A stretch of DNA of 64,000 nt, taken from contig JBAXHT010000001.1 in NCBI GenBank assembly GCA_037138755.1, positions 777,805-841,804 of the forward strand, given 5' to 3'. The notes under the pieces were generated by a model, which worked only from the letters and a program-made list of their open reading frames with translations, had not been told where the DNA came from and searched no databases. Shown here piece after piece: positions 1-64,000 of the stretch. Source of the DNA: Armatimonadota bacterium (GTDB taxonomy: Bacteria; Armatimonadota; Fimbriimonadia; Fimbriimonadales; Fimbriimonadaceae). Each line of letters begins with the position of its first letter. Position 1 is the stretch's first letter. A program made the translations under genes and the position numbers.

Positions 1-1436
1 TCGCCCTCGCCGCCCAAGCCATCGCCCAACTGAGAGACCGCTTCGGAGCCAGGGTCGCCATCATGCACTCCGAGCTCACGCCCGTCGAGCGTCTTGCCAA
101 CTGGCAACGCATCCGCAGCGGCGAAGCGAGCATCGTCCTCGGGCCACGCTCCGCCCTGTTCGCCCCACTCAACAACGTCGGTCTCATCATCATCGACGAG
201 GAGCACGAGGGTGGTTACAAGCAAGAACAATCACCCCGCTACCACGCCCGCGACGTCGCTCGGTTTCTATCGCAGCAGCATAGCTGTCCCCTCGTCCTGG
301 GTTCAGCAACTCCTTCGTTGGAAAGCTTCTTCGAAGCTGAGTCAAACGAAAATGCCGCGGATGAATCAAAGTTAACGCTTTTAACGCTTCCCGTCCGGGC
401 CGCATCGGCCCAGCTTCCCAAGGTCTATATCGACGACCTCACGCAGGTGTACAAACGCGGGGTGCCCAGCATGTTTGGCGAGCTCCTTACGGAGAAACTT
501 CACCAAACAATTGATGCCGGAAACCAGGCGATTCTCTTCCTCAACCGCCGAGCCTATGCCCCGTTCCTGATGTGCCGCGACTGTGGGCACCAATGGACTT
601 GCCCCGAGTGCGCCGTTTCGCTCAGCTACCACCGTGGGATCAACAAGATCAAGTGCCACCACTGCGGATACCAGGAATCCGCTCCACTAGATTGTCCAAA
701 GTGTGCAGGGCTCAAGATCAAGCCGTTCGGCGTTGGAACCGAAAAGGTCGAAGAGTCTGTCCGTGAACATTTCCCCGATGCCCGCGTCGCCCGTCTCGAC
801 CGAGATATCGCCCAAAAGAAGGGGGCACTCGAAGAAGTCATCGCGAACTTCCGCGCCGGGGAGACCAACGTCCTTGTCGGCACCCAGCTGGTCGCGAAGG
901 GTCTGGACTTCCCTGATGTCACCCTAGTGGGAGTGATTGCCGCCGATGTCTCGCTCAACCTCCCTGACTTCCGGTCCTCCGAGCGCACCTTCCAGCTTCT
1001 CAGCCAGGTAGCAGGTCGAGCCGGTCGAGGAACCAAAGCCGGCGAGGTCGTCATCCAAACCTTCAACCCAGAAGCTCAGGCTATCCTGAGCGCGCAGAAT
1101 CACGACTTCCTGGCCTTCTACCAAGCCTGCAAGACGGAGCGGATCCAAGCAGACTACCCGCCCTTCTGCCGCCTCGTCAACATCGTCTTCTCTGGCGAAT
1201 CCCGCCCCGCCGTCCTTTCTCTCTGTGCTCGAGCCTTGGCTCATCTACAAAAAGTCGAAGGGCTGTCCATCCTCGGCCCTGCCGATTGTCCGCTTGAGCG
1301 GCTCAACGGCAAGTGGCGAAGACACCTCTTGATCAAGCATGAGTGTCATCTAGCTGAGATCGGTGCAGCGCTGGATGGGCTGGAAGAGAAGGGTGTGACT
1401 TTGACGATTGACGTCGACGCCTACTCTTTGATGTAG
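1..1436 (+). CDS. priA: Primosomal protein N' (PriA helicase), 5' end missing
   Basis: PriA is the superfamily 2 DNA helicase that reloads the replisome at stalled forks. The reading frame is open from base 3, so the gene starts before the window and only the C-terminal ~477 residues are present. The visible part has a DEEH Walker B box (IIIDEEHEGGY, around 187-220). A cluster of four CxxC pairs at about 570-710 matches the PriA zinc-binding insert. The helicase C-terminal motifs VGTQLVAKGLDFPDVTLVG and QVAGRAGRG follow. The first Met inside the window (base 63) is internal and is not the start. The gene ends in TAG, and 54 bases separate it from the next gene on the same strand. Confidence 0.95.
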   Translation, partial: ALAAQAIAQLRDRFGARVAIMHSELTPVERLANWQRIRSGEASIVLGPRSALFAPLNNVGLIIIDEEHEGGYKQEQSPRYHARDVARFLSQQHSCPLVLGSATPSLESFFEAESNENAADESKLTLLTLPVRAASAQLPKVYIDDLTQVYKRGVPSMFGELLTEKLHQTIDAGNQAILFLNRRAYAPFLMCRDCGHQWTCPECAVSLSYHRGINKIKCHHCGYQESAPLDCPKCAGLKIKPFGVGTEKVEESVREHFPDARVARLDRDIAQKKGALEEVIANFRAGETNVLVGTQLVAKGLDFPDVTLVGVIAADVSLNLPDFRSSERTFQLLSQVAGRAGRGTKAGEVVIQTFNPEAQAILSAQNHDFLAFYQACKTERIQADYPPFCRLVNIVFSGESRPAVLSLCARALAHLQKVEGLSILGPADCPLERLNGKWRRHLLIKHECHLAEIGAALDGLEEKGVTLTIDVDAYSLM

Positions 1437-1490
1437 GCACCCTGGGTGACGCGGGGAACCACAGACTACTGAGGATGGTTAGATCAAAGA

Positions 1491-2462
1491 GTGAAGAAAC
1501 GGCGAAACCAGATTCTGCTCGCCGTTTACTTGCTGGTCATCGCGATCATCCGCTTCGGCTTCGGACCTCGGTCCGAGATGAATTGGTTCACGTACGAGAT
1601 GGTGCATAACGGCATCCTCTTCTTTGTGCCCCTGGGCATCTTACTCGTCCTCATCGGTTTATGGAAACGTAAGTTTCTTCCGTTCGCTTTTGTTATCTTG
1701 TTGGCCAACTGGCTCGTCTTCGCCGACCCAATTCTCCGCCTTCCGAAGCCCCGACTCGCGTCTCACGACTTGCGCCTTATCTCCTATAACATCGCCCACG
1801 GCTGGATCGATATTGAGGGAGTTCGGAAGGTCCTGAGAGACTCTAATGCGGACATCATTTGCCTCCAAGAGGCGGCTACCGATCCCAAGGAGATTGAAGC
1901 TTCGGCCAAAGTTCTTGCCGAGAAGTTGGGTTACAATTTCTGGGTGCAGGAATCGCACAACGCAATTCTGAGTCGGTTCCCCGTTCGCTTGGAGAACGTG
2001 ATCGACGTTCCCACTAAGTGGCCGAACAAGAAGTTTCCGGAGGTCGTGATCTCGACTCCGAAGGGAGACGTAAGAGTCATTTCTGTTCACTTCGAACCCA
2101 GCTGGATCGCCGGCTGGCCGCCAGATCTCTCGAACTGGAAGTCGGTTCTGAGTAAAGTGGTGAACGACCGCCGCGCGCAGGCCGAGATGGTACTTGCAAG
2201 AGTTCGGCAGTCGAGCGAACCGGTGATCGTCGCCGGCGACTTCAATGGCCCGCCCTATACGGAGATTCCTTCCCGGTTCCGCTCCGAAATGACCGACTCC
2301 TTCGCCGCCGACGGCTCAGGATGCGGGATGACGCTGCTGCCGAAATTGCCCTACCAGCGGATTGATTTTGCCTTTGTGCGCGGACTGAAGCCGATGTTCG
2401 CCGAAGTCATCAACTCGAACGCGAGCGACCACCGACCGGTGCTGTTTGAGTTCAACTTCTGA
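1491..2462 (+). CDS. Membrane-anchored endonuclease/exonuclease/phosphatase family protein
   Basis: The protein is 323 residues with a GTG start. The first ~90 residues hold about three hydrophobic segments (ILLAVYLLVIAIIRFGFG, then FFVPLGILLVLIGLW, then FVILLANWLVF). The rest is an EEP-fold metal-dependent phosphoesterase domain: LRLISYNIAH, then DIICLQEA (metal-binding Glu), VIVAGDFNGPP (the conserved D-F-N) and ASDHRPVLFEF (catalytic D-H). This layout resembles bacterial membrane-tethered EEP proteins of unknown substrate. The catalytic domain should face one side of the membrane, probably outside. The substrate (nucleic acid, phosphoinositide or sphingolipid) cannot be told from the sequence. 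Its last bases overlap the end of the convergent gene at 2452. Confidence 0.85.
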   Translation: MKKRRNQILLAVYLLVIAIIRFGFGPRSEMNWFTYEMVHNGILFFVPLGILLVLIGLWKRKFLPFAFVILLANWLVFADPILRLPKPRLASHDLRLISYNIAHGWIDIEGVRKVLRDSNADIICLQEAATDPKEIEASAKVLAEKLGYNFWVQESHNAILSRFPVRLENVIDVPTKWPNKKFPEVVISTPKGDVRVISVHFEPSWIAGWPPDLSNWKSVLSKVVNDRRAQAEMVLARVRQSSEPVIVAGDFNGPPYTEIPSRFRSEMTDSFAADGSGCGMTLLPKLPYQRIDFAFVRGLKPMFAEVINSNASDHRPVLFEFNF

Positions 2463-2889
2463 CTTCCTGTGCCGATCCCGACAAAGTGCTCAAACAAAAC
2501 TCGGCTAACATGAGGGGGCCATAAATCACGAATCCAATGGGCCCGAAAAGGTGCAACGTCAATCGGCTCAGAAACAGCTCCATGGATCGTTCCCGACTTG
2601 GTGGGAGACTTAACTGCTCCGGAATGTAACGATCACGAAGATCAGCGAAAGAAGTCGTCATCGCGTACCAATGGAGAGATCGAGTTTTTGGCACGTTATC
2701 TGGCTGGTCCGCCCTTCGATGCCACAAATCCAATGCATTGCTGACTAAGGACCCAAAGGACAAAGCGAAAAAGACATCGCCAAAGTTCCAACGGTAGGTG
2801 AAGAAACTGAGTACGGTTAATGCCAACCAGTAGAGAGTTTCGTTCCTGGTTAGCAAGAATCCACGCGACCGACTAGACACTGACATCAC
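2452..2889 (-). CDS. Hypothetical membrane-associated protein
   Basis: I do not recognise this 145-residue protein. It has a hydrophobic stretch near residues 20-45 (YWLALTVLSFFTYRW, then FFALSFGSL) and another near 113-135 (HLFGPIGFVIYGPLML), so it is probably an inner-membrane protein with two or more segments. Its start overlaps the stop of the acyl-CoA ligase gene upstream by 4 bases (ATGA), so the two are probably co-translated. The 3' end overlaps the convergent gene by 11 bases. A role linked to lipid activation is suggested only by the neighbour. Confidence 0.6.
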   Translation of the reverse strand: MMSVSSRSRGFLLTRNETLYWLALTVLSFFTYRWNFGDVFFALSFGSLVSNALDLWHRRADQPDNVPKTRSLHWYAMTTSFADLRDRYIPEQLSLPPSRERSMELFLSRLTLHLFGPIGFVIYGPLMLAEFCLSTLSGSAQEVRS

Positions 2890-4556
2890 CCCAAACTAGC
2901 GATAATCTCCGCGTACTTCTCCTTCACAACCTTTCGCTTAATGCTCAGCTTTGGAGTCAAGAATCCGTTATCGATGGTAAACACGTCGTCCAGAACCGCG
3001 AACTTCTTGACCATCTCAAAGTGGGCGATCCGCTTGTTGACCTTATCCAACTCCTTCTTGAACAGCGCCCGAACGGCATCGTTCGAAGCCATCAAATCGC
3101 CCTCGGCCAGCCCAAGCTCGGCCCGAACAGCCTCCTTGTTCGGGAGCAACAAGGCGATACAATGATCCATTCCATCGCCCAAAACCACAACTTCCGACAC
3201 AAAGCGCGACTCGCGAATCCGGTTCTCTATCGGGAGCGGAGCGATGTTCTTCCCGTTCCCCAGAACCAGAATGTCTTTCTTGCGATCAGTGATCTTCAAA
3301 GCCGCACCCTCCATCTCTCCGATATCGCCGGTTTTGAACCAACCATCGGCGTCTAAAGCTTCGGCAGTAGCCTCAGGAAGGTTGTAGTACCCCTTCATCA
3401 CCGTCGGCCCCCGGAAAAGGATCTCCCCATCTTCGGCAAGTTTTAGCTCCACCCCAAGCGGCTCACCAACCGTCCAATACTTGTTGCGTGTGCGGTGATT
3501 CACGCACGATCCGCCAGTGGTTTCGGTCAGGCCGTAGCCCTGTAGAATGTCCACTCCGACCGCCAAATAGAACTCCGCCACGTGCTTTGGCAGGGCAGCT
3601 CCGCCCGAGATGACGGTCCGCAATCGGCCGCCCAACCTCTCCCGAATTTTCGCCCCAACTAAGCCATCCAGCAGGCCGTGTAGCGGAGCAAACCCGCCTT
3701 GCGCCTTCTTTACGCCCTGGGACAAGAAGAGGTGGAAGAGCTTCTGGCGCAAGGGCGGAGCTTTTTTCACGCTATCGACAACTCGATCCATAAACGCCTC
3801 CAGGAACCGAGGAACCGCCGCCATCGCCGTCGGCTGAATCGCCTGGAAGTCGTTCGCCATCGAAGCTAGGTTCTTGTTCATGCCGATGCACCCACCGCCG
3901 TGCCACACCAAACACGTCGCAATCTGCTCGAAAACGTGCGATAGCGGCAGAAAATCGAACAAAACGGTCTTCTCGTCAAACTCAAGATAAGGGCCCGCAT
4001 GCTTGTTGACGGTCAGAAACGCCTCGTGCGTCAACATCGCCCCTTTCGGTTGACCAGTGGTGCCGCTGGTGTAGATAAAGATGCAAACCTCAGTCGGGTC
4101 GGCTGCATCCATCGCCGCATTCCAAGCCGCTTCATCCAAAGCACCCGCGGGCAATGGCTCACGCAGTAATTCCACCCTCAGCCCTTCAATCGGAGCCAGT
4201 TTCGCGGCGTGATCCGCCGAGGCACACAGGGCGACCTTTGCGCCCGAATCCCGAGCGATGTACTCAGCCTGGTCGGCAGGAAGTGTCGGATAGATCGGAA
4301 CGGTGACCAATCCGAGCGACTGCGCCGCATAGTGGGCGTAGAGCCATTCGCCGCAGTTCTCGCTGAGAATGACGAGTCGGTCGCCCTTCTCAAGCCCCAT
4401 TCCGGCCAAAGAAGTTGCGAACGACTGAACTTGTGCCCAGACCTGCGAAAAGGTCAGGGTCTCAAACGCTTTTCCTGACGGCAGCATCAGGGCGGGTCGA
4501 TCCGGGTATTGCCGCGCCACCTCGCGCAGCATGTGCCCAAGCGAGCGGTATTGCAT
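2886..4556 (-). CDS. fadD: Long-chain fatty acid-CoA ligase (AMP-forming)
   Basis: This is a 556-residue adenylate-forming enzyme that activates fatty acids to acyl-CoA through an acyl-AMP intermediate. Visible motifs in order are the P-loop-like IYTSGTTGQPKGAML (residues ~163-177), the A5 motif GYGLTETTGG, the A7 motif DGWFKTGDIGEM, and the A8 hinge ITDRKKDILVLGNGKNIAP. The C-terminal catalytic lysine region is SIKRKVVKEKY. Length and motifs fit the FadD15/AMP-binding long-chain acyl-CoA synthetase group. It begins 11 bases after the end of the lipoprotein gene upstream and runs into the hypothetical membrane gene downstream. Chain-length preference is not deducible. Confidence 0.9.
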   Translation of the reverse strand: MQYRSLGHMLREVARQYPDRPALMLPSGKAFETLTFSQVWAQVQSFATSLAGMGLEKGDRLVILSENCGEWLYAHYAAQSLGLVTVPIYPTLPADQAEYIARDSGAKVALCASADHAAKLAPIEGLRVELLREPLPAGALDEAAWNAAMDAADPTEVCIFIYTSGTTGQPKGAMLTHEAFLTVNKHAGPYLEFDEKTVLFDFLPLSHVFEQIATCLVWHGGGCIGMNKNLASMANDFQAIQPTAMAAVPRFLEAFMDRVVDSVKKAPPLRQKLFHLFLSQGVKKAQGGFAPLHGLLDGLVGAKIRERLGGRLRTVISGGAALPKHVAEFYLAVGVDILQGYGLTETTGGSCVNHRTRNKYWTVGEPLGVELKLAEDGEILFRGPTVMKGYYNLPEATAEALDADGWFKTGDIGEMEGAALKITDRKKDILVLGNGKNIAPLPIENRIRESRFVSEVVVLGDGMDHCIALLLPNKEAVRAELGLAEGDLMASNDAVRALFKKELDKVNKRIAHFEMVKKFAVLDDVFTIDNGFLTPKLSIKRKVVKEKYAEIIASLG

Positions 4557-4567
4557 GCGCCTTTACT

Positions 4568-5050
4568 TTATTCTTTTTTGAACGAGTGTGTCCCGGTTAG
4601 GAAGGCAATTGTCATTTCTGGCGCAATGAATTCGTTGGCGGCTTTGTTGATATTGAAGGTCAGTTTCTGCTGATACGCCTTGGTCAGCTCGTCCGACGGA
4701 ACGTATTTCCGGTTGGGATTAGGACCGTCGTCGTATTCGTCCTTGACTTCAACCTTTTTCGGGCTCAGGATGATCTGATTACCCTTGTAAACCCATTCGC
4801 CTTTGATGTCAACCTGCTGCTGCTCGCCTTCCAGGTGCATCTGGTACGCCTTTTTGTCGAGCAAAATTCGCACATAGCCAGTCAGGGTGTGACGGCGTTG
4901 GTCGTCGGAGGTGTTCGGCCCTGTGCCAACGTTGGAGACGGTGAACTTTCCGACCCACATTCCCAGGAAAGGACGGGTTTTCTGATCGGCTGAAATACAG
5001 CCTTGGAGCGTTAAAGCCGCCGCAGTAGCAAGAAATGCGATTCGCCTCAA
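4568..5050 (-). CDS. Hypothetical lipoprotein
   Basis: The 160-residue product starts with a lipoprotein signal: charged MRR, a hydrophobic stretch and the lipobox LQGC with the lipidated Cys at residue 18. The mature part is probably beta-rich and has no motif I recognise; it contains GEWVYKGNQIILSPKKV and ends in TGTHSFKKE. The start overlaps the stop of the preceding gene by 4 bases, which suggests coupling. It should sit on the periplasmic side of a membrane. Confidence 0.7.
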   Translation of the reverse strand: MRRIAFLATAAALTLQGCISADQKTRPFLGMWVGKFTVSNVGTGPNTSDDQRRHTLTGYVRILLDKKAYQMHLEGEQQQVDIKGEWVYKGNQIILSPKKVEVKDEYDDGPNPNRKYVPSDELTKAYQQKLTFNINKAANEFIAPEMTIAFLTGTHSFKKE

Positions 5051-5382
5051 CGAACCCTCACCTCGTCCGGAAACGACCTGTAAAGCGCCGACTTGAAGTT
5101 CACCACTCTACTAAATACGTTCGCATGCAAGGATTCAATCTCACCGCTTCGTGTCGCGGCGTGGTGGAATGCCTGATCGAGCTGATCCAGGGTTTTTGTC
5201 TGAATACGCACATGAAACTCGCCGAGCCCTTCTGGAGAGAAGCCAAACTTGCGCCGCTCAAGGGTGAAGCTTTCAAGCAGCCCTTGAGACTTAAGCGACC
5301 CCAGGAAGGCGTCGACGGCGTCGCAGAACGCAAGGTCTTCGCGACTATCGCGCAGGTCAACCCAGATGGCGTAAGTGTTCAT
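5047..5382 (-). CDS. Small conserved protein, DUF6614-like
   Basis: I chose the internal ATG at 5382 (protein MNTYAIWVDLRDSRED...) rather than an upstream alternative. A GAGG Shine-Dalgarno lies six bases before it, and the basic upstream extension looks non-coding. The 111-residue product has the pattern of a small alpha/beta (ferredoxin-like) protein: a first strand YAIWVDL, a helix, then RRKFGFSPEGLGEFHVRIQ and a final ALYRSFPDEVRVR. From memory this resembles the DUF6614 family, whose function is unknown. The start codon of the lipoprotein gene overlaps its stop. Confidence 0.6.
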   Translation of the reverse strand: MNTYAIWVDLRDSREDLAFCDAVDAFLGSLKSQGLLESFTLERRKFGFSPEGLGEFHVRIQTKTLDQLDQAFHHAATRSGEIESLHANVFSRVVNFKSALYRSFPDEVRVR

Positions 5383-5532
5383 TCGGTGCCTCAGAGAGCG
5401 TACCTGTCTGGCTTTTGGAGTGCGCGGTACCAGCCGCGCTTTGTCCTTGCTAACTCTGACCAACTTCGGTCTTCGACTTCGACTCACGACCGATCGAAAG
5501 CAAAAGCGCGAATGACTTCGCGCACTCCAAAA

Positions 5533-7914
5533 TCAGGCCTTTGCCGTCTGGAAGCGCATCTTCAGCAACGTCCGAATCTGGATCAACGTAAACCCAACCA
5601 AAATCGAGCCCATCACCCACGCCGCCGCCGTCGCGTAGCCGAACTTGAGATACATGAACGCATTCTGCCAAACCTCAAGTCCAATCGTCCGAGTCGAGTT
5701 CAGGGGTCCGCCTTGGGTCAAAACGAAGATATTCTCCATCGCCTTGAAGCCGGCGATGAACACTCCCAATAGGTTGATTAAGATCAACGGTTTTAATCCA
5801 GGCAACGTGATAAACCGAATCTTCTGAACCCAGCTCGCCCCGTCCAAATCCGCCGCTTCGTACCCCTCGGGCTGAATGTTCTTAAGTGCCGCCAAATACA
5901 AAATCGAGCCTGGCCCTGCCCCCGCCCAGATTCCCGGAAGGACAACGGCAAACATCGCCAACGCGGGATCGCCCAGCCAATCGAACGCGGTCGGCCACGG
6001 CTGGTGACCGATCTGAGCAAAGACAGGATTGATCACGCCCTCAATCACTGGCTTCAACAATGTGTTGAGTAGCCCGGTCGGAGACTTATCGTAAAGCTGA
6101 CGCCAAACGAACGCGATCACAATCGATGAGGTCATCGCGGGCAGATAGAAAACCGTCCGGAAAAACACCTTAAACCGAGGAATCTCATTGAGCGCCAGAG
6201 CCAGGAAGATGGGCATCAGGAACCCAATCGACACCGCCAAGAACACATAAACAAATGAGTTCCACAGCGACTGGTAGAAGAGCGGCTGAGTGAAAACACC
6301 GATAAAGTTGTCCAGCCCAACCCATCGTGCGCCGCGCTGGATTCCGTAATCCTGAAACGCAATCACCAGCCCGCGGAGAAGCGGATAGTAGTGCCAAGTC
6401 GTGATCGTAGCGACCGCGGGGAACAAACAAACCGTCATGAAACGACGCATCTTTGCCCGGTTCGTTCCAGCGGGAATCCGCTCCACAAAGGTGTCCGGAG
6501 TGTCCTTCGCCTTCTTGAAAAGATAAGCCACTAGCCCGGTCACAAACACTCCGAGCGTGACCAAAATCCCAAGCGCCCAGCCGCGCTGACGAGCCAAAAC
6601 CTCCGGCGGAGTGTAGCCAAGCAACTTCTCATCCATTTCGCTCGCCGCCGCCGCCAGAATCTTTTCCGTAGGCTCCGTTGGGTTCAAACGTGCCCGGTCG
6701 AGCATGTTATCCAGCACGGAATACACCTGCTGACAGTTCTTGCCATACGGCTCCGGATGGCCCGTTTTGAATAGTTCCTCGTTTGCCCGCACGTACGATT
6801 CGTCGACTTGCGCCAGGTACTCCGTGTAGCCAAATCGCTTCAAAAAGAGCGGGTTCACCAGGTTGCCCATCCCCATCTCGACGCACTTGTCGGTGTTGAT
6901 CTTCGCGGCATCATCACCGGCGAAGAATTTGATGAACTTCCAGCAGGCCTCGAGCTTCTTCGGGTCGGTCACTCGCGAGGAAATCGCCCACATTCCGGCA
7001 TTGATTTCGTTTGCATATCCCGCCGGTCCCGCCGGAACTTGCGCCATACCAACCACGCTCGGCGAAAGGTCGCTGGACTGGATGAGAACATCGTTCGAGT
7101 AGTTCAGCCACATCGCGGTCTTGCCAGTGCGGATGTCATCAGTGAGGTTCTTTGAGATCGCAGCGGGGGCGTCTTTCCCAACAAGCATTCGGCGGAAGAA
7201 CTCGACTGATTTCGCGGCTTCCGGAGTGTTGATTGCCGACTTCCAACGGGTTCCTTCCTGCTTGACCGCTTCGCCGCCCGCGGCGTAGATGAAGTTCGAC
7301 CACTGGTAGCCGGGAGGCGAAGAAATCATGAAGCCGCTGCGACCTTTCGATGGGTTGCTCAGCTTCTTTGCGTACTCATAGAACTCGTTCCAGTCCTTTG
7401 GCGGTCTCTGGGGGTCTAGGCCGGCTTCTTTGAACAGATCCTTTCGGTAGTACAGCGCAACGGCGACCTGGAAGAACGGGACCGCGTAAACCTTGCCATC
7501 GTAGCTCGTTAGAACGCCTTTGACCGTCGGATTACACCGCTCCATTACCTGCGGATCTTTAGCGATTAGGTCGTCCAACGGACGGCAGAAGCCTTGCTCC
7601 AAGAACGTGTAGTACTGCCTGAAATTGACGTAAAAAACATCCGGCGCCGAGTCGCCCGCCATCGACATGAGGAACATCGAATCGTCAAGATTCCCACCTG
7701 TGAAGCTCAGCCCTCCGGCATTCACGACCCGCATACCTGGGTTAGCTCGGTGAAACTCTTCGAAGGTCTTCCGCTTGATCTGCGCTGAAGTTGAAGTGGA
7801 TTCCTTCGGAGGAATGCCGTACGGCCCTGACATCATCCGGATCGTCAATTCTTCTTGGCACATCGCAACTGCTGCTACAAGCAAACAGAGCAGACAAAGA
7901 AGGCGACGTTGCAT
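5533..7914 (-). CDS. Sugar-type ABC transporter: solute-binding protein fused to MalF-like permease
   Basis: This 793-residue protein joins two normally separate subunits. Residues 1-~430 are a family 1 (MalE-like) solute-binding protein with a signal peptide (MQRRLLCLLCLLVAAVAMCQ) and typical segments such as YAVPFFQVAVALYYRKDLF and GKTAMWLNYS. A membrane segment follows (WALGILVTLGVFVTGLVAYL), then a short basic loop and a MalF-like permease of about six helices with the EAA loop EAADLDGASWVQKIRFITLP that docks on the ATPase. The topology is sensible: binding domain outside, EAA loop inside. I chose ATG 7914 because the longer ORF start at 7950 lies inside a terminator hairpin. No MalG partner or ATPase is adjacent. 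Confidence 0.88.
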   Translation of the reverse strand: MQRRLLCLLCLLVAAVAMCQEELTIRMMSGPYGIPPKESTSTSAQIKRKTFEEFHRANPGMRVVNAGGLSFTGGNLDDSMFLMSMAGDSAPDVFYVNFRQYYTFLEQGFCRPLDDLIAKDPQVMERCNPTVKGVLTSYDGKVYAVPFFQVAVALYYRKDLFKEAGLDPQRPPKDWNEFYEYAKKLSNPSKGRSGFMISSPPGYQWSNFIYAAGGEAVKQEGTRWKSAINTPEAAKSVEFFRRMLVGKDAPAAISKNLTDDIRTGKTAMWLNYSNDVLIQSSDLSPSVVGMAQVPAGPAGYANEINAGMWAISSRVTDPKKLEACWKFIKFFAGDDAAKINTDKCVEMGMGNLVNPLFLKRFGYTEYLAQVDESYVRANEELFKTGHPEPYGKNCQQVYSVLDNMLDRARLNPTEPTEKILAAAASEMDEKLLGYTPPEVLARQRGWALGILVTLGVFVTGLVAYLFKKAKDTPDTFVERIPAGTNRAKMRRFMTVCLFPAVATITTWHYYPLLRGLVIAFQDYGIQRGARWVGLDNFIGVFTQPLFYQSLWNSFVYVFLAVSIGFLMPIFLALALNEIPRFKVFFRTVFYLPAMTSSIVIAFVWRQLYDKSPTGLLNTLLKPVIEGVINPVFAQIGHQPWPTAFDWLGDPALAMFAVVLPGIWAGAGPGSILYLAALKNIQPEGYEAADLDGASWVQKIRFITLPGLKPLILINLLGVFIAGFKAMENIFVLTQGGPLNSTRTIGLEVWQNAFMYLKFGYATAAAWVMGSILVGFTLIQIRTLLKMRFQTAKA

Positions 7915-7939
7915 TACTACCAATATCCTAGCGCAAAAA

Positions 7940-7963
7940 CGCCCCGGCATCGATGCCGAGGCG
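7940..7963 (-). terminator. Rho-independent terminator after PEP-CTERM gene
   Basis: On the minus strand a near-perfect 24-base GC-rich palindrome (only one G-U pair) is followed by GTTTTTG. It lies 19 bases after the stop of the PEP-CTERM gene ending at 7982 and just before the start of the transporter gene, so it separates the two transcription units. Confidence 0.8.
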
Positions 7964-7981
7964 AACCTGAAGTCGCAAGTC

Positions 7982-8617
7982 TTACTTGCGGCGACGTCGA
8001 ATCAAGGCAGCGGCACCGAGTCCGAGCACCGCCATCGAGGCAGGCTCAGGAACCGGGGTGTAATTCTGCGTGATCGAAGTGATCTGGACCTCAACGCCTT
8101 GGCTAGTGTTGAGCAAAAGGTTGTCCTTTTGGCTCAGCCCAGTCGTCATCGGGGAGCTGAACATCGTCGTTGCGCTGAGGCTGAATGGAACCCATTGTGT
8201 CCCAACAACTTCGCTGAAGTTGAACACTGGGTTGCTACTTCCCATGCCGCCTCCGCCGCTATTCAGCGTGTTCTCGGTGAGTGACGCCGTAAAGGTCGCG
8301 GTACCAGTTCCGACGAGCTGACGAACAAAACCACTCATCGTCTGAGTCACCTGGGAGTAAGGAGCACTCGCGGGAGAATTGGCTGTTGTCTGGGTCGTGT
8401 CAAAGGTGTGCCACCAAGTGATGTCAAGCCACTTTCCACTTTGGACGGTCGCTCCGGTCAGATTGGCCGAATAACTATCTCCATTCGTAACAAATACTGG
8501 ACTAAGCGAAGGACTGTTCCCATCGCTATCGAACGTTGTGAAAACCGTAGTGTTGAATAGCGACGCCTGTGAAGCCGCCGCGACCGAGATTCCCAGAAAC
8601 ACGAGAGTTCGCTTCAT
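7982..8617 (-). CDS. PEP-CTERM sorting domain protein
   Basis: This is a 211-residue exported protein with an N-terminal signal (MKRTLVFLGISVAAASQASL). Its C-terminal sorting tail consists of VPEPAS, the hydrophobic MAVLGLGAAALI and the basic RRRRK. In known systems this tail is processed by an exosortase, and such proteins often go with exopolysaccharide. The middle part is Ser/Thr-rich and beta-like, with no recognised domain. The start ATG overlaps the stop of the upstream PEP-CTERM gene (TAATG). A good AAGGAG lies seven bases before it, inside the upstream gene, so translation is probably coupled. No exosortase gene is in the window. Confidence 0.85.
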   Translation of the reverse strand: MKRTLVFLGISVAAASQASLFNTTVFTTFDSDGNSPSLSPVFVTNGDSYSANLTGATVQSGKWLDITWWHTFDTTQTTANSPASAPYSQVTQTMSGFVRQLVGTGTATFTASLTENTLNSGGGGMGSSNPVFNFSEVVGTQWVPFSLSATTMFSSPMTTGLSQKDNLLLNTSQGVEVQITSITQNYTPVPEPASMAVLGLGAAALIRRRRK

Positions 8618-9207
8618 TACTTTGCTCCTTTACGTCTTACCAGCATAGCACCAAGACCTGAAGCCAAGACAACGATGGACACCGGTTCTGGAACTGGAGA
8701 CTGGTGGTAGTTCGCGTTGTAAGTCGAGACTTTAGCGATGCCACCCGTACCGTTCAGATCGATGGTGGTCTTAACTGGGCTCCACTGCGATGGCGCGCTG
8801 GTGAAGCTGTAAGAAAAGGTTGGGAAAGTTGAGCCAGCTGGGTAGTTGATGCTTGGGGCTGTCTCGTTGGTCGCTCCAAAGAAGCTAGTTGAGATGCCGA
8901 CGTTTGCGGAACCTGAGGCGATGCCGTTGCCAGCATTTTGGCTAACTGAGGAAAGGTAGAAACCGGGATCGGCGAACACCGAATACTCGAGCAACATGGA
9001 CTTATTGGTACCGACCGCTACTCCGTTGGGAAGAGCGAAGGCCAAAGTTGTGCCAACCTGCTGTACAGAGATTCCGTTCGCACCTGCTGGGCCACCGACT
9101 GTGTAGCTGTTGCCATCAACAGTGACTGTAGGACCAAAAGTGATCGCCAGGGATTGTCCTGCCGTTCCGAGAATGAGCAACGAAGCTCCAAAACATTTCA
9201 TATTCAT
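8617..9207 (-). CDS. PEP-CTERM sorting domain protein
   Basis: With the ATG at 9207 this is a 196-residue exported protein. The signal is MNMKCFGASLLILGTAGQSLA, and the C-terminal sorting tail is PVPEPVS, then IVVLASGLGAMLV, then RRKGAK. The longer ORF would place ~28 extra residues before the signal peptide, so I reject that start; ATG 9201 is an alternative. The body is Gly/Ser/Thr-rich and I cannot assign a fold. It is the first gene of a two-gene unit with another PEP-CTERM protein. Both are transcribed divergently from recA across a 234-base gap. Confidence 0.8.
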   Translation of the reverse strand: MNMKCFGASLLILGTAGQSLAITFGPTVTVDGNSYTVGGPAGANGISVQQVGTTLAFALPNGVAVGTNKSMLLEYSVFADPGFYLSSVSQNAGNGIASGSANVGISTSFFGATNETAPSINYPAGSTFPTFSYSFTSAPSQWSPVKTTIDLNGTGGIAKVSTYNANYHQSPVPEPVSIVVLASGLGAMLVRRKGAK

Positions 9208-9375
9208 CGTAAGCCAACCAAGGCATAGAGAACCATCGTGTACTCTCAAGCCATATATCAGTATAAGTTGGATTAGGCTTTGAAGTGCCAAACTTTACAA
9301 GAACTCTTAATGTTTAGCTTCAAACCTGGTACGAATACGAGTCGAGCTAGTTCGAATCAAAAAATCTAAAAAATC

Positions 9376-9406
9376 TTGGTTTACTAGACGCTCGTCTATG
9401 TATAAT
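9376..9406 (+). promoter_or_regulatory. recA promoter with internal dyad (candidate SOS operator)
   Basis: A perfect -10 hexamer TATAAT lies at 9401-9406. A -35-like TTGGTT at 9376-9381 is 19 bases upstream, a rather long spacer. Between them, at 9385-9398, is the dyad TAGACG-CT-CGTCTA, placed where a repressor would block RNA polymerase. recA is normally controlled by LexA. This dyad is not the E. coli or Bacillus box, so its role as an SOS box is inferred from position only. Confidence 0.55.
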
Positions 9407-9441
9407 GTCCATCAGAACGCTGTAACGCGTCAAAGGGAATC

Positions 9442-10542
9442 GTGAGAAAAGCATCCGCAACCACAGAAAAGATCGCCGACGTGGCGTTGGACGACAAGGC
9501 TAGAGCCCTGCAGATGGCCCTCAGCCAGGTTGAAAAAAACTTCGGCAAAGGCTCCGTGATGCAAATGGGGCAGGATCAGCGTGATGCGATTGACGCGATC
9601 TCGACAGGTTCGTTGAACCTAGATATGGCTCTCGGCATCGGCGGAATCCCTTCCGGACGAATTACGGAAATTTATGGCCCTGAGTCGGGTGGCAAGACGA
9701 CTCTGGCGTTGCACGTTGTTGCCGAAGCTCAGCGAAAAGGCGAACTCTGTCTCTACATCGACGCCGAGCACGCTCTCGACACGGAGTACGCGCAAACCCT
9801 TGGCGTGGATATAGACAAGCTCTACATTTCGCAGCCTTCGAGTGGTGAAGAGGCACTAGAAATCGCGGACACGATCATCAAGTCCGGAGCTGTCGGGCTC
9901 GTTGTTATTGACTCCGTTGCCGCCCTGGTTCCCCGTGCTGAAATCGAAGGCGAAATGGGCGATTCCCACGTTGGTCTCCAAGCCCGAATGATGTCGCAAG
10001 CTCTTCGAAAACTCGGTGGCTCGCTCAACAAGTCGAAAACCGCCGCGATCTTCATCAACCAGATTCGTGAAAAGATTGGCGTCATGTACGGTAACCCAGA
10101 GACCACTCCGGGCGGTCGCGCTCTGAAATTCTGGGCGTCTGTCCGGCTTGAAGTTCGAAAGGGCGATGCAATCAAAGTCGGTACCGAGCAAATCGGTGCT
10201 CGAACCAAGGTCAAGGTCGTGAAAAACAAAGTCGCTCCTCCCTTCAAGACTGCCGAGTTCGACATGATCTTCGGCAAGGGAATCTCACGAGCTGGCGACG
10301 TTTTGGACATCGGCGTGATTAGAAACATCATCAACCGAAGCGGAACGTTTTACAACTACGGCGAGCAGAGACTGGGCCAAGGCCGAGACAACGCTAGAAC
10401 CTTCCTTGAACAAAACGACGCAATCTTCAACGAGATCGACAAGAAGATTCGAGACGCTTTCGCATTAGAACGCGCCGCATTGAGGTACTCAGCCGTCATT
10501 GAAGAAGAGGAAGTAGAGCCCGAGTTCACACTCGACTCCTAA
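9442..10542 (+). CDS. recA: Recombinase RecA
   Basis: This 366-residue protein has a GTG start and an AAGGGAA element 5-11 bases upstream. RecA forms the ATP-dependent filament on single-stranded DNA for homologous recombination and SOS induction. Visible are the Walker [10 protein letters not shown] (residues 79-87), the DNA-binding region with [21 protein letters not shown], and the C-terminal domain rich in acidic residues (EEEEVEPEF). It heads the cluster recA - recX-like - recX-like - rny, with the first recX-like gene only four bases downstream. The order recA-recX-rny is known from several non-proteobacterial phyla. Confidence 0.98.
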
Positions 10543-10546
10543 CTAA

Positions 10547-10960
10547 ATGACTGACGCATCTCGACTTGCCCTAATTGACGCCGCAAAACTGCTAGGGCGA
10601 AGAGAGTATTCGGAGGTCGAGATGCTCGGCCTCCTCGCTTCGCGCCACCCCGACTCGGCGTATGAGCCAGTCATGAAGCTTCTGATTGAAGTTGGCATGA
10701 TCGCGAGTGGCGAGGGTGTCGCCGCGCGGCGTGGGCTAGGCTATGCAGAACTCAAAGCACGATTGAAAGCGAAAGGCATCGATGCGAGCTCAATTGAACT
10801 TCTCTTGGAATCCGACCTAGCGACCGAAGTCGAGCGAACCAGGGTTCTGGTGCAAGCCAACCTTCCTGGCGAGAAGGATGTTGAGAAAGTCCTTCGATTT
10901 CTGAGTTTTCGAGGAGTCGATGAAAGTGTTTCGAAGGCCCTCGCTCGGCACTGGAGCTAA
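10547..10960 (+). CDS. recX: RecX-family regulatory protein, first copy
   Basis: This 137-residue, mostly helical protein shows the RecX repeat pattern: AAKLLGRREYSEVEMLGLL at the N-terminus, a central repeat with GYAELKARLKAKGID, and a last repeat VLRFLSFRGVDESVSKAL. RecX binds RecA filaments and modulates their growth and ATPase. The gene starts four bases after the recA stop, so it is almost certainly co-transcribed. It has a direct neighbour paralogue, which is unusual. It is more divergent from the textbook family than the second copy, so the family call is slightly less firm. Confidence 0.75.
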   Translation: MTDASRLALIDAAKLLGRREYSEVEMLGLLASRHPDSAYEPVMKLLIEVGMIASGEGVAARRGLGYAELKARLKAKGIDASSIELLLESDLATEVERTRVLVQANLPGEKDVEKVLRFLSFRGVDESVSKALARHWS

Positions 10961-10966
10961 GCCGAG

Positions 10967-11416
10967 ATGAGCAATCCCGAGCAATCAGCCCTTGAAGATG
11001 CGATCAAGTATCTACACCGCCGGGACTACTCCGCCACCGAACTTTCCGAGAGGCTGGAGGGGAAATACGAACCCACAATCATCCAGACCGTGTTAGCACG
11101 GCTTGAAGCCGCCGGGCTAGTCAGTGATCAGCGAGTGGTTGACTCTCTGCTTGCGCGGCATCGCGATCGAAAGAGCATCGGGGATGCGAAACTCCGTAAG
11201 CAACTCAGCAAGCTAGGAATTGCGGAGGAGATCATTGAGCGAACGATGAGCAATGAAGTCGCGCCCGAGGAGGCCCGCGCGACCGAGCTCGTCAAGGCCA
11301 AGTACAAAACCCCAACACCAGCCGCCAAAATTGGGCGGTTCTTGTATTCCCGTGGCTTTGATGAGTCCACAATTGAATCGGTCCTCGACAAAATCTCCTG
11401 GTCCGAATCGGAATGA
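10967..11416 (+). CDS. recX: RecX-family regulatory protein, second copy
   Basis: This 149-residue helical protein has the RecX pattern: ALEDAIKYLHRRDYSATEL, then VLARLEAAGLVSDQRVVDSL, then KLRKQLSKLGI, and a last repeat IGRFLYSRGFDESTIESVL. It begins six bases after the first copy and overlaps the start of rny by four bases (ATGA). The two copies are alignable at both ends (RREYS/RRDYS; FRGVDESV/SRGFDEST), so they probably arose by tandem duplication. Whether both bind RecA is unknown. Confidence 0.85.
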   Translation: MSNPEQSALEDAIKYLHRRDYSATELSERLEGKYEPTIIQTVLARLEAAGLVSDQRVVDSLLARHRDRKSIGDAKLRKQLSKLGIAEEIIERTMSNEVAPEEARATELVKAKYKTPTPAAKIGRFLYSRGFDESTIESVLDKISWSESE

Positions 11417-12564
11417 TCTACCTCGTCGCCTTCCTCGCCACTCTCTGCGGAGTCCTGGCCTACCTCTTGGGTCAGAAACCAAAAGTGATCACGGAAGTCC
11501 GAGAAGTCGAAGTCCTCAAACAAATCCCAGCTTCAATCCCAATCCCAAGAACGTGGCTTGAAGAAGACATCGAGATCCGCGACCGACTGATCGCCGCCAT
11601 GGAGTCCAGCGCAATGCGGGTCGCCATCGAGTCCTCAACCACAACCATCAGCCTAGATTCGCCCGACTTAAAAGGCAGAATCATCGGCCGTGACGGGCGA
11701 AATCTCAAAGCCTTCGAGCAGACAACCGGCGTCGAACTCATTATCGACGATACCGAGAACACGGTCACTGTCAGCAGCTTCGACCCCTACCGCCGAGAAA
11801 TCGCGACTCAAACCCTCAAAGCCCTCCTCAAAGACGGCAAAATCCAACCGTCCCGAATCGAAGAAGTCCACCAGGTCGCAACCAAGCAACTCGAGAACTC
11901 AATTCTCCAGGCCGGCGAAAACGCCGCTAGAAAGCTCAACTTAACTCTTTCAAAACCGGTTACGCAAAAGCTCGGCAAACTCAAATTCCGAACCAGCTTT
12001 GCCCAAAACGTCCTGGACCACAGCATCGAAACCGCCCTCCTCGCTGCCCAAATCGCCTCCGAACTGGGCGTCAACGAAGAGCAAACCAAGCGCGCTGCCC
12101 TCCTCCATGACATCGGCAAAGCCCTCGACTCCGAGGGCTCCCACGCCCTCAACGGAATGGATTTCCTCCGACAAAACGGAGAGAACGAGCTCATTCAAAA
12201 CGCCGTCGGCGCCCACCACCACGACATCGAACCAACCACGCCAGAGGCAAGAATCGTCATCATCGCTGATACCCTCAGCGCCTCTCGCCCCGGAGCCAGA
12301 AGGGAAGCTCACGATAACTATTTACAAAGACTTCAAAACCTTGAGGCGATCGCCAACGAAGAAAGAGGTGTGGAAAAGAGCTTTGCCGTCCAGGCCGGTC
12401 GAGAACTCAGGCTGATCATCAATGCCCAAGAAGCAAACGACGACGAGATGAAAGAAATCGTCAACCGCATCGGCGAAAAGCTAAAACAACAAGCAGACCA
12501 CCACGGCCAAATCAGCATCACCGCCATCCGCGAAACCCGCCACACCGAGACCTACAAGCTATAA
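11413..12564 (+). CDS. rny: Ribonuclease Y, short form
   Basis: RNase Y is a membrane-anchored endoribonuclease that starts mRNA decay. This 383-residue copy has the N-terminal anchor (MIYLVAFLATLCGVLAYLLG), the KH domain (LKGRIIGRDGRNLKAFEQTTG, about residues 93-113) and the HD domain with HDIGKALDSEGSHALNG and VGAHHHDIEPTTPEA. The usual family length is about 520 residues. Here the long coiled coil between anchor and KH domain is cut to roughly 60 residues. The KH and HD domains look intact, so it is probably active. It overlaps the second recX gene by four bases. Confidence 0.92.
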   Translation: MIYLVAFLATLCGVLAYLLGQKPKVITEVREVEVLKQIPASIPIPRTWLEEDIEIRDRLIAAMESSAMRVAIESSTTTISLDSPDLKGRIIGRDGRNLKAFEQTTGVELIIDDTENTVTVSSFDPYRREIATQTLKALLKDGKIQPSRIEEVHQVATKQLENSILQAGENAARKLNLTLSKPVTQKLGKLKFRTSFAQNVLDHSIETALLAAQIASELGVNEEQTKRAALLHDIGKALDSEGSHALNGMDFLRQNGENELIQNAVGAHHHDIEPTTPEARIVIIADTLSASRPGARREAHDNYLQRLQNLEAIANEERGVEKSFAVQAGRELRLIINAQEANDDEMKEIVNRIGEKLKQQADHHGQISITAIRETRHTETYKL

Positions 12565-12602
12565 AAAAAGTCCGGCCGCCGGGGTTAAGGGCGTTGCCGG
12601 AC
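12563..12602 (-). terminator. Terminator for the STN-protein unit
   Basis: A stem with arms GTCCGGC (12570-12576) and GCCGGAC (12596-12602) is followed on the minus strand by seven Ts. It lies just after the end of the gene at 12631. The T run overlaps the rny stop codon. On the plus strand no T run follows, so it acts best on the minus strand. Confidence 0.75.
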
Positions 12603-12630
12603 AAATGAGGAGCTGCTGGTGCTATTAGGC

Positions 12631-13224
12631 TCAGGCTTTGCGAATGCGTACCGTTTTGCCAGGGGCTAATTCGTATTTCAGGCCTGCGGCCTTACAGATT
12701 CTCTCGAGCGCAAACTTGAGAGATGTGTTATACATAAAGGCATCAATCTTATACAAAGGAACATCCTTGTCGATCACAATCGAAACGCCAGCTTGCTTCC
12801 CAAACGCCGCAAAAACGTCCTTGATCGAGGTCTTCGTCAACTTCGTTGACACCTTCTTCTCAAGCAAAGTAGTATCTGGCTTGGCTACCGCCGCAGTCGC
12901 CACTGGCGCAAATGCCTGAGCCTGAGTATGGACAACCGGCTTCTTCGTCCGAACATACCAAACTCCCGACTTTTTCTCAAACTCAAGGTCCGCAACTTCG
13001 GAGATCACCTCAATCGCATATTCCAAAGTCACGCCGTCAAGACTGAGATACAAACCCTGCCGAGCCGAAGTCTGGACAACGTATTGCTGACCAGTCTGCT
13101 CGAACATCGAAGCCAGCACAACCCGAAGGTCGTCGCCTTTTGCCTTGATGCGAACGGTCATGTTTTGGGCAAGTGCCACCACGGAAACGGCGAGCAATAG
13201 AGCAGAAACTAGAATCCTCTTCAT
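12631..13224 (-). CDS. Secreted protein with two STN-like (secretin N-terminal) domains
   Basis: I chose ATG 13224 (MKRILVSALLLAVSVVALAQ), which gives a clean signal peptide and has GAGG six bases upstream, over a TTG 12 bases earlier. The 197-residue product has two copies of the short secretin/TonB N-terminal (STN) fold. One is at about 22-85 (VRIKAKGDDLRVVLASMFEQ) and one at about 125-197 (LTKTSIKDVFAAFGKQAGVS), joined by an Ala/Val-rich linker. STN domains occur at the base of secretins and TonB receptors, but no secretin barrel is present here. It follows the zinc-finger membrane protein by a few bases, so both are one unit, perhaps an envelope-sensing pair. Confidence 0.7.
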   Translation of the reverse strand: MKRILVSALLLAVSVVALAQNMTVRIKAKGDDLRVVLASMFEQTGQQYVVQTSARQGLYLSLDGVTLEYAIEVISEVADLEFEKKSGVWYVRTKKPVVHTQAQAFAPVATAAVAKPDTTLLEKKVSTKLTKTSIKDVFAAFGKQAGVSIVIDKDVPLYKIDAFMYNTSLKFALERICKAAGLKYELAPGKTVRIRKA

Positions 13225-13232
13225 CTTCAACC

Positions 13233-14276
13233 TCAATTTGGTGCGTAAATCTTCACGGTTCCGTTATCCGGAGCCCTCGGCGTGGTTCTGCGAATCGCTT
13301 TGCTAGATCCCTTGAACCTCTGCGCGCTCGTTCGGCGCTTCGTAGTCACCCGAGCAATGTTCGCAGGCATGGTCGGCTTGACCTTAGCTGCGACTGGTGC
13401 GCTCGGAGCCGCCTTCTTCGCAACCGGTTTCTGCGCGATTGGAGTTTGCTTAGCCGCCGCCTGGGCCGCCGCCTTCTTCTTCAAAGCCGCAACCTTGGCC
13501 GCCTGAGCCTTCTTGCTCTTCTCTCGAATCGCCGCAAACTTCTGCGCTGCTTCCGACCTCGGCTTCGCCGCCGCCGCCGGAGCCGACGCCACAACTCGCG
13601 TGTCGTTCGCCTTTGGTCCAAACATCGCCGTAGGGTTCTTGGCGATGAGAGACATCGCAATCACCACAGTAGTAAGTCCAGCCATATAGGCAAGTGGCTT
13701 CTTCATCGTCGCATCATGAGCCGGGTTGGTCGGATTGGCGGGCGCGTTTTCTGCCTCCGACTCATTGGTGCGCTTGAACAAGGCAAAAGCCTGCATCAAA
13801 TTCTTCTTTCCGACGGGCTCTTCCGTTGTTAACTGAAGCGTGACCGTCTCCGTCTGCTCCTTGTGAGCAAAGGCAGGAGCCACAACCGGAATCTCAATCT
13901 GTCTCGTGCGCTTATCCGCCAACGCTTCCAGTTGGCGTCGCAGCTCAGTCTTAGGATCACCTTCCACTGGCTCGGCAAACTTCCGAGCCAAGGCACCAAA
14001 CGTCTCCGGGCGGGGGGAATCTAGCTGGGGTGCCGAATTGCCCGGGACGCTGGTCATAGGAATGGGGTCGATAGCAGCGCGAATGCGCTCCTGTCGGTCG
14101 GCCTCAATGGTCGACATCAAACTGCTCCGCTTCTCTTCAAGCACAAGCTTGCAGCGCGGACACGCCGCAATGTGTGACTCAAGCTGGTCAACAACCGCCT
14201 GTCCAAGCTTTTCCCCGTTAATATATCGACCAATCTGTGATTTGGCGATGGCGCATTCAAATTCCGTAACCGGCAT
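13233..14276 (-). CDS. Zinc-finger (zf-HC2) anti-sigma-like membrane protein
   Basis: The 347-residue protein begins with a putative zinc-finger of the anti-sigma type (C8, then H35-x3-C39-x2-C42 in HIAACPRCK). A long polar region follows, then one membrane helix around residues 193-213 (PLAYMAGLTTVVIAMSLIA). The C-terminal tail is very rich in Ala and Lys (for example KKAQAAKVAALKKKAAAQAA), ending in basic segments. The layout fits a membrane anti-sigma factor or sensor with its zinc-finger in the cytoplasm. No sigma gene is adjacent; the nearest ECF sigma is at 21 kb. GAGGAG nine bases before the ATG supports the start. The Lys/Ala tail may touch peptidoglycan or DNA; this is speculative. 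Confidence 0.7.
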   Translation of the reverse strand: MPVTEFECAIAKSQIGRYINGEKLGQAVVDQLESHIAACPRCKLVLEEKRSSLMSTIEADRQERIRAAIDPIPMTSVPGNSAPQLDSPRPETFGALARKFAEPVEGDPKTELRRQLEALADKRTRQIEIPVVAPAFAHKEQTETVTLQLTTEEPVGKKNLMQAFALFKRTNESEAENAPANPTNPAHDATMKKPLAYMAGLTTVVIAMSLIAKNPTAMFGPKANDTRVVASAPAAAAKPRSEAAQKFAAIREKSKKAQAAKVAALKKKAAAQAAAKQTPIAQKPVAKKAAPSAPVAAKVKPTMPANIARVTTKRRTSAQRFKGSSKAIRRTTPRAPDNGTVKIYAPN

Positions 14277-14377
14277 GTTTCAAGTCTCCTCTTTACGAGT
14301 CCTGGTATTTGTATCGGGGCTCGGTTTAGAAACTTGAGGGGGGTTGTCAGGTTTTTGTGTACATGCTTCGTTTGGAC

Positions 14378-15196
14378 TTACTCTGGTAAAGCTTGTTGAA
14401 AGACCTCTGAGGCCCGCTCAGCGGTAACTACGCTAGCTCCGATTTCTTTCTCAATCCGATTACGAGTTTCACCAGCGATGGATCCTCCAGTTACGCATGC
14501 CCGCGTAGCTTGAGTGATTCCCTTGTTTGGGGCCGCTTTGGCTATGACTGTGCTCGTATGTTCTCCAAGTGCGAGAAGAAGCAATTCGGTCGTCGACATT
14601 TCCTCTCGTAGGCCCGATTTGGTAGGGTCTAGCGATTTCAGCTCATGGTGGGCTTTTACACTGATTCCGAAAGTCCCTTGATGAACGATATTTGTCAAGA
14701 TGCTGAACTCCCTCCCGACAGCGCCATGTAGCTGCATCTCGTCTGTGAACGCGCGCCGCACCTTTAGCGATCGGAGCCTCTCCATGATCCAGGCGTCCGT
14801 TCGTCCTTTTGAGTACCAGTTTTTTACGGCTCGATCAACTGCTAAAGCCGGATCAAGCTCTTCCTGAATTCGTTCGACCGCGATCTGAGCAATCCAGTTC
14901 TTGACCTGATCTGCCTTTTTGCCCTTTAGTCCCTGGACTAGCCTGAAAACACCAGTTGAATTGAGAACTCTCTCTTCGTGAGCCTCCACTTTGATGATCT
15001 TTATCTGATCCTGATAGCCGCGTTCATCCCGCTTCTGACTGAAGCTTCGCCACCAGTTCTTGTAGAAAACTTCATCCTCCTTGAAGAAGGCAATTATGTC
15101 GTCGACGTTGTACATCCATTCGCCGTCAACGACATAGCGCCGCACCGTTGCCGTTTCCAATGGGATGAGGTCGCGGGGGGAATCTTGATTGTCCAT
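14378..15196 (-). CDS. Bro-N / phage antirepressor-like protein
   Basis: With the ATG at 15196 (MDNQDSPRDLIPL) the product is 272 residues. The N-terminal part has the Bro-N style fold (YNVDDIIAFFKEDEVFYKNWW, then VFRLVQGLKGKKADQVKNWI). The C-terminal part carries the segment REFSILTNIVHQGTFGISV and EEMSTTELLLLALGEHTST, which I recognise from bacterial Bro-N/DinD-like proteins. Such proteins are common on phages, plasmids and islands, and some are DNA-damage induced. The alternative start at 15262 would add a short unconserved extension. It is transcribed away from the tRNA next to it. Confidence 0.7.
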   Translation of the reverse strand: MDNQDSPRDLIPLETATVRRYVVDGEWMYNVDDIIAFFKEDEVFYKNWWRSFSQKRDERGYQDQIKIIKVEAHEERVLNSTGVFRLVQGLKGKKADQVKNWIAQIAVERIQEELDPALAVDRAVKNWYSKGRTDAWIMERLRSLKVRRAFTDEMQLHGAVGREFSILTNIVHQGTFGISVKAHHELKSLDPTKSGLREEMSTTELLLLALGEHTSTVIAKAAPNKGITQATRACVTGGSIAGETRNRIEKEIGASVVTAERASEVFQQALPE

Positions 15197-15298
15197 AGTA
15201 GTAGACACATGATACACGAAAATGTGCCCAGCGAGAAAAATTCTCAACGACGAAGAACACAAATTTGCGCCTCGATTTGCGTCGCTCTTCCGTCTTTA

Positions 15299-15326
15299 CC
15301 TTGCCTGAAGTCAGAATCAGGCAAGG
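15299..15326. repeat. Perfect 10-bp inverted repeat next to a tRNA
   Basis: Arms CCTTGCCTGA (15299-15308) and TCAGGCAAGG (15317-15326) are perfectly complementary, with an eight-base loop. The repeat ends one base before the tRNA begins. It is not followed by a T run, so it is not a classic terminator. It could be part of the tRNA precursor, a protein site or an integration footprint. Confidence 0.8.
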
Positions 15327-15327
15327 T

Positions 15328-15400
15328 GCCCCCGTAGCTCAGTGGATAGAGCTCCCTTCTCGCAGATGGTCAGTCGCAGGTTCGAATCCTGTCGGGGGCG
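15328..15400 (+). tRNA. tRNA, isotype uncertain (anticodon arm poorly paired)
   Basis: The acceptor stem GCCCCCG/CGGGGGC, the D arm GCTC-AGTGGATA-GAGC, and the T arm GCAGG-TTCGAAT-CCTGT all pair well, and T8/A9 are in place. CCA is not encoded. The anticodon arm does not pair cleanly: 15354-15358 (CCCTT) against 15366-15370 (ATGGT) has two mismatches. By position the anticodon would be CGC (Ala), but there is no G3-U70 pair. The D-loop A20 is more typical of tRNA-Arg. It may be a damaged tRNA or one with an odd loop. Confidence 0.7.
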
Positions 15401-15489
15401 CACTTATTCTACTCTCGGTTTCCCGATTGCAATTCTACAGACGAGAGAACACTGCGCTTTGATTTATAGAAACTTGTTTTTTCCAAGTT

Positions 15490-15666
15490 TTATTCATCTT
15501 CAATCTCATCTTCGATAGGGTCCGGAAACGGCATTCCTCGTTCTTGTTCTAAACTTGCGATGTACCTCATCAGAGCGATGTTTACATGCTGAACTTTGGG
15601 TTGGCGTGGCAAAGAGTGCTTTGCAAGGCTACTTAGCCTACGGAACAAAGTTGCTGGTATGGACAC
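15490..15666 (-). CDS. Small ribbon-helix-helix-like protein
   Basis: This frame encodes a 58-residue protein from a GTG at 15666, which has GAGAGG nine bases upstream. It reads SIPATLFRRLSSLAKHSLPR, then QHVNIALMRYIASLEQERG, and ends in an acidic tail (DPIEDEIEDE). The strand-helix-helix pattern resembles a ribbon-helix-helix DNA-binding domain. The frame stays open upstream to 15717 and codes RQLSV, which would complete the beta strand, but it has no ATG there. A Met at 15698 lies in another frame, so a frameshift or a broken gene is possible. It sits in the accessory island. Confidence 0.45.
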   Translation of the reverse strand: MSIPATLFRRLSSLAKHSLPRQPKVQHVNIALMRYIASLEQERGMPFPDPIEDEIEDE

Positions 15667-15809
15667 CGAGAGTTGCCTCTCGTACTTTTCTGAGTCATTT
15701 TTCCGAATACATTCAGTTTACAAGTTTTTTCCAAGTATTTGATCGCGCTGATTCGTTCCTCTCTCATTGTGCCTCTAATTCGTTTCTGAGCAGATGGCAT
15801 AATCGCTTT

Positions 15810-16166
15810 ATGGAACCATCTACCCTTGAAATACTGGCCGGCGAGAAAGTAATCGGTCTGATTTTTGATGCTCGGGAGGTGTTCAGTGAGCATGTTATAC
15901 CGAGTCGAGCACTAAGACTAAAGAAACCCGCAGTTGTTGTTAGCAGCGTCGTCTCTGGTGTGCTTAGTCAGGAGGGGATCGACTTCCTTTCAAAAACGCA
16001 CGCCGATGAATTGGTTTCAATTCGAAACATCGTTGGGAACGTAAAGCACCTGGAATTCGAGCTAACCGGAGGTCAGGTGACACTATGTAAGCGGAAATCC
16101 CTTGGAAGGCAGACTGTAGATTTGTTTGATGAGACAGGATCCCCGATACCGGGGCACATCCTGTAG
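15810..16166 (+). CDS. Hypothetical protein of the accessory island
   Basis: I do not recognise this protein. I chose ATG 15810 (MEPSTLEILAGEKVIGLIF), giving 118 residues. The upstream part of the open frame is AT-rich and overlaps the ribbon-helix-helix gene on the other strand. A CATAAT-type -10 element at 15799-15804 lies just before the start. The product looks alpha/beta, with a Val/Ser-rich core (KKPAVVVSSVVSGVLSQEG). Its stop codon lies in the loop of the large inverted repeat at 16149. Confidence 0.5.
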   Translation: MEPSTLEILAGEKVIGLIFDAREVFSEHVIPSRALRLKKPAVVVSSVVSGVLSQEGIDFLSKTHADELVSIRNIVGNVKHLEFELTGGQVTLCKRKSLGRQTVDLFDETGSPIPGHIL

Positions 16167-16320
16167 TTATAGGATGTACCCCGGATGCCGCGGGTTAATC
16201 GACCCGTCGCATCCGAAAGGTCCGCCTTCGGCGCCTACGAGGGAGCCATTGACCGGGGCGGATTTGCAGGAGAAATTGGGTTGTGCCGTACTGGTAACCC
16301 CAACGCCAACGGAAAGCCGT
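16149..16320 (+). ncRNA. Hairpin-rich stretch, candidate structured RNA
   Basis: At least five local inverted repeats follow one another. A 14-bp repeat with one mismatch and an eight-base loop is at 16149-16184. A 13-bp repeat with two mismatches is at 16183-16214. Nested arms are TCCGCC (16221-16226) with GGCGGA (16257-16262), enclosing GGCGCC (16230-16235) with GGAGCC (16242-16247). TTGGGTT (16276-16282) faces AACCCCAA (16296-16303). ACGG-AAAG-CCGT is at 16309-16320. No convincing ORF explains the stretch. It matches no RNA family I can recall. It may be a structured RNA, a 5' leader of the ATPase gene or a replication/recombination site. The strand is assumed. Confidence 0.45.
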
Positions 16321-16332
16321 CAGCCGAACTGG

Positions 16333-16363
16333 TTGACAAACGCCCTCGCAACTGCCTTATAGA
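16333..16363 (+). promoter_or_regulatory. Putative promoter of the AAA ATPase gene
   Basis: A perfect -35 hexamer TTGACA (16333-16338) is followed 19 bases later by TATAGA (16358-16363), just before the ATG at 16367. The spacer is longer than usual and the -10 is very close to the start, so either the mRNA starts within the codon region or the true -10 lies slightly upstream. Confidence 0.4.
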
Positions 16364-16366
16364 TGA

Positions 16367-17485
16367 ATGCGCTTCATCGACGACAATAACTCCCCTGACT
16401 TCTGGTCCCGCGACCACTACGCCGACGATCCAAACCACCCGCTCTACAACTTCGAACCCGAAGAAGAAGAACAGGACGCGAGCCGCAAAGATCCAGACGA
16501 ACTCATCGACTCAGGAACGTGCTTCGGTTACCTCCCCAGGAGCCAGGTCAGCCCGAACCCCCGGACGTTCAAGTCCAAACCCTACTCCTCCTTTCACCAA
16601 GTCAAAGCCCCCCGCCACAACCTAACCAAACCTGAAGAAGACATCTTCCCCCAGAACAGTCTCATCGTCCTAGCCGGGCAGCCCAAGATCGGAAAGACCA
16701 CCATCGCAATTGCGCTTGCCAAAGCAATCGCCACCGGAAAACCCTTCGCCGGACAAAAGACCAAGAAACAACCTGTCGGCTACATCAGCTTCGATGACTC
16801 ACCCAGAGAAATTAGTGAAGCCTTTACAAAGCACAAAGACATCACAGAGAAGACACCCATCTTCCTCACCACAGAAATGGAACCCATCAACACCAAGGCC
16901 GCCCATATCGAAATCGAAGACTTCCTCATCAAGCACAGGGGCGAAGCTACCGTCATCATCGACTCCTTCCACGCCGCCCTTCTGGACGCCAGAACCAACG
17001 ACGCCCGCGCCATGCGAAAACTCCTCAACCCCCTCAAGAGAATCTCAGAACGAGCCGGACGAATCATCATCATCCACCACACCAACGCCTACGGAACGCG
17101 AATCGCCGACCACACCCAACTCCAAGCCTCCGTCAGCCAAACCATTCTGATGACCTACCAGCAAAGAGACCACTGCCGCATCATCAAATGGCAATCCTTC
17201 GGAAGAGGCGCAAACGCCACCAAAACCCTCCACATCGCAAGCACCAACGAAACCACCTTCAAACAGCACAACCTTGAACCCCTCAAAGATCTCAATCCCC
17301 AAGATAAGAGCACAAAACCTATCCTAAAAGCCCTCGCTAAGGCATCGAAAACCGTCGAACAGCTCGTCATCGAAACCCGCCTCACGCCAATTCGGATCCA
17401 CAAACGCCTCAGGAAGTTGATCGAGCTCGGCCACGTAACCCGTAGCCAAGGAACGTACAGCCTCCTCACCGGCAGCCCCCATTGA
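16367..17485 (+). CDS. RepA-like AAA ATPase (AAA_25 type) with C-terminal winged helix
   Basis: The 372-residue protein has a low-complexity acidic N-terminus, then a RecA-fold ATPase. Its Walker A is AGQPKIGKTT (around residues 103-112), its Walker B ATVIIDSFHA, and a sensor region is GRIIIIHHTN. The order fits hexameric RepA/RegA-type ATPases found on plasmids, phages and islands, often as helicases. The last ~50 residues (TVEQLVIETRLTPIRIHKRL, then LIELGHVTRSQGTYSLL) form a winged helix-turn-helix. Codon use is very poor in T. It is flanked by hairpin-rich DNA on both sides. The function, whether helicase, replication initiator or DNA-binding sensor, is not settled. Confidence 0.75.
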   Translation: MRFIDDNNSPDFWSRDHYADDPNHPLYNFEPEEEEQDASRKDPDELIDSGTCFGYLPRSQVSPNPRTFKSKPYSSFHQVKAPRHNLTKPEEDIFPQNSLIVLAGQPKIGKTTIAIALAKAIATGKPFAGQKTKKQPVGYISFDDSPREISEAFTKHKDITEKTPIFLTTEMEPINTKAAHIEIEDFLIKHRGEATVIIDSFHAALLDARTNDARAMRKLLNPLKRISERAGRIIIIHHTNAYGTRIADHTQLQASVSQTILMTYQQRDHCRIIKWQSFGRGANATKTLHIASTNETTFKQHNLEPLKDLNPQDKSTKPILKALAKASKTVEQLVIETRLTPIRIHKRLRKLIELGHVTRSQGTYSLLTGSPH

Positions 17486-17512
17486 CGGTCACTTCGCCCA
17501 CGGGGCGCGGGT

Positions 17513-17566
17513 CCCAAGTCGCTACTGGTTCCAGAGCGAATGCGGCGGAGCCAGTGGCGTCTTGGG
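17513..17566. repeat. 16-bp inverted repeat after the AAA ATPase gene
   Basis: Arms CCCAAGTCGCTACTGG (17513-17528) and CCAGTGGCGTCTTGGG (17551-17566) pair with two mismatches, one of which is G-U in RNA. The 22-base loop is GC-rich. No T run follows. The gap from here to the acpP start holds nothing else I can support. Confidence 0.7.
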
Positions 17567-17792
17567 TGGGGTGTGGCATCGGGCCGGGAGGATGACTTTC
17601 TTAGGGCTACCCACCCCTACCCACCTTTCCGGCACTCAATGCCAAAATTTGAACCTGACTACCCCACAAAATGCGTCGCAGTTCTCTCCGAAATCGCAAA
17701 CCAAAAACCTCAAACCGAAATCAAGCGCACCCATTTCACCCCCCGAGTCGTAAGATACAGGGAAGGCAGAACGGGTATTGTTCTGATTGATT

Positions 17793-18035
17793 ATGTCTAC
17801 AGACATTTTTGAAAGAGTCAAGAAGGTCACCGTCGAAGAACTCGACGTGAAGGCCGAAGAAGTCGTCACTGAAGCTAGCTTCACCGAGGATCTGGGTGCA
17901 GATTCACTGGACGTCGTTGAGTTGGTCATGGCTTTCGAGGACGAGTTCGGGATTGACATTCCGGACGAAGAAGTCGGCGAGATCAAGACTGTCGGAAACG
18001 CAGTCGATTACATCTCGAAGAAAGTCGCCGGCTAA
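17793..18035 (+). CDS. acpP: Acyl carrier protein
   Basis: This acidic 80-residue protein has the carrier motif [12 protein letters not shown], with Ser38 as the site for the 4'-phosphopantetheine arm. It shuttles acyl chains in type II fatty acid synthesis. I chose ATG 17793 over a TTG six bases upstream. There is no clear Shine-Dalgarno; a TATTGT element lies 11 bases upstream. Its stop overlaps the fabF start (TAATG), the usual acpP-fabF arrangement. Confidence 0.95.
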
Positions 18036-19291
18036 TGAGCGTCTTGCCCGAACCATCCGGGCGTGTCGTCGTCACCGGAGTTGGAGCGGTCACCCCGCTC
18101 GGCACCGGTGTCGATGTCTTTTGGCCCAAGGTCATCGCTGGTGAATCAGGTATCCGCCGGATTCAGCAGATGGAAAACCTTGAGCTCTACTCCTGCCAAA
18201 TCGCAGGAGAAATTCCTGATTTTGAAGCGACCGACTGGGTGGACAAGAAAGACGCCCGTCGCATGGACCCCTTCCTGCTCTACGCAATCGCCGCAGCAAC
18301 GATGGCACTCAAAGACGCCAACGTCACCCTTACCGAAGAGCTGAAAGATGAATTCGGAGTCCTCATCGGCTCCGGAATCGGTGGTCTCAAGTCGATGTAC
18401 GACCAAACGGCTTTCATCCACGACCTCAAGCCGGATCGAGTCTCCCCGTTCTTTGTGCCCTACATGATCGCCGACATGGCCAGCGGTCTCGTATCGATCA
18501 TGAACGACCTTCGCGGACCGAATCACGCCATCGTCTCCGCCTGCTCCACCGGAGCAAACGCAATCGGAGACGCCTACGAGATCATCAAACGCGGCGACGC
18601 CCGAATGATGATCGCCGGAGGAAGCGAAGCTCCGGTCAACCCAATCGGAGTCGCTGGCTTCTGCGCCTGCCGAGCAATGACCACCCGCAACGACGAGCCA
18701 ACCCGTGCCTCGCGACCGTTTGACCGCGACCGCGACGGCTTCGTCATGGGTGAAGGAGCCGGAACCTTGGTCCTCGAAGACCGAGATATGGCGATTGCCC
18801 GGGGAGCAAAGATCTACTGCGAGATCGTCGGCTACGGCTTCTCGGCAGATGCCCACCACATCACCTCCCCGCATCCCGAAGGTCGCGGCGCAGCGAAGTC
18901 AATGAACATGGCGCTCCGAAAGGCTGGCCTCCAGCCTGAAAAGATCGACTACATCAATGCCCACGGAACCTCCACTCCTGTCGGCGACCCGATGGAAGTC
19001 GAGGCCGTGAAAAAGGTCTTCGGCGATCACGCCTACAATCTAGCCGTCAGCTCAACGAAGTCGATGCACGGTCACATGCTCGGCGCGGCAGGGGCAATCG
19101 AATCGCTCATCTGCATTTTGGCAATGCGCGATGGAATCATGCCGCCGACGATCAACCTCGAGAACCAGGACACTGATCTCGGCATCAACCACGTCCCCAA
19201 CGTGGCTCAGAAACGAGAACTCAACTACGTCCTGAATAACTCGTTCGGATTCGGCGGACACAACGTCTCGCTGATCATGACCAAGGGGTGA
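18035..19291 (+). CDS. fabF: 3-oxoacyl-[acyl-carrier-protein] synthase II
   Basis: FabF condenses malonyl-ACP with acyl-ACP in fatty acid elongation. The 418-residue protein has the full catalytic triad of the KAS family: Cys170 (VSACSTGAN), His310 (NAHGTSTPVGD) and His347 (STKSMHGHMLGAAG). The C-terminal glycine-rich NNSFGFGGHN is present. Length is typical. Translation is probably coupled to acpP through the one-base overlap. The next gene, a Xer recombinase, starts six bases after its stop. Confidence 0.96.
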   Translation: MSVLPEPSGRVVVTGVGAVTPLGTGVDVFWPKVIAGESGIRRIQQMENLELYSCQIAGEIPDFEATDWVDKKDARRMDPFLLYAIAAATMALKDANVTLTEELKDEFGVLIGSGIGGLKSMYDQTAFIHDLKPDRVSPFFVPYMIADMASGLVSIMNDLRGPNHAIVSACSTGANAIGDAYEIIKRGDARMMIAGGSEAPVNPIGVAGFCACRAMTTRNDEPTRASRPFDRDRDGFVMGEGAGTLVLEDRDMAIARGAKIYCEIVGYGFSADAHHITSPHPEGRGAAKSMNMALRKAGLQPEKIDYINAHGTSTPVGDPMEVEAVKKVFGDHAYNLAVSSTKSMHGHMLGAAGAIESLICILAMRDGIMPPTINLENQDTDLGINHVPNVAQKRELNYVLNNSFGFGGHNVSLIMTKG

Positions 19292-19297
19292 TGCCTC

Positions 19298-20149
19298 ATG
19301 ACCGGCTCGCTAGCTGAGCATATCGAAGGTTTTCTGGTTCACCTATCAGCGCGTCGGTCGCCGGCAACAGTTCGTTCCTACGGTTCCGACCTCCGGCAGT
19401 ATCTCGGTTTTGTCGAAGAGGAATCGGTTTTTGATACTTCCTCGCTACGGTTGTTTCTAAGAAAGCACGGCGGCCAACCAGTCTCCCGAGCTCGCAAGCT
19501 CTCAACGCTGCGCGCGTTCGCCCGATACCTCCGCACGGTCGGCGCCCTCGACTCAGACCCCACCGAGCCACTGGAAGCTCCCTACAAGCGAAAGAAGCTG
19601 CCTAAAAGCCTCAACCAGCCGCAGGCAGGGGAGCTTTTGGATCAGACTTCGGTCGGTCGCACCCCTGAGCGAGACCGGGCGCTACTGGAACTCCTCTACT
19701 CCGCAGGCCTTCGGGCGGCGGAAGTGGTTTCAATTAAACTGACCGATGTTTCGTTCGCCGAGCGTTCGCTACGGGTGATCGGAAAAGGCAACAAGGAGCG
19801 GATGGTGTTCTACGGCTCGACTGCGGCAGCAGCTCTTGATGACTACGTTAGGGGTCCCCGGGTAGCTGGTACAGCGTTGTTTACAAACGAGAAAGGGCTA
19901 GCCTTGACCACCCGGACGGTGCAGAACATCGTCAAACGGTGGGCAATCGCGGCGGGCTTGCCCCCAGAAACTTCACCTCACACACTGCGGCATTCGTTTG
20001 CGACGCACCTGCTGGATGGCGGAGCGGACCTCAAGACAGTTCAACAGTTATTGGGCCACGAGAGTCTGGCAACAACTCAGATCTACACGCACGTGAGCAT
20101 CGAGCGGCTGAAGGAAACGGTCGCCAAGGCGCACCCGAAGTCGGGCTAG
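19298..20149 (+). CDS. xerC: Tyrosine recombinase XerC/XerD
   Basis: The 283-residue protein has an N-terminal SAM-like DNA-binding domain (to about residue 95) and a C-terminal catalytic domain. All catalytic residues are present: Arg139 (SAGLRAAEV), Lys163 (GKGNKERM), His228 and Arg231 (HTLRHSFATHLL), His254 (LGHESLATT) and Tyr263 (IYTHV). Length fits XerC/XerD, which resolve chromosome dimers at dif. Whether it is XerC or XerD cannot be told. It follows fabF closely, so it looks like a housekeeping gene and not an integrase of the nearby island. Confidence 0.9.
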   Translation: MTGSLAEHIEGFLVHLSARRSPATVRSYGSDLRQYLGFVEEESVFDTSSLRLFLRKHGGQPVSRARKLSTLRAFARYLRTVGALDSDPTEPLEAPYKRKKLPKSLNQPQAGELLDQTSVGRTPERDRALLELLYSAGLRAAEVVSIKLTDVSFAERSLRVIGKGNKERMVFYGSTAAAALDDYVRGPRVAGTALFTNEKGLALTTRTVQNIVKRWAIAAGLPPETSPHTLRHSFATHLLDGGADLKTVQQLLGHESLATTQIYTHVSIERLKETVAKAHPKSG

Positions 20150-20182
20150 AAACGGTTCAGATTGTTGGACGTTTCTATCCAT

Positions 20183-20605
20183 ATGAAAGGTCTTGGGCTA
20201 GTTGCCGCTGGATTTGTTGTTGGGCTTGGAGCAGCGCATTCACCCCAGGATCAAAAACCGGATCTCCGTCTTGCGACTGCGTTCACCGACCCGCAGGAAG
20301 TGGCTATGGTCGCCTACTCTACAGCAGTTTTTCGCAAAGTGCACGAGGACGATGCGAATTACGAGCCGTTCTTATGGGATATCAAGTATCGGAAGGACTA
20401 CATCATTGTGGAGCGTTGGAGCTATGACCCTCGGACTTTGAAGGAAAACGACGTAATATTCGATGGAGTGAGCCATACGTATTTCACAAAGCATGGCGTC
20501 TACTTGAAGACCGCTCCGCACGGAAACTTTGAGGAAGAAATCAAATCGAAGGCGGATCGTATCAGGCGAATCGACCGAGCCATAGAAGACTTTTGGAAGA
20601 AGTAA
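20183..20605 (+). CDS. Hypothetical exported protein
   Basis: From ATG 20183 the product is 140 residues and starts with a hydrophobic segment (MKGLGLVAAGFVVGLGAAHS) that is probably a signal peptide or anchor. The rest is polar, with aromatic-rich strands (YIIVERWSYDPRTLKEN) and a basic helical end (KADRIRRIDRAIEDFWKK). I do not recognise it. The longer TTG start seven codons upstream lacks support. Confidence 0.5.
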   Translation: MKGLGLVAAGFVVGLGAAHSPQDQKPDLRLATAFTDPQEVAMVAYSTAVFRKVHEDDANYEPFLWDIKYRKDYIIVERWSYDPRTLKENDVIFDGVSHTYFTKHGVYLKTAPHGNFEEEIKSKADRIRRIDRAIEDFWKK

Positions 20606-20608
20606 ACG

Positions 20609-20974
20609 TCAAACCCAAGTCGAAGCCCGTCGGAAGATCTTGTAGGTAATCGGGCGGCGGACGTTGGCAAACACAAAATCTGGCCAGCCGGCCATGAAGT
20701 CCAGGTCGTAATCATCCGGCGGTGATATGAGCACCAAGGGTACTCCCGATGCGGTTGGATGGTCCATTTTTGCCATCGCGAACTTCTCGTAGCCCGCGAT
20801 CTTGTTCGGCTCTTCAAGTGTGGCAAGCAAGTCAACGAAGAATAAATCTGCTCCCGCAACCTTATCCAGAGCCTCATTCCACGACGTGTAGTGCTCAAAT
20901 GTATCGCTTGGGTGGAAGCCTTCCCGGGCTTCTGCAACCATTTCGTCTTCCTTAGTGAGCAACACAAATCGCAT
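20609..20974 (-). CDS. Hypothetical protein, receiver-like fold
   Basis: From ATG 20974 the product is 121 residues (MRFVLLTKEDEMV...). The pattern of alternating strands and helices (ADLFFVDLLATLEE, then GVPLVLISPPDDYDLDF) recalls a response-regulator receiver fold. The acidic phosphorylation pocket is incomplete, so this is only a resemblance. A well-formed promoter sits directly upstream with almost no leader. Confidence 0.5.
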   Translation of the reverse strand: MRFVLLTKEDEMVAEAREGFHPSDTFEHYTSWNEALDKVAGADLFFVDLLATLEEPNKIAGYEKFAMAKMDHPTASGVPLVLISPPDDYDLDFMAGWPDFVFANVRRPITYKIFRRASTWV

Positions 20975-20982
20975 CTGCAACG

Positions 20983-21011
20983 ATCATACAACAAAAAAAA
21001 AATCCTTGCAA
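20983..21011 (-). promoter_or_regulatory. Promoter with near-leaderless start
   Basis: On the minus strand TTGCAA (21006-21011), 17 bases, TATGAT (20983-20988), then eight bases to the ATG at 20974. The transcript would begin within one or two bases of the start codon, and there is no Shine-Dalgarno. Confidence 0.6.
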
Positions 21012-21083
21012 GTTCGTTAAAAAAAGCGAAACATCATCTTCATATCATTGAAGTGTGATATAACTGTGGAAGGAGCTAACTGG

Positions 21084-21668
21084 ATGATAAGTGAGACCGA
21101 ACAAACCACGAGCCGAAACCCGATTGATGCGGACAAGTTTCAGGCAATGATGGGAGAAACCCGCCGCCGAGCCTACTCGATGGCGATCCAACTCACTCGA
21201 AATGCGAGCGATGCTGAAGACCTCGTTCAGGAAACCTACGTCAAGGCTTGGCGCGGTTTCGACTCCTATGCGCCCGACCGATCATTTCTCAACTGGTTGT
21301 TGCGGATCATGCAACGTGCCTACCTCGATTCTCGTCGACGCGAGAACCCGGTCCGGAAAGCAGAATCACTCAACGCCTTGATTACCCCGCACGACCGAGA
21401 TTCTTTGGAATTCCAAGTCGCCGACGACCGTATCACTCCCGACGAGGAGCTTCTTCGAGAAGAGTACAAGGAACAGCTCACCAAAGCCTTGGACCAGTTG
21501 CCTGACGTTTATAGCACCGCTCTGAGAATGTGCGACCTCGAAGGCCTCAGCTATTCGGAAATTGCTGACCACCAGAACACTACTATCGGTACGGTTAGGT
21601 CACGCATCCACCGCGGCCGACGGCTTTTGAAGGAAGCAATTATCCGCGGCGGATACCAGTTTCGCTGA
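21084..21668 (+). CDS. ECF-type RNA polymerase sigma factor
   Basis: The 194-residue product starts at ATG 21084, with AAGGAG eight bases upstream. Region 2 is visible as AIQLTRNASDAEDLVQETYV followed by KAWRGFDSY and FLNWLLRIMQRAYLD. Region 4 contains ALRMCDLEGLSYSEIADHQN and TTIGTVRSRIHRGRRLL, the helix-turn-helix that reads the -35 element. The layout without region 3 is that of extracytoplasmic-function sigma factors. No anti-sigma is adjacent. The zinc-finger membrane protein at 13.2 kb is a possible but unproven partner. Confidence 0.93.
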   Translation: MISETEQTTSRNPIDADKFQAMMGETRRRAYSMAIQLTRNASDAEDLVQETYVKAWRGFDSYAPDRSFLNWLLRIMQRAYLDSRRRENPVRKAESLNALITPHDRDSLEFQVADDRITPDEELLREEYKEQLTKALDQLPDVYSTALRMCDLEGLSYSEIADHQNTTIGTVRSRIHRGRRLLKEAIIRGGYQFR

Positions 21669-21700
21669 GGATTCATAGCAAGTTGCCGATCATCTACTTG

Positions 21701-21877
21701 ATGAACGGCATTTCTGGTGCATCAAGCGCAAGCAGCCCAATCTCAGCGGCTCAATCGTCCGAGAGTGGCGTAGCTCTCGCTATGCTCAAAAAGACGCTGG
21801 ACGCTCAGAAGAGCCAAGGTGCCGAACTCTTGAAAATGCTCGAAGGCAAGGGTCAAATCATTGACATTCGCGCCTAA
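21701..21877 (+). CDS. YjfB-like putative motility protein
   Basis: This is a 58-residue protein from ATG 21701. The C-terminal half (GVALAMLKKTLDAQKSQGAE, then LLKMLEGKG) fits the small YjfB-like family, which has the pattern of a short helix followed by LKKALD..QG..LLKML. The family is named putative motility protein, but its function is unknown. It follows the sigma factor by 32 bases. No flagellar genes are in the window. Confidence 0.6.
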   Translation: MNGISGASSASSPISAAQSSESGVALAMLKKTLDAQKSQGAELLKMLEGKGQIIDIRA

Positions 21878-21921
21878 CTATCGGGAACCACTCAGGTTCC
21901 GTAGCGGTACACTCTAAGGTG

Positions 21922-22185
21922 ATGAGCGAGAAGCCAGCACCAGCCAACCGCCCAGGGAAGAACTCGTGGGTGAAAAACACCTACTTCTGGATCGCAGCGA
22001 TTCTGCTTCTTCTCGGAGTTTTGGGATTGGTCAAGGGCGACAAAACGATCCGCGATCCGGGTCAGATTCACGAGAATAATCTCGCATTGATCTATCTCGC
22101 GGCCAGCGTCGTGATGCTCATCAATGGTCTCATTTCTCATCGGGCGTACCTCGCTCAATGGGAAAGCTCCGAGGAAAAGAACTAA
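21922..22185 (+). CDS. Small two-helix membrane protein
   Basis: The 87-residue product has two membrane helices, YFWIAAILLLLGVLGLV (about 21-37) and LALIYLAASVVMLINGLI (about 54-71). I do not recognise the family. ATG 21922 has both an AAGG a few bases upstream and a TACACT -10 element eight bases upstream. The next gene starts six bases after its stop. Confidence 0.55.
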   Translation: MSEKPAPANRPGKNSWVKNTYFWIAAILLLLGVLGLVKGDKTIRDPGQIHENNLALIYLAASVVMLINGLISHRAYLAQWESSEEKN

Positions 22186-22191
22186 GAACTT

Positions 22192-22395
22192 ATGGTTTTG
22201 TGCGCATGTGGTAAGCCGATTGACAAGGTGCCGAATTGGCTCCAGTCGGCAGAAGTAGAATTCGTTTGCAACAACTGCCCCAATCGGCAGACCAAGAACA
22301 TCGCTTTTGTTCAGCTTGACGCTGGCGCAAAGGATCCAGGTAAGCAAATCGAAGGCGAACCAGATCTCGGCGATCTCGACGAAGACGAGGATTAA
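22192..22395 (+). CDS. Small zinc-ribbon-like protein
   Basis: The 67-residue protein has Cys pairs CAC near residue 4 and CNNC near residue 27, spaced as in a zinc ribbon, and an acidic tail (DLGDLDEDED). The function is unknown. It is closely spaced after the membrane protein gene, so the two are probably transcribed together. Confidence 0.5.
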   Translation: MVLCACGKPIDKVPNWLQSAEVEFVCNNCPNRQTKNIAFVQLDAGAKDPGKQIEGEPDLGDLDEDED

Positions 22396-22464
22396 GAAGG
22401 CTCGAGGCACGAGTCGTAAGTCAACGATTTCCTTCGATCTGACTCGCGACTCGCGCGTGGAGAC

Positions 22465-22713
22465 TCACGCTACTCTGACGACAGCTCTTGGCTTGGCGAT
22501 GTTGATCATCACCTGACCGGGAGCTTTTTCTTGTCCTAGGCCGAGTTTGCAGAGGGCAATCAATGCCCGTTCCGTCACGGGTGTTCCTTCAAGAAATGTC
22601 ACCTGAGCGGTCAGAACACCATTGTCGAACCAAGCACTAGCATCAATGATGCCCTCTTGGTCAAGCAGAAACCTCTCGATTTCCTTTGGGTTCACCAGAT
22701 GGACCGTATTCAT
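22465..22713 (-). CDS. Hypothetical small protein
   Basis: This is an 82-residue protein (MNTVHLVNPKEIERFLLDQE...) with a pattern of alternating strands and helices and no transmembrane segment. I do not recognise it. It lies 54 bases downstream of the rnj stop on the same strand and may be the last gene of that transcript. Confidence 0.5.
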   Translation of the reverse strand: MNTVHLVNPKEIERFLLDQEGIIDASAWFDNGVLTAQVTFLEGTPVTERALIALCKLGLGQEKAPGQVMINIAKPRAVVRVA

Positions 22714-22767
22714 ACGGTAATCATCGGGTTGCTAAGGGTTACCGAGAGGGATATTTTCTGTTAACGC

Positions 22768-24414
22768 TTAAACTTCGATGACACTGGGGACAATCAGCGG
22801 TCGAAGCTGTGCTCGTTTCACAATCGTCTTTCGCACAATCTCAGTTGCGGCCTGCTTGACCTTGTTCAAGTCTTTCAGATCGTTCGGAGTGAGCGAAGCG
22901 AGCATGTCAACCATGATGTCGTGGGTCTCTTCCAGAATCCCCGCTGGGCCGTGAAAGCCTTTTGCATGGAGCGAAGGATCGCCAACGATTTCGCCGTGAG
23001 TTGAATCGACGGCGATGGAAACGATGACCAGTCCATCGTTCGCCAAGTTGTACCGGTCGCGCAAGACGGACTCCGTGACTCCAGGGGTTCCGGAGTTGTC
23101 AACCAGAACTCGCCCGGTCGGAATCTCCTCGCCAAGATATGCCTTGGTTTCGTCGATGACCAACGGGATTCCGCTGGTCAGGGTGAACCGGCGGTGCTCA
23201 GGGTAGCCCATGTCCTCGGCGATCTTGTTGTACACAAACTGGTGTCGTGGCTCGCCGTGGACTGGCGCAACGTAGAACGGCTGCGTCAGGTTGATCATCA
23301 TCTTCAGCTCCTCTTGGTAGGCGTGACCAGAGACGTGGATCGGACGGGCGGCCTCGTAAACCACTTGGCAGCCTTGTAGGAAGAGGCGGTTAATCGTTCG
23401 CCAAATGGCTCCCTCATTGCCAGGGATTGGTCGGGCGGAATAGATGAGCGTGTCGCCTTCTTTAACCTGCATTCGCCCATACTCTGCCTTGCTCATCTTA
23501 ACGAGCGCGCTCATCGGCTCTCCCTGGGAGCCAGTGGTGAGGAGCGCAACCTGATGATCGGGCAAGCCTCGAACATCATCCAACGGAAGCAAAACGCCGT
23601 TCGGAATTTTGACGTAGCCAAGTCGCATGCAGATATCGAGATTTCGCTCCATGCTTCGCCCGACGACGGCAACCTTTCGACCGGTCTCCTTGGCGATCTG
23701 GAAGACTTGCTGCATTCGGTGGATGTTGCTTGCGAACGTAGTGAGGAGAACTCTGCCCTTAGCGTCGTTGAAGACCTTGCGCAGACCTTCGGTGACGATC
23801 GACTCGCTGGGTCCCCAGCCTGGACGCTCGACGTTCGTCGAGTCGCTAAGGAGGACTACGACTCCTTCAGCACCGATTTCGCTGAAGCGCTTCATATCGC
23901 TCAGCTTTCCATCGACAGGAGTGAAGTCGAACTTGAAGTCTCCGGTGAACAATACGTAGCCATGAACGGTCTTGATCGCCATCGCGCAGTTCTCAGGAAT
24001 TGAGTGGGTGACACGGATCGGCTCAACAGAAAGCCCGCCGGCCTGGATCACGTCGCCTGCTTTGAAGATTCGGTAGTCGACCTTAACGCTTGGACATCGC
24101 TCATCTAGCTTGTGCCGGATCAGCGCATGCGTGAACTCAGAACAGTGGATTGGCACATTCATCTGCTTCAGCAGATAGGGGAGGGCACCGATATGGTCCT
24201 CATGGGCGTGGGTCAGGAAGATTCCGCGAACCTTATCCTTGTTTTGAAGTAGGTAGGTGAAGTCGGGAACAATGATATCGATTCCCAGCATTTCCTCATT
24301 CGGAAACGACAATCCACAGTCGATGACGACAATATCGTCGCCTTGCTCGACAACCGCACAGTTCTTCCCAATCTCCCCAACGCCACCCAGCGCAACAATC
24401 TTAATGGAATCCAC
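22768..24414 (-). CDS. rnj: Ribonuclease J
   Basis: RNase J is a metallo-beta-lactamase-fold exo/endoribonuclease of mRNA decay and rRNA maturation. The 548-residue protein has the metal motif HAHEDH at 69-74, the second motif VLFTGDFKFD, the beta-CASP region with TTGSQGEPMSALVKM, and the late motifs HVSGHAYQEEL and PVHGEPRH. Length is typical. The start is a GTG with no Shine-Dalgarno; TACCCT lies six bases before it, suggesting a leaderless mRNA. Together with RNase Y this gives the window the mRNA-decay set typical of non-proteobacterial lineages. Confidence 0.95.
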   Translation of the reverse strand: MDSIKIVALGGVGEIGKNCAVVEQGDDIVVIDCGLSFPNEEMLGIDIIVPDFTYLLQNKDKVRGIFLTHAHEDHIGALPYLLKQMNVPIHCSEFTHALIRHKLDERCPSVKVDYRIFKAGDVIQAGGLSVEPIRVTHSIPENCAMAIKTVHGYVLFTGDFKFDFTPVDGKLSDMKRFSEIGAEGVVVLLSDSTNVERPGWGPSESIVTEGLRKVFNDAKGRVLLTTFASNIHRMQQVFQIAKETGRKVAVVGRSMERNLDICMRLGYVKIPNGVLLPLDDVRGLPDHQVALLTTGSQGEPMSALVKMSKAEYGRMQVKEGDTLIYSARPIPGNEGAIWRTINRLFLQGCQVVYEAARPIHVSGHAYQEELKMMINLTQPFYVAPVHGEPRHQFVYNKIAEDMGYPEHRRFTLTSGIPLVIDETKAYLGEEIPTGRVLVDNSGTPGVTESVLRDRYNLANDGLVIVSIAVDSTHGEIVGDPSLHAKGFHGPAGILEETHDIMVDMLASLTPNDLKDLNKVKQAATEIVRKTIVKRAQLRPLIVPSVIEV

Positions 24415-24499
24415 GGTATCAGGGTACCTGTTGGTGGGTTAGGTGGCTGAAGTTACACAGACAACGATCCACCCACAGCCTTCGATGGACGAAGAACGC

Positions 24500-24976
24500 C
24501 TAGTGTAAAACCTCAACATGAGCTCGCTCGTCCTGGAGCTTCAGGATCATGTCGCGGATCTGATTTTGCAAGTTGCCATGGACGGCTGGGTCCCAAACGG
24601 TATCTTCGTGTACGCGAATTTCCTCGGGAATCGAAAGAGGTGGAAGGGTGGCGAACTCCGGAACCTCCCACTCGTAGCGCGGCCAGATGTGGGCGTGAAG
24701 AAATGGATCGACATTTCCGTACATAGCGAAATTGATTCGTTTTGACTCGGTCACCCGGTCAATCGCCTCACCTAACAAGGACATGTCCTCCAAGAATGCA
24801 TGCCTCTGTTTCTCGGGGAGCTCAATCAACTGATCAACTTGAGGATACGCCATCAACAAACAGTAACCAGGCAAAAACTGATTGTCTCCCATGACCGCGA
24901 ATCCGCTTCGCATTCTCAAAACGAGGCGGGGGTTCATTCCTTCCGAAAGCTCTTGCAGGCGCTCGCTGGGAGTCAT
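24500..24976 (-). CDS. HIT-family nucleotide hydrolase/transferase
   Basis: The 158-residue protein has the histidine-triad core FLHAHIWPR preceded by INFAMYGNVD, the region that binds nucleotide phosphates. The third position of the triad is replaced (HxHxxxR), which occurs in some HIT branches. Substrates are probably nucleoside phosphoramidates or dinucleoside polyphosphates, but this is inferred from the family. TACAAT lies nine bases before the ATG, with no Shine-Dalgarno. Confidence 0.75.
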   Translation of the reverse strand: MTPSERLQELSEGMNPRLVLRMRSGFAVMGDNQFLPGYCLLMAYPQVDQLIELPEKQRHAFLEDMSLLGEAIDRVTESKRINFAMYGNVDPFLHAHIWPRYEWEVPEFATLPPLSIPEEIRVHEDTVWDPAVHGNLQNQIRDMILKLQDERAHVEVLH

Positions 24977-25040
24977 CGTGTTGCTATTGTATCGTAATCA
25001 CGACGTTCCCTAGTTAAAGATTGCTCAAAAGCCTCATCGT

Positions 25041-25298
25041 TCAGCGTCGAACTCTTGCCACTTCAAGGTGGCGCCCCAAAGGTTCATAGAGATGGCCAAT
25101 TTGGGAGAGGAAAACAACGCACTCATCGTCGCGATCCAAAGCGCGGCAACCATAAACATAGTCGCCCAAGTCACCTGTTAGCTTCCCTGAGTGGCATCGG
25201 TTCACTACAACCCAAGTCTCCTTGGAAAAACGGGACTCAAGGAGATGCCCAACCCGAGGCGGCTGAGAAGAGATTCTGATTGATGTCATCCGTGGCAT
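25041..25298 (-). CDS. Hypothetical small protein
   Basis: This possible 85-residue protein has a plausible beta-rich sequence (ETWVVVNRCHSGKLTGDLGD, then DDECVVFLSQIGHLYEPL). Starts at 25298 or 25289 are both possible; a TACGCT element lies eight bases before the first. I do not recognise it. Confidence 0.4.
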   Translation of the reverse strand: MPRMTSIRISSQPPRVGHLLESRFSKETWVVVNRCHSGKLTGDLGDYVYGCRALDRDDECVVFLSQIGHLYEPLGRHLEVARVRR

Positions 25299-25387
25299 GG
25301 ACTAGTAGCGTAACAACCAGAGCGTTGCACGAGCGTTGCACGGATTTCTGTGAGCCGTCTTAGGTTCAAATGACGTAAACTATAGGT

Positions 25388-26335
25388 ATGAACCAGCGGT
25401 TGCCGGAATGGCTGACCATTCGTATGCCTCGCCCAGACACAATCCGTCAGGTCGAAGGCATGATGCGGCAGAAGAATCTGCACACTGTGTGCGAATCGGC
25501 TCGGTGCCCAAACCTTCCTGAGTGCTGGAGCAAGAAGACTGCCACGTTCATGATTCTGGGCGACACCTGCACCCGCTCGTGCGGCTTCTGTGCAATTAAA
25601 GTTGGGCGTGGATTGACGGTCAACCCAGATGAACCAGCGGACGTGGCAAAAATCGCCGCCGACCTTGGCCTTAAGCACATTGTTGTTACTAGCGTCGCCC
25701 GAGACGACCTTGCTGATCAGGGTTCGATGCAGTTCTCGCACACGATTCGAGAACTCCATAAAGTGAATCCTCTCTGCATCGTCGAAGTTCTGACGCCGGA
25801 CTTCAAAGGGAATCGGGAGTGCATCAAGAACGTCTGCGATGCAAAGCCAGAGATTTATAACCATAACATCGAAACCGTCGAGCGGCTCCACACCCTTGTT
25901 CGCCCACAAGCCAAATACGCCCGAACAATGAGTGTTTTGGAGCAGGTCAAGGAGATCGATTCGGCAATCTACACCAAGAGTGGGATCATGCTCGGGCTCG
26001 GTGAAACCAAGGATGAAGTCATTCAAACGTTGCAAGACCTTCGGGATATCGGGGTCGATGCGGTCACAATCGGTCAATACCTAAGGCCAACCATGCGACA
26101 CCTTCCGGTGGTGGAATACATCCACCCTACGGAGTTCAAGGAGTACGAGAAAATTGGTGAAGAAATGGGATTTGCGTTCGTTGCCAGCGGTCCTTTCATC
26201 CGTTCGTCGTACAATGCAATTGAGTTCAGCAAAAAGGTGATGGGTGACCGACTCAGCCAGCTAGACGAGGCAGAAAGGGCTAAGTTCCTTGAGGATCTCG
26301 AAGCGCAAAGCGAAAACCACACCGTAGGCGTCTGA
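25388..26335 (+). CDS. lipA: Lipoyl synthase
   Basis: LipA inserts two sulfurs into protein-bound octanoyl groups using radical SAM chemistry. The 315-residue protein has both iron-sulfur motifs: the auxiliary cluster CESARCPNLPEC (Cys35, 40, 46) and the radical SAM CTRSCGFC (Cys61, 65, 68). The later KSGIMLGLGETKDEV and YLRPTMRHLPVVEYI are typical of the family. TAAACT lies six bases before the ATG, so the mRNA may be leaderless. LipB is not in the window. Confidence 0.96.
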   Translation: MNQRLPEWLTIRMPRPDTIRQVEGMMRQKNLHTVCESARCPNLPECWSKKTATFMILGDTCTRSCGFCAIKVGRGLTVNPDEPADVAKIAADLGLKHIVVTSVARDDLADQGSMQFSHTIRELHKVNPLCIVEVLTPDFKGNRECIKNVCDAKPEIYNHNIETVERLHTLVRPQAKYARTMSVLEQVKEIDSAIYTKSGIMLGLGETKDEVIQTLQDLRDIGVDAVTIGQYLRPTMRHLPVVEYIHPTEFKEYEKIGEEMGFAFVASGPFIRSSYNAIEFSKKVMGDRLSQLDEAERAKFLEDLEAQSENHTVGV

Positions 26336-26354
26336 ACAACTAGCTAGTGCCAGG

Positions 26355-29300
26355 ATGGCCAATTCAATCGTTCGGTTTGCCGCGATGTACGGTCCCATTG
26401 TCGGGGTCGGGGTGGTTTGCGGCGGCTATTTCTGGGATTGCCTACAAGAAGTATTCTCGCCCAGCACTGGGTTCAAAATAGACTACCAAACCGAAGCTGG
26501 GCTGGTAAACTTGCAGTGCCAGAAGTATAGTTTTGATCCCCTCAGCGGAACCTTGTCGGCCCAGAGTTTCGAGGTGAGGCATCCTAACGGAAAGCTGATC
26601 GCCCGACTTCCTCGGCTCTTGGTCACCGGACTTCGAATCGACCAGAGATTTGCCCCTAATGTTCTCCTCCAAGATGCTCAAGTTTGGGTTCGGCGAGAAA
26701 AAGATGGAAAGCTCGATCTCGCTAGGTACATGCCGAAGTCTAGCGAAGAACCTAGTAACGTCGCGTTCACAGCTGAACTGAATCGTTGCCGGATCAATGT
26801 CTTGGACGAAGCGGCGACTGGGGTTCCGAGCAACCAAATCTATATCCCCTTTGGCAAGGTGAGCGGACAGGGTGAGAATCTCTTTGCCTCTCTGAGCCTG
26901 AATATCGTAGGTCTGGCTTCGACGAACCTCGTAGTCACTAAGACGATACGTGGGATTGGAATTGAAGGTAGCAACCTTCAAGCGAATCCTGGTCGATTGA
27001 GAAACCGCCTCCTACTTGGTCCCGAAAAGAAACAATGGTTCGATCTGGACTTGCTAAAAGTGGGTGAGGGCAGGGTCACCGGAGAGTTTCATGCAATGGT
27101 TCCGCCGAAGTCAGGACCTGTCTTCGCCGCGAATCTTTCGGGCGAGCTGGCGAACGTAGGTTGGGATCATTACACTGCGGCAAAGGCTGACCTAAGGGCC
27201 TCTCTCACAGAAAAGGATGTTCGATTCACCGCTGACCTAAGCGACAGCAACGCTGGCGCGAAGGTTCGGGGAGTAGCTGATTGGTCAAAGGGTATTCGGC
27301 TAGATGCCAATACAGAGGTGCAACGCGTAACACCGCAGCTTCTCGCAAAACTTGGGATGACAATCCCTTCTTGGTTGAAGGTCGCCGATGCCGAGGCAAA
27401 AGGCAAACTGGGATTCCACAAAGGCATTGTCACGTTCCGAGGTGGCGTCCGAGCGCAAAACGTTAGTGCGTTCGGATTGAAGACTCCGACGGTTGCTGCT
27501 GATCTCGAGGTAACTCAAGACGGTATCAAGGCAATCTGGAGCGATCTGGCCATTGGAAAAACTAAGACGGACGGCATTGTTTCGTACCAGTTTAAGCCAC
27601 AAAAGTGGCAAATAGCCGCGAAGTCGGATCGAGCCTACGCCTACGACTTTGGAGTCTATGCTCCATCTCAACTAAAGGACACCTTTGGAACGCTAAGCGT
27701 GATCGGAGGTGGAACTGGTGTAAGTTACGAGTTGCTTCTTGCATCAAAGCTCGACGCCAAAATCGCTTTGGGTGATCGAAAACTCAGCCTCGCAAATACA
27801 GAAATTCTTGGAAGGTTTGACGGGAAGCGATTCCTAATCGAACGGGCAACTTCCGAAGGGCCGAACGGAAATTTGATTGCTTCCGGAACCATTGATCTCA
27901 AGAAGGGCCTTGCAGTCAATCTCGAAGGATCCGGTTTAGTGCTGTCGCAGTTCCTACCTGAACTAACCGGGGAGGCGGACGTGAAAGGGCGCTTGGTCGG
28001 TTCATTTGCAAAGCCGAGGTTTGATGGTTTGGTCCAGGCGATTGGTCTGGGCTACGGGCAGTTCGGTGACACACTCACTGCGGTCACTGCAGAGGCACTG
28101 GTTGACGATGAAGGTGTCAGCCTGACCCACGTTCTCGGTGTCAAAGGCGCTGGCCAGGTCTCTGGAGATCTCGGGCTAAGGTTCAAATCCCAGAACTTAA
28201 GCGGAATGCTCAGTGCAGCCGGAATCAACATTTCGGATTTTTACGAGGGGCCAGTCGCCGGCGTAGTGGACCTCAAAGATGTCGTGCTCGGCGGAACGCT
28301 ATCGGTGCCCAAGCTGTCCGGAAAAGCGGAGGCCCCGACCCTCATCGCGGCCGCTACAAAGCTAACCTCCGTCTCTGGGGGAGTGTCGCTTGAAGGATCA
28401 AAGTTCAAACTGGAGGGTTTGGTCGCCAAGGTCGCCGATGGCTCTATCTCCTCCGGCGGAATCGAGTTCGATCTCAAAACGAAGGCAGGGGCCTTCACCG
28501 GCAAAGCCGACAAGTTGTCGTTCGCAGAACTCCGCCAGATCGTCAACCGGCAGATCGGCGATGGGAAGTCAGATTTCTTGGGTGAAGACCTGGAGGTCAA
28601 AGGAGTCACTGGGGCTGAGTTCTCCGTTGCCATCCGAAACAGCAAGATTGAGTCAATCAAGGCTTCGGGGAATGTGGACTCGGTGAAGCTCAACCAGGCT
28701 CAAGTTGGTGCGGGCGATTGGAAGTTTGGCTATGATGGCCAGTCCTATCAAGTCGATGCAATGCTAGGTTCGCTCGATGACTACTTCCAGCTCAATGGTG
28801 CGAATTACAACGTATCCACCAAGAAGTTGAACGGCGAGCTGATCGCCTATAACGTCCCAATTCGCGAACTTGTTCTCGCCAGCGAATCAAGGCTTGAAAA
28901 GATACCCGGCGCGTTTGAACGCCTTTCGATTGTTCGCGGGAAAATGGGGCTGTCGGCACTCTTAGGCGGAACGGTGGACAATCCGGTGGTCTCGCTCAAT
29001 GAGTTCGAAGTCTCAAATTTGCTTCTCGGCGCCCAAAACCTTGGGACCCTGGCGATGAAGGGCGCATATTCGGCGGACGGTTGGCGCATTTCTGAAGGGT
29101 CGATTGTCGGACCGAAGCTTACGAAGCTCAACCTGCCCTTTGGAACGATCAAGCTCAGTGAGAAGCAAGGGATCCCAGAGGGAACCGCGCGATTTTCGGG
29201 TGGCATGAGCCAAGGGTCCGTCGATGCAAAGCTTGAACTCGTCGGGTTTCCGCTCAGCAAGTTTGCCCCGTTGCTGACTTCCCAGGATGGCTCCAAACCT

Positions 29301-31124
29301 CTTCCCGCGCAGGAGTTTCTTGCAAAATCCGCCGTACGAATCGACTACGCCGACGTCAAGATTTCCGGCACCCGCGAAGACCCGTCCCTCTCGGCGGATA
29401 TCGAGTCGTCTTTGGTGAGCGGCGAGAAGACGGGCCCCTTATCTGGCGAGCGACTACGGGCTAAAACCAAACTATCAGCGGTCCCACGGAAAGGGAGCGA
29501 TCTTGTTGATCTGACCCAGGAGTCGACTCTTTCCTTCAAGTCACTGGAGGCGCTGTTCAAGACCACCCTTCCCATTGCCCTCGGCGACTCCGAACAACAG
29601 AGTCAACCCCTGACGGGAGAGTTCTCCGTGGTCGGAGAGCGTAGCCTCGCCGACTTTTTGGCCTCCACAAAGGACCTTAAACTGGGTGAAAAAGGAGCCC
29701 GAATCTCTGGTGGATACAAACTTGGAGGTACTTTGGCAAAACCGGAGGCCAGCGGGGCTATCCGATTAGCCGTCGATCAAGTGTTATCGACTGCCGTGAA
29801 CCCCATGATCGGTGCCCCAGTCCAAATCGGATTAAAGAACACCTCCGTTGAGTTAGGCTTTGAGCGGGATTCAAGGGGATTGCTCGGTCGTTTGAAGGGC
29901 TCAACAGGAGTCACTACGAGCGACGAGGGAACAATCTCCTTTGGAGCAAGCGTGAGTCTTGCAGACCTGTCAAGGTCCGTAATGGACCAAATCATCGAAG
30001 GAGGATTCGTTAATGTAGACAGGCTTAGACTTGCACAAATTTTTCCGGACGCGAGCTATGCTAACGCAACAATCACAACGCCGAAACCGATCACGATCAC
30101 CGGGAATCTGGGTGCTCCAAGGATTGCTGGAGAGATTGTGGCGACCCAAGTCTCCAGCATCATTCCGACCCTCCTTCCAACCAGTGGAGGCGAAGAGCGG
30201 CTTTCCATCGATCCGAGCTTCGATCTAAGCTACCGCATTGCCGATATCGCTTCGATCAAGTCGTCGACAGCTGACATGAAGCTATCCGGATCCGGAACAC
30301 TGAAAGGCAGGCTCAGCAATCTAACCGCCGAGGCAAAGCTCGTCGTGGAAAGTGGTCAGCTCGCTCTGCCCGGTGCACGCGTCAAGCTCCTACCAGACGG
30401 CACCCTGGACTTCAGCTACCGGGCAGATCGGGTCGACTCAAAAGCAAAGATGATCGCGAATCTAACGGGCGAAACAAGCTTGACTGTTTTGAAAAACGCA
30501 GTCACGCCGGAGCGTTACGATCTGACGATCAAAGTCGATGGTGACATGCTCGGAAAAGGCGGCGGTGATAACAGCGGAATCGTGCGGCCCGGCGAACAGA
30601 ACCAGGGCAAACTGACTTACACCTTCCCGAACCGCCCCGCCGATCTGAGCGACATCCAAATCATGGGAATGCTGGGCCGCCTCGACCTCATCAACAGTGT
30701 CACGCAACCGGGCTCAAACTCCCAAATCGAGGAGGACCTAAGGAACGCGATCACCAGCTATGCGCTCCCCAACTTCCTTGGGGGGTTCACAAATCGGCTC
30801 GCACAGAACTTCGGCTTTGAGTACGTCAACGTCGATTACAACGCCTTTGAACAGACCTCCATTTCCGCTGCAAAATCCCTCGGCAGCGGCTTCTTCCTGC
30901 AAGGGCGTCGCCAACTCGCCACCCCGCTTCCAGGGCAAGTCGTTGCTTATGATTTCCGTCTTGCCTACCGGCCTCGCTCGGGCCCGCAGTCAATCCGTAA
31001 CCTTTCCTTCTCCTTAGGAACCGACCAAATAAGGCCTTACAAGCTCTCCGCCGACTTCAGCCAACGCGTGAGAACATCAAAACCGCCGTATCGTTCGCTC
31101 GTATGGAGCGTCACTCCTAAATAG
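26355..31124 (+). CDS. tamB: TamB-like (DUF490) giant envelope protein
   Basis: The 1589-residue protein has one N-terminal hydrophobic anchor (about residues 5-25) followed by a very long beta-rich, repetitive region. This is typical of AsmA/TamB proteins that form a hydrophobic groove across the periplasm. The last ~300 residues match the TamB C-terminal domain: LPGARVKLLPDGTLDFSYRA, then LSDIQIMGMLGRLDLINS, and the end VAYDFRLAYRPRSG. TamB-type proteins move phospholipid between membranes and help insert outer-membrane proteins. It is directly upstream of bamA, which supports a role in envelope assembly. Confidence 0.85.
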   Translation: MANSIVRFAAMYGPIVGVGVVCGGYFWDCLQEVFSPSTGFKIDYQTEAGLVNLQCQKYSFDPLSGTLSAQSFEVRHPNGKLIARLPRLLVTGLRIDQRFAPNVLLQDAQVWVRREKDGKLDLARYMPKSSEEPSNVAFTAELNRCRINVLDEAATGVPSNQIYIPFGKVSGQGENLFASLSLNIVGLASTNLVVTKTIRGIGIEGSNLQANPGRLRNRLLLGPEKKQWFDLDLLKVGEGRVTGEFHAMVPPKSGPVFAANLSGELANVGWDHYTAAKADLRASLTEKDVRFTADLSDSNAGAKVRGVADWSKGIRLDANTEVQRVTPQLLAKLGMTIPSWLKVADAEAKGKLGFHKGIVTFRGGVRAQNVSAFGLKTPTVAADLEVTQDGIKAIWSDLAIGKTKTDGIVSYQFKPQKWQIAAKSDRAYAYDFGVYAPSQLKDTFGTLSVIGGGTGVSYELLLASKLDAKIALGDRKLSLANTEILGRFDGKRFLIERATSEGPNGNLIASGTIDLKKGLAVNLEGSGLVLSQFLPELTGEADVKGRLVGSFAKPRFDGLVQAIGLGYGQFGDTLTAVTAEALVDDEGVSLTHVLGVKGAGQVSGDLGLRFKSQNLSGMLSAAGINISDFYEGPVAGVVDLKDVVLGGTLSVPKLSGKAEAPTLIAAATKLTSVSGGVSLEGSKFKLEGLVAKVADGSISSGGIEFDLKTKAGAFTGKADKLSFAELRQIVNRQIGDGKSDFLGEDLEVKGVTGAEFSVAIRNSKIESIKASGNVDSVKLNQAQVGAGDWKFGYDGQSYQVDAMLGSLDDYFQLNGANYNVSTKKLNGELIAYNVPIRELVLASESRLEKIPGAFERLSIVRGKMGLSALLGGTVDNPVVSLNEFEVSNLLLGAQNLGTLAMKGAYSADGWRISEGSIVGPKLTKLNLPFGTIKLSEKQGIPEGTARFSGGMSQGSVDAKLELVGFPLSKFAPLLTSQDGSKPLPAQEFLAKSAVRIDYADVKISGTREDPSLSADIESSLVSGEKTGPLSGERLRAKTKLSAVPRKGSDLVDLTQESTLSFKSLEALFKTTLPIALGDSEQQSQPLTGEFSVVGERSLADFLASTKDLKLGEKGARISGGYKLGGTLAKPEASGAIRLAVDQVLSTAVNPMIGAPVQIGLKNTSVELGFERDSRGLLGRLKGSTGVTTSDEGTISFGASVSLADLSRSVMDQIIEGGFVNVDRLRLAQIFPDASYANATITTPKPITITGNLGAPRIAGEIVATQVSSIIPTLLPTSGGEERLSIDPSFDLSYRIADIASIKSSTADMKLSGSGTLKGRLSNLTAEAKLVVESGQLALPGARVKLLPDGTLDFSYRADRVDSKAKMIANLTGETSLTVLKNAVTPERYDLTIKVDGDMLGKGGGDNSGIVRPGEQNQGKLTYTFPNRPADLSDIQIMGMLGRLDLINSVTQPGSNSQIEEDLRNAITSYALPNFLGGFTNRLAQNFGFEYVNVDYNAFEQTSISAAKSLGSGFFLQGRRQLATPLPGQVVAYDFRLAYRPRSGPQSIRNLSFSLGTDQIRPYKLSADFSQRVRTSKPPYRSLVWSVTPK

Positions 31125-31137
31125 CGCAGGTACATTT

Positions 31138-32982
31138 ATGGGTGGAGTGAGGGGAATTTTACGCAGCGTCGCGATTGGAGTGCTGACTTTGGGGGTCATG
31201 GCGGCAGCGTTTGCTCAAGATGTTGGGATCATCAAAGAGATCAACATTCGAGGAACCAAGAAGATTTCTCCGGCTGTTGTCAAAGCTCTGCTCCAAGTAC
31301 GTGAAGGGCAAATTCTAAACTTAAAGGCCATCGAAGAGGATCGACAACGCATTCTTGATATGGGTTGGTTTAGGAAGGTTAACTATAACAAAACCCTCCT
31401 CGCAGACAACACCTGGCAGCTCATTTATGACGTCGACGAAAACGAGATCGTCCGCGAAGTAGCAGTTGTTGGTAACTCGGCGATCAAGACGGAAGACATC
31501 CTTAAACTCGTCCAATTCAAGCCCGCTCCGGGGGCGAAAGAGGAAGATCTCCGGCCCCTTAATCTCAGCGAAATCAAGCCTAGCCTTGATGCGATCCAGA
31601 GGCTTTACGAGGATCAAGGCTACTTCGGACGAGTGGAAGCCCTCGATCCTGATCCATACAGCCCCGGCACTTGGCTACTGCGAATCAAAGAAGCCGTCAT
31701 CAACTCGATCTCCATCGAAGGCTTCACTTCGACCAAGGACAAAGTATTTAACCGCCTGATCAAGTCCAAACCTGGCCAACCGTACAGCCGATTCCAATGG
31801 GAAAAAGACGCTCTACGGGTCATCAACACGCAGTGGTTTGAAGGCGTTAGTCCAACCCAGCCCGCGCTGTCCATCCTCGACTCCGGCCTCGTCGATCTCA
31901 AGATGAAGCTGAATGACGGTCGAACTGGCATGTTCAACGCTGGCGTTGTGCTGAACCCCCAGAACTCACTGGCGGGGACGATCAGTTACTCTGACTCGAA
32001 CTTCAATGGGACGGGCCAGAACGTCGCCTTCAACTACACCCAGGCAACCGTTCAGGGCACCGGCGGCAGTATCAGCTTTGATTACGCGAATCCATTCGCC
32101 GACTCCAAAGATTCGACATTCCGAGCTTCGGTGTATGACCGGGTGCAATTCCGATTTATCAACAACGCCTTCGGCGGCGGAAATCTTAACGCCGCTAACC
32201 AGTACAGCGAGCGACGAACTGGCGGCTCGATGGGATTCACCAACCAGATCAACGACAAAAGGAGCTTGACCATTTCTTCTCGGTTTGAGCGAGTTAACGT
32301 TCCACCGTTTGATCCTGCAAGCGGGAATGTCAACAACTTCATCCAGCAAGACGGAGAAGTCGGCGTCCTCGGATTATCCGTAATCAACAACACCCGAGAC
32401 CTCGACTTCGACCCTGCCCGTGGAAAGTTCCTCCGGCTGGATGTAGAGCCTGGGTTCTCCACGATCCGACCTGTGAGTACCAACATCTCGGGTGATAATC
32501 CCGAAGGACGATTTGGCTTCGTACGACTTGGATTTGACTACCGAACTTACTTCACGCCGAACAAAAAGCGCAGAACCGCAGATGACGTCTCGCGTGAGGT
32601 CTATGCCTTCCGGCTTCGAGGCGGAACGGTTCAGGGTGTTATCCCATTCTTCGAGCAGTACTTTGCAGGCGGAAACGACTCCGTTCGTGGCTTCCAGGAA
32701 GACCGCTTCTGGGGGAAGAACTTGCTAATGGCGAGCTTTGAATGGCGAAAGCCCGTTCAAGATCAGTTTTCGCTCGTCACCTTCCTTGACCTCGGCTCTG
32801 CCTGGGGCGGATACGGCTCAGGGGCGGGAAGCGACTTTACCCAGAGCAACTCCTTCTCCCTCAAGATGGGTTACGGACTGGGTCTTCGACTTCGGACTCC
32901 GATGGGACCTATTCGACTCGACTTTGCGTTTAACAACGAAGGCGGTAGTCGTCCGCACTTCATGATCGGAACCAGTTTCTAA
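31138..32982 (+). CDS. bamA: Outer-membrane assembly factor BamA (Omp85)
   Basis: The 614-residue protein has a signal peptide (to about residue 29), about three POTRA domains (residues ~30-260), and a C-terminal 16-strand barrel. The first POTRA is IKEINIRGTKKISPAVVKAL. The barrel carries the lid motif VRGFQEDRFWG near residue 517 and ends in HFMIGTSF. BamA folds beta-barrel proteins into the outer membrane. The E. coli protein has five POTRAs, so this is a shorter form, and a TamA-like role is also possible. It is followed by the Skp chaperone genes, as in many diderms. Confidence 0.93.
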   Translation: MGGVRGILRSVAIGVLTLGVMAAAFAQDVGIIKEINIRGTKKISPAVVKALLQVREGQILNLKAIEEDRQRILDMGWFRKVNYNKTLLADNTWQLIYDVDENEIVREVAVVGNSAIKTEDILKLVQFKPAPGAKEEDLRPLNLSEIKPSLDAIQRLYEDQGYFGRVEALDPDPYSPGTWLLRIKEAVINSISIEGFTSTKDKVFNRLIKSKPGQPYSRFQWEKDALRVINTQWFEGVSPTQPALSILDSGLVDLKMKLNDGRTGMFNAGVVLNPQNSLAGTISYSDSNFNGTGQNVAFNYTQATVQGTGGSISFDYANPFADSKDSTFRASVYDRVQFRFINNAFGGGNLNAANQYSERRTGGSMGFTNQINDKRSLTISSRFERVNVPPFDPASGNVNNFIQQDGEVGVLGLSVINNTRDLDFDPARGKFLRLDVEPGFSTIRPVSTNISGDNPEGRFGFVRLGFDYRTYFTPNKKRRTADDVSREVYAFRLRGGTVQGVIPFFEQYFAGGNDSVRGFQEDRFWGKNLLMASFEWRKPVQDQFSLVTFLDLGSAWGGYGSGAGSDFTQSNSFSLKMGYGLGLRLRTPMGPIRLDFAFNNEGGSRPHFMIGTSF

Positions 32983-33009
32983 ACACAAATTCAGGACAAG
33001 CAAACAACA

Positions 33010-33657
33010 ATGAATAAATCGTATCTCACAGGCTTTCTCAGCGGCACTTCAGTAGTCGCTCTTGGTATGGTCGTCGTCCTTCTGGGCTCAGGATTCCAGG
33101 GTGCCAGCGCAAAGACCGGCGTCGTTGATGCAATCAAGGTGATGGAAGCGGTCGAAATCTCGCGTAACTATCGCGAGGAAGAGAAGAATTACTTCAACGA
33201 GCGCGAAAACGCTCTTCAGTATTTGAGTCAGAACCGAGTCATGAAGAAAGACGAGGCGGAAAAGTTCTGGGCTCTCACGCTCAAGACAACCAAAACCGAT
33301 GCCGAAAAGGCCGAGCTTGAAAAGGTGAAAACCAACGCAGCTGAAGCCAAGAAGAAGTTCAATGACCTCCAAGTCAAAGCAAACCCGACAGATGCTGATC
33401 TCAAGCTACTCGACGACTATCGAAACCGCCAAGCTGAAATGGGCGAGTACGGCAAAAAGCTAGTCGATGACACTCAAAACGAGATGAAGGAGATTCGACA
33501 GAAGCACCTGAGCGCTCTCCAGGACGCCTACCAAGCAGCTATTCAAGAAATCGGGAAGCGAGATGGCTACGGCGTGATCTTCGACAAAAACGTCGCGCCA
33601 TTCGCGGCAAACGATGTCACCGACGCTGCTTCAAAAATGGCCGCCAAGAAGGGATAA
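33010..33657 (+). CDS. OmpH/Skp-family periplasmic chaperone, copy 1
   Basis: The 215-residue protein has an N-terminal hydrophobic segment (FLSGTSVVALGMVVVLLGSG) and the OmpH-type entry strand KTGVVDAIKVMEA. A long coiled-coil region follows (about residues 50-180), then a final strand region YGVIFDKNVAPFAANDVTD. Skp proteins hold unfolded outer-membrane proteins in a helical cage. The stop codon is immediately followed by the ATG of a paralogue, so they are co-translated. Confidence 0.88.
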   Translation: MNKSYLTGFLSGTSVVALGMVVVLLGSGFQGASAKTGVVDAIKVMEAVEISRNYREEEKNYFNERENALQYLSQNRVMKKDEAEKFWALTLKTTKTDAEKAELEKVKTNAAEAKKKFNDLQVKANPTDADLKLLDDYRNRQAEMGEYGKKLVDDTQNEMKEIRQKHLSALQDAYQAAIQEIGKRDGYGVIFDKNVAPFAANDVTDAASKMAAKKG

Positions 33658-34296
33658 ATGCGACGCGAGAAGTTTGCCTGGTCGGGTTGGGTGGTTGCCG
33701 CAGGACTGGCCGGAATCATGTTAGGTTCCGGTTTCCAAACTCCGTCGCTCAAGCTCGGCGTCGTAGACCTGAACGCCGTCATCGACAAGAGCGACGCAGG
33801 CAAAGCTGGGAAGAAGTCTTTTGAAGATATGAAAGCCGCGCGAGAAGGGTTGCTGGAGTTTATTGATCAGTATCGGATCCTCACAATCGAGCAAGCAAAC
33901 CGACTCCGCGAGCTAATGCTCCTCAAAGAGCGAACCAAGGCAGAAGAAGCCGAGTTGGAACGGCTGAAAGCTGACATCGTCGCGACAAGCAAACGATCTG
34001 CCGAGCTCGCTACTAAGCCGAACTACACGCCCGAAGAGCGAACATTAGTCGAGGAGTATTCGAGACGTTCGCAGACGATGAATGAGACGTCTACTCGCTG
34101 GTTACGAGAGTTTAGCGATGAAGTCCAAAACTGGGTCGCAGCAAGCCGAGAGCAAAATTATCAAAAGGCAAAGGCCGCCGCGGCAGAAGTTGCGGCAAAG
34201 GACGGATATACGATGGTCATTGAAGGTTCGGTAGCAGTCTTTGGCGCCAACGATATCACCGACCTGTCTCTCGCGGCGATGAACGCCAAAAAGTAG
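33658..34296 (+). CDS. OmpH/Skp-family periplasmic chaperone, copy 2
   Basis: The 212-residue paralogue of the preceding gene shares the hydrophobic start, the strand LKLGVVDLNAVIDKS, the long coiled coil and the end YTMVIEGSVAVFGANDITDL. The shared ending FAANDVTD/FGANDITD shows a tandem duplication. It begins directly after the stop of copy 1. The two could form mixed trimers; this is inference. Confidence 0.85.
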   Translation: MRREKFAWSGWVVAAGLAGIMLGSGFQTPSLKLGVVDLNAVIDKSDAGKAGKKSFEDMKAAREGLLEFIDQYRILTIEQANRLRELMLLKERTKAEEAELERLKADIVATSKRSAELATKPNYTPEERTLVEEYSRRSQTMNETSTRWLREFSDEVQNWVAASREQNYQKAKAAAAEVAAKDGYTMVIEGSVAVFGANDITDLSLAAMNAKK

Positions 34297-34298
34297 TC

Positions 34299-35297
34299 AT
34301 GAAGCGTTTCGGCATCCTCGGCGGGCTGGCTCTCAGCCTCTCGGGGTGCCATCAGGCCGCTCCAATCGTGTACGTTGACCTCGACAGAGTTCCGCTGGAC
34401 AACGCCAAGTCGATTGAGTCAATGGGACTGCCGGCTGGCTTTCAGACTTCCAAAGTCGGCAAGACTCTCAGCATCGAATCGCGTCCGGAGCGGATTATCA
34501 GAGCTGATCGAGACCACTCCGCAGCGGCGATCAAGAGTCTCCTAGAGGTCGAGTCTGCAGGCGCCAGGAAGACCATTTCAGAACGATTAAAGCAGTATTA
34601 CCAAACGGAAATCGACGAGTTCTTCGACAAGGAATATGAGAACTTGGGCCCTGAGGCACAAAGGGCTTGGCAAGGGTATCGAAACCAAGTGCGCCCGATT
34701 TTCGAGAGGTATGCAAAGGAGCGTGGTCCGCTGGTCGTTGCGCTGACGGTACTAACCGAGTTTCCGAACCCGGAGGCGTTGGTCAAAATCGACCTGGATG
34801 CCGATCCAGCAATCCAAGCTAGAACCGAGCGAATCCGCGAAATGCAACGACAGATTGCGCTTTTAGATCGGAACTATGACCTCGAAATCGAAAAGTTGGA
34901 TGGTAGGACCCGGCTTACCATCCAAGATCGCGAGCAGGCGATGAACGACCGAGTTGAATCCAAACGAAAGGAAATCAACGACCGAGCCGAGCAAGAAGCC
35001 AAACAACAAGTGAACGTTCGGACAGATGTCCTGAACGAAAGACTTGTCAGTATGGGGGCTGTACGGTTGCGTTCTGCAAAGGGCGAGAGCGCGTCTGTCG
35101 AACTTGGAGCGGCGCAATCTGGGGTCAAAGGGGTACCTTCTACAAGTCGCCAAATCGTGCCTCCAGCCGACGCTCATCGCCAACTCCAGATGTGGCTCGC
35201 GCTGAACGGATATGATTTAGCCGACTCGCCCGTAGGAGTGCGCGACGCAACTCAGGATTTCATCAAATGGAGAACAAGCCTCACCTCAAAACGCTAG
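34299..35297 (+). CDS. Coiled-coil lipoprotein, Skp-like
   Basis: The 332-residue product has a lipoprotein signal (lipobox LSGC, Cys17) and then PIVYVDLDRVPLD, which resembles the first strand of the two Skp-like neighbours. A long coiled-coil part runs through roughly 195-250 (IREMQRQIALLDRNYDLEIE, then MNDRVESKRKEINDRAEQEA). The end is polar and has no known domain. Its position between Skp and LpxD suggests a membrane-tethered helper in outer-membrane assembly. It overlaps the lpxD start by 31 bases in another frame. Confidence 0.65.
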   Translation: MKRFGILGGLALSLSGCHQAAPIVYVDLDRVPLDNAKSIESMGLPAGFQTSKVGKTLSIESRPERIIRADRDHSAAAIKSLLEVESAGARKTISERLKQYYQTEIDEFFDKEYENLGPEAQRAWQGYRNQVRPIFERYAKERGPLVVALTVLTEFPNPEALVKIDLDADPAIQARTERIREMQRQIALLDRNYDLEIEKLDGRTRLTIQDREQAMNDRVESKRKEINDRAEQEAKQQVNVRTDVLNERLVSMGAVRLRSAKGESASVELGAAQSGVKGVPSTSRQIVPPADAHRQLQMWLALNGYDLADSPVGVRDATQDFIKWRTSLTSKR

Positions 35298-36307
35298 CCG
35301 ACTTCGCGGCTTACGTTGGGGGCGAGCTGGTCGGTGAAGGATGGACCGAGATCAATCAGGCATGCAATGTCGGCGGGGACTGTCCGACTGGGATTGCTTT
35401 TGCCGAAAACGCAAAGTACGTTGCTGAAGCCGCCACGCGGCTCCTTGGGGGAGTGATTGTTCCTGCAGAGACGTTTGACTTTCCGAGTTCGCACATCAAG
35501 CACGCCAACCCCCGGCTTGCTTATCTTAAAGTACTTCACTACTTCGAGCGTTCCTTCAGAAAGGCGAAGGGAATCCATCCGACTGCCTTCGTGGAGCAAG
35601 GAGGGTTTGTCGACGACACTGCGTCAATAGGAGCGATGGCGTTTGTCGCAAGCGATGCGATCGTTCGCAATGATGCCACGATCATGCCGTTTGCTTACAT
35701 CGGCCCCGGTTGCGTCGTGGGCGAAGGTTCGGTGGTCATGCCCCACGCGATATTGGTGCAAGATGTCATCGTTGGCCATTACTGCGTCGTCGGGCCTGGA
35801 ACGGTGATCGGTCACTCAGGCTTCGGTTACGTTTGGGACGGCGAAAAGCAGATCCGAATTCCTCAGGTTGGAGGAGTGAGGCTAGGTGATCGTGTTGAGA
35901 TCGGAGCCTTGACCGCGATAGATCGAGCTACTGCAGGTCAAACCCGACTGGACGAAGGAAACAAGATCGATAACCTCGTCCAGATCGCTCATAACGTCGA
36001 GCTTGGACCACACGGTGTCTACGCTAGCGGCGTAGGGATCGCCGGCAGCACAAAGGTCGGTGCGCGAGCAATGCTCGGCGGACAGAGTGGCTATTCCGAC
36101 CATCTGGTCATTGCCGATGGAGTGGTGCTTGCGGGAAGAGCAGCGGGGTTATCGTCCATTGATAAATCGGGCGTTTACGGCGGTACCCCCGCGATACCAA
36201 TTGCCGACTACATGCGGTCGGTTGCCGCATATAAAGACCTACCAAAACTCATCAAACGTGTACGCGCTCTGGAAAAGGAAGTCAAAACCTTAAAGGGGGC
36301 AGAGTGA
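35267..36307 (+). CDS. lpxD: UDP-3-O-acylglucosamine N-acyltransferase
   Basis: LpxD adds the second acyl chain in lipid A synthesis. The 346-residue protein has the N-terminal uridine-binding domain and a left-handed beta helix of hexapeptide repeats (for example IGAMAFVASDAIVRNDATIM). The conserved HSGFGYVWDG segment carries the catalytic His, and the later part has IDNLVQIAHNVELG. A C-terminal helix follows. ATG 35267 is inside the end of the lipoprotein gene, and its stop overlaps the lpxC GTG by four bases, so translation is coupled. Confidence 0.94.
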   Translation: MENKPHLKTLADFAAYVGGELVGEGWTEINQACNVGGDCPTGIAFAENAKYVAEAATRLLGGVIVPAETFDFPSSHIKHANPRLAYLKVLHYFERSFRKAKGIHPTAFVEQGGFVDDTASIGAMAFVASDAIVRNDATIMPFAYIGPGCVVGEGSVVMPHAILVQDVIVGHYCVVGPGTVIGHSGFGYVWDGEKQIRIPQVGGVRLGDRVEIGALTAIDRATAGQTRLDEGNKIDNLVQIAHNVELGPHGVYASGVGIAGSTKVGARAMLGGQSGYSDHLVIADGVVLAGRAAGLSSIDKSGVYGGTPAIPIADYMRSVAAYKDLPKLIKRVRALEKEVKTLKGAE

Positions 36308-37104
36308 TCTTCGCCCGCCGGACCGTTGCTTCGGTCGCTGAGTTTGAAGGACTAGGACTTCACACGGGAGTCCCGGTGAAACTAACCGTTCACCCAGGCG
36401 ACAAAGGGATTGCGTTTCGGTACGAGACCACCCGAACCGAAGCAATTCCGGCGAACGTGACGGACACGCGGCGTAGCACTAAGCTTGGAGACGTTGGCAC
36501 TATCGAGCACATCATGTCAGCCCTTGCGGGGCTAGAGATCACCGATGCCGAAATTGAGCTTTCGGCTCCCGAAGTTCCAGGGATGGATGGCAGCGCGGCT
36601 CCGTTCGTACAAGGCTTGTCGGGAGTTGGGTTTGTCGAGCTTGGCGAGAAAGAATTTCCCGGTCTGTACTCCCGAATTTTCCTCCAGGAGCTTCCCCTCA
36701 AGATCGCGGTCGGAAAAGGGAACGGACACTGGAGGTACGAATACGAAACGGGTGACCGTTGGCCCGGCTCAATGCACTTCGAGTCAATGAGGATCATCGA
36801 CACCTTTGCTTCTGAGATTGCACCCGCCCGAACCTTTGTCTTGACAGAGGAGTTTCCAATGGTGGAGCAGTTCGGGCTCGGGAAAGGACTCACGAAGGAC
36901 GATGTCATCATCCTCGGCGAAAGAGGCTTCGAAAATGGCGCAAAGTTTCCGGACGAGCCGGCTCGGCACAAGCTCCTAGACATGCTTGGCGACCTTTATC
37001 TGAGCGGGATTCCGGCTCGGTGCCTCAATGTCGTCGGTACCAGGAATGGCCATACCGCCAACGTCAAAATGGCGGCCATGATGCATCAAGCGATTACCCG
37101 TTAG
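36304..37104 (+). CDS. lpxC: UDP-3-O-acyl-N-acetylglucosamine deacetylase
   Basis: LpxC is the zinc deacetylase that commits UDP-acyl-GlcNAc to lipid A. The 266-residue protein has the zinc motif TIEHIMSAL (His69), VPGMDGSAAPFV, the ARTFVLTEE segment and a late HKLLDMLGDL that supplies the second His and the Asp. It is shorter than the E. coli enzyme (about 305). The start is GTG in a four-base overlap with lpxD. The cluster from the TamB-like gene to here covers outer-membrane protein and lipid A building. Confidence 0.94.
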   Translation: MIFARRTVASVAEFEGLGLHTGVPVKLTVHPGDKGIAFRYETTRTEAIPANVTDTRRSTKLGDVGTIEHIMSALAGLEITDAEIELSAPEVPGMDGSAAPFVQGLSGVGFVELGEKEFPGLYSRIFLQELPLKIAVGKGNGHWRYEYETGDRWPGSMHFESMRIIDTFASEIAPARTFVLTEEFPMVEQFGLGKGLTKDDVIILGERGFENGAKFPDEPARHKLLDMLGDLYLSGIPARCLNVVGTRNGHTANVKMAAMMHQAITR

Positions 37105-37175
37105 GCAAACGCCAAAAAGGCAGGGTGCATGGCGCACACTGCCGTAGAATTTGGTTCGTCCGAGGGAAGCCAGCC

Positions 37176-37349
37176 CTAGGCGGCTTTTCGCACTTCTTGA
37201 TCAGGGAAGAGCTCAATGACCTCAGAATGCTCCCCGGCTCCCGTCATAGTCGACGCGCCCTCTACTTCGAGGACAGGGGCGGTTTTGGAGAGCAAGGTGT
37301 AAAACCCGGCGGCCCCGACAACATATCCCAGAACAAGCGGAATCAGCAT
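37176..37349 (-). CDS. Small single-pass membrane protein (57 residues)
   Basis: In the 400-base gap after lpxC the minus strand holds a 57-codon ORF. It starts with a hydrophobic helix (MLIPLVLGYVVGAAGFYTLL) and then an acidic, polar tail (HSEVIELFPDQEVRKAA). I do not recognise it. A real small membrane protein is plausible because the composition is clearly helix plus soluble tail. No clear Shine-Dalgarno is seen. Confidence 0.45.
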   Translation of the reverse strand: MLIPLVLGYVVGAAGFYTLLSKTAPVLEVEGASTMTGAGEHSEVIELFPDQEVRKAA

Positions 37350-37504
37350 TACTGGTGTTATTGGCGATTACGTCGCAAATCTGGAAGGTGTTTTTACGAG
37401 GATTGTACGTTCTACTCTAATAATGATTTTGCGAAAAGTGAAAAGCTCCCAACGATCAACGCAAAGTAGCACGAACCACTCATAAGTTGTACAATCCACG
37501 CATC

Positions 37505-38224
37505 ATGGCCGCAAAAGACGCATTAGTGAGTTTGGGCTTCACCGCTCTCGAATCAGAGATCTACGCCTGCCTTGTTCGGGAAGGTTCTTCGAGCGGATAC
37601 CGGGTTGCGCAAACTATCGGAAAGCCCGCCGCCAACACCTACAAGGCCCTCGAAACCCTGCAGCGCAAAGGAGCGGTCGTCCAAGACGACGCTAAGAAGA
37701 AGACTTACGCCCCAATTGCCCCCGAGACCCTGCTGACAAGGCTCAATAAGGAGTTCGAAAAGAATCGAGCCAGCGCGATGAAGGCGTTCAAGGATGCATC
37801 CGTCCCGACTCCTGCCTCAAAGCTGCTTCCTGTGTCTAGCCTGGATCAAGCTGTCCAACTGGCAAAAAATGCCCTAGCAAGTGCTTCAGAAACAGTTGTG
37901 CTAATCGCAAGTGAGGCAGTGTTCGCCCGGCTAGGAGAGCTGCCGCAAGTCGAGCAGTTGCTCGTCATGACCAGTGCCCCTGCAAACGGCCTGATTCAGG
38001 TTCCAACCGAAGCCTTCGACCACGACACCCTCGAACTCGTAGTCGACCACCAATCCACGGTTTTCTTCACCTCCAACCAGGGCTTCGCCATCGAAAACCA
38101 CCCCCTTGGATCAACCATGCACCAGGCTGTCGTTTGCCAGATAGGCCTGTATCAAGTGGATCGAAAGCTCGAAGAGGAAGCAAGCAGAAAGCAACTAGCG
38201 AGGGTCATCGAAAACTTGCCATAG
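37505..38224 (+). CDS. TrmB-family transcriptional regulator
   Basis: From ATG 37505 the product is 239 residues. The N-terminal winged helix-turn-helix matches TrmB: LGFTALESEIYACLVREGSS, then VAQTIGKPAANTYKALETLQ and KGAVV. A short coiled coil follows, then a C-terminal domain that in relatives binds sugars. TrmB proteins are mainly archaeal regulators of sugar transport, with bacterial relatives. TACAAT lies nine bases before the ATG with no Shine-Dalgarno. The regulated genes are not clear. Confidence 0.8.
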   Translation: MAAKDALVSLGFTALESEIYACLVREGSSSGYRVAQTIGKPAANTYKALETLQRKGAVVQDDAKKKTYAPIAPETLLTRLNKEFEKNRASAMKAFKDASVPTPASKLLPVSSLDQAVQLAKNALASASETVVLIASEAVFARLGELPQVEQLLVMTSAPANGLIQVPTEAFDHDTLELVVDHQSTVFFTSNQGFAIENHPLGSTMHQAVVCQIGLYQVDRKLEEEASRKQLARVIENLP

Positions 38225-38227
38225 AGC

Positions 38228-38830
38228 TTAGTAGCGGAAACCCACAAACCATTGCAGCAAATTCTGCCCCGGATTTGTTGTTCCGCGACCTGCGTTGCTC
38301 ACGTGCAAGAGCCTGGCTCCAGCTAAGACGGCCCCGCCTTTGGTTTTGAACTCCATTCCAAAGGCAAACGACGGAGTTGTATTGAATGCCAACGGCACGT
38401 CATTGGATGTGTGGTTTAACCACTGAATCCCAAACCCAACGTCCCCAAAGAAGTTCATATCCCGCCGAAACTCCCACCGCCATCGTCCGCTGGCCAAAAC
38501 GCCAATACTTGCGGAAGAGTTTGGTGGATCACCGTTGACTCCCTCCGAAGTCGTGTTCATGAAGTATGTCTCCCAAATGAGTTCTCCTGGAACATTGCCG
38601 GACCTCAATTTAGGATCATTGCGACCAACTGCAAGCGAAAACCCGCCGCCGGACCTTTGATCCTCGGACCCCAGAATTAGCTGGGACCGCACCGAATAGC
38701 CAAGAGTGTAGTAGTTAAACTCCTTGCCTGTAGGCTCCCACCAAGAGAGCTCTCTTGTCCGAGGTGCTCGATCATGTAATGAGATCGGAATCAGGACGGA
38801 TGGTTCGCTAGTAGGTTCAAAAGGAAGCAT
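38228..38830 (-). CDS. PagL-like acyloxyacyl hydrolase / lipid A deacylase family
   Basis: The 200-residue protein looks like a small outer-membrane barrel with aromatic strands. It ends in GARLLHVSNAGRGTTNPGQN and LLQWFVGFRY, which matches the PagL signature with the His-Ser pair. PagL removes the 3-O acyl chain of lipid A. No clear signal peptide precedes it (MLPFEPTSEPSVLIPISLHD), so the true start or export route is unclear. Lipid A genes nearby (lpxC, lpxD) make the role reasonable. Confidence 0.7.
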   Translation of the reverse strand: MLPFEPTSEPSVLIPISLHDRAPRTRELSWWEPTGKEFNYYTLGYSVRSQLILGSEDQRSGGGFSLAVGRNDPKLRSGNVPGELIWETYFMNTTSEGVNGDPPNSSASIGVLASGRWRWEFRRDMNFFGDVGFGIQWLNHTSNDVPLAFNTTPSFAFGMEFKTKGGAVLAGARLLHVSNAGRGTTNPGQNLLQWFVGFRY

Positions 38831-38887
38831 AAAACCCGAGTTAAGGTACCCTTTCTACGCCGCTCTTCCCGAGCCTGAGGCGTTCCC

Positions 38888-40243
38888 ATGCGAAAAACTA
38901 TGCCCACCGTCGTCATTGTTGGGCGTCCAAATGTCGGAAAATCCACCCTTTTTAACCGCCTCGTCGGTAAGCGCGTCGCAGTTGTCGAAGACACCCCAGG
39001 CATCACTCGTGACCGCCTCTATGCAGAGGTTAACTGGAACCGTCGCCGCTTCAACGTCGTCGATACCGGCGGTATCGTTTTCCAAGATTCCGATCCGCTT
39101 TCCGAGCAAATCCGGGTTCAGGCGAACGTTGCCCTGACCGAAGCCGACGTTGTCTTGTTCGTTACGGACGTCACCGATGGCCTCCACCCCGATGACCGCG
39201 ACCTCGCTAACCAAATGCGCGGAATCAAGACTCCAGTCTTGGTGGCCGTAAACAAAGCCGACAACTTCGACCGCGAAGACTACGCGCCCGAGTTTTATGC
39301 TCTCGGCCTCGGAAACGTCTACCCCATCTCTGCCCTCCACGGCACCGGTGTTGCCGATGTCCTGGATGAGGTCGTCCTCAATCTTCCGCCCGAAGTCCCG
39401 ATTGAAGAAGCCAAAGAAGAGATTCGGCTCGCAATTGTGGGCCGCCCAAACGTCGGTAAGAGCTCGCTTGTGAATGCCTTCACGGGTGAGCAGCGAATGA
39501 TCGTTTCCAACATCGCCGGGACCACCCGCGATGCAATCGATACAGAGCTCACTCACGAAGGAGAACAATTCCGGTTGATCGATACCGCCGGAATCCGCCG
39601 CCGAGGCAAGATCCAGGGCTCGGTGGAATACTACATGGTCAACCGAGCCGAGAAGGCAATTGCTCGCTGCGAATGCGCGATGGTGGTGGTGAACGGCGAA
39701 GAAGGGCTGACCGATGGCGATAAGAGAGTCATGAAACTCGCCCACGACGCGGGTAAAGCCTGCGTCATCGCAGTGAACAAGTGGGACGTCAAAGAGCCAC
39801 CAAACGGTCACCCAAAGAAGCAATCCCAGCTCAAAAAGGACTTCACGAAGATCTTTCGAGATCAGGTGCCGGAACTCGCTTACGCGCCAATCGTTTTCAC
39901 AAGCGCAAAGGAGAACGCGGGCCTCGAACCTGCGCTCGATTCAGTTCTGAGTGCGCTAGAAAGCTACAACTTCCGAATTTCAACCGGTCAGCTCAACCGC
40001 CTGGTTCAAGACGCGATCTTCGACAAGCCGCACGTCATTCATGGTCGTGCATTCAAGGTGTACTACTCAACCCAGGTGGCGACTTGCCCTCCGACCTTCG
40101 TTCTGTTCTGCAACGATCCAGACCTGATGCACTTCAGCTATCAGCGATATTTGCTCAACAAAATCCGGGCCCTCTTCCCGCTACAGGGTACGCCGATTCG
40201 ACTTTTTGCACGAAGTAGCCACAAGAAGAACGAAGAGGACTAA
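38888..40243 (+). CDS. der: Ribosome biogenesis GTPase Der (EngA)
   Basis: The 451-residue protein has two tandem GTPase domains and a C-terminal KH-like domain. The first P-loop is GRPNVGKS near residue 12, with DTPGITRDR and NKAD. The second is GRPNVGKS near residue 187, with GTTRDAIDTE, DTAGIRRRG and NKWD. Der helps assemble the 50S subunit. The ATG at 38888 has GAGG seven bases upstream; ATG 38900 is an alternative. Confidence 0.96.
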   Translation: MRKTMPTVVIVGRPNVGKSTLFNRLVGKRVAVVEDTPGITRDRLYAEVNWNRRRFNVVDTGGIVFQDSDPLSEQIRVQANVALTEADVVLFVTDVTDGLHPDDRDLANQMRGIKTPVLVAVNKADNFDREDYAPEFYALGLGNVYPISALHGTGVADVLDEVVLNLPPEVPIEEAKEEIRLAIVGRPNVGKSSLVNAFTGEQRMIVSNIAGTTRDAIDTELTHEGEQFRLIDTAGIRRRGKIQGSVEYYMVNRAEKAIARCECAMVVVNGEEGLTDGDKRVMKLAHDAGKACVIAVNKWDVKEPPNGHPKKQSQLKKDFTKIFRDQVPELAYAPIVFTSAKENAGLEPALDSVLSALESYNFRISTGQLNRLVQDAIFDKPHVIHGRAFKVYYSTQVATCPPTFVLFCNDPDLMHFSYQRYLLNKIRALFPLQGTPIRLFARSSHKKNEED

Positions 40244-40244
40244 G

Positions 40245-40267
40245 TTTTTGGGAGAATCTCCCAAAAA
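40245..40267. terminator. Symmetric terminator-like hairpin after der
   Basis: Ten-base arms TTTTTGGGAG (40245-40254) and CTCCCAAAAA (40258-40267) pair perfectly around a three-base loop. With Ts on the minus strand and As on the plus strand it would act best on minus-strand transcripts, but no convergent gene ends here. The next plus-strand gene starts ten bases after it. Confidence 0.5.
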
Positions 40268-40276
40268 CCTAGTGTA

Positions 40277-42196
40277 ATGATCGAGCTATCAGTTCGTCTT
40301 CTGCTTGGTGGGCTCTTGGTGTTTGTCGCCGGTGCTCTCGGTGTGCCTGCATTTCCAATTGCCTTTAAAGTTGGAATCATGCAAGTTGCACTGGCATACT
40401 TGCACAATCGCCTCGAAGCAAGATCGCTTCGAACTCCCGCACTGGCCGCGATTCTTGCAGGCATCGACTCGGTTCTCATCACCCTGACGCTCGCCGCAAT
40501 CCCAAATGGGCTCGGCGTATATTCACTTGTTGCCCTCGCACCGATAATCATCGCTGCGGCAAAGCACCGGGCAAACCCTTTCTTGATGGCTCCTATCGCC
40601 GCCGCTAGCATCGTGGTGGCACACATGCTCCACCATTCATGGAAGCTCCCACCAAACGAAATTCTGATCCAGTCGCTTTTGTTCCTTGCGATAGGATCGT
40701 TGGTTAAGCCGATGAAAGTCCAGCGCGAAATCGTTATCGAGCAAGTCGAAGGCCCAACCCGCGAAGAAATTGATCTCTCACCGATCGTGCTGGAAGCCGA
40801 GAACCAGATTCTTGAACTTCGAGAGTCCTACCGTCAGATGTGCGACGCCTACCGCGTTCTGTACCGAAAGAGCCACAAAGACCGAGTGGCGGCGATCATC
40901 GCAGAAGCCAGGGGAGGCTACTTCCGCCTCTGCGAAAAGATCGTAGAAGCCAGCGGAGCGCGAGGCAGCATCTTGTATCTGGCCAGCCAATACGGAGATT
41001 CTTTCGTTGTGAGCGGCGGAGCCGGTGAACTCTCGGAAGCCCAGCTGACCGAGGCATTCCCGATCCGTACGAAGCAATCGATCGCCCTTGTTCGCGAGCA
41101 GGCAGATGCTTGTAGCGCACATCTTGAGCCAGGCTATCCGAGTGCAAATATCGTCCTGACTCTCGACAACAAAGTGATCGGGTTATTGACCGTACTCGCG
41201 GATGACCGAGACAAGCTATTTGAAGCGATGGAGGCACTTGAGCCGACAGCCGCTCTCGTCTCGACGATGGTCGCTGAAGAGCAACGCATCGGTTCGATGG
41301 AGCGCCGCCTAACAGAAACGGAAATCCTTTACACGGTGGTCGCCACCGCCGACGGCGGACTCACTCGAGCCGAAGTTGCGACCAGAGTCGCCCGAGAGTT
41401 CCAGTCAGTTCTTCAGTTAGAGCACCTCGCAATCCATGCGATTGAAGCGGACGATGATGTTGTACTTGCCCAAGAAGGTCGAGATATGTTCCTCTTGGAT
41501 TCAATGAAGTTCGAGCAGGGACGAGGAATCGAGGGCTGGATTTCCAGCGGAAGCGGAGAAATCTGCTTGATCGATGCCCGATCAAACGACATGCTCCCTA
41601 GCGAGTTGATTATCAAGGAGCGAATCGGCTCCTGTGTCATTCTCCCGATTGGATCCGAGTCCAACCCAGTGGGATACATCTCCGCCGCCAGCGGACGCAT
41701 CGCTGGAATCGACATGAGCGACGTGGAAACCCTTCGCGCCGCCGCCGCCGAGCTCTCTCGCTTGCTAACCAGACGGGAGCGACCCGATGAAGATTCCGAC
41801 GGCATCCTCTCTCCGAAGCAGTTCATTTCGCGAGTGTCTCGCGTTGAAGGCGTGATGATTACCCTTCTTCCACTGCAGATCAAGGATCTGGAGCAGAAAT
41901 ACGGCAAGCCGGCAATGGCCCACGCAATGCGGACCATCATGCTCCGAATTCGCCCACACGTTCCTTACGGAGCGTTGATGTGCCGACACCCGGACGGCAT
42001 GTTCATGGTCTACCTTCCTGGCGCATCGCGAGAAGCTGCCACCGAGTGGGCAAACGAGATCAGCGCGAAGACTCCGTCGGCGGGTATCCGAACCCCGGAC
42101 GGCTCCGAGCGAATCCCGCTCCAGTTGCGAGTGAAGGTCGCGGCTCTGGATCCGAGAACCAGCCCGCAAATCAACCGGCTTTTGGCCGCGTCTTAA
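40277..42196 (+). CDS. Membrane sensor with GAF domains and degenerate GGDEF domain
   Basis: The 639-residue protein begins with about four to five membrane helices (residues 5-145), then a short coiled coil, then two GAF-type sensor domains (about 210-340 and 350-490). The C-terminal region aligns in position with a diguanylate cyclase domain. In place of GGDEF there is RHPDGMFMVYLP, so cyclase activity is unlikely. Degenerate GGDEF domains often bind c-di-GMP or partner proteins. The ligand of the GAF domains is unknown. Confidence 0.7.
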   Translation: MIELSVRLLLGGLLVFVAGALGVPAFPIAFKVGIMQVALAYLHNRLEARSLRTPALAAILAGIDSVLITLTLAAIPNGLGVYSLVALAPIIIAAAKHRANPFLMAPIAAASIVVAHMLHHSWKLPPNEILIQSLLFLAIGSLVKPMKVQREIVIEQVEGPTREEIDLSPIVLEAENQILELRESYRQMCDAYRVLYRKSHKDRVAAIIAEARGGYFRLCEKIVEASGARGSILYLASQYGDSFVVSGGAGELSEAQLTEAFPIRTKQSIALVREQADACSAHLEPGYPSANIVLTLDNKVIGLLTVLADDRDKLFEAMEALEPTAALVSTMVAEEQRIGSMERRLTETEILYTVVATADGGLTRAEVATRVAREFQSVLQLEHLAIHAIEADDDVVLAQEGRDMFLLDSMKFEQGRGIEGWISSGSGEICLIDARSNDMLPSELIIKERIGSCVILPIGSESNPVGYISAASGRIAGIDMSDVETLRAAAAELSRLLTRRERPDEDSDGILSPKQFISRVSRVEGVMITLLPLQIKDLEQKYGKPAMAHAMRTIMLRIRPHVPYGALMCRHPDGMFMVYLPGASREAATEWANEISAKTPSAGIRTPDGSERIPLQLRVKVAALDPRTSPQINRLLAAS

Positions 42197-42253
42197 TCTG
42201 ACAAGCAGTTTTACTAGGGTGTTTGGCACGCGATGCCAGATACCCTTTAGGGA

Positions 42254-42802
42254 GTGCAATCCTGCTCTACTTCTTACCTGCCAGCTATCAGCCGCCGAGC
42301 GAACGCTCGTCTGTTGCGAGTTGCTGGGCAAGAGTTTCTGAAGGGCAATCATGCAGCGGCGAGTTCCACTTGCCGAACCCTTCTTGAGGCAGATCCCACC
42401 CACCTCGGCGCCCTTGAACTCATGGCCAAGTGCCTTTGGGCGAAGCAAGATTTCGTTGCTCTTGAGCAAGCCACCCGTTGCCTGATTGCTCTCAACCCGT
42501 TCGAGCCAGGCTACTTTGGCCTGCGCGGGATGGCCCTGCGCGCCCTCGGGCGATATGGCGAAGCAACCCAAGCTTTGCGGCGAGACCCCAACTCGACGAG
42601 TCAGCTCGCCGACCTCGAGGCATTTCAGTCAACTCTGGTGCGGGACTTGATCGAACACGACGCAGTGTTTGCCGCTCAGTACGCAAAGTCACCAGAAGTG
42701 GCAGCCAAAGACAAAGGTCTGGCCCCGACACTGTCTAGCCGAAGCCAGTCACGGGCTACACCCAAGACCAGAAAATCGCTCTCAATTCGCCAGTACAACT
42801 AA
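42254..42802 (+). CDS. TPR-like protein
   Basis: The 182-residue product has helical repeats of the TPR kind (GNHAAASSTCRTLLEADPTH, then LGALELMAKCLWAKQDFVAL and LNPFEPGYFGLRGMALRALG). A disordered basic tail follows. The start is uncertain: GTG 42254 sits directly behind AGGGA and has TACCCT seven bases upstream, so a leaderless mRNA would fit. Its stop overlaps that of the convergent gene by four bases. Confidence 0.6.
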   Translation: MQSCSTSYLPAISRRANARLLRVAGQEFLKGNHAAASSTCRTLLEADPTHLGALELMAKCLWAKQDFVALEQATRCLIALNPFEPGYFGLRGMALRALGRYGEATQALRRDPNSTSQLADLEAFQSTLVRDLIEHDAVFAAQYAKSPEVAAKDKGLAPTLSSRSQSRATPKTRKSLSIRQYN

Positions 42803-43773
42803 GCTCCACAGAGCTGGCGATAGGTTCGGAGAATTCGCCTGACGTAGTTCTGCGTTTCTCGATAAGGCGGAACTCCGCCGTGCTTCTTCACTGCTCCTGG
42901 TCCAGCGTTGTAGGCGGCCAACGCCAAAGCAAGTCTTTGTGCATTGTCTTCGCTCGCGCCGTACCTGTCCATCTGAGTCTTCAGATACTTGACGGTGCCA
43001 TAAAGGTTCTCGTTAGTATTCCACGGGTTTCTAACACCTAGTTCACGAGCGGTTTCCGGCATGAGCTGACCGAGACCGGTTGCCCCTGGACCTGAGAGTT
43101 CGGCAGGATTAAAGTCGCTTTCGGCGATGAGCAGGGCCATCACCAGCCGGGCATCGACGTTGTAGTTCACGCTCCACCCAATCACTGCAGAAGCGATCTC
43201 GTAGGCTTTGTCGTAGCTCAGCCGTTTGTTATGATTCTTGATGAACGCCGCGTATGTCGGAGCGTAGGCCGCAATTGCCTCTCTAGCCGGAAGCGGTCGC
43301 CCTTTTGACGATGCGCTTCGAGAAACCTTGGTTGAAGTCGCTCGCGTTGTGGTCGTCTTTGCCGTCGTTTTCTTCGGCTGAACATCGAACCTCGCCACGT
43401 CAGACTCAGCGCTTGCCATCAAAAGAGCCAACGTCACTGCGCCATACTGCTCTTCTCGGGTGGCTTTTACGAGCAATCGCGCCTGGACTGTGCCGCCCTT
43501 TAGCCAGGCGGGAACCACCTCGGCGTCAATCACCTGGAGCGAGGAACCTAACTCAGCGGAGATGGAACTCTTTCCGTCCATGTCCATGATCCCGTTGACC
43601 GTGCATTTCAGTTCGAAAATCTTTGAACCCACGAAGGAATCAAGCTCGGCAATGCTAACGGGAGCGGTGATTTTGTGCTTCTTACGCAATGCCAGATATT
43701 CACTTGGCGATTGCGCCAAGCTCATTCCCGTGGTGAGAACCACTGCCAGAATTGCTACCCATCTCATATTCAT
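42799..43773 (-). CDS. Lytic transglycosylase (SLT family)
   Basis: The 324-residue exported protein (signal MNMRWVAILAVVLTTGMSLA) has an N-terminal beta-rich part with unknown function and a Lys/Thr-rich linker. Its C-terminal SLT domain contains VMALLIAESDFNPAEL (catalytic Glu), GATGLGQLMPETARELGV and ALAAYNAGPGAVKKHGGVPP. It cleaves glycan strands of peptidoglycan to make 1,6-anhydro ends. The final YVRRILRTY is typical. It should act in the periplasm. Confidence 0.9.
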   Translation of the reverse strand: MNMRWVAILAVVLTTGMSLAQSPSEYLALRKKHKITAPVSIAELDSFVGSKIFELKCTVNGIMDMDGKSSISAELGSSLQVIDAEVVPAWLKGGTVQARLLVKATREEQYGAVTLALLMASAESDVARFDVQPKKTTAKTTTTRATSTKVSRSASSKGRPLPAREAIAAYAPTYAAFIKNHNKRLSYDKAYEIASAVIGWSVNYNVDARLVMALLIAESDFNPAELSGPGATGLGQLMPETARELGVRNPWNTNENLYGTVKYLKTQMDRYGASEDNAQRLALALAAYNAGPGAVKKHGGVPPYRETQNYVRRILRTYRQLCGA

Positions 43774-43791
43774 TCGTTTCGAGGGTCAAGC

Positions 43792-43882
43792 TGGCGGACA
43801 GATCGGGATTCGAACCCGAGAAGAGATGTTATCCCTTACCCACTTAGCAGGCGGGCGCTTTCGTCCACTCAGCCATCTGTCC
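43792..43882 (-). tRNA. tRNA-Ser (anticodon GCU)
   Basis: On the minus strand a type II tRNA folds with acceptor GGACAGA/TCTGTCC, D arm starting GCTGAG, anticodon loop with GCT (CTGCTAA), a long variable arm and T arm CGGG-TTCGAAT-CCCG. CCA is encoded at the 3' end. It reads AGC/AGU serine codons. Confidence 0.92.
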
Positions 43883-43995
43883 GCTTGTTTTGGACACCTC
43901 AGTATATCTTATCGGTAGAACGCCCTGCTTGCGGCATGGTTCGGCGTGCTTTGTACCGGGTTTATTGGTGGAATAATGAACGTAGAAGGAGATAG

Positions 43996-44391
43996 ATGTC
44001 GCAACCAATCATGTTTTACGATGGCGAATGCGGCCTCTGCTCGCGCACAGTACAGTGGTGCCTGTGGCACGACAAGCGCGGAGTCGTGCGTTTCGCCCCA
44101 ATTCAAGGTTCAACTTACGCGGCTTTGGACAACCCGAACAAACCGACAGATGTTAGCACCATGGTTCTCGCCGAAGGCGATCAGCTCTTCATCAAGTCCA
44201 CCGGTGTTCTTCGCCTCATGACGAAGATGGGCGGCATCTGGAAACCTTTCGGTCATCTCGGGCTTGTCTGTCCTAGAGGACTTCGAGACAATGTCTACGA
44301 CTTCGTCGCCAAGCGTCGACTCAAGTTCTTCGGCAAGGCCGACTCCTGCACGCTTCCCAGCCCTGAGCAACGAGTCCGGTTCTTACAGTAG
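43996..44391 (+). CDS. DCC-family protein (DUF393) thiol-disulfide oxidoreductase-like
   Basis: The 131-residue protein has the family motif DGECGLC at residues 9-15 (DxxCxxC, a CxxC redox pair), then FAPIQGS, and a late VCPRGLRDNVYDFVAKRR. Members have a thioredoxin-like fold, but their substrates are unknown. A strong AAGGAG lies four bases before the ATG. Its end overlaps the convergent udk gene by nine bases. Confidence 0.88.
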   Translation: MSQPIMFYDGECGLCSRTVQWCLWHDKRGVVRFAPIQGSTYAALDNPNKPTDVSTMVLAEGDQLFIKSTGVLRLMTKMGGIWKPFGHLGLVCPRGLRDNVYDFVAKRRLKFFGKADSCTLPSPEQRVRFLQ

Positions 44392-44988
44392 GCTCGCCTG
44401 CCCGTTACCTATGAGTTCCAGGACTTTCTCCAAGCTCTCCTGCAAAGGGCGATCCCCGTAAACCACCACATCGGCGTGCGCACACGTCGGTTGGACAAAT
44501 CGCTCGTGCATCGGGTTCACATGACTTCGGAATCGGGTGGTCACTTCGTCCTCATCTCTTCCGCGCTCATCGATGTCGCGGCGAAGGCGGCGCATGAAAC
44601 GGAGCTCATACGGAGTCTCCACAAACACCTTCGTCCCACAAAGCTCATTTAGCTCGGGCCAGTAGAGCGCGAAGAGCCCCTCAACAATGATCGTCGAGCA
44701 CGGTGAAATTTCCTCTCCGAAGACTGCCCGGGTGTGCTTGGTGAAGTCATAAATTGGCTTCTCAACCGTCTGGCCGTCCAAAAGCATCGCAAGATGCTCA
44801 GTCATCAGCACGTGGTCAATCGCATCCGGGGCATCGAAGTTAACCAGCTCGCGCTCTTCAAAAGTGAGATGATTGAGGGGGCGGTAGTAGTCATCAATCC
44901 GAACGACAACTGCGCCAGTTGCTGTTGCCAAGGCGTCAGCCAAAGTCGATTTCCCCGACCCAGTCCCTCCTGCAATTGCGATCAGCAC
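44383..44988 (-). CDS. udk: Uridine kinase
   Basis: Uridine kinase phosphorylates uridine and cytidine in the salvage route. The 201-residue protein has the P-loop GGTGSGKST (residues 7-15), RIDDYYRPL, PIYDFTKHTR, the segment IIVEGLFALY and RRLRRDIDERGRD. All are typical of Udk. The start is GTG, six bases after TAAACT. A good -35 further upstream supports a leaderless mRNA. Confidence 0.92.
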   Translation of the reverse strand: MLIAIAGGTGSGKSTLADALATATGAVVVRIDDYYRPLNHLTFEERELVNFDAPDAIDHVLMTEHLAMLLDGQTVEKPIYDFTKHTRAVFGEEISPCSTIIVEGLFALYWPELNELCGTKVFVETPYELRFMRRLRRDIDERGRDEDEVTTRFRSHVNPMHERFVQPTCAHADVVVYGDRPLQESLEKVLELIGNGQASLL

Positions 44989-44994
44989 CCAACT

Positions 44995-45023
44995 AGTTTA
45001 TCAGACAAGCTACCGCCCTACAA
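44995..45023 (-). promoter_or_regulatory. udk promoter, leaderless
   Basis: On the minus strand TTGTAG (45018-45023), 17 bases, TAAACT (44995-45000), then six bases to the GTG start. The transcript start would fall at the start codon itself. Confidence 0.6.
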
Positions 45024-45032
45024 ATGCTTGGT

Positions 45033-46826
45033 CTACCGGCTTTTTAGCACTTCATGAACTGCACGCTCCAACTGAGGATCTCGTCCCGCCCTAACATCAG
45101 CCACCGTCCACGGAACTTGGATATCTGGCTGGATCCCAACTCCGACAAACTTAGTCCCGTCCGGCAGAAGATCCTGCTTGGTACAAACCCTTGCCGAACC
45201 GCCGCCAGGCAAGTTAAACGACAGAGGCTGGCCCGTTGACCCACCAGTAGGCATTCCCACCACTGGCCCGACATTTGCTGCCCGCCAGTACCCAGTCCAG
45301 TCCTCTGCGGCACTGAACGTTCGAGGCCCAATCAACAACGCACAAGGACCGTCAAACCACTTCACTTTTGGGGGTTCCAGCACGTCCGTATCGTCGGAGA
45401 CCGGAGACAGTCCTTGCCGGTTACCCCAAGCAAGTTTGGTTGGAGAGTACAAACGCGTCTGGTATGTCGTCGCCGGAACCGTGAAGCCTTGGCGAGCGAG
45501 CCCTGTCACCACTTGGGCTCCAATTGATGAGCTTCCCCCGCCGTTCATGCGTAGGTCAATCACTAGGCCCTTGATGTCTTTATGGGATTCCAGGTCGGAT
45601 TTCAATTTGGTCACCAGAGAAGGGTCTTCGCAGGTTGAAAACCGTACGTACGCCACGCCGTCGGGCCGGATGTTAAATGCGTAAGTCGACTCCCCCTTTG
45701 TCGTCTTGTATCCGGAACGTGGGACCTTGACTTCTCGCGTCGATCCGTCCGCGCGATGGATTGTCAATGTCACTGCGGATTTCTCCGGACCCCGAAGAAG
45801 ATCGTAAGAGAACAATCTTGCCTCGCGGTCTTGCGGTGTGGACGAGCAAGCGTAAGGACCCCAAGCTTTCTCAGCGTACTGGATCGTGGGCACACCGCCG
45901 ATGTGCGTGATGATGTCCCCAGGCTCCAGCACTGGAACCTCAGGCGAAAACACGTTGGTCACAACGACCTGCCCCTCAATCAAGGCGGTGCGAATCGGGG
46001 GGCGGCCGCCTTGGTGCGTTTGGAAGTCTTGAGAGGGCAGATAAACATTCGTGTGCCCGTCCTTGAGCCTAGCGCAAAGTGATTGGAGTACTCGGTAATA
46101 CTCATACGTGCTCCTGGTTTTCAGCACTCTGGGCGTGTACTCGGTCATCACTGTATTCCAATCAAAATCGATCTTGTCGAGATACACAAAGTTGTATTTC
46201 GCCATCGACCAAAACTGGGCGAGACCGGCAATCTTCTCTTCATTTGACAGGTTCGATTTGTAGGGAGAACTCAGCGCGCCATTATCTAGCGCGAGTCCAA
46301 AACCTGCCATTTGCAGGTACTCGCGGTACCGGGCCGCAAAGGCACCATTCTTTGAGATCATCGCCATCACTGGCGCGTCACTGCGCCAAATCATGCGGCT
46401 GAAAACCCCTCCTTCCTTGAGGACTTGCCCTCGCTCACCATCCGATTCTCGGCACTTCTTGAGTAATCGGTTCATCACCGCAACCGCTCCGGCCTCGTCA
46501 TTGTCGTATGCGTACATTGTGACAAGATCGCGATAGATGTCGTGAATTTTCCAGCCGAGCCATTTGTGGTCCTTTGCCAACTCTTCGATCTCAGCTTGTT
46601 CAAGCCGCTTGGCTACGGACTCCATCGCCAGAATGCCCGCTTTGAGGCCCAACGGTTTGACCTTTTTCCCGTTCGAGTAGTCGAAAGCAAGCTCGTTTGC
46701 TTTGCCTCGGTCAGCCTGCACTTGCTCGTAGACTTTCTCGGCGGCATCATACTTCGGGTTGTCCTGAGACATACACCCCGCAACCAGAGCGATGGCAAGA
46801 CCGGAGATAGCAAGGCGTCGTTTCAT
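45033..46826 (-). CDS. S41-family peptidase lipoprotein with PDZ domain
   Basis: I chose ATG 46826 (MKRRLAISGLAIALVAGC), giving a lipoprotein signal with Cys18 and about 597 residues. A helical N-terminal half precedes a tail-specific protease core: a PDZ region (EPGDIITHIGGVPTIQYAEK), VIDLRMNGGGSSSIGAQVV, and the catalytic GPRTFSAAEDWTGYWRAA with the Ser. Such proteases usually cut proteins at their C-termini in the periplasm. The lysine of the usual Ser/Lys dyad could not be placed. It is in tandem with an AraC regulator upstream. Confidence 0.85.
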   Translation of the reverse strand: MKRRLAISGLAIALVAGCMSQDNPKYDAAEKVYEQVQADRGKANELAFDYSNGKKVKPLGLKAGILAMESVAKRLEQAEIEELAKDHKWLGWKIHDIYRDLVTMYAYDNDEAGAVAVMNRLLKKCRESDGERGQVLKEGGVFSRMIWRSDAPVMAMISKNGAFAARYREYLQMAGFGLALDNGALSSPYKSNLSNEEKIAGLAQFWSMAKYNFVYLDKIDFDWNTVMTEYTPRVLKTRSTYEYYRVLQSLCARLKDGHTNVYLPSQDFQTHQGGRPPIRTALIEGQVVVTNVFSPEVPVLEPGDIITHIGGVPTIQYAEKAWGPYACSSTPQDREARLFSYDLLRGPEKSAVTLTIHRADGSTREVKVPRSGYKTTKGESTYAFNIRPDGVAYVRFSTCEDPSLVTKLKSDLESHKDIKGLVIDLRMNGGGSSSIGAQVVTGLARQGFTVPATTYQTRLYSPTKLAWGNRQGLSPVSDDTDVLEPPKVKWFDGPCALLIGPRTFSAAEDWTGYWRAANVGPVVGMPTGGSTGQPLSFNLPGGGSARVCTKQDLLPDGTKFVGVGIQPDIQVPWTVADVRAGRDPQLERAVHEVLKSR

Positions 46827-46850
46827 GGCGACATTTTTGCTCAATCTGAA

Positions 46851-47624
46851 TCAGTTCAAGTTGAAGATTTGAAACCTTTTCTTCGCTGAAGTTGGAGACA
46901 TGCCGAAGACGGTGCGGAAGTGTCGAGAGAAGTGGGCTTCATCGGAGTAGCCGAAGCGAGTGGCAATTTCCGAGCCAGTCGACCGAGCACGGACCAAGCA
47001 GTTCGCCGCCCTGACCAACCTCCGCTCTCGTAAGAACGAAGTGACCGACTGGCCCCTTCTCGCGCGAAAGACTCTTGCAAAGTACACCGGATGCACTCCT
47101 AGCGCATCGGCAAGACCCGAGAGAGTCCAATCCTCGCGCTGGCCGATCAAATCCTCAACGCGCTCAAACCAGTAGCCAGTTTCTGCTTGGCCGTCTGGTG
47201 GACATAGCGACTCCAGAAGCGCATCGGACATGTTCGACTCGTTCCCCAGCAAGTATTGAAACGCCGCAATCCCGAGTTCGGGAACTGAAGAGACTCGGTA
47301 CTCCACGCGGGAGAATCCATGTTGCTCAAGCCAGCCAACCATCGGTTCTAGGTTTAAGCTCAGCCTTCCTGGCCCGCTGGGGCACGACCGGTGAAGCGCG
47401 CCTTGCGGGTGAACGACCATATCAAGCGGCTTGAGAGGTTGCTGCCCTAGCTCCCGAGAATCATCCACGAACGTGCCATCAAGGAGCAGCGATACGTTGA
47501 GGTGCTCGTGGAAGTGCCAAGGTTGCGCCTCGGGATGGGTGTACCTGGATAGCGTGATTCCCACCCCATCCATGACTTCGGACTGAAGTGATCTCCCGAG
47601 ATATTCGAGCGGCTTGAGTTGCAC
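46851..47624 (-). CDS. AraC-family transcriptional regulator
   Basis: The 257-residue protein has an N-terminal cupin-like sensing region (LEYLGRSLQSEVMDGV, then HFHEHLNVSLLLDGTF) and a C-terminal pair of helix-turn-helix motifs (LADALGVHPVYFARVFRARR, then IATRFGYSDEAHFSRHFRTV). The start is GTG 47624 with GAAGG close before it. It may control the S41 peptidase gene 24 bases downstream. The effector is not known. Confidence 0.85.
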   Translation of the reverse strand: MQLKPLEYLGRSLQSEVMDGVGITLSRYTHPEAQPWHFHEHLNVSLLLDGTFVDDSRELGQQPLKPLDMVVHPQGALHRSCPSGPGRLSLNLEPMVGWLEQHGFSRVEYRVSSVPELGIAAFQYLLGNESNMSDALLESLCPPDGQAETGYWFERVEDLIGQREDWTLSGLADALGVHPVYFARVFRARRGQSVTSFLRERRLVRAANCLVRARSTGSEIATRFGYSDEAHFSRHFRTVFGMSPTSAKKRFQIFNLN

Positions 47625-47690
47625 CCTTCAATTACGAATCCAAGAGTAGTTCGGGTTCCGAAGACCCTTGTCAGGTAACGTCTCATCGTC

Positions 47691-48293
47691 GTGACCGGAG
47701 CCGAGAAGCACATCCTACAAGTTGAACCCCGCTTTGGACCGCTTATCGAGCGGTTCGGTCCGTGCGAACTCATTCATCCGCTGCGCGGAGCAAATGTCTA
47801 TGAGAGCCTGATGAGCTCGATCCTGTATCAACAGCTTTCGACCAAGGCGGCGACAACGATCAGAGGCCGCCTATACGCCCTCTTTCCTGGACACGATGCC
47901 CCTCCTCCCGAGGGGTTGATGGCTCTTTCCTTAGAAGAGTTACGGGCGGTTGGTGTCTCCAGGCAAAAGGCAGGATATTTACAAGATTTAGCATCTAAAG
48001 CATCCTCTATCCCGTCCATCGAGGAGTTGGGCACGATGGGCGACGAGGAGATCATCCAGCGTCTCATTCCCATCAAAGGCATCGGTCGCTGGTCGATCGA
48101 AATGCTGCTGATGTTCACCTTCGGCCGGATGGATGTTCTGCCCGTTGACGACATGGGCGTCCAAGAAGGCATGAAGCGGCTACTAGGCTTGGAGGCGAGA
48201 CCGAAGAAGAAGGAGATGGAGGCCCTTGCCGAGCCTTGGAAGCCCTACCGCTCGGTGGCCAGCTGGTATTTGTGGCGAGTGCTCGAGCTCTAG
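47691..48293 (+). CDS. DNA-3-methyladenine glycosylase (AlkA/HhH-GPD type)
   Basis: The 200-residue protein has the helix-hairpin-helix GPD motif IPIKGIGRWSIEMLLMFTFG followed by RMDVLPVDDMGVQ, where the Asp is catalytic. No iron-sulfur Cys cluster is present, which points to the AlkA branch that removes alkylated bases. The N-terminal AlkA domain is missing, so it is a compact form. The start is GTG 47691 with TAACGT nine bases upstream. Confidence 0.85.
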   Translation: MTGAEKHILQVEPRFGPLIERFGPCELIHPLRGANVYESLMSSILYQQLSTKAATTIRGRLYALFPGHDAPPPEGLMALSLEELRAVGVSRQKAGYLQDLASKASSIPSIEELGTMGDEEIIQRLIPIKGIGRWSIEMLLMFTFGRMDVLPVDDMGVQEGMKRLLGLEARPKKKEMEALAEPWKPYRSVASWYLWRVLEL

Positions 48294-48299
48294 ATTGCT

Positions 48300-48349
48300 G
48301 GGCTTTAGCACCTGTGAAGAGTGTCTTGCGCCTCGGCGTGCTAAAGCCC
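48300..48349. repeat. 12-bp inverted repeat with a third partial copy
   Basis: GGGCTTTAGCAC (48300-48311) and GTGCTAAAGCCC (48338-48349) are perfect complements around a 26-base loop. A partial third copy (GCGCTAAAG) follows near 48365. No T run is present. It sits between two convergent genes and could be a dispersed intergenic repeat. Confidence 0.7.
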
Positions 48350-48391
48350 GCAAGCCAGAGCGGCGCTAAAGTGGGTGCGGTCTAGAGGGAC

Positions 48392-49228
48392 TCAATCGTG
48401 CGAGCCCGGTCCCAATGCCCCGACACTAAGAAGTACAACGGCCCAGCTCTGGGCATCCTCGTACGTCTCCGCCGAAACCTCGACCGAGTAGCCATCCAAC
48501 CGGCGAACCCCCGGAATGCGGGCCGCCCAGTCGGCGTCCTCGGTTCGATTCACCTCCAACCGAACGACACAAGGCTCTGACGGGAACCAAGGTGCCGTCA
48601 ATCTCCCCATAGCCAACGCCGCCCCCTTCTCGATCGCCGGCCCCGTCTCAGAAGGGTGCAGCAACCGGCCCATGTACCGCCCAAACCCAAACTTAGTCGT
48701 CACCGTCGTAATCCCCGGAATCAGAGCCGATGCCTCCGCGCACCCCTTGTCGTCACTCGACACAAACACCAACGGCACCCCATATCGCCCCGCCGTCCCC
48801 GCAGCCAAGCCCATCTCCGCGATCTCGATATCGTTGATAAACAACCGATGCGACCGCCCAGTGTACGTGTGCTCCATAATCCCACCCGCCGTTCCTGCCC
48901 CAGCATGGTAGCCAACCAGGAATGCTGCGTCAAACGATGAATCTATGCCCTCCATCATCCCATCGCGCCCCGAACCGTGCCCCGAAATCAACTCAACGCC
49001 GGGCTCCAAGTCCTCAATCAGCAAGTTCTTCGAGTTGCCATGCGAATCCTTCACCACGATCCGCGAAGCCCCCGCCGCCCGCGCCCCACGAATCGCCGCA
49101 TTGACATCATGCGCCATCATTCGCCGCGCGAATTGATAGTCATATGAGCTACCGTCGGGCCGACTGCACTGGCTCCAAGAAACCAGCCCGGTAATCCCTT
49201 CGATATCGACCGAGATAAAGACGTTCAT
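48392..49228 (-). CDS. M55-family D-aminopeptidase (DppA-like)
   Basis: The 278-residue protein starts with VFISVDIEGITGLVSWSQC, the DIEG segment being the metal-binding motif of M55 peptidases. Further motifs are RIVVKDSHGNSKNL, then LVGYHAGAGTAGGIMEHTYT, where the His residues bind zinc. M55 enzymes form rings and hydrolyse D-amino acid peptides, which suggests recycling of cell-wall or dietary D-peptides. No transporter is adjacent. Confidence 0.88.
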   Translation of the reverse strand: MNVFISVDIEGITGLVSWSQCSRPDGSSYDYQFARRMMAHDVNAAIRGARAAGASRIVVKDSHGNSKNLLIEDLEPGVELISGHGSGRDGMMEGIDSSFDAAFLVGYHAGAGTAGGIMEHTYTGRSHRLFINDIEIAEMGLAAGTAGRYGVPLVFVSSDDKGCAEASALIPGITTVTTKFGFGRYMGRLLHPSETGPAIEKGAALAMGRLTAPWFPSEPCVVRLEVNRTEDADWAARIPGVRRLDGYSVEVSAETYEDAQSWAVVLLSVGALGPGSHD

Positions 49229-49346
49229 GCCGAACGGTTTACCCAGAAACCGAACGAGCGCGTAAAATTTTCGTCAAAACCGGAACGCAACGAGGAAATC
49301 GCGCATAGACTACTACTAAGCGCGAAAACTATCGCGGAGAAACATC

Positions 49347-49892
49347 ATGAAAAAAGGTCTTTTGATTTCGGGCGTCGTTCTTGGCGCAGCATCGATGGCA
49401 ATGGCTTTCGTCAACAGCGGTCTCGCAGTTGGCGAGAGTGTCAGCCCATTCCACCCTAAGCACGTCGCTGGCGCCCTCAAGGGGACCGACCAGTGCTTCC
49501 CTTGCACATACCAGAACCGACCACAGGTTCAGGCATGGGTCACCAATGGCGATCAGAAGACCATCCAAGCAATGGCTGGCGCGCTCGACAAGGCAATGGC
49601 GAAGTACGACAGCAAGGAATTCAAGGCTATGGTCGTCATCGTTGCTCCTAAGACAGCAGCAGCTGAAATCGAAAAGGCTGCTCCGATGATGCAGAAGGCT
49701 TGGAAGCACGTTAGCGTCGCTTACGTCACCCCAGACAACCCTGCCGTCGCTGCTTACAAGATCAACCTGAAGGCTGCAAACACCGTGTTTGCGTACAAGA
49801 ACTGGAAGGTCGCCGAGAAGTTTGTCGACGTGAAGGCTGACGAAAAGGGCCTTGCTCAGGTCGGCGCAGCGATCGAAGCTCTGGTTAAGTAA
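49347..49892 (+). CDS. Secreted thioredoxin-like protein
   Basis: The 181-residue exported protein (signal MKKGLLISGVVLGAASMAMA) has a CxxC-type pair CFPC within GTDQCFPCTYQNRPQVQAW. Its alpha/beta pattern (FKAMVVIVAPKTAAAEIEKA, then VAYVTPDNPAVAAYKIN) suggests a thioredoxin fold. I have seen this layout in exported redox proteins of planctomycete type, without a known partner. A good GGAGA lies before the ATG. A strong terminator follows. Confidence 0.65.
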   Translation: MKKGLLISGVVLGAASMAMAFVNSGLAVGESVSPFHPKHVAGALKGTDQCFPCTYQNRPQVQAWVTNGDQKTIQAMAGALDKAMAKYDSKEFKAMVVIVAPKTAAAEIEKAAPMMQKAWKHVSVAYVTPDNPAVAAYKINLKAANTVFAYKNWKVAEKFVDVKADEKGLAQVGAAIEALVK

Positions 49893-49897
49893 GGAGC

Positions 49898-49915
49898 GCG
49901 GACGTTCCTGTCCGC
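49898..49915 (+). repeat. Short hairpin after the thioredoxin-like gene
   Basis: Arms GCGGAC (49898-49903) and GTCCGC (49910-49915) pair perfectly. The hairpin lies between the stop codon and the terminator and may protect the mRNA 3' end. Confidence 0.5.
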
Positions 49916-49921
49916 ACAATC

Positions 49922-49950
49922 GCCCCGAGCTATACGCTCGGGGCTTTTTT
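49922..49950 (+). terminator. Rho-independent terminator
   Basis: Stem GCCCCGAG (49922-49929) and CTCGGGGC (49937-49944) with a seven-base loop is followed by six Ts. It closes the thioredoxin-like gene. Confidence 0.92.
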
Positions 49951-50005
49951 GTTCCCCCCAAGGTAACCTAGAAACTGACTCAGCGCCGAGTCGCCGCAAC
50001 CAGAA

Positions 50006-50500
50006 ATGTCAACGGAACCGACGACTCGTAACAAAAACCAGATCGCAGAAACCGACTTTGAAAAACGGCGCGGAATCAGTCGCGTTGAAGTCCGGGACGG
50101 CTACACCCAAGTCCATGTCACCGGGCTCGCCGAACCCATCGCGAAGAGTCGTTTGACCGTTCTTAAGTTGGTGAGCACCGCCAAGGTCAGCCTCGACTTT
50201 CTCAAACTCACTCCAACGGGCATGAGCTTTGTCATCCCGAGTGACCGAACCGGCGACATCCAGAAGACTTTCGAGCAGGCAAACTTGCAACATCAAATGG
50301 TCACGGATCGAAGTATCGTCCTCGTCCACGCCGTCAACATGCGCGACGAAGAGGGAATGGTCGCCGGAATCGTCCGCCGAACCATCAGTGCCGGAATTGC
50401 GGTGGACCACGTGACAGACATGCACGACCGAATGCTCATTATCCTTCCAAAAGAGAATGCCACGAAGCTTCAGAAGTTGATCGAAAAGGAGGTTGCATGA
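50006..50500 (+). CDS. ACT-domain protein coupled to aspartate kinase
   Basis: The 164-residue protein consists of two ACT-like modules, similar to the regulatory half of aspartate kinase (SIVLVHAVNMRDEEGMVAGI, then VRRTISAGIAVDHVTDMHDR). ACT domains bind amino acids such as lysine or threonine. The stop overlaps the ATG of lysC by four bases, so the two proteins are made together. It may be a separate regulatory subunit or feedback sensor. No kinase domain is present. Confidence 0.75.
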   Translation: MSTEPTTRNKNQIAETDFEKRRGISRVEVRDGYTQVHVTGLAEPIAKSRLTVLKLVSTAKVSLDFLKLTPTGMSFVIPSDRTGDIQKTFEQANLQHQMVTDRSIVLVHAVNMRDEEGMVAGIVRRTISAGIAVDHVTDMHDRMLIILPKENATKLQKLIEKEVA

Positions 50501-51852
50501 GCCGCGTTCGCGTCATGAAGTTCGGCGGCACTAGCGTCGCGACTCCCGAAGCACGAATGACCTCGGCACTAAGGGTCATCAGTGCCAAAGAGAAGGGAAT
50601 CCAGCCTGTCGTCGTCGTGAGCGCGATTGGTCGCAAGGGCCAACCCTATGCCACAGATACCTTCATTAACCTTCTGAGAGAGATCGACCCTGACGTCGAG
50701 CCGGATCCACGCGAACTCGACCTCTTGATCGCCTGCGGCGAAATCCTGTCGTCGGTCATCTTCGCCCACACGCTCAAAACTCTTGGCCATAAAGCGATGG
50801 CGTTTCGAGGCGGACAGGCTGGCATCCGAACGGACGGTGTTTTCGGTAACGCCCGAATCGTGAGCATCAACCCCACCGCGCTTGTACGTTGCATCGAACA
50901 AGGCGGAATCCCGGTTGTATGCGGCTTCCAAGGCGTTTACTCCGAAGATCGAGCCCTTCCTGGAGGCGAGCTCACTACCCTTGGGCGAGGCGGCTCGGAT
51001 ACTACCGGCTCCGCACTTGGAGCGGCTCTCAAGGCAGAGGCAGTCGAAATCTATACCGATGTGGACGGAGTCAAGACTGCTGACCCTGACGCAGTGAAAG
51101 GTGCCCCAACCCTTCGTCAAGTGACCTACGACGAAGTCGCCGAAATCGCCCACCTTGGCGCAAAAGTCGTTCATCCTCGTGCCGCCGAAATCGCGATGAA
51201 CTACAACATCCCGCTCTGGGTCAAGAACACCTTTAGCGACGACCCTGGAACTGAGATTGTCAGCAAGGATAAGTTCCCAGGTCGTCGCGTGACCGGTGTC
51301 ACCCACACCGGAAAACTGGTCTACATGCAGTTTGATCTGAGCACCAGCGACGCATCTCATCGAAGCATCCTGGAATCGAGCATCTACGAGACAATGGAGC
51401 GCTACGGTGTCCAGCTCTTCATGCTGAACGTCAACCCAGAGTCGACGGGATTTGCGGTACCTAGAGAGCAATATCCGATTGTCGAAGACGTGTTGGATGG
51501 GCTAGTCATTCCGGCCGGCGACGGTGATGCCAGAAAGGTCTATGTTTTCCAACTCGGAAACGCCACGCCGGAAGTCGAAACTCAGGTCAAACTTCTCGCT
51601 TCGCTTGGCGAAGTCAGACGCATCAGGGCCGATCTTACCGAGGGTTGTACGGTTGTCAGCCTCGTAGGACAAGATTATATGCAGCAACCCGGCGTCTTTC
51701 TGGACGTGCTTAGCACGCTCGATGAAGGGCAGGTCAGTGTGCTTCAGACCAGCGACTCGGACTACTCTCTCTCAATGCTGGTTCCCGAAGCCGAAACAAT
51801 GCGCGCGGTGAGAATTCTACACGAGAAGTTTAAGCTCCACGAAGTGGTCTAG
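50497..51852 (+). CDS. lysC: Aspartate kinase
   Basis: Aspartate kinase makes aspartyl phosphate for lysine, threonine and methionine synthesis. The 451-residue protein has the KFGGTS motif at residues 8-13, the GRGGSDTTGSALGAAL segment, EIYTDVDGVKTADP, and the C-terminal ACT domains (MQFDLSTSDASHRSILESSI, then CTVVSLVGQDYMQQPGVFLD). AAAGGAGG lies four bases before the ATG inside the ACT gene. Feedback inhibition is likely but the effector cannot be read. Confidence 0.94.
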   Translation: MSRVRVMKFGGTSVATPEARMTSALRVISAKEKGIQPVVVVSAIGRKGQPYATDTFINLLREIDPDVEPDPRELDLLIACGEILSSVIFAHTLKTLGHKAMAFRGGQAGIRTDGVFGNARIVSINPTALVRCIEQGGIPVVCGFQGVYSEDRALPGGELTTLGRGGSDTTGSALGAALKAEAVEIYTDVDGVKTADPDAVKGAPTLRQVTYDEVAEIAHLGAKVVHPRAAEIAMNYNIPLWVKNTFSDDPGTEIVSKDKFPGRRVTGVTHTGKLVYMQFDLSTSDASHRSILESSIYETMERYGVQLFMLNVNPESTGFAVPREQYPIVEDVLDGLVIPAGDGDARKVYVFQLGNATPEVETQVKLLASLGEVRRIRADLTEGCTVVSLVGQDYMQQPGVFLDVLSTLDEGQVSVLQTSDSDYSLSMLVPEAETMRAVRILHEKFKLHEVV

Positions 51853-51906
51853 CCTCGCACTTTTACTTGCATTGATCTTCAGGTTCAATGGAACCTAGAG
51901 AGTATC

Positions 51907-52350
51907 ATGCATCGCAAGCGAGGACTCACCATCACCGAGATTGCGATTTCGACTGCGGTCATAGGGACGGCAACAGTCGTCGCAGTGCCAAAGTTCGTCA
52001 ACGCCACTTATCGAGCCAAGGAATCGGCTCTGAAGATGGAGCTCAAGAATTTTCGAAAAGCCGTGGATCAGTTCTACATCGACACAGGAGGCTATCCCGA
52101 TGAGCTGAAAGACCTACTGCGTGAAAATCCCCCCAAATCTCTCTGGCTCCGAGCGAAAGAGAAGCCATGGATGAAGTCGATGGAGTGGCATGGACCCTAC
52201 ATGGCTTACGGGGAAGGACAGCTGATCGAGCCGAAGGACCCGGTCAGCGATCAACCATTCTTGACGAAGCGCGGAGAGACCGGTCGACTACAGGTTTTCA
52301 GCTCCGCAGCCGGAAAAGACACCGAAGGGAAGTCGTTCACGTCCTACTAA
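51907..52350 (+). CDS. Type II secretion pseudopilin (GspG-like)
   Basis: The 147-residue protein has a class III prepilin signal (MHRKRG, cut before LTITEIAISTAVIGTATVVA) and a region YRAKESALKMELKNFRKAVD followed by QFYIDTGGYPDEL, as in GspG major pseudopilins. The soluble part has GEGQLIEPKDPVSDQPF. It stands alone; secretion machinery genes are not in the window. Confidence 0.8.
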   Translation: MHRKRGLTITEIAISTAVIGTATVVAVPKFVNATYRAKESALKMELKNFRKAVDQFYIDTGGYPDELKDLLRENPPKSLWLRAKEKPWMKSMEWHGPYMAYGEGQLIEPKDPVSDQPFLTKRGETGRLQVFSSAAGKDTEGKSFTSY

Positions 52351-52380
52351 AAAAGCGTCCTGGCACAGTGAGGCCAGGAC
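52349..52380 (-). terminator. Hairpin with T run on the minus strand
   Basis: Arms GTCCTGGC (52357-52364) and GCCAGGAC (52373-52380) with a run of As before them at 52349-52354, so a minus-strand transcript would see a terminator. It starts at the pseudopilin stop codon on the plus strand. No minus-strand gene ends here. Confidence 0.45.
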
Positions 52381-52520
52381 TAGCGAGATCGTGCATTACA
52401 CTGCCACGTCAAATTGAGAGCGCGACTTGTACTGGTGTAACTCAGCTGTCGATATTGTTTACCGAACGATAAAGAACTACGGTGGCAACGGTCTCTGGGG
52501 TTCCGGTAACGTGATAATTC

Positions 52521-53405
52521 ATGAACATTTCGCGTCGCGAGGCCCTTGGCATGGCTGCCGCCGGTTTGCTCCCTAGCATTCCTTCCAGGCCCGCCAGCTT
52601 CAAGATCAGCTATCTTACAGATATACACCTCCCCAACGATCCGCTCATCCAAGAGAGGATTTACGAGGCAGTCGATATTGCTAGTACCAACTCAGACTTC
52701 GTGCTGTTTGGCGGTGATAACTTGATGGCGATTGATCACAAAGATGACGCGACCATAACGACCCAGTTCTCAGGCTGGAACCGGGTCATGGGAAGCTGGC
52801 TAAAAAAGCCTTCGAAAGCGATTCTTGGCAACCACGACATCGAGCAATGGGAATCAACCCCTTCGGTGCTGAACGGAAAGAGACGAGCTCTGGACCACTT
52901 CAAAATGCCTGGTCGCTATTGGTCTCACAAACAGAACGGATGGAAGATCATCGGCCTCGACACGGTTCATCAGGACGGAGATTCTTTTAAAGGTTGGCTA
53001 GATCCCGAGCAACTCGAGTGGCTTGCGGGCGAACTCAAAGACACCAAGACCCCCACAATGGTCGTTGGGCACATTCCAATTCTTACTGTGACCTCGCTGG
53101 CGAACTCAAATCTCAAGCCCAAAGATAAAGCTCTGCCGATTAGCTTTGGATCACACGTGAGCAATCACTATGAAGCCATCAAACTCTTCCGTGAGGCAGG
53201 AAACGTCAAACTGGTTCTGAGTGGGCACACCCACATGCAAGACCGTGTTGACTACGCAGGAACTTGCTATATCTGCGCAGGCGCCGTCTGCGGCGGATGG
53301 TGGAACGGAGCCAACGAGGGCTTTGGGCCCGCCTTTCCGATCTTTGAGCTCAAAGAAGACGGGACGTTCACCCACAAATTCATTAACTGGGAAGAGTCTG
53401 ACTAG
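52521..53405 (+). CDS. Calcineurin-like metallophosphoesterase
   Basis: The 294-residue protein has a Tat-like start (MNISRREALGMAAAGLL). It carries the phosphoesterase motifs YLTDIHL, FVLFGGDN, GNHD, GHIPI and LVLSGHTHM, which supply the two-metal site. It probably acts outside the cytoplasm. The substrate is not known. GATAAT stands two bases before the ATG. The stop overlaps the convergent L,D-transpeptidase stop by four bases (CTAG). Confidence 0.88.
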   Translation: MNISRREALGMAAAGLLPSIPSRPASFKISYLTDIHLPNDPLIQERIYEAVDIASTNSDFVLFGGDNLMAIDHKDDATITTQFSGWNRVMGSWLKKPSKAILGNHDIEQWESTPSVLNGKRRALDHFKMPGRYWSHKQNGWKIIGLDTVHQDGDSFKGWLDPEQLEWLAGELKDTKTPTMVVGHIPILTVTSLANSNLKPKDKALPISFGSHVSNHYEAIKLFREAGNVKLVLSGHTHMQDRVDYAGTCYICAGAVCGGWWNGANEGFGPAFPIFELKEDGTFTHKFINWEESD

Positions 53406-54184
53406 CTTCTACGGGACTTCTTGAACCGCTTTTTAGGGGTCCAAGCGCCGTGTATTTTCACGTCGACGCCGGTTTCCGCCCAGTTATAAAGATACTTGGC
53501 TGCGCTGTAGCGACCGTTCGGCAGCCGAATGCAACCATGCGATGCGGGATAGTTCGGAACGGAGCTGTAGCCGTGGAAGAAGACATTGCCATTTATCTGA
53601 ATGCTGTACGGCATTGGAGCATTTTCATACAGCTTTGAATAGTGCATCTTAGACTTATAGGGCCCGGTGTAATACTCTCCGTTTGGGGTTCGATGTCCAG
53701 CCCTTCCTGTGCTCACCTTGGTCTCGATCACCACTAAATCGCCTTGATACCCGGTTAGGCGTTGTGTCGATTGATCGACATCAATGAGTTTTGTGCCGGG
53801 AATAATCTCGAATTGGCCCTCGGTCGTTGTGACAAAGATCTTCCCAGGCTCGGTTTCGGTATCCACGGTCGCGCCACAATCGATCAGCTTTCGCAATGGG
53901 ATCAAAGTATTCCCGTTAAAGAGCGTCTTCTCACACTTGAACTCATCATTACCCAATGTTAGGGTCCTAGTTGAACGATCGTATTCAACGTGGTGGTTGA
54001 ACAACTGAGCAACTTGACGGGCTGATACATAGGTAACGCCGGTTTTGTCGGCAAACGTGACCGCCGGCATCGGGTCAAGCTCTTTGACAAACTTACTACC
54101 CGCCTGAGCGCGAAACTGAGCAGCAAACGCAGCACTCACAAGAAGAGCCGCACCGACTCCTGCCATCCATTTCTGATTCATCAT
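53402..54184 (-). CDS. L,D-transpeptidase (YkuD) with copper amine oxidase-like domain
   Basis: The 260-residue exported protein has a signal (GVGAALLVSAAFAAQFRA) and an N-terminal copper-amine-oxidase-type domain (VTYVSARQVAQLFNHHVEYD, then LFNGNTLIPLRKLID). The YkuD catalytic domain contains FHGYSSVPNYPASHGCIRLP with the catalytic His and Cys. It cross-links peptidoglycan or attaches proteins to it. A promoter with almost no leader precedes the double start ATGATG. Confidence 0.9.
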   Translation of the reverse strand: MMNQKWMAGVGAALLVSAAFAAQFRAQAGSKFVKELDPMPAVTFADKTGVTYVSARQVAQLFNHHVEYDRSTRTLTLGNDEFKCEKTLFNGNTLIPLRKLIDCGATVDTETEPGKIFVTTTEGQFEIIPGTKLIDVDQSTQRLTGYQGDLVVIETKVSTGRAGHRTPNGEYYTGPYKSKMHYSKLYENAPMPYSIQINGNVFFHGYSSVPNYPASHGCIRLPNGRYSAAKYLYNWAETGVDVKIHGAWTPKKRFKKSRRS

Positions 54185-54188
54185 CTCA

Positions 54189-54216
54189 ATGATAAAGCAA
54201 AGACGATGCCAATCAA
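54189..54216 (-). promoter_or_regulatory. L,D-transpeptidase promoter, near-leaderless
   Basis: On the minus strand TTGATT (54211-54216), 16 bases, TATCAT (54189-54194), then four bases to the first ATG and seven to the second. The second ATG would match the usual transcription start distance. Confidence 0.6.
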
Positions 54217-54318
54217 AGTTTTAATTTGGCTGGCATGCCTTTCGCACCAATGAAACTTGTAGCAAACAATCCCAAAACTAGATTCAATATTTCAGAGATT
54301 AATCGCTAAGCTCAGACA

Positions 54319-55158
54319 ATGATTGACCCGCGCCAACCATCAGCTTTAGATGATTTTCTGTTTGACCTTAACGGCTATCTCATCCTTAAAAATGTGGCGT
54401 CACCGGAGCTTTTGGCAAAGTTGAATCAGGAGGTCGATGACCTTCCGGTCGTCGAGTACGGCGAGTGGATTCGTGGCGCTCAACGACGCGATTACACCGC
54501 TGCCGTCGGTTTCGAACTTCACCAAGCTGTCGCACTCGGTGGAGCTTTTGCCGATTTGATCGATAATCCAAACTGGATCAACTTCGTCCACCGATACGCC
54601 GGCGAGAAAGGCTCGTATGTTGATGGCCTCTTCATCGACGAATCAATCCTGAGTGTCCGTGGTCCCGGCGGTCATCATCCCGCCCATTCCGGCGGCTATC
54701 AAGGCGCGCTGAGAGGGAGCTACCACTACGCAAACGGTGTCTTCCGATGCGGACAAGTCAACATCATTCTCGCGTTAACAGACATCCACGAGGGTGACGG
54801 CGCAACAATGGTTGTTCCCGGAAGCCACAAGAGCAACTTCCCACACCCCGTGATCGGTGACTATGCCAATGGAGACCGCATGGACGACCTCCCTGGCGCC
54901 GTGCATGCCTACATGAGCAAAGGCGATGCCCTGATGTTCGTGGACGGTCTGATCCACGGCGGTAGCAGCCGCACCAACGAAGGTGAAAGACGCGTCACCA
55001 TCTACCGCTACGGCCCGATCTGGGGTGCATCTCGGTTTGGCTACCAGTACAGCGAGGATTTTCTGGCGACCCTTACTGAGCGGCAGCGCGGCATTCTTCG
55101 CCCGGTACCGCATGTGCTGCCTGGTGATGAGATTCCCAAAGCCCGCTGGTCAGGCTAG
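54319..55158 (+). CDS. Phytanoyl-CoA dioxygenase family protein
   Basis: The 279-residue protein fits the PhyH-type Fe(II)/2-oxoglutarate dioxygenase family: LNGYLILKNVASPELLAKLN, the core LTDIHEGDGATMVVPGSHKS, and the late GDALMFVDGLIHGGSSRTNE, where the His is a metal ligand. Substrates of bacterial PhyH proteins vary widely and are not predictable here. TAAGCT lies six bases before the ATG. Its stop overlaps the convergent response regulator stop by four bases (CTAG). Confidence 0.82.
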   Translation: MIDPRQPSALDDFLFDLNGYLILKNVASPELLAKLNQEVDDLPVVEYGEWIRGAQRRDYTAAVGFELHQAVALGGAFADLIDNPNWINFVHRYAGEKGSYVDGLFIDESILSVRGPGGHHPAHSGGYQGALRGSYHYANGVFRCGQVNIILALTDIHEGDGATMVVPGSHKSNFPHPVIGDYANGDRMDDLPGAVHAYMSKGDALMFVDGLIHGGSSRTNEGERRVTIYRYGPIWGASRFGYQYSEDFLATLTERQRGILRPVPHVLPGDEIPKARWSG

Positions 55159-55823
55159 CCGCCGGTCATCTTGGCCTTCACGGCCTTCATCGCTGCCTCG
55201 GTGCGGCTGTTGACCTGGAGCGCCTTAAGGATGTTGCTCACGTGGTTCTTCACGGTCTTTTCGGCAATGCCGAGCTTGTCGGCGATCTCGCGATTTCGAA
55301 GGCCAGTCGCCACAAACTGGAGAATCTCTTGCTCTCGATCGCTGAGCACAAGCAGCTCCGAAGAAGCCTCTTCAGCCTCCGGCTCTGGCTTTTCGTGGCG
55401 TCGAAAATCCTCAATCACCCGCATTGCGACCTTCGGCGTAATCTTGGATTCACCCTTAGCCGCTAACCGCACACTCTCGATGACTTCCTGTGGCGTCGAG
55501 GTCTTCAGCAGATATCCCGTCGCTCCCGCTCGGAGAGCTTCGAAAATCGTATCGTCATCTTCGCGAACAGTTAGGATCACGATGTTAACATCCTTCTCCT
55601 TGCGAAGTAGGCGACGAGCAACCTCGATGCCGCTGAGGCGGGGCATATTGATGTCCGTCAATAGCACATCCGGAACCTCGGCCTGACAGGCATCCAGAGC
55701 CTCTTGTCCATCTCGGCAGACGGCTAAAACTTCAATATCCGTGGCGAAACCAAGGGTTTTCTGAATTGCCTTACGGTAATTATCTTCATCGTCGGCGATG
55801 ACCACGCGGATTTTTTCTGACAT
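55155..55823 (-). CDS. NarL/FixJ-type response regulator
   Basis: The 222-residue protein has a receiver domain (VIADDEDNYRKAI, phospho-Asp in DVLLTDINMPRLSG, then LLKTSTPQEV) and a LuxR-type helix-turn-helix (LSDREQEILQFVATGLRNRE, then IADKLGIAEKTVKNHVSNIL). It lacks an adjacent histidine kinase. TATAAT lies 11 bases before the ATG. A second promoter for the ABC ATPase gene overlaps this region on the other strand. Confidence 0.92.
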   Translation of the reverse strand: MSEKIRVVIADDEDNYRKAIQKTLGFATDIEVLAVCRDGQEALDACQAEVPDVLLTDINMPRLSGIEVARRLLRKEKDVNIVILTVREDDDTIFEALRAGATGYLLKTSTPQEVIESVRLAAKGESKITPKVAMRVIEDFRRHEKPEPEAEEASSELLVLSDREQEILQFVATGLRNREIADKLGIAEKTVKNHVSNILKALQVNSRTEAAMKAVKAKMTGG

Positions 55824-55864
55824 CTGTAGTGGTCATTATACGGAGTCCAGATAGAATGAATGCC

Positions 55865-56848
55865 ATGTCTCTGCTTTCCGTGAACGATTTGCACGTCGCT
55901 TTTGGCGAAACAGAGGTTTTACGCGGCGTTTCGTTCGATTTGGCCCCCGGAGAGACGCTCGGAGTCGTTGGCGAATCTGGTTGCGGAAAGTCGATGACGG
56001 GCTTCGCAATCATGGGAATGCTCCAGCGTCCGGGTCGTGTAACACAAGGTTCGATCTTGCTAGAAGGTCGTGAGCTTGCTGGTCTTCCGGAAAAGGAATA
56101 CCGCCAAATCCGAGGGCAAGAAATTGCCCTGGTCATGCAAGATCCGTTCACCTCGCTGAACCCGATGATGCGTGTCGGTGACCAAATCGCGGAGTCCTAC
56201 CGCCTTCACCAAGGGCTCTCAATGGCAGAGGGCAGAGTCAAAGCGGTCGAGATGCTCGACAAAGTTGGTGTGCCCTCGCCAGCTGAGAGCGCGCGAAAAT
56301 TCCCGCATCAAATGTCGGGCGGCCAAAAGCAACGCGTCGTTATCGCAATGGCCTTTGCGTGTAGCCCGAAGGTACTGATCGCAGACGAACCAACAACCGC
56401 TCTCGATGTCACACTCCAGGCCCAAATCCTCCGACTCCTTCGAGAACTTCAGGAGAAGGAGGGCACCGGAGTCATTCTAATCTCGCATGATATTGGCGCA
56501 ATTGCCTCTGTCTCTCACCGAATCGCGGTGTTCTATGCGGGAAAGATTGTCGAGACTGGAACCTCCGAACAGGTCCTCCGCTCGCCATCCCACCCCTACA
56601 CCCGTTCGCTCCTGAATTCCCTGCCAAGGGCTGGCCAAGACCGACTAGAAAGCATCGCCGGCTCACCACCCGACTTCGCCCAGCTCCGCGGCGAATGCGC
56701 GTTCGCCGCACGTTGCGCGTTGCGCGGGGCGCAGTGCGACACCGAACCTCAGCTCACCTCCATGGGCGACGGACACCTCGTCGCGTGCTACCGCGCCGAT
56801 GATGTTCGGAAACTAGAAGTCGGAGCGAGCCTAAGCTCAATTGCATAG
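55865..56848 (+). CDS. Oligopeptide-type ABC transporter ATP-binding protein (OppD-like)
   Basis: I chose ATG 55865 ([18 protein letters not shown]), giving 327 residues. The Walker A is GESGCGKS, the signature [14 protein letters not shown], the Walker [16 protein letters not shown], and the C-terminal Opp-type tail has [13 protein letters not shown] and the Cys cluster [14 protein letters not shown]. It would power a dipeptide or oligopeptide importer. Its permeases and binding protein are not here. TAGAAT lies seven bases before the ATG. Confidence 0.9.
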
Positions 56849-56897
56849 CTCCAAAGTCCTCCCCATTCCGGTTAAGTGAATAGGGAGGATTGTGAGA

Positions 56898-59800
56898 TCA
56901 CTTTGCCGACTTGAGAAGTTCCACTACGGCTCGCTCGATTTGCAGGTCTCGGCCCTCCATCCAGGCATTGGGGTCGAACCAGACGGTGTGGTCGGGGCGA
57001 CGACCGCCGTTTTCTAGGTTCTCACCATTGACTGCGTAAGCGCCGATGACAGGCATGCGGATTGTTCCACCGTCCCAGAGGGAGGCGGCACCGGTTCCGA
57101 TGACATAGCCAGGAGTGCGCTCGCCAATGATTGGTCCGAGCCGCAGTTTTCGGAAGCCCTCAGTGATGACCTCGGCGTTGCTAAACGAGAAGGTGTTGCA
57201 CATGAGAGCTGTGGGCAACTCAAGAGCGTCGCTACGATACACGTTCTCAGAGAGTTTGAGGCCGAATTCACCGCGAGTAGTTCGGATCAGCCATGGAGAG
57301 CGAATCAAGGTGTTTAAGACATCCACAGCCGTTGAGCCACCACCATTGAAGCGCACATCGATGATGAGGCCCTTGCGCCCTTCTCCCTGGGTCCTGATTT
57401 CGCGGAGGAACTGGTCTAGGCTGGGCTTGTCCATCGCCCGTATGTGAACGTAGCCAAGCTTGCCTTCGCTCAGCTTTTCAACCCGCGCCCGGGTTTCGTT
57501 AACGTAGTTATCATAGTCCAGAGAGCTTCGTAGGGCAGAAGATGCGGGCTTGATCGTCACCGTCTCAAACTTGCCATCGCGCTCGACTCGTAGGGCGACC
57601 TTTCGCGAGGACTTCTTGTTGAGAAGCTGGGCAAATGATGATCCCGCCACTTTTTCCCCGTCAACTTCGACGATCTTATCGCCGACTTTCAGCATCATCG
57701 CGGGGTGGTCCGCCGGCGAGTTCGCGATGACCTTTCCAACCACCGCAGAGCCGTCGCGCGACAGTGCTGCCGGATCCAGATCGATTCCCAGAAACGCTGT
57801 GGACTCCGTTCCGGAGCCAGGGAAGTCGGCAGGAGGGGCAGTTGCTCCGAGGTGGGAGGACTCTAGCTCCTCCATCATCTCACCCATCATCCGGTAGAAG
57901 TCGGTTCGGTCGTAGGCGAAAGGCACGAGAGTGGCGTACTTGGTCTTGATCGCCTTCCAGTCCTTGCCGTTCATCTTGGGGTCATAGTATTGGCCGTCCA
58001 GCGTCCACCAGATTTCTTCAAACAGAGCCCGCTCCTCGGCCTTTGCGTTAACCGTATAGCTCGCGCTCATTGCGATGGGCACAAGGCTTGAAGAAACACC
58101 CGCAACGTTGACGCTCGCCATTGTTCCTCCGTTCAGAACATACAGCTTCCCACCGCTGACGAATCCGCTTTGAACGCGGAAGCCGGGGGTTGCTGCTGCG
58201 ATCAGGGTTGATGCCGAGCCAGTGGCCGGGTTAATCTGAGCCAGACCTGCATCCGTAAGCGCAATGATTGATTTTCCGTCTGCCGCAGGAACTGCCCCGT
58301 TGCAACCGGCAGTGGTCAGCCGACGCAGTCTCGATTCAAGATTCGGTTCGTAGACCTTGACCTCGACTGCCGGTTTGTCCTTTTTGGAAGTGTCGTCGAT
58401 CTTGTCCAGGTCATCCTCGGTAAACGTTACATCAGCGGGCACCAGATCGACGACGTACAAGTCGGAGTTGTCGTACTCGGGTGAAATGAAGAAGAGGGAC
58501 CGTCCGTTGCCGGTGAATTGGGGAACGCTGACGGAGCCGCGTTGGGGACGGTTGACCATTTTCGCGACGGTAGTCACCTTTCCGCTTTTCACCTCGATGA
58601 TGGAAACCAAAGTTCGGCGCCCTTGGATGATGCTGACCGCCAGATAGGCACTGTCGGGTGACCAACTGACGAGTGCGGCTCCTTCGTATGCGTCGGTGAA
58701 GTTGGCTTTCAGAAGCGTTCTGGTCCCCTTGCCTTCGTTGTCTGCTACGCAAAGCTCGGTCGAGCCCTTGTGGAACGCGACCATTTTTCCGTCTGGTGAG
58801 ACGACCGGCGACATCAGGTCGGTTGTAGAATCGACGAGAAAGTCTTTTGAGTCACCGTCGAGATCCACTTGCTTGATCCGTCGAAGGCCCTTCTCCATTG
58901 TCGTATAGAGACCGGTCTTGGCGTCGAGCCAAGTGACGCCATAGTCGCGGCCGGTGTTGCCGACGACCCGACGAGTTGTCCCGCCTTTTTCGGGAAGCAA
59001 GAACACGTCGCCTCTTGCTGCTGCTAGAATCCGCTTTCCGTCGGGCGATACAGCAAACTCGGTAATCCCGCTTGATACTGTGACTTCCTGCACCGGGTTG
59101 ATGCGATCATCTGCCGGAACTTCCACTTTGACTTCGGATGTTTGGCCGCTTACGGTATCGAGGACCTGAAGTTCGGATTCAAACTCGTAGGCAACATACC
59201 GACCATCCCTACTTGTGGAAGGGTTACGGCTGGAGCCGTTGACATGCTTGGTTAGTGGAGTTTCGCCTTTCAGGAGTCGCCAGATGTTTGGAGCACCACC
59301 TCGATTGGTGACAGCAATGATTGAGCCGTCCGCTTGGGGGATCGGGAAGAGGTCGGTATTCTCGTTGTTGGTCAGCCGTTTGTGGTTGCTCAGCGGGACC
59401 GTATTGTCAGCAACCCAAATTTCGGGAAGGGCGGAGCTGACCATCCCCATCTTCTGCCAAGCGGTCTCGCGGTAGGCACCACGGTTGTAGTACACCTTTG
59501 AGCCATCTTGCGATAGGCTGGGGGCAAAGCTCGCTTCAAACGGATGGCTTGTGAGCCGTTGAAGATCGCCACCGGCAACCGGAACCCGGAAGATGTCCCC
59601 TCGCGACCAGAGCGAAGTTGAGCCGTAGATAAATCGACCGTCGGGTGATACGGCAGATGGGAGCTCCGAGGAAGAATCGTATGTGACTCGGCGGAGATCG
59701 GTTCCGTCTGGCTTTAGAGTGAAGACATCAATGCTTCCGTAGCGTGACGACGAGAATGCAAAACGAGATCCATCAGGGAACCACACCGGTCGAGAATCAG

Positions 59801-59996
59801 GTGCCGAGTGCACGGTTAATCGAACAGCTTTCCCGCCTGTTCTGGGGACCGACCAGATGTCGCTTTGCCAAGAGAAGAGAATCGTGGCTCCGTCGGGAGA
59901 GATTGCCGGGTACTGGATTCGCTTGATTTCTTCAGCCATTGCCGAAGCGGAGACCAGGGCAAGCGCCCCTAAAGTAAAGCTGCAAAATCGCTTCAT
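56898..59996 (-). CDS. Tricorn-like S41 protease
   Basis: The 1032-residue exported protein (signal MKRFCSFTLGALALVSASAM) has an N-terminal beta-propeller of TolB/WD-like repeats (IQYPAISPDGATILFSWQSD, then VWFPDGSRFAFSS). A second propeller part is followed by a helical segment, a PDZ domain (GDKIVEVDGEKVAGSSFAQL) and an S41 catalytic domain (GLIIDVRFNGGGSTAVDVLN, then CNTFSFSNAEVITEGF with the catalytic Ser). This is the layout of tricorn core proteases, which degrade peptides made by other proteases. The signal peptide points to the periplasm, unlike the archaeal original. Confidence 0.92.
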   Translation of the reverse strand: MKRFCSFTLGALALVSASAMAEEIKRIQYPAISPDGATILFSWQSDIWSVPRTGGKAVRLTVHSAPDSRPVWFPDGSRFAFSSSRYGSIDVFTLKPDGTDLRRVTYDSSSELPSAVSPDGRFIYGSTSLWSRGDIFRVPVAGGDLQRLTSHPFEASFAPSLSQDGSKVYYNRGAYRETAWQKMGMVSSALPEIWVADNTVPLSNHKRLTNNENTDLFPIPQADGSIIAVTNRGGAPNIWRLLKGETPLTKHVNGSSRNPSTSRDGRYVAYEFESELQVLDTVSGQTSEVKVEVPADDRINPVQEVTVSSGITEFAVSPDGKRILAAARGDVFLLPEKGGTTRRVVGNTGRDYGVTWLDAKTGLYTTMEKGLRRIKQVDLDGDSKDFLVDSTTDLMSPVVSPDGKMVAFHKGSTELCVADNEGKGTRTLLKANFTDAYEGAALVSWSPDSAYLAVSIIQGRRTLVSIIEVKSGKVTTVAKMVNRPQRGSVSVPQFTGNGRSLFFISPEYDNSDLYVVDLVPADVTFTEDDLDKIDDTSKKDKPAVEVKVYEPNLESRLRRLTTAGCNGAVPAADGKSIIALTDAGLAQINPATGSASTLIAAATPGFRVQSGFVSGGKLYVLNGGTMASVNVAGVSSSLVPIAMSASYTVNAKAEERALFEEIWWTLDGQYYDPKMNGKDWKAIKTKYATLVPFAYDRTDFYRMMGEMMEELESSHLGATAPPADFPGSGTESTAFLGIDLDPAALSRDGSAVVGKVIANSPADHPAMMLKVGDKIVEVDGEKVAGSSFAQLLNKKSSRKVALRVERDGKFETVTIKPASSALRSSLDYDNYVNETRARVEKLSEGKLGYVHIRAMDKPSLDQFLREIRTQGEGRKGLIIDVRFNGGGSTAVDVLNTLIRSPWLIRTTRGEFGLKLSENVYRSDALELPTALMCNTFSFSNAEVITEGFRKLRLGPIIGERTPGYVIGTGAASLWDGGTIRMPVIGAYAVNGENLENGGRRPDHTVWFDPNAWMEGRDLQIERAVVELLKSAK

Positions 59997-60023
59997 GCAG
60001 AAAGTGTAGCCGAAGGCAAAATG

Positions 60024-60053
60024 AAAAGGGGGCGAACCATTCGGCTCGCCCCC
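60024..60053 (-). terminator. Terminator of the SLH porin gene
   Basis: Stem GGGGGCGA (60028-60035) and TCGCCCCC (60046-60053) is followed on the minus strand by TTTT. It lies 22 bases past the stop of the gene at 60076. Confidence 0.85.
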
Positions 60054-60075
60054 AATCCTTTGCTCTTAGCCTAGT

Positions 60076-61998
60076 TTAGAACTTGACCGAGAACTGAGCT
60101 CCGATGAAGGAACCCTTGCTCTGACCAGCACCGTTGGTCGAGATGTTTGGCGTGGTTTGAACGTCGCCAACTTGGTACCACAACTTGAACAGCGTGTTTG
60201 CACCCATGTCGTAGCCGAAGCCGAGCGTGGTGTACTTGAACGTGTCGTTGTTGTAGAAGCCATTCTTGAACTGAGTGTCTTCATAGGTAGCCATGAGGGT
60301 CCAGTTCGAGTTGATCTTGAAGTTCGCGCCGATGTTGGTCGACTCGACGCCTCGGACGCCGCCACCGAAGGTGATGGTGTCGAGGTTTGCTCGCGATCCG
60401 CTGAGGCTCAGGTTGTCCGAAACCTTGTATCCAATGTTGAAGTCAACGCCCTTAACGTCGTTGACGTTTCGGTAGAAGCCAAGTCGTCCCCAGTCGCCTG
60501 GAGCCTGGTAGTTGGACTCAACCTTTCGGTAGCCAACGCCAAGGTCAAGGTTGCCAGCGTTGTACTTCACTCCGAAGTTCTGTCGCTGATTGTCGCCTGC
60601 ACTGTTGTCGGTCTTGTTGGTCTTGAACGAACTCTTGCCAACTCCGCCCATCACTGAGAGGTTGTGACCGAGCTTATAGTCCAGATCGATTCCGTAGACT
60701 TCGTTTCGGTTGAAGCCTGCGCCGCCAGTAAGGACTGGGCCAGCGGAAACGCTGTTGCCGTCAAAGGTCACGAGCGAAGCGGTGATGCCACCCTTATCGC
60801 CGAGACCGAACTTGAGGACAGCGCCCATTGCTCGTGCTACGTTCAGTTGGTCGGCTGCGCCGATTCCAAGATCTTCAGCACCAATGGTGATTCCCTGAAC
60901 TTGTCGTCCGTTGAGGTTTGCGCCGCCAACGTTTCCGAGGAACAGACCAAGCTTGGTGTTGCCACCGAAGCTGAATCCAGCGGTAATACCGTCAAGGGCG
61001 TATTCGCCGTTGTCGTATCGCTCGTTCTCGAAGAACGAAGTGGTGTCGAGTCGCTGCATGACGTAAGGGCTGATCTTAACGCCTTGTCGACCGATCTTTG
61101 CATCGAAGTTCATACCGACCAAGCTGTCGCTGAGGTTGGCATAGAGCTCGTGGAGGTAGATAGCGGTTGGACCATCTTGACCGTAAGCTCGTCCGCTGTT
61201 CGGAAGAACGCCGGACTGATCGATTGCACCGAAGCCGAGAACACCGCTGTTGCTGAGGCCAACCATGTTACCAACAACCAAAGTTGCCTTAGCAGTGTCG
61301 GTCTTGAGGGTCAACGCGAGTTCGTGGTTGACGCCCAGCGTGTCAAGGCCTGCACCGTTGGTGGTTCCACCAGCAGTTCGGTTGTCTTGGTTCAGAAGTG
61401 CGTTACCAGCCGAACCCTTGGATCCTGCGGTGACGAAGAAGTTGACGTCGCCGCTGATGGTGACATTGCTCTTCTTGCCCTCAAGAACCTTGATGCGAGC
61501 ATCGAGATCCTTAAGATCCTTCTTCATAGCTTCGACGTCGACTCCGAGCGAGCTGAGCTCTTTCTCGTAGCTGGAAGCCATCTTCTTGAGTTGGCTGACA
61601 TCGCTGCCCCATGCCTTCATCGACGAAACGTCGGATTGAAGAGCCTTGAGAGCTGCCATGGTGGTGGTGTCGCTACCGCTGTTTCCGCCCTGTGCCGGCT
61701 TCATCGCGTTGACTCGAGCTTCGAGAGCTTCGATCTGCGAATTGAGACCGTCGGTGACGTTCTTCATGTTCTGGTAGATCGCGTAGAGAAGGGTTGCCAT
61801 CTCGTAGCGGGTGATGTTTTTCTTGCCCTGGAAGGTGCCGTCTGGATAACCAGTAATGATTCCTTCTTTCTTGAGTCGGGTGACTGCTTCGTAGGCCCAG
61901 TGGGTATCAGCAACGTCAGGGAATCCTTGTGCGAACGCTGGGGTTACCATAGCGACGCCGAGAACTGCCGAGAGTGCGTACTTGAACGTTTTGTTCAT
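60076..61998 (-). CDS. SLH-domain outer-membrane porin-like protein
   Basis: The 640-residue protein has a signal peptide (to about residue 23) and one SLH domain (FPDVADTHWAYEAVTRLKKE, then GTFQGKKNITRYEMATLLYA). A coiled-coil stretch follows (about 80-175), then a C-terminal beta-barrel of about 450 residues with many alternating aromatic strands, ending in GAQFSVKF with the terminal Phe typical of outer-membrane barrels. SLH domains bind peptidoglycan-linked polymers, so it probably tethers the outer membrane to the wall, like SlpA of Deinococcus and Slr1841-type porins. It has a strong promoter and a long 5' leader. Confidence 0.88.
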   Translation of the reverse strand: MNKTFKYALSAVLGVAMVTPAFAQGFPDVADTHWAYEAVTRLKKEGIITGYPDGTFQGKKNITRYEMATLLYAIYQNMKNVTDGLNSQIEALEARVNAMKPAQGGNSGSDTTTMAALKALQSDVSSMKAWGSDVSQLKKMASSYEKELSSLGVDVEAMKKDLKDLDARIKVLEGKKSNVTISGDVNFFVTAGSKGSAGNALLNQDNRTAGGTTNGAGLDTLGVNHELALTLKTDTAKATLVVGNMVGLSNSGVLGFGAIDQSGVLPNSGRAYGQDGPTAIYLHELYANLSDSLVGMNFDAKIGRQGVKISPYVMQRLDTTSFFENERYDNGEYALDGITAGFSFGGNTKLGLFLGNVGGANLNGRQVQGITIGAEDLGIGAADQLNVARAMGAVLKFGLGDKGGITASLVTFDGNSVSAGPVLTGGAGFNRNEVYGIDLDYKLGHNLSVMGGVGKSSFKTNKTDNSAGDNQRQNFGVKYNAGNLDLGVGYRKVESNYQAPGDWGRLGFYRNVNDVKGVDFNIGYKVSDNLSLSGSRANLDTITFGGGVRGVESTNIGANFKINSNWTLMATYEDTQFKNGFYNNDTFKYTTLGFGYDMGANTLFKLWYQVGDVQTTPNISTNGAGQSKGSFIGAQFSVKF

Positions 61999-62144
61999 GT
62001 TTCTTCGTTTTTCTCCGTTTTAGATTTTCGACGCATTCTGCATTCTTTGCAGATCTAACCGGAGCCGGTTCTCACACTTTCCTATGTTCCTTGTGAGTCC
62101 CAAGCCGCTCGATTTAAATCCGCTCGGTGCGCTTCCTGCGTCTA

Positions 62145-62163
62145 TTGACTCGCATTGAGTCAA
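62145..62163 (-). promoter_or_regulatory. Perfect stem-loop at the inferred 5' end of the SLH transcript
   Basis: Arms TTGACTC (62145-62151) and GAGTCAA (62157-62163) pair around a five-base loop. The promoter below places transcription start near 62161, so this stem would lie at or near the very 5' end of a leader of about 160 bases. A second hairpin of AACCGG/CCGGTT type lies around 62057-62070. Such 5' stems are known to protect abundant outer-membrane protein mRNAs. Confidence 0.55.
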
Positions 62164-62167
62164 TTTC

Positions 62168-62196
62168 ATTATCACATACGCATTGCAGTAATGCAA
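62168..62196 (-). promoter_or_regulatory. SLH porin promoter
   Basis: On the minus strand TTGCAT (62191-62196), a 17-base spacer, and GATAAT (62168-62173). The -35 overlaps a small dyad TTGCA-GTAA-TGCAA (62183-62196), a possible operator. Confidence 0.65.
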
Positions 62197-62222
62197 GATT
62201 TCTCAGCTTTTTGTCGGGTCTT

Positions 62223-62251
62223 TTGGCTAATCTGGTGCGTCCGAATACAAT
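62223..62251 (+). promoter_or_regulatory. DinB-family gene promoter, near-leaderless
   Basis: TTGGCT (62223-62228), 17 bases, TACAAT (62246-62251), then nine bases to the ATG at 62261. The leader would be only two or three bases long. Confidence 0.65.
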
Positions 62252-62260
62252 TCCCTTGCC

Positions 62261-62713
62261 ATGAATGACGCAATCGTTCAGTCCTGGGAGATCAATTCCC
62301 GGCTCAATTTGTACCTACTGGAAGCGATTTCAGATGGGTTGTTGGACATCCAGCTCGAGAAAGGAAAGACCGTGCTCGGGCAGTTTGTTCATCTCCACAA
62401 TGTCCGTCGAATGTGGGTGAAATCCGCTGCTCATGACTTGTACGACTCGGTTCCAAAACTCGATAATCCCTCCCGTCAGGTGTTAGTTGATGCTCTGAGC
62501 CTAAGCACGCAAGCAATGACTGAGATCTTCAGGCGGGCCGAAAATCCCGAAGGAAGAGTGAAGGGATTTAAGCCCCATGCTGCCGGATTTTTGGGCTACA
62601 TCGTGGCGCACGAGGCCTTTCATCGTGCAAGTGTTGAAATTGCATTGCGTCAGGCTGGGCACTCCCTTCCCGATAAAGTCGCGTACGGACTCTGGGAGTG
62701 GGGTGTAAGATAG
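62261..62713 (+). CDS. DinB-family protein
   Basis: The 150-residue helical protein has the DinB/YfiT metal pattern: LGQFVHLHNVRRMWV (first His) and YIVAHEAFHRASVEI (the HExxH-like second and third His). DinB proteins are four-helix-bundle metal-binding proteins, some of them thiol S-transferases. The function here is unknown. Its stop TAG overlaps a possible GTG start of the next gene. Confidence 0.8.
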   Translation: MNDAIVQSWEINSRLNLYLLEAISDGLLDIQLEKGKTVLGQFVHLHNVRRMWVKSAAHDLYDSVPKLDNPSRQVLVDALSLSTQAMTEIFRRAENPEGRVKGFKPHAAGFLGYIVAHEAFHRASVEIALRQAGHSLPDKVAYGLWEWGVR

Positions 62714-62721
62714 TGGCAACC

Positions 62722-64000
62722 ATGCGATGGAGCATTCCGATACTCGCCCTTTTTGCTGTTGCACTCTCCGGCTGCGGATCCTCGGGGGCGGAAGACCCCA
62801 AAACTGGCGACTCAATCCCAGCCCCCAAAGTTGGCGCGGCCAAGGCTCCGACCGGAAAGATCGAAGTGCAGTCGTTCAAAGGCGGTTACGGGATTGACTT
62901 CTTCCAGACGGCGGCCAAGGAGTACACCGAAAAGCACCCAGGAACCGAAATCAAGGTCGATGGTAACCCACGCGTCTGGGAGCAGTTAAAGCCTCGATTT
63001 GTCAGTGGAAAAGTTCCAGATTTGACCTTCCCGGGTTGGGGCATGGATCACTGGGGTCTTGCTGAAGAAGATCAGTTAATGGCTCTCGAGGAGGTTCTCA
63101 AGACTCCGGCGGCCGACGGCAAGACCCCTTGGGGCGAGACTTTTGATCCGGCTCTGCTAAAGCTCGGACAATTGGACGGTAAGCAGTGGACCCTGCCCTA
63201 CTACGTCATCCTGTACGGCTGGTGGTACGACCCTGAACTATTCAAGGAGAACGGTTGGACTGTGCCAAAGACGTTTAACGAGCTTCTAGCCGTTAGCGAA
63301 AAGATTAAGGCAAAGGGCATGGCTCCCATAACCTTCCAGGGTCAATATCCCTTCTACATGCTGTGCATGATGATGCTGCCGTGGGTGGTCAGCGAAGGTG
63401 GTCAGCCCGCATTGACCGCATGTCAGAATCTGGAACCTGGCGCATGGAAGTCTCCGAGCATGCTCAAAGCTGCCCAGATGATCGCACAGCTACGCGACAA
63501 AGGTTTCTTCGAGAGCGGCGCAGTAGGAATGAGTCATACCCAATCTCAGGCTGGGTTCTTGAACCGCAAAGCCGCGTTCGTTCCCTGCGGAACCTGGATT
63601 CACCCGGAGATGAAGGATAGCTGGCCCAAGGGTCGAAAAATCGCTTTCATGTTGCCGCCGACTGTCGATGGCGGAAAAGGCGATCCGACCGCAATCCAAG
63701 TTGCAATAGAACCTTGGATGGTTCCGACGAAGGCGTCTAATCCTGAGTTGGCGATTGACTTCTACAAGTACATGACTTCACCCGCAAAGGCAAAGCAGTT
63801 TGTGGAGGAGAAGGGGACTCTCATGGCAATCAAAGGTGCCGCCGACGGTGCGAAGCTCCCAGAATATGTTGTTGAGCCGGCCCGAATTTACGGGGAAAGC
63901 AAAGACATCTGGTCGGTACAGTTCCGAAGCTGGTATCCGGCGATGTTCAAGGAGCTTGAGAATGCAACGACGGCACTTGTGAGCGGAAAGGCGACCCCAG
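62722..64000 (+). CDS. Extracellular solute-binding lipoprotein (sugar ABC transporter), 3' end missing
   Basis: From ATG 62722 the frame stays open to the window end (about 426 residues). It starts with a lipoprotein signal (MRWSIPILALFAVALSGC, lipid Cys18). The fold is that of a family 1 sugar-binding protein, with VQSFKGGYGIDFFQTAAKEY, YYVILYGWWYDPELFKENGW and FVPCGTWIHPEMKDSW. In-frame GTG 62713, overlapping the DinB stop (TAGTG), is an alternative start. Permease genes, if any, lie beyond the window. Confidence 0.88.
   Translation, partial: MRWSIPILALFAVALSGCGSSGAEDPKTGDSIPAPKVGAAKAPTGKIEVQSFKGGYGIDFFQTAAKEYTEKHPGTEIKVDGNPRVWEQLKPRFVSGKVPDLTFPGWGMDHWGLAEEDQLMALEEVLKTPAADGKTPWGETFDPALLKLGQLDGKQWTLPYYVILYGWWYDPELFKENGWTVPKTFNELLAVSEKIKAKGMAPITFQGQYPFYMLCMMMLPWVVSEGGQPALTACQNLEPGAWKSPSMLKAAQMIAQLRDKGFFESGAVGMSHTQSQAGFLNRKAAFVPCGTWIHPEMKDSWPKGRKIAFMLPPTVDGGKGDPTAIQVAIEPWMVPTKASNPELAIDFYKYMTSPAKAKQFVEEKGTLMAIKGAADGAKLPEYVVEPARIYGESKDIWSVQFRSWYPAMFKELENATTALVSGKATP

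Follow-up and report, generated by a model that had tools for sequence, protein, structure and literature searches.

Does the run of unusual genes and DNA structures at positions 14378-17566 of this stretch form a single mobile unit? We analyzed the whole 64-kb stretch (hereafter the window; positions 777805-841804 of contig C1) of the 3.27-Mb genome G000. A preliminary description had proposed that a Bro-N antirepressor-like gene, a hairpin, a tRNA, a ribbon-helix-helix-like gene, an unknown gene, a tandem hairpin block and a RepA-like ATPase gene followed by an inverted repeat belong together here as a small accessory element. The comparison panel comprised 61 genomes: G000 and 60 others, among them two sister genomes of the same genus that carry the relevant features, G016 and G001, and 58 beyond these three. 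The region 14374-17688 consists of two unrelated parts. Positions 14374-16330 are foreign DNA at a point where the chromosome has been rearranged; this part is accessory sequence of an ordinary kind and includes one candidate defence gene. Positions 16331-17688 are a complete member of a family of small DNA elements without known description, dispersed in three related freshwater bacteria (the Fimbriimonas-type genomes G000, G001 and G016). As far as our literature search and Rfam show, the dispersed element is undescribed; in the open-licence literature we found nothing on repeats of Fimbriimonas.

Table 1. Features of the region, with positions in the window and the observations on which each assignment is based
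Feature	Positions	Strand	Evidence or remark
Bro-N-like / PDC-S13 gene, 272 aa from ATG; outside element	14378..15196	-	PHROG and PADLOC matches
Perfect hairpin abutting tRNA-like gene; outside element	15297..15328	+	fold z -5.9
tRNA-Arg(TCT)-like gene; outside element	15328..15401	+	mismatched anticodon stem, no CCA
58-aa ORF, earlier ribbon-helix-helix candidate; unsupported	15490..15666	-	no family match
118-aa ORF; outside element	15810..16166	+	no family at significant E-value
Tandem hairpin block; outside element	16128..16260	+	fold z -3.68; unmatched by module A model
Left end (LE)	16331..16369	+	directly before and including repA ATG; boundary conserved in aligned copies
repA-like gene, 372 aa	16367..17485	+	Pfam AAA_25, AlphaFold model, Foldseek, pN/pS 0.27 vs G016 copy
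Module A, conserved hairpin of ~107 nt behind repA	17488..17596	+	fold z -3.74, covariation, covariance model
Module B / right end (RE), iteron-like repeats U	17607..17688	+	dispersed copies in G000, G016, G001

Foreign DNA at a rearrangement junction

Homology to the sister genomes ends on the left at window position 14374 (G016) and resumes on the right at 17723 (G016) or 17748 (G001). The accessory character proposed for this DNA was borne out: it is absent from the matching place in both sisters, 14374-16330 having no counterpart there, and the gene order is accordingly not a conserved one. In both sisters ~20 kb separate the neighbouring zf-HC2 gene from the ACP-fabF genes, with polA and ruvA among the genes between them; in G000 this intervening polA block of ~16 kb stands elsewhere, at C1:878.5-894.5 kb, and the foreign DNA lies in its place. 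As noted before, there is no integrase between 14378 and 17566; a Xer recombinase gene at 19298 is conserved in G016.

Around the other RepA copies, matches to the window are limited to 16330-17715 or parts of it. Because the loci of the other full copies share no DNA with 14378-16329, and neither the Bro-N gene nor the tRNA-like gene nor the other ORFs have a match there, the run is not one unit, and the unit is limited to 16331-17688. Thus, the proposal of a small mobile unit held in that the RepA-like protein and its DNA structures form a small, apparently mobile unit, but with these much narrower borders.

The genes outside the element were only in part what they had been taken for. The Bro-N gene stays below the Pfam cut-off (21.4 vs 25.6 bits) but strongly matches phrog_15286 (2e-37) and the PADLOC model PDC-S13 (1.7e-57, residues 14-266), a family match that makes it a candidate defence gene; the open-licence literature yielded nothing on PDC-S13. 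None of the 60 other genomes searched encodes a relative of its protein; distant ones occur in four small phage records. ARAGORN calls the tRNA-like gene as Ala(CGC); across other genomes, the sequences that match it best are for the most part tRNA-Arg(TCT). Only three other places in G000 match the tRNA region, at 77-92% identity, and these include the genome's ordinary tRNA-Arg(TCT) gene at C1:1007857. In an alignment read by eye, the anticodon stem contains mismatches and CCA is not encoded, so that a tRNA-like gene is indeed present, but as a broken tRNA-Arg(TCT)-like copy. No repeat of its 3' part, which the preliminary description had suggested looking for, occurs within 14200-17800 at a spacing of up to 200 bases between copies, and the tRNA is not supported as an attachment site.

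The 58-aa ORF has no family match in Pfam, NCBIfam or PHROGs, and the ribbon-helix-helix assignment was therefore dropped, whereas the hairpins, the tRNA-like gene, the RepA-like ATPase and the inverted repeat are all present. The 118-aa ORF matches no family at a significant E-value in Pfam, NCBIfam, PHROGs or PADLOC. Both the hairpin directly upstream of the tRNA-like gene and the tandem hairpin block are more stable than shuffled sequences; for the block, none of 200 shuffles was as stable (z about -3.7), and it gave no match to the RNA model R1 of module A (see below) up to E=1.

A dispersed element with sharp ends and a conserved hairpin

The sole gene within 16331-17688 encodes the RepA-like ATPase, which matches Pfam AAA_25 (PF13481, 2.6e-21); no transposase, integrase or capsid gene lies inside, the lack of a capsid gene having been noted before, and the element is not insertion-sequence-like. 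The AlphaFold model (mean pLDDT 69, higher in the core) has a disordered N-terminus, an ATPase of RecA/KaiC fold at about residues 91-300 and a C-terminal winged helix at 316-366, and Foldseek relates it to KaiC, RecA and RadA. The Walker A and Walker B motifs are invariant in the family alignment, and the low pN/pS relative to the G016 copy argues for selection on the protein. An AAA_25 or RecA-type ATPase is also found in RSF1010 RepA and in the AAA_25 helicases of plasmids and phages. The PHROG matches are to phage primase-helicases; no sequence relative in the PDB supports a helicase function.

RepA-like genes occur in 14 of the 61 genomes at E<=0.001, and relatives with at least 40% identity over most of the ATPase only in G000 (two close copies), G016 (five, including a truncated one), G001 (two) and G009, where TTTGAACCTAA and a U-like repeat likewise come after the ATPase (40% identity). 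When the family alignment was used to scan 84,980 species genomes, it gave 10 loci, of which eight belong to G016, G001 and G009. RepA had no match in the plasmid collection PLSDB. An assignment as part of a phage was rejected, since exact patterns for A and the right end had no match in viral contigs and RepA only four distant viral loci. Full copies occupy different loci in the sister genomes and share ~87-90% DNA identity over aligned coding stretches, compared to ~76-82% for flanking housekeeping DNA. Furthermore, dS between G000 and G016 was 0.45 for RepA, 1.03 for fabF and 1.90 for recA, pointing to transfer between lineages or to recombination between copies.

The left end has the form GGTTGACA-N15-CGCCTA, and the DNA before it is unrelated among copies. 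The exact pattern GGTTGACAN{10,18}CGCCTA matched 13 times in G000, 15 times in G001 and 24 times in G016, the same pattern read backward not once in these three genomes; in the 58 others there were five matches, in four genomes. The left end of the window copy departs from the exact pattern (CTGCCTTATAG). This end holds a promoter-like TTGACA motif and a leaderless-looking repA start, and a simple promoter scan found no site in it. The right end consists of U repeats (CTACCCACCCCTACCCACC ... CTACCCC), TTTGAACCTGA and the tail AATGCGTCGCAGTTCTCTC, and in the aligned copies it closes with GCAGTTCTCTC. Matches to the right end and A numbered 38 in G000, 17 in G016 and 8 in G001, with none in G002, G003, G009 and G010; the right-end counts are lower bounds because a second type of tail (CAAACTCTACACACGC) exists, which was seen by eye.

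Comparison with sister genomes at 8 of the 9 loci with flanks in the query (all but L128) placed the right boundary exactly at two (L113 and L117), within 25-47 bp at five and 167 bp away at one. At L117, a stretch of 1149 bp in G000, which includes other DNA too, faces 2 bp in G016, and at L108 575 bp in G000 face 104 bp in G016. Neither a target-site duplication nor an empty site bounded on both sides and limited to one element was obtained in these comparisons, and no terminal inverted repeats or target duplications were seen by eye in the copies inspected. Small palindromes (GGTTGACAAACC and TGCGTCGCA; by eye) lie at both ends of the element, and the right end is kept across copies while left ends vary.

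Most copies examined are short and lack the ATPase. The 38 loci L105-L142 yielded 27 copies in which a motif resembling the left end and a right-end motif both fall within 520 bp; in at least two of them, L108 and L138, the left end is doubtful. Right-end units often come in pairs, and two types of U exist. At L105, a site where G016 has a full copy, a deletion has fused the start of repA to the right end. By eye, L105 is the only short copy that clearly keeps the repA start, and on this view we rejected the idea that the bodies of the short copies are left over from the coding part of repA. With respect to the next gene, copies are found in either orientation. This speaks against a simple promoter role and led us to discard an ECF-sigma promoter as an explanation of module B. 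Several sites are common to more than one genome (L111/L136/L140, L112/L138, L123/L142 and L105/L027), and many copies are therefore old.

The inverted repeat behind the ATPase gene proved to be a ~107-nt hairpin, module A. An alignment of 15 copies of this hairpin has 37 base pairs, 22 of them with changes on both sides, a number reached by none of 500 shuffles; sliding the pairing partners destroys the covariation signal. The RNA covariance model R1, built from these 15 copies, which were chosen among those found by DNA similarity, scores the module A of the window at 103.7 bits. It has 13 matches in G000 (at 12 places, as the match at C2:455216 is the opposite strand of another), 10 in G016 and 4 in G001, and none in the 58 other genomes, where stricter filters applied for more than 40. 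A known RNA was rejected as an explanation, since no family of Rfam 15 matches; module A is a new structured nucleic-acid family, absent from that release. Its position varies: it lies behind repA in the window and at L027, L030, L031 and L033; at other places it stands alone, with no RepA, or precedes a left end by 20-110 nt. It often lies just 3' of a gene. Together, these data reveal a dispersed family with sharp ends and structural conservation of A.

Matching types of winged helix and U repeat

The U direct repeats adjoin the gene of RepA, a putative initiator, and covary with its winged helix in seven copies. Winged-helix identity correlated with U similarity among these seven ATPases (r=0.80; 4 of 5040 permutations as high), also when the ATPase core was partialled out (0.73; 3 of 5040 permutations). 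The U strings were picked by eye for seven of the nine intact RepA genes; L029 and L032, which have no clear U, were left out, as was the truncated tenth gene, L035. Between the window and a G016 copy the ATPase cores are 91% identical, the winged helices are only 52% identical and U is different, whereas the window and G001 proteins have winged helices that are 65% identical and the same type of U. Thus, in this small sample, winged-helix and U types match.

Possible routes of spread

The dispersal of the element is well supported; how it spreads, we infer. Our preferred reading, to which we give slightly less than an even chance, is that of an integrated mini-replicon spreading by copying, a lineage-specific element in which, by analogy with pRN1, RepA would start replication at A and host enzymes would aid re-entry. 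The winged helix of RepA would bind the U repeats at the right end; the ATPase would assemble there and open or unwind the DNA at stem-loop A, which would serve as replication origin as in replicons of the pRN1 type; and the copied element DNA would re-enter the chromosome aided by host enzymes. The short copies, with left and right end and no ATPase, might then be internally deleted passengers served in trans. Points that weigh against this reading are the varying position of module A, the choice of U by eye with two intact ATPases set aside, the lack of a helicase-supporting relative in the PDB, the age of many copies, and the alternative that recombination between copies lowered dS.

In the archaeal plasmid pRN1, the nearest case with a known mechanism, the replication protein has a winged helix, and the origin is a stem-loop of ~100 nt located 3' of the rep gene, needed for replication and conserved in shape rather than sequence (PMC4234260). 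The element resembles this arrangement in combining an ATPase and a C-terminal winged helix with a stem-loop of ~100 nt just behind the gene whose structure is kept while its sequence changes (PMC4234260). However, the Rep protein of pRN1 combines a primase-polymerase with an SF3 helicase, whereas the element encodes a RecA/KaiC-fold ATPase and no primase, its only matches in Pfam, NCBIfam and PHROGs being to an AAA_25-type ATPase and an HTH; moreover, the element differs from pRN1 in its many chromosomal copies, bacterial host and extra iteron-like repeats. Like REP/REPIN sequences with their TnpA-REP (RAYT) proteins (PMC8266576; PMC3116915), it comprises dispersed short intergenic hairpin repeats and a protein that co-varies with the repeat, but it has no linked HUH nuclease, its linked protein is an ATPase with a winged helix and its units are larger. 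With MITEs it shares that, among the loci examined, short internally deleted copies outnumber full ones; unlike them, it has no terminal inverted repeats or target duplications that we found and no transposase parent. With Helitrons (PMC4778049), it has in common the lack of inverted repeats and a hairpin near the 3' end, but it lacks an HUH endonuclease.

The palindromes at both ends (GGTTGACAAACC, TGCGTCGCA), the lack of visible terminal inverted repeats and target duplications, and a right end that is kept while left ends vary would also suit a single-strand transposase of the HUH type encoded elsewhere, with the ends as its hairpin substrates and RepA as cargo or helper. TnpA-REP enzymes are thought to move REPs, and Y1_Tnp proteins are present in G000 (4), G016 (2) and G001 (2), one of the G000 copies (L269) having a left end ~400 bp upstream. 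We nevertheless consider this unlikely: none of the eight Y1 loci inspected has a clear element end both to its left and to its right, the covariation of winged helix and U would go without explanation, and Y1_Tnp occurs in 27 of 31 genomes, many of them without the element, a distribution that does not fit a family-specific partner.

Quite improbable, in our estimation, is that the left end, A and B belong to a set of repeats with a regulatory or structural role (a promoter, a 3'-UTR hairpin and a protein-binding array), which spread long ago and are now retained for gene regulation or DNA organisation. Many sites are intergenic, several are shared by descent (L111/L136/L140, L112/L138 and L123/L142) and A often directly follows a gene, as this would predict, but orientation to the downstream gene is not constant, A is found in only 3 of 61 genomes with the left-end pattern concentrated in the same three, and the place of the full copies differs between genomes. 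Finally, the whole run 14378-17566 could have entered at the tRNA as a single satellite or integrative element that has since decayed. All its parts are absent from the corresponding site in both sister genomes, mobile DNA typically carries tRNA-like and Bro-N genes, and the Bro-N protein has relatives in small phage records. Three observations make this very improbable: nothing in 14378-16330 is shared with the other full RepA copies, Bro-N is absent from 60 relatives, and neither an integrase nor an attachment repeat was found.

Returning to the copy-spreading mini-replicon, the element may, though we regard this broader claim as doubtful on balance, represent a class of bacterial mobile elements with a single RecA/KaiC-fold ATPase as only protein, an exchangeable winged helix that would read type-specific right-end repeats, a stem-loop origin, no transposase or integrase of its own and dozens of short passengers under the same rules. 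If this is true, plasmid-style replication proteins would be linked to repeat families scattered in bacterial chromosomes, in a compact system of one ATPase, one hairpin and one repeat array whose initiator and binding-site specificity change together, and it would offer one route for chromosomes to gain intergenic repeats without a classical transposase.

The polA block and the rearrangement junction

In both sister genomes (G016 and G001), zf-HC2 and ACP-fabF are separated by a ~16-kb block containing polA, ruvA and other genes, while in the source genome (G000) this ~16-kb polA/ruvA block lies ~86 kb downstream. The junction of this rearrangement is the site of the finding. A ~373-bp segment adjoining polA was 91% identical between G000 and G016, above the surrounding genes, and perhaps represents a structured RNA gene. 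At one intergenic site, the inserted DNA differed between G000 and G001 and G016 carried no insert; this site is a possible insertion hotspot.

Coordinates of the features described
Feature	Location
Junction	window 14374 and 17723
polA/ruvA block, G000	C1:878.5-894.5 kb
polA-adjacent segment	L240:651-1024; L145:7109-7481
Intergenic site	L117:477-1625; L205:1942-2906
Bro-N gene	window 14378-15196
tRNA-Arg-like gene	window 15328-15401
Y1_Tnp gene, G000	L269:1781-2284
Element left end near Y1_Tnp gene	L269:2681
RepA copies without clear U	L029:6480-6660; L032:6720-6970
Right-end repeats with inverted pair, G016	L206:1690-2060

Genes left of the element

The Bro-N gene is of the PDC-S13 type, with relatives found in ~5-kb phage records; it was present as one copy in G000 and in none of the 60 relatives. 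The tRNA-Arg-like gene has a damaged anticodon arm, and its exact start coincides with the end of a perfect hairpin.

Element ends and a prepilin-like family

Two RepA copies (L029 and L032), without clear U (the iteron-like right-end repeats), end in AGGTTCAA, behind which lies an inverted repeat (GATGGGAAAT/ATTTCCCATC; GGATACGAA/TTCGTATCC). In G016, an inverted pair, CTCAGGTTCAA/TTGAACCTGAG, flanks the right-end repeats. Elsewhere in G000, an element left end lies ~400 bp upstream of the start of a Y1_Tnp (RAYT-like) gene. Prepilin-like gene starts (TLIELLVVIAIIAILAAILFPVFAQA) gave dozens of ~100-bp matches in many places across G000, and these matches indicate a large family of predicted type IV pilin-like proteins.
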